Source of the DNA: Acidobacteriaceae bacterium | GTDB taxonomy: Bacteria; Acidobacteriota; Terriglobia; Terriglobales; Acidobacteriaceae | Length of the DNA: 37,268 nt | Assembly (NCBI GenBank): GCA_003134435.1 | Contig: PLBE01000235.1 | Span: forward strand, 1-37,268 | Direction: 5' to 3' | In this document: positions 1-37,268 of the stretch, piece after piece | Layout: every line of letters starts with the position of its first letter | Numbering within the stretch: position 1 is the first letter of the stretch | Translations under genes and position numbers: made by a program | The notes under the pieces: generated by a model | Told to the model about the DNA's origin: nothing | Databases searched by the model: none | The model's input: the letters and a program-made list of their open reading frames with translations, nothing else

Positions 1-2003
1 TTCTGCGTCTGGATGACGCCGCCGATCACCACCGTGCCGCCGTCGGTCACCAGAACTTGCGTGGTCGCCTGCTGCGTGATCAGAGTCGGATTGCCCTGGA
101 TTGTGTTGCCAAAATCAGGCAAGGTATTTTCCACGTCGACGTTGAGGAAGATGGTACCTTCCGACGTGATCTGCGGAGTCACCGTGAGCCGGAGGAACGC
201 ATCGACGTAGGTGACAGTTGGCGGACCGCCCAACTGGGCTTGGGTGACAATTGGCACGCGCACGCCCTGTTTCACAATCGCCTGAATATTGTTCTGGGTC
301 ACTACTCGCGGACGGGAAAGAATCTTTAGCAAGCCACGCGACTCGGCCATAGTGAGCAGCAGGTCGACCCGCATATTGTTGGTGGCGTTGACAAGTTGCA
401 GACCGCTGGTCGGTCCGGTCGCGCCCAGGTTTGAAAACAACGGAATCTGAGTGCCAGTCGTAGGCGTGCCGCTGATGATATACATCGGGTTCGGTACCGC
501 TCCCGTGCCGACCGTCGTTGGCGTCGTACCCACGCCTTGCACGCCGCCTACACCGGTGGTGCCGTTGCCCCAGCCAAATCCAAGCTGCACGCCGATATCG
601 CGAGCGAAGCTGCGCGTTGCCGCAACCACGCGGGCCTCGATTTCGACTTCCTGCGTCTTGCGGTCCATCTGCTGGATGATGCGATCGATCTGCGGCAGAA
701 CCGCTGGAATGTCGGAGACGATCAGCGAATTGGTGCGTTCGTCGGCCACCACGTCGCCGCGCTGGCTCAGGAATTTCTTAACCGGAATCAATACGTCTTT
801 GGCATGCGCGTAGCTGAGGAATCGGGTGATGCTGACTTTGTCGACCGCAAGCGCCTCGGCATCGATCTGCGAGCGCCGGTTTTCGGCTTCCCGCTTGAGC
901 GTGTCCACGGTGGCGATGCGCAGAACATTGCCATCCAACTGCCGGGACAAATCGTTGTTCTTGAGCACGATGTCCAGCGCCTGATCCCACGGCACGTCAT
1001 CGAGTACGATGGTCAGGTTGCCGTGGATCTGGGGGTCGAGCACTACGTTCAATCCGCTGATCTCGTGAATCAGGCGGAAGAAATCCTTCAGGTCTACATC
1101 CTTAAGGTTGACCGAGATGGGCTCGCCGGTATATTTGGCTCCGCTCGCCGCGGGCTTCTGTTCCAGTTGCGCCTTCTGCTCGGCGGCCAGGTTCACAGCC
1201 GGAGTGATGGGCTGCGTGTTGCCGGCAGATTGCCCCATGGTGGCATTAGCGTTGCTGGCGACCAAATCAGCAGCCGTCTTGTCGGCAAAACGACTCGCGG
1301 CTGCCTGCGCCTTGGCGAAAGGCTCAGCCGCCTGTTCGTTGGCTTGACTGTCAGTTTGGTTCTCAGCTTTGGAGTCCGATTTGACATCCTTGACCGAGTA
1401 TTTGGGCTCGACAAAGGCGAAATCCGCCGGCTTCGCGGAGTTGTCCGCGGCAGCCGGAGTCGGCGCCGCCACCACAGTGGGGGCCACAACTGCCGGAGCC
1501 GACGCCACTGGAGCGGACGCCGCGATCAAACGTGGCGTTGCGCTCACAGAGGGTTGGCGACGAGCCATAACGGCATCATGAATGGTGAGCATGAAGCTGC
1601 CGTCCGGTTTCGCCACCAGTTCATGCTGGCGATTGCCGGCATGATCGATGTCGGTGAGATCGATCACCACTCGCGTGTTGGTAGGGATCTGTCCGTCCAT
1701 CCCGATGCGGACGTCCGTGACGCCGTCCTGGCCCACGCTGATGTGGCTCTGCGCCGTGGCCATTACGGTGTTGGGAAAGTCGACGAGGATGCGTGCCGGA
1801 GAATCGAGCGTCGTCACTTTGGGCGCAAGCACGCCCTTCGCTTTGAACTCGATCCGCAATCCATCCTGGCTGTGCGTGACCTCGAGCCGCTGCAACGCAG
1901 CGCTCGCCGCCACCCCCTTGCCCGTCATGTCAGCCGCGACTGCGCTCGTGATCACTACGAACGCCAGCAGCGGAACCAAGAGACCCAGCAGTTGCTTTCG
2001 CAT
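1..2003 (-). CDS. pilQ: Type IV pilus secretin PilQ (3' end outside window)
   Basis: Outer-membrane secretin that forms the exit pore for the type IV pilus. The frame reads from an ATG at 2003 for 667 codons and is still open at the left edge, so the last part of the secretin barrel is missing. A Sec signal peptide covers about residues 1-24 (cleavage after SAVAA). An AMIN domain (about 35-140) follows, which in this family binds peptidoglycan. Next come an Ala/Pro/Lys-rich linker, an STN/secretin short domain (VNLKDVDLKDFFRLI), a secretin N domain (VSITRFLSYAHAKDVL) and the secretin core, with a long Gly/Thr-rich loop and the conserved VLVTDGGTVVIGGV strand near the window edge. A purine-rich Shine-Dalgarno (GGGGAGATAGGG) precedes the ATG. 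It is last in the pilMNOPQ order, 68 bases after pilP. The identification is firm. Confidence 0.95.
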   Translation of the reverse strand, partial: MRKQLLGLLVPLLAFVVITSAVAADMTGKGVAASAALQRLEVTHSQDGLRIEFKAKGVLAPKVTTLDSPARILVDFPNTVMATAQSHISVGQDGVTDVRIGMDGQIPTNTRVVIDLTDIDHAGNRQHELVAKPDGSFMLTIHDAVMARRQPSVSATPRLIAASAPVASAPAVVAPTVVAAPTPAAADNSAKPADFAFVEPKYSVKDVKSDSKAENQTDSQANEQAAEPFAKAQAAASRFADKTAADLVASNANATMGQSAGNTQPITPAVNLAAEQKAQLEQKPAASGAKYTGEPISVNLKDVDLKDFFRLIHEISGLNVVLDPQIHGNLTIVLDDVPWDQALDIVLKNNDLSRQLDGNVLRIATVDTLKREAENRRSQIDAEALAVDKVSITRFLSYAHAKDVLIPVKKFLSQRGDVVADERTNSLIVSDIPAVLPQIDRIIQQMDRKTQEVEIEARVVAATRSFARDIGVQLGFGWGNGTTGVGGVQGVGTTPTTVGTGAVPNPMYIISGTPTTGTQIPLFSNLGATGPTSGLQLVNATNNMRVDLLLTMAESRGLLKILSRPRVVTQNNIQAIVKQGVRVPIVTQAQLGGPPTVTYVDAFLRLTVTPQITSEGTIFLNVDVENTLPDFGNTIQGNPTLITQQATTQVLVTDGGTVVIGGVIQTQ

Positions 2004-2071
2004 TTCCCTATCTCCCCATGCGAGGCTGTTTCGCCTCCATGTGTTTCTCTTCCAAGTCATTGTCTCCAGGC

Positions 2072-2818
2072 CTACACGGCCGGAGTCGTAATTTTCTTTA
2101 CTACTTCCCGCGTAAAGCTCTTGCCCAACCGGTCCTGCAGTGTTTCCTGGAAAACGATGGAGTCACCCGTGATCTTCATCACGTAGCCGTTGAACACCGG
2201 ATCGTTCTCCCGCAGAAAGTAAGCTTTATTCAGGCCATTACTGACCACGGCGATAAAGCCATTCTCCGCGCGCACCACGCCCCGCAGATTGATGGTCCCG
2301 ATTTCCAGGCACTTCTTGCCCGTGCTGCAACCGGAGCCGCCCGCATGGCTTACCACCGGACTCAGAAAAGGATCCCGTCTCCCGTTGGCTCGATACTTGC
2401 TGTCCACCGCGCTGTCTGTGCTGGCGGTGTTCTCCCCATCTCCGCCGGTCGCCCCAGCCTCGCCTGTACCGGCGTTGTTTCTGGGGACCGCCACGATGGC
2501 TCCGCGCTTGGCCACATTTCCTGCAGGCCGCTTCGCTCTGCCACTGTGTGGCGCAACGTTCGGCGCAACGGTTGGCCCAACAGCGTGTCGCGCATCCGCC
2601 GCATTTTTCGGACCTGCAGGCGCGGAGGAAGATTTCGCCGGAGTCATGGCCGCCGCCGGAGCCGAAGCTTGGATGCCTAACGCCTGATTCGACGCCGCAG
2701 TGGCATTGTTGCTCACCCCGTTCATGGTGTTGCGCGTGTTCTGGATGATGCTAGGACTCTGGGCCGAGGCCAAGCTCCCCGCCAGCACGCAAATCAGAAT
2801 AGTCACCGTCGGCTTCAT
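2072..2818 (-). CDS. pilP: Type IV pilus assembly protein PilP
   Basis: 248 residues. PilP links the inner-membrane PilNO complex to the PilQ secretin. Residues 1-19 look like a Sec signal peptide (cleavage near LASAQ). A low-complexity Ala/Asn/Pro region follows to about residue 140, then the PilP hallmark YRANGRRDPFLSPV and a C-terminal beta domain (INLRGVVRAENGFIAVV ... RENDPVFNGYVMKITGDSIV) ending in a basic tail. Classical PilP is a lipoprotein, but here the only early Cys (ILIC) is not in a proper lipobox, so it is probably a soluble or secretin-bound periplasmic form. Two Cys (GCSTGKKC) may form a disulfide. It sits 13 bases after pilO and before pilQ. The long N-terminal spacer is unusual compared with proteobacterial PilP of about 175 residues. 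Confidence 0.9.
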   Translation of the reverse strand: MKPTVTILICVLAGSLASAQSPSIIQNTRNTMNGVSNNATAASNQALGIQASAPAAAMTPAKSSSAPAGPKNAADARHAVGPTVAPNVAPHSGRAKRPAGNVAKRGAIVAVPRNNAGTGEAGATGGDGENTASTDSAVDSKYRANGRRDPFLSPVVSHAGGSGCSTGKKCLEIGTINLRGVVRAENGFIAVVSNGLNKAYFLRENDPVFNGYVMKITGDSIVFQETLQDRLGKSFTREVVKKITTPAV

Positions 2819-2831
2819 CTTCCTGTCCCTC

Positions 2832-3464
2832 CTACTTCTTCACCGGTGGTCCGGGCTGGCTGGCCGGCCCCGCCGGATCCAGGTCATGACTGAAATACGT
2901 CGTCGTCAAACAGGTCGCCACCACGGTTTCGCCAGGCGCGTATTGATAGGTGTGCTTCGCCTTCGCATCCATCGGCTTGCGGGTTGACGCCACCAGCAGG
3001 TTCGAAACATTGACGATGCGCTCGGTTTTCCCCAGGCGGTCGAAAAACCCGAGCATGGAGTAGTACGGCCCGTCGAACTCCACCTCGAATGGCACTTCCG
3101 TATAAAATTCTTTCGCGACATAGGGCCGCGCGGTATAGCGGCGAATTTCCACTCCCGATTTGCGCGCTTCTCCGCTCACCATGCGCATGAAGTTGTCCAC
3201 TTCCTTTTCGTCGGGCACGATGCGGCGCTCGATGTCGAGTTGCTGCTTCAGGCTAGCCAACTGGCGCTCGATGTCGGCCAGTTTCGGCCGGTAGGCTTCA
3301 AGCTCCGCGTTCTCGCGCAGCTTCGCCTGGAGCTTGATCTTGGCCGCGTCGTTCTGATCGTGCTGGGTCTTATAGACCGTGTAGTAAAGGCCGCCGGTGG
3401 CCAACACCGCCACCAGGATCAGCACACCTAAGAGCTTCACACCTGTCAATTCGCCAAGATTCAT
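2832..3464 (-). CDS. pilO: Type IV pilus inner-membrane alignment protein PilO
   Basis: 210 residues. PilO pairs with PilN in the inner membrane and aligns the pilus motor with PilP and PilQ. A single N-terminal membrane segment (about 9-30, VKLLGVLILVAVLATGGLYY) is followed by a coiled-coil stretch (about 38-80, charged, with LADIERQLASLKQQLD) and a ferredoxin-like domain with the family pattern VPFEVEFDGPYYSMLGFFDRLGK. A Shine-Dalgarno-like AGGCGGA lies upstream of the ATG. It is spaced 14 bases after pilN and 13 before pilP, as expected for one transcript. Call based on fold pattern and gene order. Confidence 0.92.
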   Translation of the reverse strand: MNLGELTGVKLLGVLILVAVLATGGLYYTVYKTQHDQNDAAKIKLQAKLRENAELEAYRPKLADIERQLASLKQQLDIERRIVPDEKEVDNFMRMVSGEARKSGVEIRRYTARPYVAKEFYTEVPFEVEFDGPYYSMLGFFDRLGKTERIVNVSNLLVASTRKPMDAKAKHTYQYAPGETVVATCLTTTYFSHDLDPAGPASQPGPPVKK

Positions 3465-3478
3465 AATCGGTTCCGCCT

Positions 3479-4066
3479 TTACGACTTCGCCTTTTCGCAG
3501 GTGAGCGTGAATTGAAACGCCTGCATGTCCTTAATTGCCTCGTCCTGGTAGCTTTCCTTCATCTCGATGTTGCGGAAGTAGCCAGTCTTCTGCAGGTTCG
3601 AAATCAGGTTGGCGACGGCATCGCTGCTCAGCGCCGTGCCGTCGATCGCCACGCTCGCGCCCTGATCCTGCATACTGTTCAGCCAGACTGCTTCGGTGCC
3701 GTTCACCGTATCGCCGATCATGGAGAGCAGGTTCACGGGGCCCGACTGGCTGGCGCGAAGCTGGTCAATCACATCCACACGCCGCTTGTAGTTGTCGGCC
3801 TGCTTCTGCCGCTCCAGATACCGAGCCTTGATGTCGGCCAGTTCGCGGTTTTTCTGCTCCGCGATCCGGGTTTGCACTTCGATCGATTTTCTTTCCCGGT
3901 CCAACTGGTACCAGTACCCGTAGTTCAGGGCACCGGCAATCAGCAAAACCGCCGCCACCTGGACCACGGGTCCGCCCAGGTTGCCCAGCTCAAAGCTCGG
4001 CATGGTAACGGGAGAGTTTTTCTTGCTTTTCGGTTTTGGAGAGCCCAGCAGATTGATTCGGATCAT
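3479..4066 (-). CDS. pilN: Type IV pilus inner-membrane protein PilN
   Basis: 195 residues. The N-terminus carries the short cytoplasmic INLL motif (residues 4-7), which in PilN proteins docks into PilM. A basic linker, one membrane segment (about 33-52, VVQVAAVLLIAGALNYGYWY), a coiled coil (about 55-95) and a C-terminal periplasmic alpha/beta domain follow (AVWLNSMQDQGASVAIDGTA). Its ATG overlaps the pilM stop codon by four bases, so translation is probably coupled, fitting the direct PilM-PilN contact. It acts with PilO as a heterodimer. Confidence 0.92.
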   Translation of the reverse strand: MIRINLLGSPKPKSKKNSPVTMPSFELGNLGGPVVQVAAVLLIAGALNYGYWYQLDRERKSIEVQTRIAEQKNRELADIKARYLERQKQADNYKRRVDVIDQLRASQSGPVNLLSMIGDTVNGTEAVWLNSMQDQGASVAIDGTALSSDAVANLISNLQKTGYFRNIEMKESYQDEAIKDMQAFQFTLTCEKAKS

Positions 4067-5118
4067 AGCTTTTCAAAGCTCCTCAGGGCCAAACCCACGG
4101 CTACCGCCAACTGCCCGGCATTCTGCTCGACCAACTGCGCTCCGACGCCGTCGACCGGAGCCGTCACTTTCTGAAACGGGTTAAATAATTCGACCGGCAT
4201 CGAGAACTCCTGGCGCAGAGCTTCGACCAGGCCCGGCACCTTGGCCGAACCGCCGGCCAGATAAATCTTCTCGATGTGTTCCCCGGCGGCGCTGGCGCGG
4301 AAGAAGTCGAATGTCTTCTGAATTTCCAGCACGATGATTTCCGTCACCTGCTGCAGGATCGGGGTCTTGGCATCGTCGTTTACCGTGCCCACCTTGTTGC
4401 CGAGCTTCAGGGATTCGGCATCGTCGAAGCTGAGATCCAGCTCCTTCTGCAGCGAATCGGTGTACTGGTGCCCGCCCACGGAAACGTCGCGCGGAAACAG
4501 CGGCGTCGTCCCCTTGACGATGTTGATATTCATCACGCTCGCACCCAGGTTCAGCAAGGCCACGACCTGAGTCGGCGCGGGCTCGTAGTTGTATTCGTAA
4601 CAATTCTGCAATGCGAGGGCATCGATATCCACAATAGCCGGAGTCTTGCCCGCCATCGAGAGTACGTTGGTGTAGTTCAGAATCTTGTCTTTCTTGACCG
4701 CCACCAGGAGCACGTCCATGGTCGGACTGGTCGCATCGTCGGAGAGAATCTGGTAATCGAGGTTGACATCGGCCAGATCGAAGGGAATATGCTGGGCCGC
4801 TTCTTTCTGGATGGTCTCGGCCAGTTCCTGATCGCTCATCGAAGGCAGCGATATCTTCTTGACGATCACCGAGTGTCCGCTGACCGCCGTCGCCACCGAC
4901 TTCGACTTGATCAAGGTGTCGGCAAACAGCTTGGCGATGGCCGCCGAAACCGTGCCCGAGTCCACGATCATGGAATCGACCACAATGTCGGGCGCGATCG
5001 GCTCCAGCCCGAGGTGCGCCACTTCGATTCCGGTGCGTGTCTTCCTGAGCTCCACCGCCTTGATGCTCGATGAGCCCACATCCAGACCCACTATCGTCTT
5101 CGATCCCATTCCAAACAT
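4063..5118 (-). CDS. pilM: Type IV pilus actin-like ATPase PilM
   Basis: 351 residues, the usual PilM length. It is a cytoplasmic actin/FtsA-fold protein that binds the PilN N-terminus and connects the alignment complex to the motor. The phosphate-1 motif is near the start (IVGLDVGSSSIKAVEL, about 9-24). A second nucleotide-site strand appears at VVALLNLGASVMNINIV, and the adenosine motif IYLAGGSAKVPGLVEAL lies near residue 290. No signal peptide or membrane segment is visible. It lies 25 bases after the regulator gene and overlaps pilN by four bases. Confidence 0.95.
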   Translation of the reverse strand: MFGMGSKTIVGLDVGSSSIKAVELRKTRTGIEVAHLGLEPIAPDIVVDSMIVDSGTVSAAIAKLFADTLIKSKSVATAVSGHSVIVKKISLPSMSDQELAETIQKEAAQHIPFDLADVNLDYQILSDDATSPTMDVLLVAVKKDKILNYTNVLSMAGKTPAIVDIDALALQNCYEYNYEPAPTQVVALLNLGASVMNINIVKGTTPLFPRDVSVGGHQYTDSLQKELDLSFDDAESLKLGNKVGTVNDDAKTPILQQVTEIIVLEIQKTFDFFRASAAGEHIEKIYLAGGSAKVPGLVEALRQEFSMPVELFNPFQKVTAPVDGVGAQLVEQNAGQLAVAVGLALRSFEKL

Positions 5119-5143
5119 GTGCCCGCCCTTTTTGCGAAGTTCG

Positions 5144-5380
5144 TTACTGCGTTCCCGCAGCCTTACCCGCTGCCCGGTTCTTTTTCTTGCCCTGCGCTTC
5201 CACTTCCATCGACTTTTCTTCCATCCACTGATCCAGCTTCGATTTCTTGAAGCGCCAGCGGTTCCCCAATTTGAATGCCGGAATCTTCTGCTCGTTCACG
5301 TACTTGTACAACGTGTCCGGACTCACTCCGAGGTACTGCGAAGCTTGGCGAATGTTCATCACTTCTCGCGAGTCGGCCAT
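5144..5380 (-). CDS. Excisionase-type helix-turn-helix DNA-binding protein heading the pil operon
   Basis: 78 residues from the preferred start. It has a MerR/excisionase-type winged HTH (about residues 8-57): the pattern MNIRQASQYLGVSPDTLYKY, then IPAFKLGNRWRFKKSKLDQWM, is typical of the HTH_17 family. A Lys/Ala-rich tail (KKKNRAAGKAAG) may add non-specific DNA contact. The ATG at 5380 is chosen because GAGAGGGG lies at a good distance upstream. The in-frame ATG at 5404 lacks such a signal. It is 25 bases from pilM and reads the same way, so it is probably the first gene of the pil transcript. It could act on the pil promoter itself, but that is inference. No integrase is nearby, so it is unlikely to be a phage excisionase. 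Confidence 0.85.
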   Translation of the reverse strand: MADSREVMNIRQASQYLGVSPDTLYKYVNEQKIPAFKLGNRWRFKKSKLDQWMEEKSMEVEAQGKKKNRAAGKAAGTQ

Positions 5381-5534
5381 CACCTGTCCCCTCTCCCACG
5401 CCATTCACTTTTCAGCCCGCCATTCCTTTCCGGCGAGACCGGCGAAAATTGGGAGAATCAAGTCCTCGATCCAAACGCCTTCGAGTGTATTTTCGTGTGC
5501 TGAGCATATCTCAACCGGAAGCAAAGGCCTCTCC

Positions 5535-5557
5535 CCGTGAAGCTCACGGTTTTGTTG
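5535..5557 (+). terminator. Terminator-like hairpin with T-rich tail, no plus-strand gene upstream
   Basis: Perfect 6-base inverted repeat CCGTGA-AGC-TCACGG (5535-5549), followed directly by TTTTGTTGGGTTTT. In plus orientation this looks like an intrinsic terminator, but no plus-strand gene lies upstream in this gap. It could end a small RNA or be an operator for the minus-strand pil promoter. Confidence 0.35.
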
Positions 5558-5635
5558 GGTTTTATGGGGTTTTTCTGGATTTCACAAAACATGGACTTGC
5601 AGCTTATCTCTATGAATTGTATTTCACATAAGCTC

Positions 5636-5655
5636 GACCACTACAGGTAGTAGTC
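5636..5655. promoter_or_regulatory. 20-base near-palindrome, candidate operator
   Basis: GACCACTACAGGTAGTAGTC: arms of nine bases match at eight positions around a 2-base centre. On the minus strand it overlaps a TTGACT hexamer, so a dimeric regulator binding here could control transcription towards the pil operon. No family-specific site is recognised. Confidence 0.35.
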
Positions 5656-5921
5656 AATGCCCCAATAGGGCACCAGTCACTCGGAGGGCGGTAACTAAGG
5701 TACTAGAGACGGTACGGAAGTACTTGGACGGGCGCGCAAACTGCTGAAAATACGGTAACTCCCTGCGCGTGTGAAATGCAAACTCCGCTTGCGCTTGTGC
5801 GATTTTGTGCCTTTCCTGATTGCAAAAACTGCCGCGATTCCTGGTTATGGCGAGTTCTCCGGTCGAACGCCTGGCGCCTCGCCGAACCGCCGAAATCCGG
5901 ACGCAGCCGACCCTGAGAGGC

Positions 5922-5949
5922 GCGGACACTATTCTCCGAGAGTGTCCGC
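5922..5949. repeat. Inverted repeat upstream of lysine 6-dehydrogenase-like gene
   Basis: Perfect 9-base arms GCGGACACT (5922-5930) and AGTGTCCGC (5941-5949), with a 10-base loop. It ends about 155 bases before the ATG at 6104. There is no T-run after it, so an operator or leader hairpin is more likely than a terminator. Confidence 0.45.
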
Positions 5950-6103
5950 AAATTGATATTGCCGCCCATCAGGCGAGTGCATGTTCTGGGGTTCCCTAGA
6001 TCATTTTCGTTTTCCCCACGCGCCTGCGTGAGCTCCGTCACTTCTTATTCGGAGAAATTCCTGTAGCCTCATCTGTCCTCTGATTGCAAGCTCAAGGAGC
6101 GTT

Positions 6104-7294
6104 ATGAAACTCTTAGTCATCGGTGCCGGCATGATGGGCTCGGCCGCCGCCTACGATATGGCCCGCCAGAGCCAAGTCGACTCCGTCACTCTCGCCGACA
6201 GCGACCTCAAGCGGGCCAAAGATGTCGCGGTGCGCGTCAACCGCATCACCGACAGCAAGAAAGTGCACGCCGTCGGACTTGAAGCCGCCAAGGAAAAAGA
6301 CGCGGCGCGCCTGATGAAAGGCCACGATGGCGCGCTCTCCGCCGTTCCCTACTTCCTGAATCTCGGCCTGGCCAAAGCCGCCATTACCGCGGGCTGCCAT
6401 TTCGCCGATCTCGGCGGCAATAACACGGTCGTCCGGCAGGAACTGGCGCTCGCCAGGCAAGCCGAAAAGCGCGGCATCGGTATCGCTCCCGATTGCGGGC
6501 TGTCTCCCGGCATGGCCTCGATTCTAGGCGGAGAACTGGTGCGCCGGCTCGATGGCCGCGCTGACGCGCTCAAGCTCTACGTCGGCGGCCTGCCCGAAAA
6601 GCCCATGCCTCCGTTTCACTATCAGCTCGTCTTCTCGGTGGAAGGGCTCATCAACGAATACGTCGAACCGGCGCGCATTTTGCGCAAAGGCAAGTTGTTG
6701 ACCATCGACCCGCTCACCGAGCCCGAGCCATTTCATATGGATGGATTCGCGCCGCTCGTGGCCTTTCAAACTTCCGGCGGAACATCCACCTTGCCGGAGA
6801 CCTTCGAAGGCAAGGTCGGCGAGTGCTTCGAAAAAACGCTGCGTTATCCGGGCCACTACGACCTGCTCTGCGAACTGAAGGAGCTGGGCCTGTTTTCGAA
6901 CGAGAAAATGCGGGTCGGCAACGTCGAGGTTTCCCCGCGCGCGCTCTTGTCCAAAGTGTTCGAGGGAAAATTCTCCGGCAAGGGCCCGGACGTCTGCATC
7001 ATGCGCCTCGAAGCGCACGAATCCATCAAAGCTCCCGGAGTTCGCGGCCTGCTGGGCGGAAAACTCAAAGGCCGGGTAGCTACTTTTACCATGGTCGACC
7101 ACTACGATCCCAAAAGCGATATGAGCGCCATGATGCGGACCACCGCCTTTCCAGCCTCCATCGTGCTGCAGATGATGTGCCTGGGCGCAGTCAGCAAACA
7201 TGGCGCCGTCTTGCAGGAACGAGACGTGCCTGCCCAGACTTTCCTCGAAGAAATCGAGCGCCGGGGAATCAAGATCGACTATCGGATGGAGTAG
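6104..7294 (+). CDS. Saccharopine dehydrogenase family protein, likely lysine 6-dehydrogenase-like
   Basis: 396 residues. The N-terminal Rossmann fold shows VIGAGMMGS (GxGxxG at residues 7-12), followed by an acidic residue after the second strand (TLADSDL), which suggests NAD(H). The C-terminal catalytic domain contains LYVGGLPEKPMPPFHYQLVF, FSVEGLINEYVEPA and FQTSGGTSTLPETF, which I recognise from L-lysine 6-dehydrogenases (Geobacillus type, about 385 residues). That enzyme oxidatively deaminates the epsilon-amino group of lysine to allysine/piperideine-6-carboxylate. True saccharopine dehydrogenases share the fold, so substrate is inferred. A strong AAGGAG lies before the ATG. It is monocistronic here, with no other lysine catabolism gene beside it. 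Confidence 0.85.
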   Translation: MKLLVIGAGMMGSAAAYDMARQSQVDSVTLADSDLKRAKDVAVRVNRITDSKKVHAVGLEAAKEKDAARLMKGHDGALSAVPYFLNLGLAKAAITAGCHFADLGGNNTVVRQELALARQAEKRGIGIAPDCGLSPGMASILGGELVRRLDGRADALKLYVGGLPEKPMPPFHYQLVFSVEGLINEYVEPARILRKGKLLTIDPLTEPEPFHMDGFAPLVAFQTSGGTSTLPETFEGKVGECFEKTLRYPGHYDLLCELKELGLFSNEKMRVGNVEVSPRALLSKVFEGKFSGKGPDVCIMRLEAHESIKAPGVRGLLGGKLKGRVATFTMVDHYDPKSDMSAMMRTTAFPASIVLQMMCLGAVSKHGAVLQERDVPAQTFLEEIERRGIKIDYRME

Positions 7295-7340
7295 GCATCT
7301 CAGCGACCACGTCCCTGCCCAATCCGCATGCCGACGGCCA

Positions 7341-7586
7341 TCAGGCTTTTTTCAGCAGGCGCGTGATCCAGACCAAAATGACCGCGCCGATAAAGGCCAC
7401 AATGATGGAGCCGATCAAGCCACCGCCCGGCCAGATGCCCAAGAGTCCAAAGACCCAGCCACCCACTACGCCGCCGAGGATTCCAAGAATGATGTCGACG
7501 AGCACGCCATAGCCGCCACCCTTCATAACCTTGCCCGCCAGCCAACCTGCGATCAGTCCCACGACAATCCACGTGATGAAACCCAT
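7341..7586 (-). CDS. GlsB/YeaQ/YmgE-family small membrane protein
   Basis: 81 residues, nearly all hydrophobic and glycine-rich, with three membrane segments (about 3-20, 28-48, 55-76). The pattern WIVVGLIAGWLAGKVMKGGG and the GxxGGVVGGWVFGLLG segment match the transglycosylase-associated/YeaQ family, whose members are often stress-induced. The biochemical role is unknown. It is convergent with the dehydrogenase gene (46 bases between stops). Confidence 0.9.
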   Translation of the reverse strand: MGFITWIVVGLIAGWLAGKVMKGGGYGVLVDIILGILGGVVGGWVFGLLGIWPGGGLIGSIIVAFIGAVILVWITRLLKKA

Positions 7587-7892
7587 GCCAATCCTCCTTG
7601 CGTTCTAGGCCGGAGATTCCAATTTGGCCTCCCAGCCCGCCCGGAACTATACCACTTGCGGGGTGAATCTGGGACGCCTCACGCGAATCGAGCGCAAAAC
7701 AAAACGCCCCAGACTCTTGCGAGTCGTGGGACGTTTAGTCGAACAGCCCTCCCCCGAAGTCTGCTCAATCAGGAGAGTAGCTCGTATCCAAAAACTTGCA
7801 AATAGCACTCGCGTGGGGGCGAATGGCCCGAAGGTCACCAACACCCATTCCCCAATCGCCTCGAGACCGGGCACTGCGAAACAGCCTCGCCC
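7587..7892. other. Intergenic gap holding a terminator
   Basis: About 306 bases between the start of the YeaQ-type gene and the stop of the lipoprotein gene, both on minus. Apart from the terminator at 7695-7736 I see no gene, repeat or RNA. Confidence 0.5.
7692..7736 (-). terminator. Intrinsic terminator downstream of the lipoprotein gene
   Basis: Minus-strand hairpin with loop GCAA. The stem has 14 pairs with one mismatch and one bulge: arms AAACG.CCCA.GACTC (7702-7716) and GAGTC.TGGG.CGTTT (7721-7736). On the minus strand the closing AAACG/CGTTT pairs lead directly into the T-rich run GTTTTGTTTTG. It lies about 155 bases after the stop of the minus-strand lipoprotein gene. One of the strongest hairpins in the window. 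Confidence 0.7.
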
Positions 7893-8861
7893 TTACTGCT
7901 CGCCGCTCTCGGCCCCCAGCACCGTCATCTTCGTCCTGGATCGAAATTTCTTGTAATCGCGGTAGGTTTGCTCGACATCTTCGTCGTAGCCCTTAAAGAG
8001 CGCGATCCGCGCATCCAGATGGAGCTGTAAATACTTCGGCAGCCACACTTCATCGTTCACCTTGGTCAGTTCCACGACCACGCGCGTGCCTTTGTGGATT
8101 CTGGCCAGAACCCATCCGAACGAAACCGTATCGACGGCGGTGATATCGAGCTTGACCCATTGCGCTTCGGACTTATCGATCCAGACCCGGCCCTTGAACT
8201 TGGCGAGCACTTTTGCTTCGCGACTTCTGGGTTCGTAACCGGGACGAGGCTCGCCCTCCAGCACCCAGGCATCGTGCCCACCGATCGTCTCCGAGCCGAC
8301 GAGCCGGAAGTTGAAAGCGTCGGCAATCTCCAGCACAAATTTGCGATCTTCCTCGCGGTCCTTTTCTTCTTTCTCCAACCGTTTGCGGCGATCCTCTTCC
8401 GACTCGTTCTTCCGTTTGTCGATGATCTTCTGAATTTTGTCGTCTTCCTTTTTCGCTTCGTCGGCGGCCAGCGGTTGGTCGTCCTTCGCGGTCAGCCTCT
8501 GGACCTGCTCACCATATATCTCCAGGACTTCAAAGCTCCGCGATTCGATCTTCTTTACTGCGCCATGCCCGTCAAGGTGGTGCTCTTCCGCGCGCTCGCT
8601 GTAGGTGTAATCGCGCTGCTGCTTCTCATTTTCGAGGTCTTTCGCTTCGGCACGCAGCAAAAGCGCCCGAATCTGTTCCGGCGCCACCGTGCCCGAGGCA
8701 TCGGGCTTTAGATCAATGGGCTTCAGCGCAGCCGGGGGCGGAGCTGGTGTAGTGAGGGTCGAATCGGGAGCTGATTCCTGCCCGAAAGCGCAACCCGCCA
8801 GAACCAATATGAACACCAGACCACGACAGACGAGCCCTACCCAAGAACGCATGAAAGACAT
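7893..8861 (-). CDS. Predicted lipoprotein of unknown function, LolA-like C-terminal part
   Basis: 322 residues from the ATG at 8861. The start is chosen because residues 1-24 form a lipoprotein signal with lipobox LAGC (Cys24), and a GGGGATGG stretch precedes the ATG. The mature N-terminus is Pro/Ala-rich. Residues about 115-165 form a very charged Lys/Glu helix, probably a coiled coil (KKEDDKIQKIIDKRK). The C-terminal half has alternating beta strands (RLVGSETIGGHDAWVLEGEP, GRVWIDKSEAQWVKLDI, KGTRVVVELTKVNDEVWLPK) reminiscent of outer-membrane lipoprotein-sorting (LolA/LolB-like) folds. That resemblance is inference from pattern. A further in-frame extension upstream to 9086 overlaps the next gene and would bury the signal peptide, so it was rejected. 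Confidence 0.75.
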   Translation of the reverse strand: MSFMRSWVGLVCRGLVFILVLAGCAFGQESAPDSTLTTPAPPPAALKPIDLKPDASGTVAPEQIRALLLRAEAKDLENEKQQRDYTYSERAEEHHLDGHGAVKKIESRSFEVLEIYGEQVQRLTAKDDQPLAADEAKKEDDKIQKIIDKRKNESEEDRRKRLEKEEKDREEDRKFVLEIADAFNFRLVGSETIGGHDAWVLEGEPRPGYEPRSREAKVLAKFKGRVWIDKSEAQWVKLDITAVDTVSFGWVLARIHKGTRVVVELTKVNDEVWLPKYLQLHLDARIALFKGYDEDVEQTYRDYKKFRSRTKMTVLGAESGEQ

Positions 8862-8926
8862 ACGAAACCATCCCCAGCGCAGTTCCTCGAGATTCCAGCT
8901 TTTCCCGGACCCCGGTGCCCCCATGG

Positions 8927-9550
8927 TTAATGCTCTTTGTCGGCGCGTTCGAGACATCCGGCCCGGAATGACCGCCCATCCAGCCGATGCAGTCGCTTCG
9001 CCTGAGCGCGTGTGATCAGCGAATAATGAGAAATCGTGAGCAGATATTCCGCCACGAACCACACCGGCTCCTCGGTCGTCATCCAATGCAGCGCATCAAA
9101 ACGCCGCAGGTTGACGGGTCGCGAAAAAGTCCGCAGCGTACGCTCCCCCCGCAGATTGAAGTAGGTGTCGAAATAGCTGAGCGCCAGTTCCCGCAGCGAA
9201 CGGTACACCGGCTCGCGATAGCGGCATCCCGTGTAATTCGATTTAGCCACGGCGCCCCAGTGCCCATCCATCTTATAAACGGCAATGACATGGTCAGTAT
9301 CATGGACGGCTTCGAGATCCAGAATTAAAGGAGGATAGCCAATCGCCCGCAGCGCAGCCGCCGCAAACAGCGCCCCTTCGTAGCAATGAGAAGTATTCTC
9401 ACGCAATACTCGCCGGGGAGACCACGCGCTGTCGGCCAGGTGGTACGGCATGTCGTCAAGCGCTTGTTGAATGCCGTGCGGCGTCTTGAACCCACGCAGT
9501 TTGCGGAGTTCCGCCGGGCTCAGACCCCAAGTGGCGTTGCTTTTTTTCAT
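8927..9550 (-). CDS. Transglutaminase-like cysteine protein
   Basis: 207 residues from the ATG at 9550, preceded by GGGGAAAG. A GTG at 9577 in the same frame is a weaker alternative. The pattern ENTSHCYEGALFAAAALRAIGY, with Cys56 at the start of a helix, then DTDHVIAVYKMDGHWGAVAKS, with His87, resembles the Cys-His part of the transglutaminase/papain-like fold. The third catalytic residue is not clear to me. No signal peptide or membrane segment is seen, so it is probably cytoplasmic. It is followed by the lipoprotein gene 65 bases downstream on the same strand, so the two may share a transcript. Confidence 0.7.
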   Translation of the reverse strand: MKKSNATWGLSPAELRKLRGFKTPHGIQQALDDMPYHLADSAWSPRRVLRENTSHCYEGALFAAAALRAIGYPPLILDLEAVHDTDHVIAVYKMDGHWGAVAKSNYTGCRYREPVYRSLRELALSYFDTYFNLRGERTLRTFSRPVNLRRFDALHWMTTEEPVWFVAEYLLTISHYSLITRAQAKRLHRLDGRSFRAGCLERADKEH

Positions 9551-9689
9551 CCCAACTTTCCCCAAGAGACGCAACACCGTCTCCCACGTATGCCGGAGTC
9601 TCTTGAAGGTAGCAGGAGCGGGCGCTGATTGGGAATAGAAGCGCCGGTCCGTGGCGCAGTTAAGATGGCGCAGTGAAATTAAACTACGG

Positions 9690-9727
9690 CTCGCAGAAAG
9701 CCCGCCCAGGTCTGACCCGGGCGGGCT
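9690..9727 (-). terminator. Intrinsic terminator after the exported protein gene
   Basis: Perfect 9-base arms AGCCCGCCC (9699-9707) and GGGCGGGCT (9719-9727), extended inward by GGTC/GACC. On the minus strand the hairpin is followed by TTTCTG, a short T-run. It lies 48 bases past the stop at 9776. Confidence 0.6.
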
Positions 9728-9775
9728 CGATACCTTGCACGCTCAATTCTCGCCAATGATCGATGAATGATTTTG

Positions 9776-10663
9776 TTAATGGCTATCCGCAGGCTTCTCC
9801 GCCGGCTTCTTGGCAGCCGCCGGAGCAGAGGCACCTTTTGGCTTCCAGAACTCGGGGTCGGCCTTCACCCATTCTTCCCGCGGATAGCTCATACGCGGGT
9901 TAAATGCGAAGAGGTTGGTCTGGCTCGACTCCACCGCCGCCGCCGTCAACTCCGCCAGCTTCTTCATGCCGGCCTCGCCCATGGCCGCTTCAAAGTCCTT
10001 GCCCATGGCGAAGTTCCGGTCAATTTCAGACGCGGACTTCATCGCATTGAAGATGATGTAGGTCGTATCCGGATTTCCATATACCGACGAATAGGTGATC
10101 CACTTGGCGTCGGGAATTCTCTTGTAAGCCTCGGTGACCAGTTTCACGAGGGCGTCCCAATCCTTGTCGTGTCCCTGGCGAACCTGGAATTTCGAGATTT
10201 CGAAATAGCGCGAGTGGGCGATATCCACCTCGGGATGCAGGCTGTATTCCTCGCGTAACGCGAACGCGCCGCTATCGGTCTCGCTCAACAGTTCGCCGTC
10301 GATGGCCCATGCTTTGTCAAGTTCCGCCTCCAACGCAGCATTTTTCTGGGTTGCGAGCGTATCTTTTTCCCAAGCTGCAAAAGAATCGTAGCCGGTCAGA
10401 AACAGCGCCCGCGACGGACCGGACAGCGATTCAACCGCCAGATAATGGGTTGGCCATTTGGCGCGCATCATGGCTTGCACGAAATTGCTTTCCGTTCTGG
10501 TATGTTGCGCCCCGGACTTGCCCGGCTTGGTATATTCCCGGGTAATCATCAGCACTTTCGGTGGCATCATGGCAGCATTCGTATCCTGGGCGACCACGGT
10601 CCCGGACATTGCAGCCATGAACATCGCAAACAAAGTAAGCATCGATCCTGTAAGTCTCTTCAT
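9776..10663 (-). CDS. Exported protein of unknown function
   Basis: 295 residues from the ATG at 10663, chosen for the consensus AGGAGGT just upstream and because it exposes a signal peptide (about 1-26, ending TVVAQ). The mature part seems to hold two related alpha/beta segments (KVLMITREYTKPGKSGAQH... and YFEISKFQVRQGHDKDWDAL...), the kind of pattern seen in dimeric ferredoxin-like (NIPSNAP/antibiotic monooxygenase type) domains. No catalytic residues can be assigned. The C-terminus is a Lys/Ala/Pro-rich tail (KPKGASAPAAAKKPAEKPAD). It is probably periplasmic. Five tandem copies of a 15-base unit lie just upstream of the Shine-Dalgarno, and a terminator follows the stop. Confidence 0.75.
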   Translation of the reverse strand: MKRLTGSMLTLFAMFMAAMSGTVVAQDTNAAMMPPKVLMITREYTKPGKSGAQHTRTESNFVQAMMRAKWPTHYLAVESLSGPSRALFLTGYDSFAAWEKDTLATQKNAALEAELDKAWAIDGELLSETDSGAFALREEYSLHPEVDIAHSRYFEISKFQVRQGHDKDWDALVKLVTEAYKRIPDAKWITYSSVYGNPDTTYIIFNAMKSASEIDRNFAMGKDFEAAMGEAGMKKLAELTAAAVESSQTNLFAFNPRMSYPREEWVKADPEFWKPKGASAPAAAKKPAEKPADSH

Positions 10664-11001
10664 GGTTTGACCTCCTGGGTCAGACAATTTTGGGTCAGAC
10701 AATCTTGGAGCAGACATTCTGGGTCACACAAACCTGGTCGCACAAATTACGACATCCTGTGAAAGACGATCTACGTCACAACCTCCGTCACAGCCGGCTA
10801 GAGAGTGGAAATCGAAAATCTTCCGTGGACTTACCCGGGCTTGAAAAACCGACTGAATTGTACACACATTCGCCTTTTTTGTGTTGCCAAAATCTCCGCG
10901 CGGGCTGAAATCGCCGGGACACAGGGCTCTCTACTGCTTCGAAATTGCTGCGACGGGAATTTCGCCGAGAAGATCTTCCCTTTCGCATTACCATTCCAAC
11001 C
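10664..11001. other. Divergent intergenic region with a tandem repeat array
   Basis: 338 bases between the divergent exported-protein and membrane-protein genes. It holds the 15-base repeats (10676-10749) and looser GTCACA copies (10774-10794). No clear promoter pair could be assigned on either strand. Confidence 0.5.
10676..10749. repeat. Five tandem copies of a 15-base unit
   Basis: Units: TGGGTCAGACAATTT (10676), TGGGTCAGACAATCT (10691), TGGAGCAGACATTCT (10706), TGGGTCACACAAACC (10720, one base overlap) and TGGTCGCACAAATTA (10735). The first two differ at one base, and the array degrades away from the minus-strand gene. It starts 13 bases upstream of the ATG at 10663 and touches its Shine-Dalgarno region. 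Confidence 0.8.
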
Positions 11002-12570
11002 ATGACTTCTTCCCTCCAACAATGGCTGCGTGATCCGCTTTTTCTTTTGTGTGTGACTGCGGGACTGCTGGCCTTCGTGGTGCAATCGGGCGAGGTGGGC
11101 ACGGCCGACACGGCCCATCGCCTCCAAACCACCCACTGGCTCTGGACCTCGGAGCCCCAGGTTTTTCCCTACGAGTATCCTGAGTTTGGACTGCACGGCC
11201 GCGGCGGGCGCCTTTATTCCTGGTATGGCATCGGCCAGTCGCTGCTCATGTTGCCCGCCGATCTCATCGGCACGTGGATCGAGCGCTGGCCCGTCTTTTC
11301 CGAATACAGCGACGACCCCTCCGTGCGCAGCATTGTGGTCAGTTGCCTGACCAGCATTCTGGTGAATGTTCTCAGCGCGCTCGCCGCCTTCCGCTTCCTC
11401 GGGCAGTTGCGCTTTAGCGTGAAGGAGTCAATGGCGGGCGTGCTGGCCATGATGTTCTGCACAACTCATCTTCACTATACCCAGAATATGACCGAGAACA
11501 ATTACATCCTCTTGCTGACGCTGGCCGGCTTTTCGTTCCAGTACGAGTGGCTGCGCACCGGCAGCCGCCGCGCCCTTTTCATCGGCTCCACCGCGCTAGG
11601 GCTCAACCTGCTCACGCGTCTTACCACCGGGATGGACCTGATTGCGGTGGGCGTCTTTTTGTTCCTCGTAGTCTGGTTCGAAGCGGCTGCCGCTCATGAC
11701 TTGTGGCCGCGCCTCATTACTTACTGCAAAATCGCCGCGCCCACTTACTCTTTCTTCTTCGTGCTCGATCGGGCCTACCAGTTTTATCGGTTCGGCTCGT
11801 TCACGAATACCTACGTCGCCATTTTTGCCCAGGAATTTCGGCAGCGCGATCCCACCCTGCCCGCGAACTTCCCCTGGAACACGCCGTTTCATACGGGCGT
11901 TCTGGGAGCGCTCTTCCAGCCCGAGAAATCGATCTTCCTTTTCGATCCACTGCTGGTGTTGTCGATTTTCCTGCTCGCGTGGCTTTGGAAGCGTCTGACT
12001 CCAGAAGTGCGCGCTTACGCCGCAACCTGCCTTCTTCTGCTGCTGGCCTACATCGCCTTCTACGCGCGCTATGCCTTCTGGGCGGGCGATTTCTCCTGGG
12101 GCGACCGCTATGTTTCCAGCATCGTCGAACTCATTGCCTTCTTAGCCGTACCGCTGCTCCTGCGCTACCGCGAACATTTGAGCACGCTGATATGGCGCGT
12201 AGGATGCGTTCTGGTCGCGCTCAGCCTGATGATTCAACTAGCTTCGCTCGTCTTCTGGCTGCCATTGGAAAACTACCAGATGGAGACACTCGGGCATCCT
12301 ACGTTCGTCATCGCTCTGCGTTGTAAAAACATTGTCGCCTTCGCCTTAGGCAAAATGGATGCCTGGGGCTTGAACACCGAAGCCATGGGCTGGGACCAAT
12401 GGGACTACGTTCACCTCACGACCTGGAATTTCCTGCCCTTTCTGCTGCGCCGGGTCGGAACAGCCCCCGCCTGGGTCGTGAACGCCACGCTCGCGGTCTG
12501 GATCGCCGGAATGGCTTTGCTGGTTGGGGTTTTGCTGCGCTTGCAACGCACCTTGCGAAATGTCGCGTGA
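11002..12570 (+). CDS. Polytopic membrane protein, possible GT-C type glycosyltransferase
   Basis: 522 residues from the ATG at 11002. A TTG at 10945 is an alternative that adds a charged, non-membrane leader. About ten or more membrane segments are visible (for example LFLLCVTAGLLAFVV, SLLMLPADLIGTWI, IAVGVFLFLVVWFEAA, LLVLSIFLLAWLW, ATCLLLLLAYIAFYA). The first extracytoplasmic loop contains TADTAHR, and later loops carry aromatic/acidic patches (WAGDFSWGDRY), a layout like GT39/GT83-class polyprenyl-phosphate-sugar transferases. No diagnostic catalytic motif is certain, so the enzyme class is inference. No Shine-Dalgarno is obvious. Neighbours do not reveal a sugar pathway. Confidence 0.7.
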   Translation: MTSSLQQWLRDPLFLLCVTAGLLAFVVQSGEVGTADTAHRLQTTHWLWTSEPQVFPYEYPEFGLHGRGGRLYSWYGIGQSLLMLPADLIGTWIERWPVFSEYSDDPSVRSIVVSCLTSILVNVLSALAAFRFLGQLRFSVKESMAGVLAMMFCTTHLHYTQNMTENNYILLLTLAGFSFQYEWLRTGSRRALFIGSTALGLNLLTRLTTGMDLIAVGVFLFLVVWFEAAAAHDLWPRLITYCKIAAPTYSFFFVLDRAYQFYRFGSFTNTYVAIFAQEFRQRDPTLPANFPWNTPFHTGVLGALFQPEKSIFLFDPLLVLSIFLLAWLWKRLTPEVRAYAATCLLLLLAYIAFYARYAFWAGDFSWGDRYVSSIVELIAFLAVPLLLRYREHLSTLIWRVGCVLVALSLMIQLASLVFWLPLENYQMETLGHPTFVIALRCKNIVAFALGKMDAWGLNTEAMGWDQWDYVHLTTWNFLPFLLRRVGTAPAWVVNATLAVWIAGMALLVGVLLRLQRTLRNVA

Positions 12571-12821
12571 GCGTGAGGCGCGTGCATGACACTCGTATGC
12601 CGAAAAACTTGCGACATCACCATCGGCTCATGGGGCCTATTCGGGATCGCTGCCTGATTCCGCTCTCGCTCTCGCCATTCGCCATCAGGGTCAACCAGTG
12701 TAATCGCGATGTTCCGCCAATCATTTGCATGAATGGTCGCGCCAACCGAGCCCGGCAAGATTTATCCGCGCCATATGAAGCCTTTCCCCAGAGATTGCTC
12801 ATTAGCACCTTTGGCTGGCTC

Positions 12822-13565
12822 TCATGAAAATGACGTTTCACCAGTCTGCCGAAGATAATGAAGACCTTGCTTTAGGTACCCCTTAGGATCTGCATCGAGA
12901 TGCCGGGACCAGTAAGGGGCCGTTTCTCCTCTAGCCCACGCAAACAAGCTGAGTGCCCATCCGGCCATTTCTGGACTGATGTAGCCCCTACGGACGAGTT
13001 TCCAATACTGAGTAGTTCCGCCAATCCAGCCATGACGCCTTAAGCGAGTGTTCGAAGTAAAAACGCCGAGACCCAAATAAATGGTGGCTAGATCGGTTAG
13101 CGCTTCGAGATGTGGTTCATCGCGTGATACACCGCAACGATTGAGCAATATGACATGCGCCAGTTCGTGTGCCATGGTCGCGACCAATGCCTCCGGGTCG
13201 CCCAATCCGGCCAAGTTCAGCGAGACCAGGTCGCCTGCGTCTTGCGCGTAAAATCCGCAGACTGCACTTCCATCAACCCGCAGTGGCGCTTCCGGCGAGT
13301 CCTGCCAAAAGGTCAAACGAACCGACTGACCCGCTATTCCCATGTATCCGCAGACCCGCAGAAAAAGATTTGTCGCTGTCTCGACGGAGGCATCATACCG
13401 GTCCGGGAAGAATTCGGGGGTTGGCTCTACAACTATAGCTTTGTGAAGGCGTTCTACACCTAGGTGCTTTCGTAGTATTGTGAAAGCGTCTTCGACTACT
13501 TTTTTCTCCGCGGGACAGGCCGGACAGGAAGTACGGCCCCCCAGCCAGGTAGGCAATAAATCCAT
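12822..13565 (-). CDS. HExxH-containing putative metallopeptidase
   Basis: 247 residues from the ATG at 13565. An ATG at 13643 is also in frame but adds a segment with no recognisable features. MAHELAHVILL gives a zinc-type HELAH motif (His133, Glu134, His137). A downstream PHLEALTDL offers Glu154 and Asp158 in an ExxxD arrangement, as in gluzincins, so Glu154 is the likely third ligand. An N-terminal CPAC pair (Cys14, Cys17) and a VEPTPEFFPDRYD segment are further landmarks. No signal peptide or membrane segment, so it is probably cytoplasmic. Fits a conserved hypothetical family rather than a named peptidase. Activity is inference. Confidence 0.7.
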   Translation of the reverse strand: MDLLPTWLGGRTSCPACPAEKKVVEDAFTILRKHLGVERLHKAIVVEPTPEFFPDRYDASVETATNLFLRVCGYMGIAGQSVRLTFWQDSPEAPLRVDGSAVCGFYAQDAGDLVSLNLAGLGDPEALVATMAHELAHVILLNRCGVSRDEPHLEALTDLATIYLGLGVFTSNTRLRRHGWIGGTTQYWKLVRRGYISPEMAGWALSLFAWARGETAPYWSRHLDADPKGYLKQGLHYLRQTGETSFS

Positions 13566-13821
13566 CGCTGGGAGAATAGCATATGGCACAGTACCAGAAA
13601 CGGCAGCCACAGTTTTCGCCAGACTCTCTCGCCGTCCCGTCATCTTTCAAAGATACCGCGCATGGCTGGCGAAATCAGGCGTTCTTGCAAGCTTGCGCCG
13701 TTTGTTCGCCCCTTCTCGGCTTCCAGAACTGCGGGAGGAGGGGGCAGTTCGTGCGATGTTTCAACAACAGTCAGCGAACACCTTCCGGGACGGACAGTTG
13801 CCTCTGGGCTTCGCTGGCTGG

Positions 13822-14220
13822 CTACGACGTAGACTCTTTCCGCACTTCTTCAAAGAAGGCGTCCACGTCGAACGGCAACCTCGACTGTGGAACTCCCGCC
13901 TCCATCCATTGCATCGGTATGGTCGCAGCGACCTTGGCCGCGGCAGCAAAAAACTCATCCGCTCGCCAAGGCAACAACCGCTCCGCGGACAACATCTCCA
14001 ACATCCCCAGCATTGCGCAACGGTAGGTGACAGCGTCAACGTCCGCTCCCGCGCTGCACACGCCCCTGATTATGTCGAGATCAACACCGAACTGTATTCC
14101 CGGATTCCCCGCCTCCCTGTCGCGATAGATGCTCCACACAGACTTGAGGTCCGCCACGTCAACCACTGGGACATCTACGCCCGGAGTTCCACCGCCAGGC
14201 CACAAACGAGCCTCATGCAT
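13822..14220 (-). CDS. Hypothetical protein
   Basis: 132 residues, soluble, with an acidic C-terminus (LPFDVDAFFEEVRKESTS). Composition and helices (GADVDAVTYRCAMLGMLEML, ADEFFAAAAKV) look like a real protein. I do not recognise a family. The start ATG at 14220 lies inside a smaller overlapping frame (14175-14339). It stands between the HExxH gene and the M50 protease, all on minus, without clear operon spacing. Confidence 0.55.
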   Translation of the reverse strand: MHEARLWPGGGTPGVDVPVVDVADLKSVWSIYRDREAGNPGIQFGVDLDIIRGVCSAGADVDAVTYRCAMLGMLEMLSAERLLPWRADEFFAAAAKVAATIPMQWMEAGVPQSRLPFDVDAFFEEVRKESTS

Positions 14221-14349
14221 ATTCCCGCCTCACTTGTTGCGATGAGATTCTCTGCCAATTGTTGCTTCAACCCGATGGCGCGGATTGAGAATTGGCGGAG
14301 ACCTTCCGGGGTCAAGGGGCGTATGAATTTGGTAGCCAAGCCTCAGCTA

Positions 14350-15267
14350 CTACCCTTTCGCCGTCACCAGCGCCGCAGCCATCCATTCGCTCATGGGATG
14401 CGCTTCTCCGCAGTCGAGGCAGCGCGTCACGGGATACTGCGCCGCGCAGCGCGGACAAACGGCCCGCGTAACGAAGGTGTCGAAAGCCTGGCCGCACTGG
14501 CCGCATTTCCAGAACACGCCAATGGGAGGCGCAGTCTTGCAACTGGGACAGGCGAAGCCCTCGCGGCGCGGTAATTTGGCAAAGCGCAACAACGCCTGCG
14601 CATGTTTCAATCCGCCCCAGCAATTCAGAAGCATGAAGGCGGCCATCGCTCCGTACCAGACGGAATGCATCCAGAAGGCGAGGCCGATGAAGCCCGCAAT
14701 TCCGATGAGACCAACGATCGTTGCTACCAGCAAACTCCGGGCGCGTCCCATGACAAACCACAGCAGGGCGCGGAGGATCTGGCCGCCATCCAGAGGGTAG
14801 ATCGGAAGCATGTTGAAGACGAACAGGACCACGTCGATGGTCAGAATCGATCTCACCAGGGTATAGAGATCGGGCATTGACGCGGGCCATCCCAACGAAC
14901 GGCTCAGAAAATACGCGACGCCAAAGATCGGCAATAGGACCACGTTGACCAGCGGTCCGGCCGCGATGCTCCAGAGGGTTGCGCCCGGCCGTTGGGGCGG
15001 GTTCACATAGGCCACTCCACCCAGCGGCCAGAGCACGATCTGGTTCGCGGTTCCTCCCACTCGGCGGCACGCCAGCGCGTGCCCGAACTCGTGCAGCGTC
15101 ACGATCAGGAACAGGGCCAGATACTCGAGGATGTTCCAGGTAAGAGAGGAGTATCTGCCGGTCTTCTGGATTTCAAACACAGCCACCAGAAACCACGACC
15201 AATGCAGAAATAAGTCAACTCCGGCAAAACGAAAGAGATGAATCGAACCTTGGCGGGCGCTCGGCAT
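14350..15267 (-). CDS. M50 (site-2 protease type) membrane metalloprotease with C-terminal zinc-ribbon region
   Basis: 305 residues. The family cleaves substrates within the membrane. Zinc motif HEFGH sits in a membrane segment (His59, Glu60, His63), and the third ligand is Asp160 in NMLPIYPLDGG. About five or six membrane segments cover residues 20-220. The C-terminal about 70 residues are soluble and carry four CxxC pairs (Cys240/243, 255/258, 271/274, 283/286), which should form two zinc ribbons. It resembles SpoIVFB/Rip-like proteases without PDZ. It starts 26 bases after the HAD phosphatase stop, so the two are probably cotranscribed. The zinc-ribbon tail could select substrates or bind a partner (inference). 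Confidence 0.9.
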   Translation of the reverse strand: MPSARQGSIHLFRFAGVDLFLHWSWFLVAVFEIQKTGRYSSLTWNILEYLALFLIVTLHEFGHALACRRVGGTANQIVLWPLGGVAYVNPPQRPGATLWSIAAGPLVNVVLLPIFGVAYFLSRSLGWPASMPDLYTLVRSILTIDVVLFVFNMLPIYPLDGGQILRALLWFVMGRARSLLVATIVGLIGIAGFIGLAFWMHSVWYGAMAAFMLLNCWGGLKHAQALLRFAKLPRREGFACPSCKTAPPIGVFWKCGQCGQAFDTFVTRAVCPRCAAQYPVTRCLDCGEAHPMSEWMAAALVTAKG

Positions 15268-15293
15268 GTGCGCAGTTTACTTCATTGCTCCAG

Positions 15294-16043
15294 TCACCTT
15301 GCAAACAAGTCCGCCAGATCGCGTGGACTTTCTACCAACACATCGGGAGGCACGTCTTCGAGCGTATTCGGAGCGAACCCATACTTCACGCCGCAGGTCC
15401 ACATTCCGGCATTGCGGCCGGTGAGAACGTCGATGGAAGAGTCTCCAATCATCAGCGCCTCATCGGCGGCGACGCCAGTCTCCCGCAGAATCGTCCGCAT
15501 CCCTAAAGGATCGGGCTTCTTGGTGGCAAAGCTGTTGCCGCCGTAGATGCGCACAAAGAAGCCGCCGAGCCCGAGGGCTTGTACGATGTCGCGCGAGGGA
15601 TTTACAGGCTTGTTGGAGAGAATCGCCATCTGTCGCCGCGGCGCGTTTGCCGGACCGCCATTGGTGGGCTGGGCCATGCTCGCCAGCGCTTCAGGAATTC
15701 CCGCATAGACCGTGGTGTGATCGAGTTTGTGGAGGCGGTAGTAGCCGAGAAAATACTCCAGAGCGCTGCGGAAGGTCGCTTCGTGATCGCTATTCTGATT
15801 GCCATCGACGGCATTGTTCGCGCCCGGATCGAGGTCGCCGAGCGCGCGGCGCACCAGTACGGGAGCGCCATCTCCCACATAGCTGGCAATCACCTCGCCT
15901 GCCAGTTCGGGACGGCCAATATGGCGCAGCATGGCATTGATGGAGTGAATCAGGTCCAGACGCGAGTCAATCAGGGTGCCGTCGAGATCAAAGACCAGCA
16001 AGCGCAGGCGGTGAGGGTCAAACGGGCGCAGATACCGAATCAT
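15294..16043 (-). CDS. HAD-superfamily phosphatase, phosphoglycolate phosphatase-like
   Basis: 249 residues from the ATG at 16043 (a TTG at 16064 is in frame). All four HAD motifs are present: DLDGT (Asp19, Asp21 as nucleophile and acid), ILSNKP (motif II, Ser/Asn), a Lys in KPDPLGM (motif III), and MIGDSSIDVLTGRNAG (motif IV). An alpha-helical cap lies between motifs I and II, as in the Gph/PGP subfamily, which hydrolyses 2-phosphoglycolate or similar small phosphates. Substrate is inferred. Cytoplasmic. It is upstream of and in the same direction as the M50 protease gene. Confidence 0.88.
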   Translation of the reverse strand: MIRYLRPFDPHRLRLLVFDLDGTLIDSRLDLIHSINAMLRHIGRPELAGEVIASYVGDGAPVLVRRALGDLDPGANNAVDGNQNSDHEATFRSALEYFLGYYRLHKLDHTTVYAGIPEALASMAQPTNGGPANAPRRQMAILSNKPVNPSRDIVQALGLGGFFVRIYGGNSFATKKPDPLGMRTILRETGVAADEALMIGDSSIDVLTGRNAGMWTCGVKYGFAPNTLEDVPPDVLVESPRDLADLFAR

Positions 16044-16184
16044 GGACACTTCAGGATAGCGCAAGTCTCGCTTGTCAGGTCCAGGTCGAATCGATTGATC
16101 TTCCCATCCTGAGCCGCCAGACTATACCTCTAGGCCGGGACGCTGACGGTCTATTCGTAAGAAGGTGAGCCTTCACCGAGCACC

Positions 16185-16220
16185 GGGGATTGAGAACTGA
16201 GAACCCTGAGCCGGGAACTG
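16185..16220. repeat. Short ACTGAGA-type heptamer repeats upstream of E1 gene
   Basis: Copies ATTGAGA (16189-16195) and ACTGAGA (16196-16202), followed by looser ACCCTGAGCC and GGGAACTGA. They are related to the reverse complement of the TCTCAGT/TCTCGGT heptamers in the array upstream of smpB (22588). Intergenic, about 50-80 bases before the E1 start. Confidence 0.5.
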
Positions 16221-16268
16221 ATTTACAATGTTGCGGGACTTGATCTCCGGTGGGGTGAACAACTCGGC

Positions 16269-18485
16269 ATGGCCACGACCAAAGTCGATCCCAAGCTGAA
16301 CGAAAACAACGTTGCAAAAAAGAGCGGCCGCTATCAGGGGCTGACTCGCCAGCAACTGATTGATGCCTATCGCATTATGTTCACCTCTCGGCGCGTGGAT
16401 GACCGCGAGATCATGCTCAAGCGTCAGCAGAAGATATTCTTCCAGATCTCGGGCGCCGGCCACGAGGCAACCGGAGTCGCAGCCGCTTTCGCGCTCAAGG
16501 CCACCGACTGGTTCTATCCTTATTACCGCGACCGCGCGCTGTGCCTGGCCCTGGGCGCAACTCCTTACGAAATGCTGCTGCAGGGCGTGGGCGCGGCCGA
16601 CGATCCCAGTTCTGGCGGACGCCAAATGCCTTCGCATTGGGCTTACCAGCGGCTCAACATCGTCACTCAGTCTTCTCCTACCGGGACCCAGATTTTGCAG
16701 GCCGTCGGATGCGCCGAGGCTGGCGTCTATTTCTCCCGGCACCCCAAAGCCGCGCAAAAAGGCGAAGGCGACTACCGCCAGTTCAAGGATGTCAAGTTTC
16801 AGGGCGATGAAATTACTTATGTCTCGCTCGGCGACGGGACGACCAGCGAAGGCGAGTTCTGGGAGGCATTGAACTCCGCTTCCAACCGGCGGCTGCCCGT
16901 GATTTTTTGCGTGCAGGACAACCAGTACGCGATTTCCGTGCCCGTCGAGGTGCAGACTTCCGGCGGCAATATTTCGCGCCTGGTCTCCGGCTTCCCTAAC
17001 TTCCATTTCGAAGAAGTGGACGGTACCGACCCGGTCGTGGCCTATGCCGCCTTTAAGCGGGCGGCCGACCATTGCCGCGCGGGCCAGGGACCGGCGTTTG
17101 TGCACGCCCATGTGATTCGTCCCTATTCGCACTCGCTCTCCGATGACGAACGCCTTTATCGTCCCGAGGCTGAGCGTCAGGCGGATGCCGCGCGCGATCC
17201 CGTTCCCCGGTTGCAGATGTTCCTGCTGCGAGAGGGCATTCTCGACGAGAAAGGCATCAACCAAATCGAGCAGGAAATCGAAGAGCAGATCCAGGCCGAT
17301 GCCGACCGCGCCCTCGAAGCCGAACCGCCCCAGCCGGATTCGATCTACAACTTCGTGTATTCTCCTGACCTCGATCCGACGTCGGCGCAGTTTCAAACCC
17401 AACCGGCCGCAGCCGTCCCCGAGGCTGCCACTGACGGCAAACGCCCCGCCTCGCAGAATAAAACCATGGCGGACCTGATCAACACCACGCTGCGCGACGA
17501 AATGCGCCGAGATGAACGCATCGTCATTTTTGGCGAAGATGTTGCCGACTGCAGCCGCGAAGAATACATCAAGCAAAAGCTGGTAAAAGGCAAAGGCGGA
17601 GTTTTCAAATTGACCGCGGGCTTGCAGGTTGAATTCGGATCCGACCGCGTTTTCAATTCTCCCATCGCCGAAGCTAACATCGTGGGCCGCGCCACCGGCA
17701 TGGCTACCCGTGGATTGAAGCCGGTGGTGGAGATCCAGTTTTTCGATTACATCTGGCCGGCGATGATGCAGCTGCGCGACGAGCTACCCATCATCCGCTG
17801 GCGCTCCAACAACGCTTTCTCCGCCGGACTGGTGATCCGCGTGGCCATCGGCGGCTATCTGACGGGCGGTGCGATTTACCACTCGCAATGCGGCGAGAGC
17901 GCGTTCACCCACATTCCTGGATTGCGGGTGGTGTTTCCTTCCAATGCGCTCGATGCCGCCGGCCTGCTGCGCACCGCGATTCGCTGCGACGACCCGGTGC
18001 TTTTCCTTGAGCACAAGCGCCTCTACCGCGAGACCTACGGACGCGCGCCCTATCCTGGCCCCAATTACATGATCCCGTTTGGCAAAGCGAGAGTCGTGCA
18101 GCCCGGGACCGACCTTACCGTCATTACTTACGGGGCGGTGGTTCCGCGGGCGCTGCAGGCGGCGCAAAAACTGGAGCGCGAGCATCGCGTCAGCGTTGAA
18201 CTGATCGATCTGCGCTGCCTGAATCCATTCGACTGGGACGCCATTGCCGCGTCGGTGAAGAAGACCAACCGCGCGCTGATTGCTTACGAAGACTCGCTGA
18301 GCTGGGGATACGGCGCGGAAATTGCCGCCCGCATCGCCGACCAGCTCTTCCATCACCTCGACGCCCCGGTGAAGCGCGTCGCGGCAACGGATACTTTCGT
18401 TGCCTATCAGCCGATTCTGGAGAATGCAATATTGCCGCAGGCGAGCGACCTGTTTCGCGCCATGAAGGAACTGGCGGAATTTTGA
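16269..18485 (+). CDS. 2-oxoacid dehydrogenase E1, fused alpha and beta subunits
   Basis: 738 residues. It is the thiamine-diphosphate dependent E1 component that decarboxylates a 2-oxoacid and hands the acyl group to E2 lipoyl domains. The alpha half covers about 1-375, with the ThDP motif [14 protein letters not shown] (GDG at 188-190) and VQDNQYAIS (Asn218). A linker of about 25 residues rich in Ala/Pro/Gln follows. The beta half runs from about 398 ([26 protein letters not shown]) to the end, with [18 protein letters not shown] and FLEHKRLYR. The pattern is closest to branched-chain 2-oxoacid (2-oxoisovalerate) or acetoin-type E1. Substrate cannot be fixed, as no E2 or E3 gene lies nearby. 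Normally two genes (bkdA1/A2 or pdhA/B), here one frame. Confidence 0.92.
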
Positions 18486-18551
18486 GGTTCAGGCCGTTGG
18501 CTGTGCTGGTGGTTCGGGCTTACAGGGTTGGCGAAATGAGCTACTCCCTGC

Positions 18552-18580
18552 AAGCCTCGAATTAAGAGGCCTTCTTCCCT
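18552..18580 (+). terminator. Possible terminator in the convergent gap after the E1 gene
   Basis: AAGCCTC-GAATTAA-GAGGCCTT (18552-18574), a 7-base stem with one bulged base, followed on plus by the pyrimidine-rich CTTCCC. It overlaps the last codons of the convergent DoxX gene. Confidence 0.35.
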
Positions 18581-18984
18581 TTGCGCCCGCCCGTCCTGCC
18601 GCCAAACGTTGCCGCCCACGGGCCGCCATCAAAACACAGCAGCGCAAATGCCATCGCGGCCAGAGCCAGAGGAAATTCATATCCACCGGTGCCCGTCAGC
18701 CCGTTCTTGAAATGCACTTTCCAGATGGCGACGCCCATTTCGATGACGAAGGCGAGTGAGAAAAAGCGGGTAAACAATCCCAGCACGATGGCGATTCCTC
18801 CGAAGAACTCCGTGCCCGCGGAAAGATATGCCAGCCAGTGCGGAAGGCCCAGCGAGCCGACAAAATCCATGTGGTGATGAAATCCGCCAAACACCTTGTG
18901 ATAGCCGTGCGCAATCATGACCGCCCCTAGGACGAGCCGCATCACAAGCAGCGCCAGGGGCTGCAGCCGGTTGAAAAAACTCAC
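18562..18984 (-). CDS. DoxX family membrane protein
   Basis: 140 residues from a GTG at 18984, chosen for a GGAGG five bases upstream. Longer forms from the TTG at 18996 would cover this signal. Four membrane segments typical of DoxX (about 7-26, 47-67, 72-92, 103-120). It includes the family patterns ALLVMRLVLGAVMIAHGYHKVF and AGTEFFGGIAIVLGLFTRF. A basic C-terminal tail (GGRTGGRKGKK). DoxX proteins associate with thiosulfate oxidation or oxidative-stress systems. No specific role is visible here. It lies 89 bases downstream of the pseudopilin operon on the same strand, so it may be a last gene of that transcript. Confidence 0.88.
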   Translation of the reverse strand: MSFFNRLQPLALLVMRLVLGAVMIAHGYHKVFGGFHHHMDFVGSLGLPHWLAYLSAGTEFFGGIAIVLGLFTRFFSLAFVIEMGVAIWKVHFKNGLTGTGGYEFPLALAAMAFALLCFDGGPWAATFGGRTGGRKGKKAS

Positions 18985-19073
18985 AAAAACCTCCAACGGA
19001 AATAGCGGGCCTGTATCAGGGCAGGAAATTCAAAGTCCGCGCCAACGAAATATCAGCAGTACTGTGCCAGCCG

Positions 19074-19532
19074 CTACCAGGTGGAATAGGCCGTGCCATC
19101 GAGACCGGTTTGGCTGGAGCCGCTATGGCAGCCCGTTAAACCCGGCTGGGTCTGGTCGATCGACTTGAGCGAGTCTTCCGTATCGCACTGCCATGTGTCC
19201 TTGGTGCCGGTAATATCGTTCGGGATAAATTTGAGGTATCCCGCCGAAACTAAATCATCCAGCGACTGCGGCGCCTTCTGCTTATCCAGCGTGTACTGAT
19301 CGATGACTTTGTTGATCGTCGCCAGATTCTGTTTCAGCGTGGTTTCGCGCGCCTGGATAATACTCTGGTTATACATCGGCAATGCAATCGCCAGCAGGAT
19401 CAGGATCATGCTGATCACGACCACCATCTCGATCAGCGTGAATCCCCGCGCGTAATTGTTTTTGCCTGCCCGGGAATTCGTCATTCTGCGATCGCCGACT
19501 TTCGAATCGCGCGCTTTGGACCCTGATTTCAT
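19074..19532 (-). CDS. Type II secretion-like pseudopilin (GspG type), second copy
   Basis: 152 residues. A basic leader of about 30 residues precedes the prepilin peptidase site G-FTLIEMVVV (cleavage after Gly, Glu at +5) and a hydrophobic helix (VVISMILILLAIALPMY). The mature part has the GspG helix pattern (TTLKQNLATINKVIDQYTLDK, LDDLVSAGYLKFIP) and ends LDGTAYSTW. Two Cys (CDTEDS... TGCH) may pair. Its ATG directly follows the stop of the first pseudopilin (TAG ATG), with AAGGA upstream. Assembly into a short pseudopilus with the neighbour is inferred. Confidence 0.9.
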   Translation of the reverse strand: MKSGSKARDSKVGDRRMTNSRAGKNNYARGFTLIEMVVVISMILILLAIALPMYNQSIIQARETTLKQNLATINKVIDQYTLDKQKAPQSLDDLVSAGYLKFIPNDITGTKDTWQCDTEDSLKSIDQTQPGLTGCHSGSSQTGLDGTAYSTW

Positions 19533-20036
19533 CTACCAGTCCTTGTACTTTGTGCCGTCCAGAGCGACTTGGTCCGACTTAGTGTAAACATCGAAAACAT
19601 TTTGGCCGCCCCAGGAATCCGAGTCTTTGTCATCCTGCGTGGAACGCATTCCCCATTCCTGTTTGGTCATGGGATCCACCGGAATCCGACGGAGGAACTT
19701 AAGCTTCTTCCCCGCTACATCCACACCCTTCACCAGCGTATCGAGGTCTGGAGGATAGTTGTCGCTCCCGAGTTTGGTCTGGAAGGCGTTCAGATCGGCG
19801 GCGGCCTTGTAGCGATCGATGGCGTCGCGCATCATCCAAAGGTCTTCCCGCAGTTCGTGCTCGCGCTCCCGGTAAATTGTGATCCTGACCAGCGGAAACG
19901 CCGCGCCGACCAGAATCGCGAGGATGGCGGTGGCGACAATCAACTCGATCAGCGTGAAACCGCGCTGTGGGCGGACCGGCGATGACCTGCTCTCCGTTCT
20001 CCGAATGTTGGTCGACTGCCTCATGACGTTTCTCAA
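19533..20036 (-). CDS. Type II secretion-like pseudopilin (GspG type), first copy
   Basis: 167 residues. Leader peptide of about 26 residues with a prepilin cleavage site G-FTLIELIVATAILAILVGAA. The mature helix continues into REREHELREDLWMMRDAIDRYK, and the globular part has PPDLDTLVKGV, RRIPVDPMTKQEWG and a C-terminal acidic loop (DDKDSDSWGG), probably for calcium as in GspG. It ends VALDGTKYKDW, the same LDGT-x-Y-x-x-W ending as its neighbour, so the two are likely paralogues. Starts 18 bases after the secretin stop. Confidence 0.92.
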   Translation of the reverse strand: MRNVMRQSTNIRRTESRSSPVRPQRGFTLIELIVATAILAILVGAAFPLVRITIYREREHELREDLWMMRDAIDRYKAAADLNAFQTKLGSDNYPPDLDTLVKGVDVAGKKLKFLRRIPVDPMTKQEWGMRSTQDDKDSDSWGGQNVFDVYTKSDQVALDGTKYKDW

Positions 20037-20054
20037 TTTCTCGCTAAACTTTCT

Positions 20055-22349
20055 CTACTGAATCGTGACCGCCGCTTGCGCGCCACTCATGGCGATAGGC
20101 TGCATCGACGGGTCCCGGGCGCCGCCGCGAGTGATGGTCAGAGCCGATTGGCCCGGACCCTTCGCCATGAATGTGAGCGTCACTACCGCGCCCTGTCCGG
20201 AAACGCCGCCCGCGCCCGGAGGCCGGGTGGCCGTGATCTGGAGCGTGCCCGTTACCGGATCGTCGCGATGCACCAATGCCACGGCTTGCCCGTCCTGCGA
20301 CAGGAATCCACCATTCGACACGTTGACGACCTGCAACTGGTTCGGATCGTAATTCAGTTGCACCGGAACCGAATACACGTTCTGCCCGCCCGAAACCATG
20401 ACGTTGACGGTGAAGGTCGAGCCCTTGGCTTGACTCAACGTGGGAGGATCGAACAGGAACGTTCCAGCGGCCGCACCCGGCTGAACCGGCGGAGCCTGAT
20501 TTTGCGGAGTTGGCGACTGCGGAGTGGCTCCTGGCGCACCCGGAGCAACCGGCGTCACGGGCGCTGTCGCCGGAGTCACCGGCTTGCCGTTCGAGTGTCG
20601 CAGCACCAGGGCGTTCGCCGTACCTACATCCAGCATGTCGGCAGCGCTATGGGAAGTGTCAGGCCCGCGGATAATGTGCGGAACCAGCACAAATACGATC
20701 TCGTTGGTGGAGTGGTCGGAGGTATCCTGCGCAAAAAGATATTTGAGGATTGGGATGGAGGAGAGACCCGGAATCCCGGCCAGAGCTTTTGTCTTCGAGT
20801 CCTCCATCATTCCGCCGAGCAAGCTGACCTCGCCATCCTTAAGGCGTATTTCGTTCTCGATCTTGCGTTGCCCGATCACGGGTTGGCTGATGCCGCCGAT
20901 GCTCACGTAGGAGTCCACGTCCGAGACATCCATGGTCATCTTCAACGAAATTTCCCGGCCCGCGTGCACTCGCGGCGTGATCTCGATGTTCACGCCCACA
21001 TCCAGGTATTGAAATTGCGTGTTAACCAGAGGGTTGATGCCAACTCCACCAATTCCCGGCTGGAACGACCCTGTCGCCACCGGCACGCGGTCGCCGATCT
21101 TCAAGGTGGCCTTCTGCCCGTCCAGCGCCCGAATCTGCGGATTCTGAATGACCCGGGTATTGGAATCGCTCATCAGCGCCGACGCTGTCGCCTGTGGAAT
21201 CGTGACCTGGAAATCGGTGGCATTCAGGTTGGCAATCGTATTGAGACTGAGGCCATTGCTGGACGACGATGTACCGGTAGTGGTGGTGCTACCTGTGCTG
21301 CCGGTAGATGTGCTGATATTGGGCTGCAGCGCGACCGTAACGCTGGTCGGAGGATTGATGCCCAGGGTGTGCGACTTGTCGCGACTCACCTGCATTACGG
21401 CTACTTCGATCAGCACTTCGGGTTTGGCCTTATCCAGATCGTCCACTAGTTTCTGAGCCAGCGCCACCTGGTCGGGCGTGCCGCGCACTACGATCGCTCC
21501 CTGCGAAGGCAACTGCTGAATGCGGCTCACTTCGAGGATGGTGCGCATGGCGTTGACGACGTCCTGCAATTCGGTAGGCTGGGAAAGATTGGAAAGATAA
21601 AAAGTTTTGATGACGTTTTGTTCCAGCTCTTTCCGCTTTGCAGGGTTGTCTTGCGCCACAAAAATCGTGTTCGAGGTCACCGGACGCCAAAAGGTCTTGG
21701 TCTCGAATGAAATGATCTCCAGCGCGTCTTCGAGAGTCACGCCGTTCAGTTCGATGCGCACCTGGCGCGGCGTGTAATCGGGGTCGAAAAGCACGTTGAT
21801 GCCCGCCAGTTTGCCTACCGTCTCGTAGATCACGTTGGATTTTTCCGTGACCTTGAGAGTAATCGGCACGTTGGAAAGCGGAGTGAGTTCCACTGGGCCC
21901 TGCGCCGTTTCCAGGCGCCGGCGTAACGCGTTCGTACCCGGCGAAACCGCCTGCGGCTGCGGATTTTGCTCCTCCCGGATCATCTGTTGCGTGCGTTTCA
22001 ATTCCTGCTGCGCAATGAACGAAGAAGGATCCGTCTCCAGCGCTTTCTGGAACTGCACCGCCGCCTCGTCGAGTTTGCCGGCATCGCGGAGAATCTGCCC
22101 ATGATGCACTTCCGCCGAAGCCGCCAGAAAACGGGTGCGCTCGAATGCCGCCCGGTATCTCAGATCTTTCGGTTTCAAACTATAGGCCTGCTTGAAATAG
22201 TCGAAGGCTTGCTCGTAATTCTGCCGCGCCTCGGCATCTTGACCTTTGTCGTAGGCCGACTTGGCGGAATCCAGGGTTTTGGCAGAAAAAGGAAGCCCCA
22301 AGCACAGCATTAGCAGAACAAACAGAGCCGGACGGATTACGCGTCTCAT
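20055..22349 (-). CDS. Secretin with N-terminal TPR and C-terminal cohesin-like domain
   Basis: 764 residues. Outer-membrane pore of a type II secretion/pilus-like system. Order: signal peptide (about 1-23), two or three TPR motifs (30-115), STN-type domain (160-230), secretin N1-like domain (about 246-310), secretin core (311-562) with the hallmark IRLKDGEVSLLGGMMEDSKT and IVFVLVPHIIRGP, a Ser/Thr/Gly-rich loop at 343-367, a Pro/Ala/Gln linker (590-626), and a C-terminal beta-sandwich (628-764) with FLFDPPTLSQAKGSTFTVNV, VPVQLNYDPNQLQVVNVS and AVVTLTFMAKGPGQSAL, like cohesin domains. A duplicated Shine-Dalgarno element precedes the start. First gene of an operon with two pseudopilins. The cohesin-like tail is atypical for secretins. 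Confidence 0.92.
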   Translation of the reverse strand: MRRVIRPALFVLLMLCLGLPFSAKTLDSAKSAYDKGQDAEARQNYEQAFDYFKQAYSLKPKDLRYRAAFERTRFLAASAEVHHGQILRDAGKLDEAAVQFQKALETDPSSFIAQQELKRTQQMIREEQNPQPQAVSPGTNALRRRLETAQGPVELTPLSNVPITLKVTEKSNVIYETVGKLAGINVLFDPDYTPRQVRIELNGVTLEDALEIISFETKTFWRPVTSNTIFVAQDNPAKRKELEQNVIKTFYLSNLSQPTELQDVVNAMRTILEVSRIQQLPSQGAIVVRGTPDQVALAQKLVDDLDKAKPEVLIEVAVMQVSRDKSHTLGINPPTSVTVALQPNISTSTGSTGSTTTTGTSSSSNGLSLNTIANLNATDFQVTIPQATASALMSDSNTRVIQNPQIRALDGQKATLKIGDRVPVATGSFQPGIGGVGINPLVNTQFQYLDVGVNIEITPRVHAGREISLKMTMDVSDVDSYVSIGGISQPVIGQRKIENEIRLKDGEVSLLGGMMEDSKTKALAGIPGLSSIPILKYLFAQDTSDHSTNEIVFVLVPHIIRGPDTSHSAADMLDVGTANALVLRHSNGKPVTPATAPVTPVAPGAPGATPQSPTPQNQAPPVQPGAAAGTFLFDPPTLSQAKGSTFTVNVMVSGGQNVYSVPVQLNYDPNQLQVVNVSNGGFLSQDGQAVALVHRDDPVTGTLQITATRPPGAGGVSGQGAVVTLTFMAKGPGQSALTITRGGARDPSMQPIAMSGAQAAVTIQ

Positions 22350-22353
22350 CTAG

Positions 22354-22380
22354 CAGTCCTCATATCACAGTCCTCATAAA
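22354..22380 (-). repeat. Duplicated element carrying the secretin ribosome-binding site
   Basis: CAGTCCTCAT occurs at 22354-22363 and again at 22368-22377, spaced 14 bases. On the minus strand each copy reads ATGAGGACTG, giving two GAGGA Shine-Dalgarno-like sites upstream of the ATG at 22349. The copy nearer the start is the better placed. Confidence 0.55.
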
Positions 22381-22587
22381 AATCTCTCTTGCCGCCCGAG
22401 GAACCGGTCAAGATTCCATCCCAAACCAGCATCCAGGCACCCGCAAGAGCCGTGTTGGCCCCCATCCAAGGAGCGCTCACACACCAAAAAGTACCGGGGA
22501 ACTCGATTATAGCATCGCCTCAACATGCGCCCGAAGTGATTGGTACGTCGGTGTTTACACTCAATGGTACAGGTCCCTAAGGGCGCG

Positions 22588-22629
22588 TCTCGGTTTTCAG
22601 TCCTCGGTTCTCAGTTCTCGGTTCTCGGA
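22588..22629. repeat. Six tandem copies of a 7-base unit upstream of smpB
   Basis: TCTCGGT, TTTCAGT, CCTCGGT, TCTCAGT, TCTCGGT, TCTCGGA in perfect 7-base register. About 25 bases later, on the other strand, TTTCAGT and TCTCGAT recur (22651-22669 as ATCGAGAACTGAAAG), so the RNA could fold back on itself. Confidence 0.8.
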
Positions 22630-22735
22630 AAAACAGCGGTTCTCCGCGAATCGAGAACTGAAAGCTCGGAAATGGCGGCCGCAACCTGTACCCGCCTTCG
22701 TGATACTTTCTTTTCAGTACCAGCCTTTCCGTACT

Positions 22736-23263
22736 ATGGCCAAGCAGAGCACGCACCAGATCCAGCCCAACCGGGAGAAAAATCCCCGCCGCCAGCCCAC
22801 GGCTTCCGGCGAGAAAGATGCCGCCGTTAACAGGAACGCGAGTCATAACTATTTCTTGCTTGAGAAATTTGAGGCGGGAGTGGTTCTCTCCGGAACCGAA
22901 GTCAAGTCGGTTCGTGGCGGCAAAGCCAATCTTCGAGACGCTTATGGCCTGCTCAAGGACGGAGAACTCTGGCTGCTCAACTGCCACATCGGACCCTACG
23001 ATCATGGCAACTACGCCAACCATGCCGAGTTGCGCACCCGCAAGCTTCTGCTGCACAAAGAAGAAATCCGCAAGCTCATCGGCAAGATTCAGCAAAGGGG
23101 ACTCACGCTGATCCCCACGCGCCTGTATTTCAAGAACGGAAAAATCAAGGTCGAACTCGCCCTGGCCAAAGGCAAACAGCAATGGGATAAGCGTGAAACC
23201 GAACGCCGCCGCACCGCCGATAAGGAAGCCCGCGAAGCCATTTCCAGGGGAAGAAAATCGTAG
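22736..23263 (+). CDS. smpB: SsrA-binding protein SmpB
   Basis: 175 residues from the ATG at 22736. A GTG at 22700 is in frame but adds a non-conserved leader. SmpB binds tmRNA and delivers it to stalled ribosomes for trans-translation. The conserved core is clear: NRNASHNYFLLEKFEAG, GTEVKSVRGGKANLRDAYG, HIGPYDHGNYANHAELRTRK, LIPTRLYFKNGKIKVELALA and the C-terminal basic tail KGKQQWDKRETERRRTADKE, which inserts in the decoding site. The N-terminal about 30 residues are an extra basic, Gln/Pro-rich extension. No tmRNA gene is seen in this window. Confidence 0.96.
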   Translation: MAKQSTHQIQPNREKNPRRQPTASGEKDAAVNRNASHNYFLLEKFEAGVVLSGTEVKSVRGGKANLRDAYGLLKDGELWLLNCHIGPYDHGNYANHAELRTRKLLLHKEEIRKLIGKIQQRGLTLIPTRLYFKNGKIKVELALAKGKQQWDKRETERRRTADKEAREAISRGRKS

Positions 23264-23614
23264 GGCAGCTACGTGCCGAGGGACGCCCCGCCGATTCCTA
23301 TCGACGCCAGTCGGGCATGGGGACAAGCCGTGTGCCCGTACTGTGCAAACCGTTGCATACTGGTCCGCCGGCAAACGCCAATCGTACCGCCCGCTGGCAC
23401 TCCCGGTTGGAACCTGGCGTGCTTGTTGATGGTCGAGGTCCTCGCGAAACGCGCCAACATTGGGCAAGATCGGTTATACTCGTCCAATTCTTAACCTTCC
23501 CCGCACCATCATTCGGCGTACGGTCGTGATTTAATTGCACGCACGGTGGGCTCGCTCTGACGCTTGAACTTTGACTGGGACTCTCGAACGCGGACTCGAA
23601 CGTTGACTCGAACA
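23264..23614. other. Intergenic gap between smpB and the exported protein
   Basis: About 351 bases. I see no tRNA or tmRNA and no strong terminator. The last 36 bases are 12-14 base tandem repeats (23579-23616). Confidence 0.5.
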
Positions 23615-23616
23615 AT
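23579..23616. repeat. Three tandem copies of a GACTCGAAC unit running into a start codon
   Basis: GACTCTCGAACGCG (23579-23592), GACTCGAACGTT (23593-23604), GACTCGAACAAT (23605-23616). The last two bases of the third copy are the AT of the ATG at 23615. If translated from further upstream, the unit reads as an RT-rich tetrapeptide repeat. Confidence 0.7.
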
Positions 23617-25822
23617 GACAAAAACGCCGACAGGAAGATTCGCCTTCATTTTCCGGCTGGTCGCGACGTTGTCCCTGGCCTTCGTGGTCTCTTCCTTTGC
23701 CCAGCAAACCGCGCGTGTCATTCGCGAAATCAAACACGATGTCTCCGCTCCGCTCGCCGAACTCGATCGCCTGACGCCCGCGCAGCCGCACCGCTTCTCG
23801 CCTCGCGTGCTGAAGATTCTTCCGACTAGCCCGGCCGTCAGCGAGCGCGAGTTCTCCGAACCCGACATTGCTCTGCAAGCAACGGCTCTGCCTCCCGTGG
23901 CCGCCAACCTCGGCTTGAATATGGATGGCCTCGGTCAAGGACAGTATGGGTTTCTGCTTGACTTCACGCCCCCGGATACCAACGGCGCTGTCGGCGACAC
24001 GCAATATGTGCAGTGGGTGAATGGCGAGTTTGCGGTCTTTGACAAAACCGCCGGCACGCTCCTCGCGGGACCCACCGAGGGCAACGCCCTGTGGGCGGGG
24101 TTTGGCGGAGGTTGCGAGGCCAATAACGACGGCGACCCTATCGTGCAATTCGACAAGATTGCACAACGCTGGGTCCTCACCCAATTCTCTTTCACGACGC
24201 TGCCCTACACCCAGTGCGTAGCCGTCAGCACCACCAGTGACGCCACCGGCACCTACAACCGCTACGCCTTTTCTTTTGGCGATACGGATTTCGCCGACTA
24301 TCCGAAGCTGGGCGTTTGGCCGGATGCTTATTACATGTCGTTCAATCTTTTTCAGGACGGCAGCAACTTTATTGGCGCCGATGCCTGCGCCCTCGATCGC
24401 AACGCCATGCTGGCCGGTAATACTGCAACCATGGTTTGCTTCCAGGAGCCTTCCACGGTTGCCAGCCTGCTGCCTTCCGACATGGACGGGACCATCCCGC
24501 CGGCCGCCGGAGAACCCGCTTTCTTCATGAACTTCGGCGCCAACACGATCCAACTCTGGGCCTTCCACGTGGACTTCACAACCCCGCCGAACTCCACCTT
24601 CACCGGTCCGACCATCCTTCCGGTTGCGTCATTCACGGCCCGCTGCCTCCGATCGTGCGTGGTGCAACCCGGAACCACGCAGAAACTGGACGCGCTCGGC
24701 GACCGCCCCATGTACCGCCTTGCCTATCGGCAGTTCCCGAGTGGAGTCGAGTCCCTTACGTTCAACCACTCGATCTCCACGGGCATTCGCTGGTATGAAG
24801 TTCGCAATCCGAATGGAGCCCCCACGCTGTACCAGCAGGGCACCTTCGGCCCCGACACCAACACGCGCTGGATGGCGAGCATGGCAATGGATCAGGCTGG
24901 CGACATGGCTCTGGGCTATAGCATTTCCAGCAAGTCCATCTATCCGTCCGTCTACATCACCGGACGGGTCGCGAGCGATCCGTTGGGCGCGATGGAAGGG
25001 GAACAGGTCATTGTCAGCGGATCCGGTTCCCAGACGGGAGGCCAGAACCGCTGGGGCGACTATAGCTCCATGTCCGTCGATCCGGTGGACGACTGCACTT
25101 TCTGGTACACGCAGGAATACATGCAATCGACCGGCAGTTTCAACTGGAATACGCGTATCGCCAGCCTCATCTTCCCCAACTGCGGCACGGGAGGCGCAGG
25201 AGGAAGCCCGACCGCGACAGTCTCACCGGCGACACTGGCTTTCGCCAAAACGCCGATCGGACAAACTACCGCCTTGACGATTACTGTCACCAACAACGGA
25301 AACGCGACGCTGAATGTGTCCAACGTCGCCATCATCGGCGCGTTCGCGATCCAGTCGAATACCTGCGGCGCCCCGGTCCTTGCCGGCAGCAACTGCGCTA
25401 TCACCGTGGGATTTACTCCAACCGTCAAAGGCGCCTTCACCGGCGTCTTGCAGCTTACGGATAACGCTCCCAACAACCCGCAGAAAGTCAGCCTGACCGG
25501 AACCGCCGTGTCGCTCGCTCTTTCGCCCAGCGCTCTGAGTTTCGGTTCCGAGCCGGTGGGCCAGTCGACTCCGCCCCAGACGCTCACCATCTCGAATGTG
25601 AGCGCGGCCACGGTGAATCTCACCGGCATCACGATCGCGACCACGCCCCACGACTACACGATCTCCAACAATGCGTGTGGCGGTTCGTTAGCCGCCGGGA
25701 CCAGTTGCTCGCTCAACGTCTCTTTCAATCCCACCAAGAAGGGCGCCCGCAACGGCACGCTCAACATCGCCAACAACGGCGGCAGTACCGCCTCCGCGAC
25801 CCTGAGCGGGACGGGGCAATGA
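23615..25822 (+). CDS. Exported protein with two C-terminal choice-of-anchor D / Ig-like domains
   Basis: 735 residues from the ATG at 23615, which exposes a signal peptide (FIFRLVATLSLAFVVSSFAQQ). A TTG at 23564 in the same frame would add an Arg/Thr repeat leader. The large middle region (about 70-525) is rich in beta strands and aromatic residues (DTNGAVGDTQYVQWVNGEFAVFD, FADYPKLGVWPDAYYMS) and has several Cys. It may be a propeller-like domain, family not recognised. Residues about 529-625 and 630-735 are two repeats of the ASPM-SPD-2-Hydin/choice-of-anchor D type (ATLAFAKTPIGQTTALTITVTN, ALSFGSEPVGQSTPPQTLTISN), common in Acidobacteriota surface proteins. No sorting signal follows. Probably secreted or surface bound. 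Lacks a Shine-Dalgarno. Confidence 0.8.
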   Translation: MTKTPTGRFAFIFRLVATLSLAFVVSSFAQQTARVIREIKHDVSAPLAELDRLTPAQPHRFSPRVLKILPTSPAVSEREFSEPDIALQATALPPVAANLGLNMDGLGQGQYGFLLDFTPPDTNGAVGDTQYVQWVNGEFAVFDKTAGTLLAGPTEGNALWAGFGGGCEANNDGDPIVQFDKIAQRWVLTQFSFTTLPYTQCVAVSTTSDATGTYNRYAFSFGDTDFADYPKLGVWPDAYYMSFNLFQDGSNFIGADACALDRNAMLAGNTATMVCFQEPSTVASLLPSDMDGTIPPAAGEPAFFMNFGANTIQLWAFHVDFTTPPNSTFTGPTILPVASFTARCLRSCVVQPGTTQKLDALGDRPMYRLAYRQFPSGVESLTFNHSISTGIRWYEVRNPNGAPTLYQQGTFGPDTNTRWMASMAMDQAGDMALGYSISSKSIYPSVYITGRVASDPLGAMEGEQVIVSGSGSQTGGQNRWGDYSSMSVDPVDDCTFWYTQEYMQSTGSFNWNTRIASLIFPNCGTGGAGGSPTATVSPATLAFAKTPIGQTTALTITVTNNGNATLNVSNVAIIGAFAIQSNTCGAPVLAGSNCAITVGFTPTVKGAFTGVLQLTDNAPNNPQKVSLTGTAVSLALSPSALSFGSEPVGQSTPPQTLTISNVSAATVNLTGITIATTPHDYTISNNACGGSLAAGTSCSLNVSFNPTKKGARNGTLNIANNGGSTASATLSGTGQ

Positions 25823-25876
25823 GCTAGCGGCAACGAGCTGGTGAAGTGCGTCAGACGGATCGACCTTCATGAGTCG

Positions 25877-25910
25877 CCGATTTTCCACGTGACCCTCTGT
25901 GGAACGTCGG
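25877..25910 (+). terminator. Weak hairpin after the exported protein gene
   Basis: CCGA..TTCCAC (25877-25888) pairs with GTGGAA..TCGG (25899-25910) around a 10-base loop, with a two-base internal mismatch on each side. No T-run follows, so function is uncertain. Confidence 0.3.
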
Positions 25911-26055
25911 AAATGCCTTTGCCTTCCCCGACGAACGCCAAGACACCGGCTCGTCGCGAACAATGTCTTCGCGATTTTCACCCTAACGGCCTCGTCTCGC
26001 CGGCTACTCGCTTGCGCGTTCCCCCTCCGAACGTGGATACTGAACATAATCCAAC

Positions 26056-27567
26056 ATGAATACAAACCTCTCTGCCTCCGTTCCGTCTCAACTGGAAACC
26101 GATTGCCTGGTTGTCGTAGTGCTCGATCGAGCTGAAAAGGACAAAGGCGACAAAGAAAAGCCCGTCCCCACCGTCGAGTGCAACGACGCCCCCGTGCGTG
26201 ACGCGGCCCGGGAAGCGATTGCCAGCGGCGAAGTCACTGGTAAGCCGTTTGAAACTACGCTGCTGCACCGTCCCGCCGGCCTGAAAGCGAAACGCCTCCT
26301 GCTGGTGGGTGGCGGTAAGGCCAAAACTTTTTCTGCTGCCGAATTACGCAAACTGGCCGGCGCCGCCGTGCGCACGTTGAAGGGCAAGAGCATCCGGAGC
26401 TTTGCCTTCGCCCTGCCGGACAGCGGGGTGGCCGCGTCCGACGCGGTGATCGCGGTCGTCGAAGGCGCATTCGTCGGCAACTTCGAGCCCGGCTATTACA
26501 AGAGCGATAAAAAGGAAAAAGACAAAAAGATCGACGCCATTACGATTGTGGTGGCCGGCGATCCCAAGTCTCTCGAAACCGCTCTGCAAGCGGGACGCGC
26601 CATCGCCGAGTCGCAGAATTTCGCTCGAGATCTGATCAACGAACCCTCGAATCTGATGACGCCGACCATTCTGGCCGACCGAGCCAAGAAGATGGCGGCC
26701 GAAGTCGGTCTGGGCTGCGAGGTGTACGGCGCCGACAAAATCAAAGAATTAAAGATGGGCGCATTCTGGGGAGTGGCGCAGGGCTCCGACGAACCGCCCG
26801 CGCTGGTCGTTCTGCGCTACGATCCTCCCGGCGCCTCCGATAAAGTTCACCTCGGGCTGGTTGGCAAGGGCGTGACTTTCGACACCGGCGGCATCTCGAT
26901 CAAGCCCGCCGACGGCATGGAAAAAATGAAATACGACATGGCTGGCGCCGCCACCATGATTGCCACCATGCGCGCGATTGCTCTGCTCCAGCCGAAAGTG
27001 AAGGTCACCGCCATCATTTGCGCCACTGAAAACATGCCCTCCGGCAAAGCGCAAAAGCCCGGAGACGTGCAGATCGCCATGTCCGGCAAGTCCATCGAAA
27101 TTATCAACACCGATGCTGAAGGCCGCCTCATTCTTGCCGACGGCCTCTGTTACGCCCGCCAACTCGGCTGCACGCATCTCGTCGATGCCGCTACCCTGAC
27201 CGGCGCCGTCGTCGTCGCCCTCGGCTACGTGAACGCCGGGATTTTTGCCAGCGACGACCAGATGTACGAACGCTTCGCCGAGGCCAACAAGAAAGCCGGC
27301 GAGAAGATGTGGCGCCTTCCACTCGACGACGAATACAAAGAGGTGATCAAGTCGAACATCGCCGACATCGTGAATTCCGGCGGGCGCTGGGGAGGCGCAA
27401 TTTCCGCGGCTATGTTTCTGAAAGAATTTGCCGAAGACACTCCCTGGATTCACCTCGATATCGCCGGCACCGCATGGATGGAAGAAAGCAAACCCTGGAT
27501 CGCCAAAGGACCCTCCGGAATCGCGCTGCGCAGCCTCGTCGAGTTTGTTAAAGGGTGGGCCGCATAA
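26056..27567 (+). CDS. pepA: Leucyl aminopeptidase PepA (peptidase family M17)
   Basis: 503 residues. Cytoplasmic, two-metal aminopeptidase that releases N-terminal residues from peptides. The M17 signature NTDAEGRL is at 351-358. Metal and catalytic residues line up with the E. coli enzyme shifted by one: Lys271 and Asp276 in VGKGVTFDTGG, Lys283 in SIKP, Asp294, Asp353 and Glu355, Arg357. The N-terminal macro-like domain covers about 1-165 and contains a Lys-rich loop (KSDKKEKDKKID). Single gene with no clear Shine-Dalgarno. It is followed by a GT-C-like gene 131 bases on. Confidence 0.96.
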   Translation: MNTNLSASVPSQLETDCLVVVVLDRAEKDKGDKEKPVPTVECNDAPVRDAAREAIASGEVTGKPFETTLLHRPAGLKAKRLLLVGGGKAKTFSAAELRKLAGAAVRTLKGKSIRSFAFALPDSGVAASDAVIAVVEGAFVGNFEPGYYKSDKKEKDKKIDAITIVVAGDPKSLETALQAGRAIAESQNFARDLINEPSNLMTPTILADRAKKMAAEVGLGCEVYGADKIKELKMGAFWGVAQGSDEPPALVVLRYDPPGASDKVHLGLVGKGVTFDTGGISIKPADGMEKMKYDMAGAATMIATMRAIALLQPKVKVTAIICATENMPSGKAQKPGDVQIAMSGKSIEIINTDAEGRLILADGLCYARQLGCTHLVDAATLTGAVVVALGYVNAGIFASDDQMYERFAEANKKAGEKMWRLPLDDEYKEVIKSNIADIVNSGGRWGGAISAAMFLKEFAEDTPWIHLDIAGTAWMEESKPWIAKGPSGIALRSLVEFVKGWAA

Positions 27568-27698
27568 ACCCGGAGCGTATAGTAAAGACCCCTGATTCTT
27601 CAGCAATCTGTCCCGCGCCGGCCTAATTGAACACAACCATTGTGGGCGCGGTCACAGACGTCGATCGCGGTGAGAGGCATGATCGATAAAGCCTCCCG

Positions 27699-29423
27699 AT
27701 GCCAAAACGTCCTTCCCGCAAGCTTCCGGTCGAGTCCGCACTCATCCTGGCCAGTCTCGCTCTGGGCCTGCTGCACGCATGGTTTGGCCGTTACGCCATG
27801 AATCGCGATGGCATGTCTTACCTCGATCTCGGCGACGCCTTTTTTCTCCGCGATTGGCCGAACGCGGTCAACGCCTATTGGAGTCCTCTGTATCCCTGGA
27901 CCCTCGGCCTCGTTCTTGGGGTCGTGAAACCTCCGCCAGAGTGGGAATTCCCGCTCGTTCACTTGGTCAACTTCGGAGTCTTTGTCGCCGCGCTGTCCGC
28001 CTTTCGCTTCCTCTGGAATGCCTTGCAGTCCTTTGCCAGGGAACGCCCCTCCAACCAAAATCCAAACGACGCTGCGCCCCTGCCGCAATGGGCGCTGTTG
28101 ATCCTGGCCTACGCCATATTCCTCTGGATCGCCTTGGAGGTGGAGAGGATGTTTGAGGTCACCCCCGACATGGCCGTGCTGGCATGCCTCTGCCTGAGTG
28201 CGGGTTTGCTGCTGCGCCTGCGGAAAAGCACCAGACTTTGGAAGTTTGCGCTGTTTGGCCTCAGCCTCGCCCTGGGCTACTGGATCAAAGCCATCTTGTT
28301 CCCGCTCGCCTTTGTAACTCTCGCCGCAAGCTACCTATCAAAATGCTCGCGCCCCGACTGGGGCCGCGGAATGGCACTTGCCGCGCTCGTCTTTCTTTCC
28401 GCTTCCGCTCCCTTGATCTTCTTGCTGTCTACGCAGAAAGACCGTTTCACTTTTGGTGATTCCGGAAAGCTGAACTACGCCTGGTTTGTTTCTCCGCAAA
28501 CATTTTGGCGAAATTGGCAAGGGCAAGAACAAAGTCAAGCGCAAGTCACAGTCTCCGGAATCGCTCTGCATCCCACCCGCGAACTGCTGCAGCATCCTCC
28601 CCTGTTTGAATTCGACGGCCCAGTTGCCGCCACTTATCCGCCGTGGGCTGACCCTTCCTATTGGAACGAAGGACTGCGCGCACATTTCAAGCTAAAACCT
28701 CAACTGGAGGTCCTGTCCCGCACCGTCCCCAGCGAAGGCCGCCTCTTGTTTCGTTCGCGGCCGGAACTTACGGTCGGAATCGTCATTCTTGCGCTGCTCA
28801 GCGGGCGGCTGTGGCTGCCCGCCCTGAGCCAACTCTGGCCGCTCCTCGCCATTGCCATCGCGGGCCTGAGTATCTATCTACCAATTCTTGAGCATGACCG
28901 CCATCTCGGAGGCTTTGTTCTGCTGCTGTTTCTTACTCTCCTGGCGGCGGTGCGACTGCCTCCCGAGTTCAAACGGGCCGGAAGCCGCGTAGTAGTTGCA
29001 GTTTTTCTAGTGATGGCGCTCGGCACTGCCGACTATACGATTCGCGTTCTCACTCACCATGTCGCGATCGCCGGAAGCGGTCCGGCCTCAACTTGGCAAG
29101 ACCTCGTCGCCGCCCAGGAACTTCGTCGCCTGGGCGCTCAACCGGGAGACAAGGTCGCGGTTATCGGCGATGGCGCGTCCGCCTATTGGGCACGATTGGG
29201 GAAACTTCGCATCGTCGCCGAGGTCATGGACACAAGCATGGATTCGAATCAGGGGTCGAAGGAATTCTGGGAAGCTCCCGAAGGAGTACGGCAAAACGTC
29301 TATCGCCGCATGGCTCAGGCCCACGCCAAAGTGGTGGTGGCGTACTGTCCGCCATGTCCGGTAGAGAATGCAGGCTGGAAGTCCATGGCCGGGACCCCTT
29401 ACTGTGCGCGTCCACTACCGTAG
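27699..29423 (+). CDS. Polytopic membrane protein, GT-C glycosyltransferase-like
   Basis: 574 residues with about ten or more membrane segments (ALILASLALGLLHAWFG, LVNFGVFVAALSAFRFLW, LPQWALLILAYAIFLWIAL, GVVILALLSG-like, LLLFLTLLAAVRL). The first extracytoplasmic loop has NRDGMSYLDLGDAFFLRDW, an acidic pair pattern typical of GT-C enzymes that use lipid-linked sugars. The C-terminal part is a soluble domain with VAVIGDGASAYWARLG and ends with CPPCPV and TPYCARP. No sugar genes flank it. Enzyme class is inferred from topology. Cell membrane. Confidence 0.75.
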   Translation: MPKRPSRKLPVESALILASLALGLLHAWFGRYAMNRDGMSYLDLGDAFFLRDWPNAVNAYWSPLYPWTLGLVLGVVKPPPEWEFPLVHLVNFGVFVAALSAFRFLWNALQSFARERPSNQNPNDAAPLPQWALLILAYAIFLWIALEVERMFEVTPDMAVLACLCLSAGLLLRLRKSTRLWKFALFGLSLALGYWIKAILFPLAFVTLAASYLSKCSRPDWGRGMALAALVFLSASAPLIFLLSTQKDRFTFGDSGKLNYAWFVSPQTFWRNWQGQEQSQAQVTVSGIALHPTRELLQHPPLFEFDGPVAATYPPWADPSYWNEGLRAHFKLKPQLEVLSRTVPSEGRLLFRSRPELTVGIVILALLSGRLWLPALSQLWPLLAIAIAGLSIYLPILEHDRHLGGFVLLLFLTLLAAVRLPPEFKRAGSRVVVAVFLVMALGTADYTIRVLTHHVAIAGSGPASTWQDLVAAQELRRLGAQPGDKVAVIGDGASAYWARLGKLRIVAEVMDTSMDSNQGSKEFWEAPEGVRQNVYRRMAQAHAKVVVAYCPPCPVENAGWKSMAGTPYCARPLP

Positions 29424-29478
29424 ATGCGAGTGAGAGAGTCTGCAGGCCTTTTGGAAACGATCGCGCTTCGCACTTACT

Positions 29479-29886
29479 TTAGCTTCGCGGCGGACACACG
29501 ATCGGAATCACATCTCTTCCGTTTTTCCGATAAACCCGGAAATCCTTTTCATCCACCGTAAGCACGGGAAGATCGCCATGGAGTTCACTCATCCGAATGA
29601 GGCAGAGGTCGGCCAGATCGGGGGTACGGTCCCGGTAGCGTTGCCCCAATTCCGCGATCTCTTCGAAATTCTTGGACAGATCAAATGCGATCTCTAAGAA
29701 GCCTTCTCGCACCAAATCCAATACCCACGGGATCGATCCCACTTGAAAGCCAGCCTCACTCAAAACAGACTCGCAGGTAAGGAGCGGTTCGGAAACCATT
29801 CGCGCAATCTCCAGGGCCCATTTGTGGTGCGAGTCGTCCCGATTGAGCAACGCGACGATGAGTCCGGTATCGGCAATGCCCTTCAT
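29479..29886 (-). CDS. vapC: PIN-domain toxin of a VapBC-type system
   Basis: 135 residues. PIN-fold ribonuclease with the expected acidic residues: Asp6 (IADTGLIVALL), Glu44 (LSEAG), Asp90/Asp93 (TPDLADL), and an LTVDEKDF strand with Asp112. VapC toxins cut tRNA or rRNA when free of antitoxin. Its ATG overlaps the antitoxin stop by four bases, the usual coupling. The target RNA cannot be read from the sequence. Confidence 0.9.
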   Translation of the reverse strand: MKGIADTGLIVALLNRDDSHHKWALEIARMVSEPLLTCESVLSEAGFQVGSIPWVLDLVREGFLEIAFDLSKNFEEIAELGQRYRDRTPDLADLCLIRMSELHGDLPVLTVDEKDFRVYRKNGRDVIPIVCPPRS

Positions 29887-30095
29887 TTCCTGGAGTAGCC
29901 CTTACGAGCGGAAAGATCCGGCGGCCCGGACATGATGCCCGCATAGCGCAGAAAGGGCTTGTCGCCAGTCGCCCGCTTAGCTAGCTCCAGTTGATCTCGC
30001 ACCAGTCGCCCCATCGGTATACCCGTTTTTCGGGCAGTTGCTCGCAGCCATGCCGCCAGCTCAGGCGTAAGACGAATTGTGAGCGTGTCGCTCAT
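29883..30095 (-). CDS. vapB: Ribbon-helix-helix antitoxin of the VapBC pair
   Basis: 70 residues from the ATG at 30095 (an ATG at 30116 is in frame). The N-terminal ribbon-helix-helix, SDTLTIRLTPELAAWLRATA followed by RKTGIPMGRLVRDQLELAK, should bind the operator as a dimer. The C-terminal stretch (KPFLRYAGIMSGPPDLSARK) is the likely toxin-binding part. The operator should be at the promoter just upstream, giving autoregulation. Confidence 0.88.
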   Translation of the reverse strand: MSDTLTIRLTPELAAWLRATARKTGIPMGRLVRDQLELAKRATGDKPFLRYAGIMSGPPDLSARKGYSRK

Positions 30096-30104
30096 TTCTG
30101 CGCT

Positions 30105-30132
30105 AGTGTAACACATGCGGCTAGACTGTCAT
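30105..30132 (-). promoter_or_regulatory. Sigma70-type promoter for vapBC with almost no leader
   Basis: On the minus strand ATGACA (30132-30127), 16-base spacer, TACACT (30110-30105). The start codon of vapB is at 30095, nine bases after the -10 element, so the transcript would begin two to four bases before the ATG. No Shine-Dalgarno precedes the ATG. Confidence 0.55.
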
Positions 30133-30144
30133 ACTCCAAGCGAA

Positions 30145-30173
30145 TTGTTCTTCTTCTAAACTGAATCTATATA
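30145..30173 (+). promoter_or_regulatory. Promoter-like hexamers directly before uvrC
   Basis: TTGTTC (30145-30150), 17-base spacer, TATATA (30168-30173). The uvrC TTG codon begins at 30176, too close for a normal leader, so either transcription starts at or just after the start codon or another promoter is used. Confidence 0.4.
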
Positions 30174-30175
30174 CT

Positions 30176-32107
30176 TTGGATCTTCCCCAGAAAATCCGCA
30201 GCCTCCCGACCACGGCCGGCGTGTATCTCTACAAGAACGCGGAAGGCGAGGTCATCTACGTTGGCAAGGCAAAGAATCTGCGCTCCCGCGTCTCTTCCTA
30301 CTTCCACGAGGGCCGCTGGGAGGATGCGAAAACCGGCACTCTGGTTCGCGAAGCCGTTGACGTCGACTACATCGTCGTAGCCAATAACAAAGAGGCGCTG
30401 GCCCTCGAAAATCACCTCATCAAGCAGAAAAAACCGCGCTTCAACATCCTGCTGCGCGACGACAAGACATACCCTTACGTAAAGCTAACCCTGTCCGAGC
30501 GCTTCCCGCGCGTTTTTGTGACGCGCCGACTGCGCAAGGACGGCAGCGCCTACTACGGACCGTACTTTCCTGCCAATCTCGCCTATCGCATCGTGGACCT
30601 GATTCATCGCCACTTCATGGTTCCATCGTGCAAAGTAGATTTGACGCGCAACCATCCCCGTCCCTGCCTCCAGTTTTATATCAAGCGCTGCCTGGGTCCG
30701 TGCGTCAAGGACCTGACCACTCCCGAGATTTACGCCGAGGCTGTCCGCGACGTGAAGCTCTTCCTCGAAGGCCGCCAAACCGATTTGGTGAAGTCTCTGC
30801 GTGAGCGCATGTCGGAAACTGCCGAAGCCCAGGAGTTCGAGCGCGCCGCGCGCTATCGGGACCTGATCTCCACTGTCGAGCAGTTGCAGGAGAAACAACG
30901 TATCGCCTCCGCCGAAGGCGACGACGCCGACGTGTTCGGCTTCCACTGCGAAAATCAGATGCTGGCGGTCAACCTGTTCCACATGCGCGGCGGGAAAGTA
31001 CTAGACCGCCGGGAATTTTTCTGGGAGGATCTCCCCGAGTTCACCTCCGACCACGCGGGGGCGAACGGCCTCGTCCACCCCGGCGAGCAAAGCTCGACAG
31101 TGACGCCGCCACCGATGAACACGACCGCTACCGCCTCGTTCCTTCCTGCGGAATTTTTCTCCGCCCTGGTCAAGCAACTCTACCTCGGCCAACCCTATGT
31201 TCCCCGCAATATCTATTTGCCCGTCGACTTCGAAGATCGTGAAGAATTGGAAGAAGCGCTGAGCGAGCAACTCGCGGACGAAGGCGCACGCGCCACGCGC
31301 GTGCATCTCACCGTCCCTTTGCGCGGAGACAAACGCGAACTCATCGATCTGGCCGGCACCAACGCCAAGCAGTCCTATGATCAGCGTTTCCGTATTCTGA
31401 AGCCCAACGCCCGCGCCATTCAAGAAGCCCTGCAAGATGCGCTTGGCCTTCCCGAACTGCCCCGGCGTATCGAGTGCTTCGACATCAGCCACATTCAAGG
31501 GGCGGAGACCGTGGCATCGATGGTGGTGTGGGAAGACGGCACGATGAAGAAGTCCGACTATCGCAAGTTCATCATCAAGACCGTCGAAGGCGTCGACGAT
31601 TTCGCGTCCATGCGCGAAGTTGTCACCCGCCGCTACCAGCGACTATGCGAAGAAAAGAAGCCCCTGCCGAGCCTGGTGCTGATTGACGGTGGGCTGGGAC
31701 AGCTCCATGCCGCGGCGCAAGCCCTGGAAGCCCTCGAAATCATCAACCAGCCGCTGGCCGCCATCGCCAAGCGTGAAGAAATCATCTATGTGTACGGACA
31801 GGAAAATGAACCGGTCGTTCTCGATCATCATTCTCCCGTGTTGCATCTGGTGCAGCAGATCCGAGATGAAGCGCATCGCTTTGCCGTCACCTTCCATCGC
31901 AAGCGCCGCCAGATCAGAGACCGGGCCACGGAGCTGCGAGAAATTCCCGGCGTGGGCGAATCCACTACCCGCCGACTGCTCGAGCATTTCGGCAGCCTGC
32001 AAGCGGTAAAGCAAGCCGACGCGGCTGCTCTTTCGGCGGTCGTCACCAGGTCGCAAGCCGAAGCCATTCTCGAACATTTTCGCAAGGCGAGTCCCGCGAC
32101 CGCATAA
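30176..32107 (+). CDS. uvrC: Excinuclease ABC subunit C (UvrC)
   Basis: 643 residues. Incises damaged DNA on both sides of the lesion after UvrA/UvrB loading. Order: GIY-YIG nuclease (about 12-95, GVYLYKNAEGEVIYVGKAKNLRSRV), Cys152, 164, 172 and 176, spaced as in the iron-sulfur ligands of E. coli UvrC, UVR helix pair (about 205-240), RNase H-like nuclease (ECFDISHIQGAETVASMVVW), and a C-terminal helix-hairpin-helix tandem (LREIPGVGESTTRRLLEHFG). The start must be TTG at 30176, since upstream codons to the in-frame TAG offer no ATG or GTG and the N-terminus DLPQKIRSLPTTAGVYLYK is conserved from there. Divergent from vapBC. Confidence 0.96.
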   Translation: MDLPQKIRSLPTTAGVYLYKNAEGEVIYVGKAKNLRSRVSSYFHEGRWEDAKTGTLVREAVDVDYIVVANNKEALALENHLIKQKKPRFNILLRDDKTYPYVKLTLSERFPRVFVTRRLRKDGSAYYGPYFPANLAYRIVDLIHRHFMVPSCKVDLTRNHPRPCLQFYIKRCLGPCVKDLTTPEIYAEAVRDVKLFLEGRQTDLVKSLRERMSETAEAQEFERAARYRDLISTVEQLQEKQRIASAEGDDADVFGFHCENQMLAVNLFHMRGGKVLDRREFFWEDLPEFTSDHAGANGLVHPGEQSSTVTPPPMNTTATASFLPAEFFSALVKQLYLGQPYVPRNIYLPVDFEDREELEEALSEQLADEGARATRVHLTVPLRGDKRELIDLAGTNAKQSYDQRFRILKPNARAIQEALQDALGLPELPRRIECFDISHIQGAETVASMVVWEDGTMKKSDYRKFIIKTVEGVDDFASMREVVTRRYQRLCEEKKPLPSLVLIDGGLGQLHAAAQALEALEIINQPLAAIAKREEIIYVYGQENEPVVLDHHSPVLHLVQQIRDEAHRFAVTFHRKRRQIRDRATELREIPGVGESTTRRLLEHFGSLQAVKQADAAALSAVVTRSQAEAILEHFRKASPATA

Positions 32108-32193
32108 CGTGTTTCTCTCCAGCTCCGCTCTCTTAAACTCTGTCCCTGGTGGCCACACAGGTTCCAAGACCGAGTGCAGGCCAGGCCAAGGAT

Positions 32194-32221
32194 TTGTAAT
32201 GCGCTTCCCGGGGGTGATACT
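32194..32221 (+). promoter_or_regulatory. Weak promoter candidate before the small exported protein
   Basis: TTGTAA (32194-32199), 16-base spacer, GATACT (32216-32221). It lies about 60 bases before the ATG at 32282. Modest match only. Confidence 0.3.
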
Positions 32222-32281
32222 CTGCGGCGTCTATATCGTGGGCGAAACCCTTAACTTCAAAGAAAGCCAACAGGAGGCAAG

Positions 32282-32722
32282 ATGAGAAAAGTTCTTTGGA
32301 CCACTCTATTTGTCGCAACCCTGCTAACCGCGCTCCCTATTTATGCGCAAAACCCAAACTATGATCTCGGACCAGTTTGGCGCGTCACTTACTACAGCAT
32401 CAAGCCCGGTCAAGGGGAAGCGTTCTGGAGAGATTTTCGAGAAAACCTGAAGCCTTCCTATGAGGCGTTAAAGAAGGAAGGTTTGCTCAGCGATTACAAA
32501 GTCTGGACCAACGCGACCACTGACGGCCCCCACGACTGGGATGTCGCGGTCGGCACGATGGTTCCGAATTGGGCTGGCATCGATCAACTCGACACGCGGG
32601 CCGCGACCATCCTCGCCAAACATTATGGATCGCGAGAGGCCATGATCGAAGCGGGCAAGAAACGCAATGAGATACGCGAAGTGGTTGCGAGTAAGCTGGC
32701 CCATGAAGTGATGCCGAAATAA
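32282..32722 (+). CDS. Small exported protein of unknown function
   Basis: 146 residues with a signal peptide (about 1-22, WTTLFVATLLTALPIYAQ). The mature part (VWRVTYYSIKPGQGEAFWRDF ... LLSDYKVWTNATTDGPHDWDVAVG) resembles a single ferredoxin-like alpha/beta domain. Similar in style to part of the exported protein at 9776-10663. An excellent AGGAGG Shine-Dalgarno precedes the ATG. Probably periplasmic; function unknown. Confidence 0.75.
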   Translation: MRKVLWTTLFVATLLTALPIYAQNPNYDLGPVWRVTYYSIKPGQGEAFWRDFRENLKPSYEALKKEGLLSDYKVWTNATTDGPHDWDVAVGTMVPNWAGIDQLDTRAATILAKHYGSREAMIEAGKKRNEIREVVASKLAHEVMPK

Positions 32723-32758
32723 AAGTCGAATCCGCCGGCCACAACCTAACCCCGCGTC

Positions 32759-32787
32759 CCCACCCTTCATTCCGATTGAAGGGTGGG
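32759..32787. terminator. Perfect 11-base hairpin in a convergent gap
   Basis: CCCACCCTTCA (32759-32769), 7-base loop TTCCGAT, TGAAGGGTGGG (32777-32787). It lies between the stops of two convergent genes, so a bidirectional terminator is likely, but neither strand has a T-run after it. A second short hairpin GACTG-CGCGG-CAGTC follows. Confidence 0.45.
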
Positions 32788-32898
32788 ACTGCGCGGCAGT
32801 CGCTCGATTGAATTTGTGAATCTCGACACGGAAACCGGAGCAGGAAGCAACCGCGTTCTAAGCCGTGACCGAAAAAAAGAGCTAGCCAAGGCCCGCGC

Positions 32899-33885
32899 TC
32901 ATTGCGTCACAAAATCGCGGACCGCCTTCAGAAACAGCTCGGGCTGATCCACGAACGTCATGTGGCCGCTCTTTGGCAGGATGATCAGTTGTGATCCGGC
33001 AATCTTGTCGTGCATCTCCCGCGACATCTTGGGATCACTCTCGTCGTGCTCGCCCACAAGAATCAGCGTTGGCACTTTGATCTGCGAGAGTTGCCCAACG
33101 TATTCCACTTCCTTCAGATTGCCGTCGACGATGAACTCTCCATCCGAGCCCCACATCTCGAGGTAGACGTCCCATGCCGTGCCGGTGTTAGAACTGAGCG
33201 GATCGTAATTCGGGTCGGGGTGGTTCTGATAAACATACGGGAAATAGCCTTTCCCCCAGGCCAGCTTGGCGTATTCCTCGGGATAGCGGCCGTGCTCCCA
33301 GATCTCTCCCTTGCCATACAAACCTGCCGCTTCAAGCGCATCCACCCGATCGCGTTCCTTGGGATCCATCTCCGCTTTCATCTTGGCGAGCGCCTGGTTG
33401 AGTTCCTTCGTGCTGGAGAACGTGCTGCCGAGAATCAGGTGAGAGAGGTTCTTCTGATACTTGAAAGCGTACGCCTGCACCAACACGCCCCCAAAGGAAT
33501 GGCCGAGAAGGCTGATCTTGCCAAGGTCAAGCGCCTGCCGAACGGCTTCAATATCCTCCACCATGTTGGCGACGTTGTATTGCGAAGGGTCCTCGATCTT
33601 CGCCGACTTGCCCGAACCGCGCTCGTCAATGAATATGAGGCGGCTCGTGCGCATCAACGGAAGCAGGTAGGGCAGGAAGTAATCGTGCGAAGCTCCGGGA
33701 CCCCCATGGACAATCATCAACGGCGCGCCATGCCCCATCGACTGGTAGTAGATCAAAGCGCCATGACTGTCGACGAAGCCTTCCTGAATGGGAAACAAAC
33801 TTTGCGGCGCGGGCGTTTGAGCGGCACAAGCCAGTGCGCTAACCAGAACGAACAGGAACTGAACAGTCGATAAGCGGATTCGCAT
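32899..33885 (-). CDS. Exported alpha/beta hydrolase, proline iminopeptidase-like (S33)
   Basis: 328 residues. Signal peptide (about 1-22, ending ALACAAQ). The S33 hallmarks are present: HGGPGASHDY (60-69, oxyanion region), GHSFGG with nucleophile Ser130, Asp281 in VGEHDESDP (or Asp284), and His308 in SGHMTFVD. A cap domain lies at about 155-260. Prolyl aminopeptidase-type enzymes release N-terminal proline. Exact substrate uncertain. Periplasmic or secreted, unlike the cytoplasmic E. coli-type enzymes. Not clearly coupled with neighbours (90 bases from the YncE-like stop). Confidence 0.88.
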   Translation of the reverse strand: MRIRLSTVQFLFVLVSALACAAQTPAPQSLFPIQEGFVDSHGALIYYQSMGHGAPLMIVHGGPGASHDYFLPYLLPLMRTSRLIFIDERGSGKSAKIEDPSQYNVANMVEDIEAVRQALDLGKISLLGHSFGGVLVQAYAFKYQKNLSHLILGSTFSSTKELNQALAKMKAEMDPKERDRVDALEAAGLYGKGEIWEHGRYPEEYAKLAWGKGYFPYVYQNHPDPNYDPLSSNTGTAWDVYLEMWGSDGEFIVDGNLKEVEYVGQLSQIKVPTLILVGEHDESDPKMSREMHDKIAGSQLIILPKSGHMTFVDQPELFLKAVRDFVTQ

Positions 33886-33975
33886 GCGGAAATGCTAGCA
33901 CAACAAAACATCCATCCGGGTGCCCCAGCCTTGCGCGTTCTGTGCGCAGGAGTCTTGAAGATCGCCGAAGATAGG

Positions 33976-35142
33976 TCAGCGCCCTTCCAGGATTTTCGTC
34001 GCCAGGAACGACTTCACCACAATCTGATTGGGTTCCATGCCGACGGGAATAATGGTCAGCAGCGAGTATTCGGAAGGCTCAAATTTCTTCTTGGGCGTGC
34101 GTTTCTGGATGACTGCCAGGTCTCCCGATCCGCTGTCGAGCACCAGTAGATAGTTCTGGTTCTGCGAGAGTGCGAGCGCGTCGGGATGGGTTCCAACCGG
34201 GAGATAAGCCACCACCTTGCCGAAGTCGATGTCGTAGACCGCGATGTTATTCGATCCAAAGTTCGACACATACAAACGAGAGTTATCCCGCGACACGACG
34301 CCGCGAGAAGGCTGGTCTCCGATCAGATAGCTGCCCGAAACTTCGTTGCCCGTTGTCTCGATGATAGAAATGCTGCCGGCCTCGAAGTTGAAGGCCGCCA
34401 ACTCTCCGCCATCCGGCTTCAGCGCCAGGCTCACCGGAGATTTCCCGACATCGAGCAGCGCCAGTAGCTTGTCGTTCTTCAAATCGATGCTGGCCACCTG
34501 CCCCGATCCCGAACAGGAAACAAACGCTTTGCTGGAATCCGGCAGGATGGCAATGTCTTCGGGATGAATGCAGATGTTGATGGCGGCGCGGACGGTGAGG
34601 CGCGAAGTGTCGATGATCGAAGCCGAGTTGTCGGCGCGATTGGAGACAACCACCGTCGACCCGTCGGGCGAAACCCGCGCCAGGCCCGGCATGCGGCCCA
34701 CATGAAGCGTCGCCACCACCGTGCGCCGGTCGAGATCCAGCACGGAAACATTGTCCGACCCCGAGTTCGCCACATAAGCGCGGCGGCCATCTGGGGAGAC
34801 ATCGACAAAGAAGGGACGACCATAAACGCCAATTGTTGCTACGACTTTGTTCTGCTCGGCGTCGATTACGCTGACATTCGAGGATCCGGAATTGACGACA
34901 TACACTTCATTCCGCTTGGGATTGGCCGCAACTCCCGTGGGGTCGCTGCCCACCTGCAGCGTGCGCACGGGAAGAAAACTCCGCACATCGACGACTGTAA
35001 CCGTGTTGCTCTTGCCATTGCTTATATACGCAAATTCCCGGTAGAGCGGGCCGTAGCCAGGAAGGGTGCGCTCATGGAAGTAGTACCATCCGGCGGCCAG
35101 GACAAGCGGGACGAGGACGGCAAGTAGCAGGAATTTTCTCAT
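33976..35142 (-). CDS. YncE-like beta-propeller protein
   Basis: 388 residues. An N-terminal hydrophobic segment (FLLLAVLVPLVLAAGWYYF) acts as a signal or membrane anchor. The rest is about seven repeats of the 40-residue YVTN/YncE type, for example VYVVNSGSSNVSVIDAEQNKV, AYVANSGSDNVSVLDLDRRTV, LYVSNFGSNNIAVYDIDFGKV. These form a propeller that may bind ligands or surface partners. Function unknown. No Shine-Dalgarno. A 6-base palindrome (35179-35193) lies in its upstream gap. Confidence 0.88.
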   Translation of the reverse strand: MRKFLLLAVLVPLVLAAGWYYFHERTLPGYGPLYREFAYISNGKSNTVTVVDVRSFLPVRTLQVGSDPTGVAANPKRNEVYVVNSGSSNVSVIDAEQNKVVATIGVYGRPFFVDVSPDGRRAYVANSGSDNVSVLDLDRRTVVATLHVGRMPGLARVSPDGSTVVVSNRADNSASIIDTSRLTVRAAINICIHPEDIAILPDSSKAFVSCSGSGQVASIDLKNDKLLALLDVGKSPVSLALKPDGGELAAFNFEAGSISIIETTGNEVSGSYLIGDQPSRGVVSRDNSRLYVSNFGSNNIAVYDIDFGKVVAYLPVGTHPDALALSQNQNYLLVLDSGSGDLAVIQKRTPKKKFEPSEYSLLTIIPVGMEPNQIVVKSFLATKILEGR

Positions 35143-35178
35143 TTTCTAAAGGACGAGTTGGAGTCGCTAAGGCATGAG

Positions 35179-35193
35179 ATTATCAGAGATAAT
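35179..35193. repeat. ATTATC-AGA-GATAAT palindrome upstream of the propeller gene
   Basis: Perfect 6-base arms in the 71-base gap between the TonB-C gene stop and the propeller gene start. It could be an operator or weak hairpin. Confidence 0.35.
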
Positions 35194-35213
35194 TTGTCTT
35201 CGTCTCAGGGCTA

Positions 35214-35798
35214 CTATCTTCTTTTCGCCAACTCGAGGACGCGCGGTCTCGGCCCTGATGGCATTCTTGAGGCGTCAGCGCGTCCCCCGGGAAATGCCTC
35301 ATCCGGGCTGGGATTGTAATAAAAATAAATCCGCAATTTTATGGACTTGGCAGGAAATTCGGCCGGCAAAGGAGGAAGCGGATTCGAATTGGAGATACTG
35401 TCCCACGCGGCTTGGTCCAACTCCCGGTCTACAGAAGCCGTGTCGATCGCTATGTCGTCAAGTTTTCCAGATTGCGCAATCGCGAACTCGATCGCGACCT
35501 TGCCCTTTTGCCGGGCTGGCGGCAGAACCTTGGCGGGAATCCGGCCGTACCAGTTCTTGCGGATCGCGGATATGACGGCCCTGATGTAAGGACCGAAATT
35601 AACCCCTCTGGTGTCGCTGAGCACTTCGACTTGCGTGGTTGCGGCGCGATTCGGCGAATCCGGTTGACGCCGCTCCGAGGCCTGGGAATCCGGGGCTGAT
35701 GGCGGGGTCGACTGTGCGCTGGCAAATGCGACCGGGATCAAGAAAGGCGCAAAACCTATCAGCCGTAACATTGAGACCGGCATTGATCGCTGCGCCAT
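35214..35798 (-). CDS. TonB C-terminal domain protein
   Basis: 194 residues from the ATG at 35798, four bases after the DAHP synthase stop. Starts inside that gene (35828) are in frame but overlap it. A signal-like segment (LRLIGFAPFLIPVAFASAQ) is followed by a short Ser/Pro/Gln linker and a TonB-C domain (about 70-160: FGPYIRAVISAIRKNWYGRIP, GKVAIEFAIAQSGKLDDIAI, IKLRIYFYYNP). TonB-C normally contacts outer-membrane receptors, but this protein lacks the usual long Pro spacer and no ExbB/ExbD is nearby. Tail is basic (RPRVLELAKRR). Confidence 0.85.
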   Translation of the reverse strand: MAQRSMPVSMLRLIGFAPFLIPVAFASAQSTPPSAPDSQASERRQPDSPNRAATTQVEVLSDTRGVNFGPYIRAVISAIRKNWYGRIPAKVLPPARQKGKVAIEFAIAQSGKLDDIAIDTASVDRELDQAAWDSISNSNPLPPLPAEFPAKSIKLRIYFYYNPSPDEAFPGGRADASRMPSGPRPRVLELAKRR

Positions 35799-35802
35799 TT
35801 GA

Positions 35803-36852
35803 TTACCCTGCAACCACAGCAGTTTCACGCGTTGGAACCGTCCGCCCTAAGACCGCCGCAATCTGCCGGACCTCCGCCATCAACGCGTCGAACTGATCGG
35901 GGAACAGCGACTGCATGCCATCCGACAACGCCCGGTCGGGATCGTGGTGAACTTCTACCATCAGGCCATCGGCTCCTACGGCGATCGCAGCGCGTGACAG
36001 CGGCGTAACCTTGTTGCGTTTGCCGGTGCCGTGGCTGGGATCGACAATGATCGGGAGGTGGCTCAGGCGCTGCACCGCCGGAACAATACTGAGGTCAAGC
36101 GTATTGCGCGTGTGGTCGGCGAAAGTACGCACTCCGCGCTCGCACAGGACAATGTTGTAGTTGCCCTCGCTCATGATGTATTCGGCGGCCATCAAAAATT
36201 CTTCCAGCGTGGCCGAAATACCGCGCTTCAGCAGCACCGGCTTGCGGGCCCGTCCGGCGCGCTTGAGCAGAGAAAAATTCTGCATATTGCGAGCCCCGAT
36301 CTGGATGACATCGGCGTACTTTTCAACCAGTTCGAGCGATTCGTAATCGACCGCTTCGGTCACGATGATCAGGCCGAAGCGTTCGCGAATTTCTGCCATG
36401 ATCTTCAGCCCCTCTTCACCCAGTCCCTGGAATGAATAGGGAGAGGTGCGCGGTTTGTAAGCGCCGCCGCGAAAAAACTGAGCTCCGGCGCGAGCCACGC
36501 GCTCCGCGATTCTGAACGCCTGATCGCGCGTCTCAATGCCACACGGCCCCGCAATAATCGCCAATTCGGCCCCCCCGATCGTCGCGGGCGAATTGGGAAA
36601 CTTGATGACTGTGTTGTCAGGCTTGGTGTCACGGCTGACTAACTTATAAGGCTTGGAGACGCGGATCACTTCCTGCACTCCGGCCATTTCCTCGAGCGTT
36701 CCCGACTCGACCTCACCCTTATTGCCGGTGATGCCGATGGCGGTGCGCTGCGCGCCGGGCATGGAGTGCGCCCGGTATCCAAGCGCTTCGATCTTCTGGC
36801 AAACAGCGCGAACCTGGTCTTCCGTGGCCTGCGCTTTCATAACGACTAGCAT
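35803..36852 (-). CDS. aroF: 3-deoxy-7-phosphoheptulonate (DAHP) synthase
   Basis: 349 residues. First enzyme of the shikimate pathway, joining phosphoenolpyruvate and erythrose 4-phosphate. N-terminal ferredoxin-like regulatory domain (about 1-75, [17 protein letters not shown]), the type found in Thermotoga DAHP synthase, followed by the TIM barrel with [66 protein letters not shown] and [17 protein letters not shown]. These carry the metal (Cys, His, Glu, Asp) and PEP-binding residues. Allosteric control by tyrosine is known for this type and inferred here. Followed by the TonB-C gene after four bases. Confidence 0.95.
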
Positions 36853-37004
36853 AGGGATCCTCTGAGACCTATCAGTCTAGCGGTCCCTGCGACGTTGGGC
36901 AAACGAGGCAGCGCGGGATTCCCGCAGAACCCGAACGCTCCACGAACCTGGCCGCCAAGCCGTATGGCCGTTCCTCGAAGAGGGGAGAACTGCTCCACGG
37001 GCCC

Positions 37005-37020
37005 GCAACTACGCAGTTGC
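37005..37020 (+). promoter_or_regulatory. Hairpin upstream of leuS
   Basis: Perfect 6-base arms GCAACT-ACGC-AGTTGC, followed by ATTTGTTC. A -10-like TAAAAT lies just after (37035-37040), so the hairpin may be outside the transcript. Confidence 0.3.
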
Positions 37021-37074
37021 ATTTGTTCACGTTGTAAAATAGGCGTTTCATCCTTGCAGCCCCGAACCTCATCT

Positions 37075-37268
37075 ATGTCGCCCGATATGTCACCCGAAGA
37101 CAAAGCGATCCCTTCCGCCCGCCTCGAACGTAATCTTGAACCTGGCGAAGAGCGTTACGACGCGCAACGCATCGAGCAGAAATGGACCGAGCGCTGGCAG
37201 AACGATCCGTCGCTCTACGCCGCCGAAGCCCACTCCACCAAGCCGAAATACTACGTGCTGGAGATGCT
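37075..37268 (+). CDS. leuS: Leucyl-tRNA synthetase, N-terminal fragment (3' end outside window)
   Basis: 64 complete codons from the ATG at 37075, then cut by the window edge. The pattern RYDAQRIEQKWTERWQ followed by KPKYYVLEML matches the start of class I leucyl-tRNA synthetases, just before the catalytic HIGH region. The first about 23 residues are an acidic extension. An internal ATG at 37087 is also in frame. Plus strand, divergent from aroF. Confidence 0.88.
   Translation, partial: MSPDMSPEDKAIPSARLERNLEPGEERYDAQRIEQKWTERWQNDPSLYAAEAHSTKPKYYVLEM

Follow-up and report, generated by a model that had tools for sequence, protein, structure and literature searches.

Our analysis of a 37,268-nucleotide stretch of an Acidobacteriaceae genome, hereafter the window, points with fair probability to a secretin of the outer membrane that belongs to a type IV filament machine resembling type II secretion and widespread among Acidobacteriota, in which tethered periplasmic cohesin domains would dock a partner other than a dockerin. 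The computed basis of this explanation is the domain order of the protein, the fold of its cohesin, its conserved partner genes and the splitting of the operon in the window's class. Acidobacteriota are abundant in soil, and their protein export has been little described.

The open reading frame of the secretin encodes 764 residues on the minus strand, and the coordinates assigned to it in a preliminary description of the same DNA proved right. From the N-terminus, the protein carries a signal peptide, TPRs, N0/N1 domains, a secretin domain, a disordered Pro/Ala linker and a C-terminal cohesin. The features are as follows.

20055-22349, minus strand: window secretin, 764 residues, with signal peptide, TPR, N0/N1, barrel, linker and cohesin tail (open reading frame, Pfam, AlphaFold2 model)
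22281-22349, minus strand: signal peptide, about residues 1-23, no lipobox (sequence by eye; lipobox scan)
21966-22271, minus strand: TPR region, residues 27-128 (Pfam TPR_2, E 3.5e-8; helical hairpins in the model)
21435-21872, minus strand: N0/STN-like domain and N1 (Secretin_N), residues 160-305 (Pfam Secretin_N; model; STN uncalled by Pfam)
20667-21416, minus strand: secretin barrel region, residues 312-561 (Pfam Secretin at 391-561; Foldseek of the full model)
20595-20666, minus strand: post-barrel segment, residues 562-585 (...DVGTANALVLRH) (alignment and tail comparison)
20475-20594, minus strand: disordered Pro/Ala-rich linker, about residues 586-625 (pLDDT <50; composition)
20058-20471, minus strand: cohesin domain, residues 627-764 (Pfam, PDB profile search, model, Foldseek, VIA)
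19533-20036, minus strand: pseudopilin 1, downstream neighbour (N_methyl, E 4.5e-10; conserved neighbour)
19074-19532, minus strand: pseudopilin 2, GspG/ComGC-like below cut-offs (N_methyl, E 3e-7; conserved neighbour)

Pfam recognizes Secretin at residues 391-561 (PF00263, E 2.7e-38; 131.6 bits against a cut-off of 27.5), Secretin_N at residues 262-310 (E 1.2e-6) and TPR_2 in two stretches (E 3.5e-8). A full-length AlphaFold2 model built on 30 sequences shows the helical hairpins of the TPRs with a pLDDT of about 95 up to residue 120, places N1 at residues 246-305 and models the secretin region with lower confidence; its pTM is only 0.38, and the relative placement of the domains is not readable from it. 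In a Foldseek search, this model matches PilQ, ExeD and GspD, with cohesins lower down. The signal peptide, TPRs and secretin domain that had been read into residues 1-590 are all present. Pfam calls the STN domain read there as well in 7 of 30 relatives but not in the window secretin, and the model has an alpha/beta, N0-like domain at residues 163-233, where STN would be expected. The proposed Pro/Ala linker is confirmed by 12 Pro and 6 Ala among the 40 residues 586-625, and residues 585-625 are predicted to be disordered (pLDDT <50).

Judged from its predicted structure, the C-terminal tail has a true cohesin fold. Pfam Cohesin (PF00963) covers residues 637-740 with an E-value of 3.3e-12 and a score of 47.2 bits, the cut-off being 24.1. 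Residues 629-763 form a beta-sandwich with a pLDDT of about 95 in the full-length model, and residues 627-764 modelled alone, on 49 sequences, reach 96.8. The best Foldseek match of the tail is 2xdh (E 1.2e-11), and the 50 matches listed are, by title, cohesins, cohesin-bearing complexes or scaffoldins. Similarly, of the 50 VIA matches listed, with Z from 17.9 to 11.6, 47 bear titles of cohesins or of complexes between cohesin and dockerin; the other three are the scaffoldin complexes 4fl4 and 3kcp and an interaction module of C. perfringens (2o4e). Run against the PDB at E <=0.1, a profile built from the tail retrieves 26 sequences, namely 25 chains of cohesin or scaffoldin entries and one archaeal PCNA; two of the 25 are listed under the name endoglucanase. 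The preliminary description had called the tail cohesin-like and had set a structure prediction and a profile search as checks, and both return a cohesin. Non-cellulosomal cohesins of Archaeoglobus fulgidus (2xdh) and Clostridium perfringens (2vo8, 2jh2) share this fold at Z from 17.0 to 17.9, whereas the window cohesin differs from them in being fused to a secretin through a disordered linker.

A match resembling the window secretin at E <=1e-20 occurs in 273 of the 297 genomes of the phylum, and many of the matches listed stop before the tail. Pfam finds cohesin, on any protein, in 169 of these genomes and in all 31 sampled genomes of the window's family. From chosen loci, 89 distinct open reading frames matching the secretin profile were extracted, and 60, including the window's own, were left after dropping those that scored below 600 bits, were shorter than 561 residues or were truncated at the start. 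The linker and tail are present in 56 of these 60, a proportion that is not a frequency because the set was chosen and not random (the 30 best matches plus loci picked for tail reach, cohesin match or shortness). The architecture recurs in the kind of survey of Acidobacteriota that the preliminary description had proposed, and this recurrence rules out chance and an assembly or frame artefact as the origin of the tail. Four proteins (L105, L106, L107 and L109) are tail-less, with just 28 to 62 residues beyond the barrel; in the tree, L109 groups with the tailed L108 whereas L105-L107 branch elsewhere, and this placement suggests that the tail was lost twice among the secretins of Acidobacteriota. 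The best 80 loci of a contig profile scan, a selection that carries no information on other phyla, are titled, save two, as Acidobacteriota, Aminicenantes, Vicinamibacter-type, Saccharicenans or Sulfopaludibacter. The two exceptions are labelled as one Acidimicrobiia and one "uncultured bacterium."

Across 30 aligned tailed relatives, Pfam calls Secretin in 30, TPR_2 in 29 and Cohesin in 26. When all parts are compared on the same 30 sequences, the secretin domain has the highest mean pairwise identity (44.7%), followed by N0/N1 (38.4%), the TPR region (30.5%), the cohesin (28.6%), the post-barrel segment (28.3%) and the linker (15.9%). The cohesin is thus conserved about as well as the TPR region, less than the secretin domain and more than the linker; at the sequence level it is kept as a domain, yet lies outside the most conserved parts.

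In other classes of the phylum, the secretin lies in a single operon with GspF, GspE, PilM/N/O-type genes and pseudopilins. Often the run opens with genes for an ECF sigma factor and a protein whose only domain is Secretin_N; then come GspF, GspE (which carries an MshEN domain), a PilM-like protein, PilN, PilO/GspM (T2SSM_b), the small protein C9, the secretin and two pseudopilins. After these comes protein K7, which resembles a pilin by eye and reaches no Pfam cut-off, often preceded by an Ig-like protein (Big_1, Invasin_D3, PKD); in L053 and L054 the Ig-like domains are below the Pfam cut-off. By eye, the Ig-like protein of L053 is a predicted lipoprotein. A pseudopilin gene lies within 1.5 kb downstream of 45 of the 60 secretins, and two such genes follow 36 of them. 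No pseudopilin was found close downstream in L052, L115, L118, L119, L120, L048 and L049. The tail and the machine are only loosely tied, because 11 of the 56 tailed secretins (two of the 11 in loci that are too short to show one), like all four tail-less paralogues, have no pseudopilin gene close downstream.

The window's class shows a different arrangement, in which the secretin and two pseudopilins stand beside smpB, split from the remaining machine genes. We found it in the window and in L038, L039, L041-L044 and L110, with pepA near the secretin in the window and in five of the seven others. Second copies in this class (L040, L108) are tailed but have neither smpB nor pseudopilin neighbours. 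In the genome of the window, another contig (C114, locus L103) holds a run of GspF, GspE, PilM, PilN, PilO, C9 and K7. Profiles made from the operon score 929 bits for GspE and 436 for GspF on C114, against 430 and 335 bits for the PilB and PilC homologues on contig C129, the first of these being lowered by an open reading frame in two pieces. A type IVa pilus set is likewise encoded, with the ATPases and a PilC-like gene on C129 and PilM-PilP-like genes with a secretin at the start of the window; two more secretins lie elsewhere in the genome, a Tad-like one on C216 and a fourth on C5. We rejected the window's own PilM-PilN-PilO-PilP cluster as the partner set, because it is followed by a secretin of its own that runs past the window edge, and because better-scoring machine genes exist on C114. 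From the gene order in other classes, the C114 genes would work with the window secretin. The secretin is in this way linked to genes of the GspE/GspF type, adjacent in other classes but here on C114, and to pseudopilins, here adjacent.

The distinct export machine anticipated in the preliminary description is supported, mainly by gene order and domain architecture, as a type II-like machine to which the window protein would belong. These two lines are a stronger argument than the cut-offs of curated families. The secretin stays below the curated cut-offs for GspD of the type II secretion system (T2SS; TIGR02517, 157.6 against 351.35 bits), PilQ of the type IVa pilus (TIGR02515, 102.6 against 284.35 bits) and MshL of the MSHA system (TIGR02519, 129.9 against 250.2 bits), and the C114 ATPase stays below those for GspE (TIGR02533, 533.8 against 630.25 bits) and PilB (TIGR02538, 538.4 against 675.65 bits). 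The GspF, GspL and GspM matches of C114 proteins are likewise all under the NCBIfam cut-off. We do not take such failures as proof of a new machine, since the genome's own type IVa homologues also miss theirs, PilB on C129 with 630.8 against 675.65 bits and PilC as well.

With the T2SS, the window machine has in common a secretin with N-domains, GspE and GspF homologues, GspL- and GspM-like genes and pseudopilins; it differs in its PilN/PilO-type proteins and in the TPR and cohesin ends of its secretin, and none of its tested parts passes an NCBIfam equivalog cut-off (GspD, GspE, GspF, GspL, GspM, GspG). The preliminary description had regarded the same tail in ordinary T2SS secretins as evidence against a distinct machine. 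This applies only in part: the tail does sit in a type II-like machine, whereas none of the six control genomes that bear secretins, out of 14, has a Pfam cohesin; Methanosarcina is the only control genome with one. Geobacter Pul/Oxp may be the nearest studied relative, with a probably similar gene order and a lipoprotein secretin. Pul/Oxp is described as a second, atypical T2SS of Geobacteraceae that secretes the multicopper oxidase OmpB, with the pseudopilins PulG, OxpG and TklG (PMC3543383). The Amuc_1098 family of type IV pilus outer-membrane proteins matches the window secretin at residues 25-155, the TPR region, with 57 bits, far below its NCBIfam cut-off of 750 bits. The Pseudomonas liposecretin HxcQ shares its lipobox with relatives of the window secretin outside the window's class, whereas the window secretin has none; HxcQ is not known to have TPRs or a cohesin tail.

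Relatives also occur on proteobacterial plasmids. A tblastn search of 72,556 plasmids with the window secretin returned 807 records, in all of which the match spans less than 80% of the query, and a search with the tail alone returned four, all from Burkholderiales. One of their proteins is annotated as a secretin, one as a TPR protein and two as cohesin proteins, and all four lie in type II-like operons. We examined 15 loci, comprising 14 of the 25 best rows (H1-H25) and H44; the remaining 11 rows repeat these genera with almost identical matches, L206/L217 and L210/L216 are close copies, and six loci without a gene table were read from open reading frames only. Each of the 15 has GspF-, GspE-, secretin- and pseudopilin-like genes in one stretch. 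A clear cohesin tail (HH probability 98.6-99.3) is present in six (L203, L204, L205, L206, L208 and L217), all from Burkholderiales, and Pfam confirms the domain in the four of these that were scanned. The tail of L213 is likely a distant cohesin (93), that of L209 is doubtful (64) and that of L211, with 53 residues, is too short for the comparison, which detected no cohesin in the tails of L207, L210, L212, L214, L215 and L216. Because four of the 60 Acidobacteriota secretins and nine of the 15 from plasmids have no clear cohesin tail, and all 15 plasmid loci keep the machine genes, the sequences portray the tail as a module that is gained and lost on a conserved machine and is not needed for its core. 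Three of the plasmid proteins are publicly annotated as "cohesin domain-containing protein," and no description of a secretin with a cohesin domain appears among the open-access titles and abstract openings listed. The combination is thus visible in public annotation but without a literature description among those matches.

Secretins inside and outside the window's class differ in their predicted attachment to the membrane. A lipobox before the TPRs was read by a strict pattern, and off-pattern cases by eye. The strict pattern finds it in 18 of the 22 secretins outside the window's class, and inspection by eye adds a cysteine in a slightly off-pattern lipobox in L051, L115 and L119 and one inside a too-long predicted start in L048, which brings the prediction to 22 of 22. 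Inside the class, the pattern scan gives 0 of 38, after matches in L020 (at residue 1) and L024 (within a predicted N-terminus that is too long) were discounted as lipoboxes. The window secretin itself has no lipobox cysteine at the end of its signal peptide, as liposecretins have; its Cys16 is preceded by Leu and no lipobox surrounds it. In a midpoint-rooted maximum-likelihood tree of the secretin core, in which L048 is unlabelled, a branch with support 100/100 separates the two groups. The anchor is predicted in 18 families and absent from two families of one class, so that by parsimony on this tree loss is a simpler reading than gain; the ancestral secretin was probably self-piloting, and the window's class lost the anchor. 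On proteobacterial plasmids, 14 of the 15 secretins have a strict lipobox and L213 has a near-lipobox by eye.

Under the reading that we favour, a secretin of the window's class would have lost its lipid while retaining a plain signal peptide. Each subunit of the ring would bear a flexibly tethered cohesin at the periplasmic face of the outer membrane, and the ring would thereby carry a dozen or more docking arms. These arms would hold a non-dockerin partner, either a component of the envelope or the machine or a cargo, at the mouth of the pore, while the GspE-like ATPase, whose gene is on another contig, would power the pseudopilins as they push cargo out. The S-domain of T2SS secretins is located on the periplasmic side, and by analogy with other secretins the cohesins would be suspended in the periplasm, beneath the outer membrane; an outward-facing tail, which the preliminary description had also considered, is unlikely from general knowledge of secretins. 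Published reports describe the T2SS pilotin as binding the segment after the secretin domain, the S-domain (PMC3542185, PMC3276575), and the TPR lipoprotein TadD as binding the C-terminus of the Tad secretin (PMC10499894).

Both of these interactions lend weight to the idea that the tail takes the place of the pilotin-binding S-domain, with the cohesin or the conserved stretch that precedes it binding an outer-membrane lipoprotein or the TPRs of a neighbouring subunit and so serving ring assembly, an explanation that we regard as possible though rather unlikely. It would suit the window's class, which, having lost the lipid anchor, needs another route to the outer membrane, and the Ig-like gene that follows the pseudopilins in several other families, a predicted lipoprotein in L053, could supply a partner. 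In the window's family that gene was not found next to the secretin, nor does it figure in the gene annotation of the plasmid operons, and its product finds no support as a universal partner; moreover, the cohesin also occurs where a lipid anchor should make a pilotin unnecessary. An alignment shows that a motif similar to one within residues 562-585 is also conserved close to the C-terminal end of the tail-less paralogues, so the role in assembly may belong to this post-barrel motif and the cohesin may do something additional. For this reason, we prefer, with moderate confidence, to see the cohesin as a tethered arm that docks a partner other than a dockerin, and not as a stand-in for a pilotin.

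We give somewhat less credence to a role as cargo receptor, in which the cohesin arms would bind secreted proteins (large Ig-like, RHS or FG-GAP proteins) and pass them to the pore. Large surface-type proteins with RHS, TIG, FG-GAP, PKD, fn3, F5/8-type C and Ig domains do lie near the cohesin-tailed plasmid operons (L203-L206, L208, L217), by raw occurrence, but similar neighbours also lie near operons without a clear cohesin tail (L207, L212, L215), and no candidate cargo gene was seen to accompany the secretin throughout the window's family.

Although the tail shares its fold with dockerin-binding cohesins and Dockerin_1 is found in 110 of the 297 genomes of the phylum, cellulosome-like docking of dockerin-bearing enzymes or anchors is highly improbable, as Pfam finds no Dockerin_1 in this genome and finds it in just one of the 31 family genomes, all of which have cohesin. 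In the phylum, 65 genomes have both domains, close to the 63 expected if they were independent (169 x 110 / 297), and just 10 of the 23 tailed loci outside the window's family are in dockerin-bearing genomes. By these counts, which are at the level of Pfam and would let degenerate dockerins below its reach escape, the tail is independent of recognizable dockerins. The dockerin-like partner suggested in the preliminary description is therefore not borne out, and the search for dockerins in the same genomes that it advised reveals no general cohesin-dockerin pairing.

A separate family of type II-like machines could span Acidobacteriota and Proteobacteria, with a TPR-secretin ring, a crown of tethered cohesins that binds a non-dockerin partner and, in one class, an evolutionary change from lipid self-piloting to another route, a broader proposal that we put forward tentatively. 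If our reading is true, Acidobacteriota have a widespread export machine that has so far gone largely unnamed, most of its parts lying below curated models. Comparable operons offer natural comparisons between secretins with and without a lipid anchor and with and without a cohesin tail, which make testable how a secretin reaches the outer membrane without a pilotin and what cohesins bind beyond dockerins. The broader proposal would also mean a new use of the cohesin fold, as the docking arm of an outer-membrane nanomachine.

The remaining half of the split operon for the type II-like machine is located on contig C114 of the same genome (locus L103), where genes for GspF, GspE, PilM, PilN, PilO, C9 (a small protein that other classes encode just before the secretin), and K7, which looks pilin-like, are found. 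Two more pilin-like ORFs lie some 5 kb upstream of these machine genes.

The window also contains two other features:
1-5118 (-), PilM-PilN-PilO-PilP-like cluster, then a second secretin
23564-25822 (+), gene for a 752-aa protein containing Ig repeats of ASH/HYDIN type
The first, whose secretin extends past the window edge, is a type IVa pilus-like set, separated from the cohesin-bearing secretin gene by some 15 kb. The gene for the 752-aa protein sits between smpB and an aminopeptidase gene, which are consecutive, without it, in L042 and L043, loci of the window's class.

Tail-less TPR-secretin paralogues were identified in four Acidobacteriota loci:
L105 8386-10140
L106 9713-11446
L107 8658-10412
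L109 8246-10273
None has pseudopilin genes close downstream, and in L105, L106, and L107 the paralogue is adjoined by a second, shorter secretin gene.

A gene for an Ig-like protein (Big_1, Invasin_D3, PKD) follows the pseudopilins in L047, L050, L053, L054, L055, L116, L121, and L122; the domain match is under the cut-off in L053 and L054, and in L121 the gene lies on the opposite strand, some kilobases away. On proteobacterial megaplasmids (L203-L208, L215, L217), large surface-type proteins with RHS, FG-GAP, TIG, PKD, cadherin, F5/8-type C, and Ig domains are encoded close to the machine and may be candidate cargo.

Among the 297 Acidobacteriota genomes sampled, G016, G030, G043, and G068 contain 13-21 dockerin matches each, and a search of them for Pfam cohesin found none. 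G157, G291, and G105 contain 7-13 cohesin matches per genome, many within very long ORFs. These cohesin-rich and dockerin-rich genomes may possess cellulosome-like or unpaired systems.
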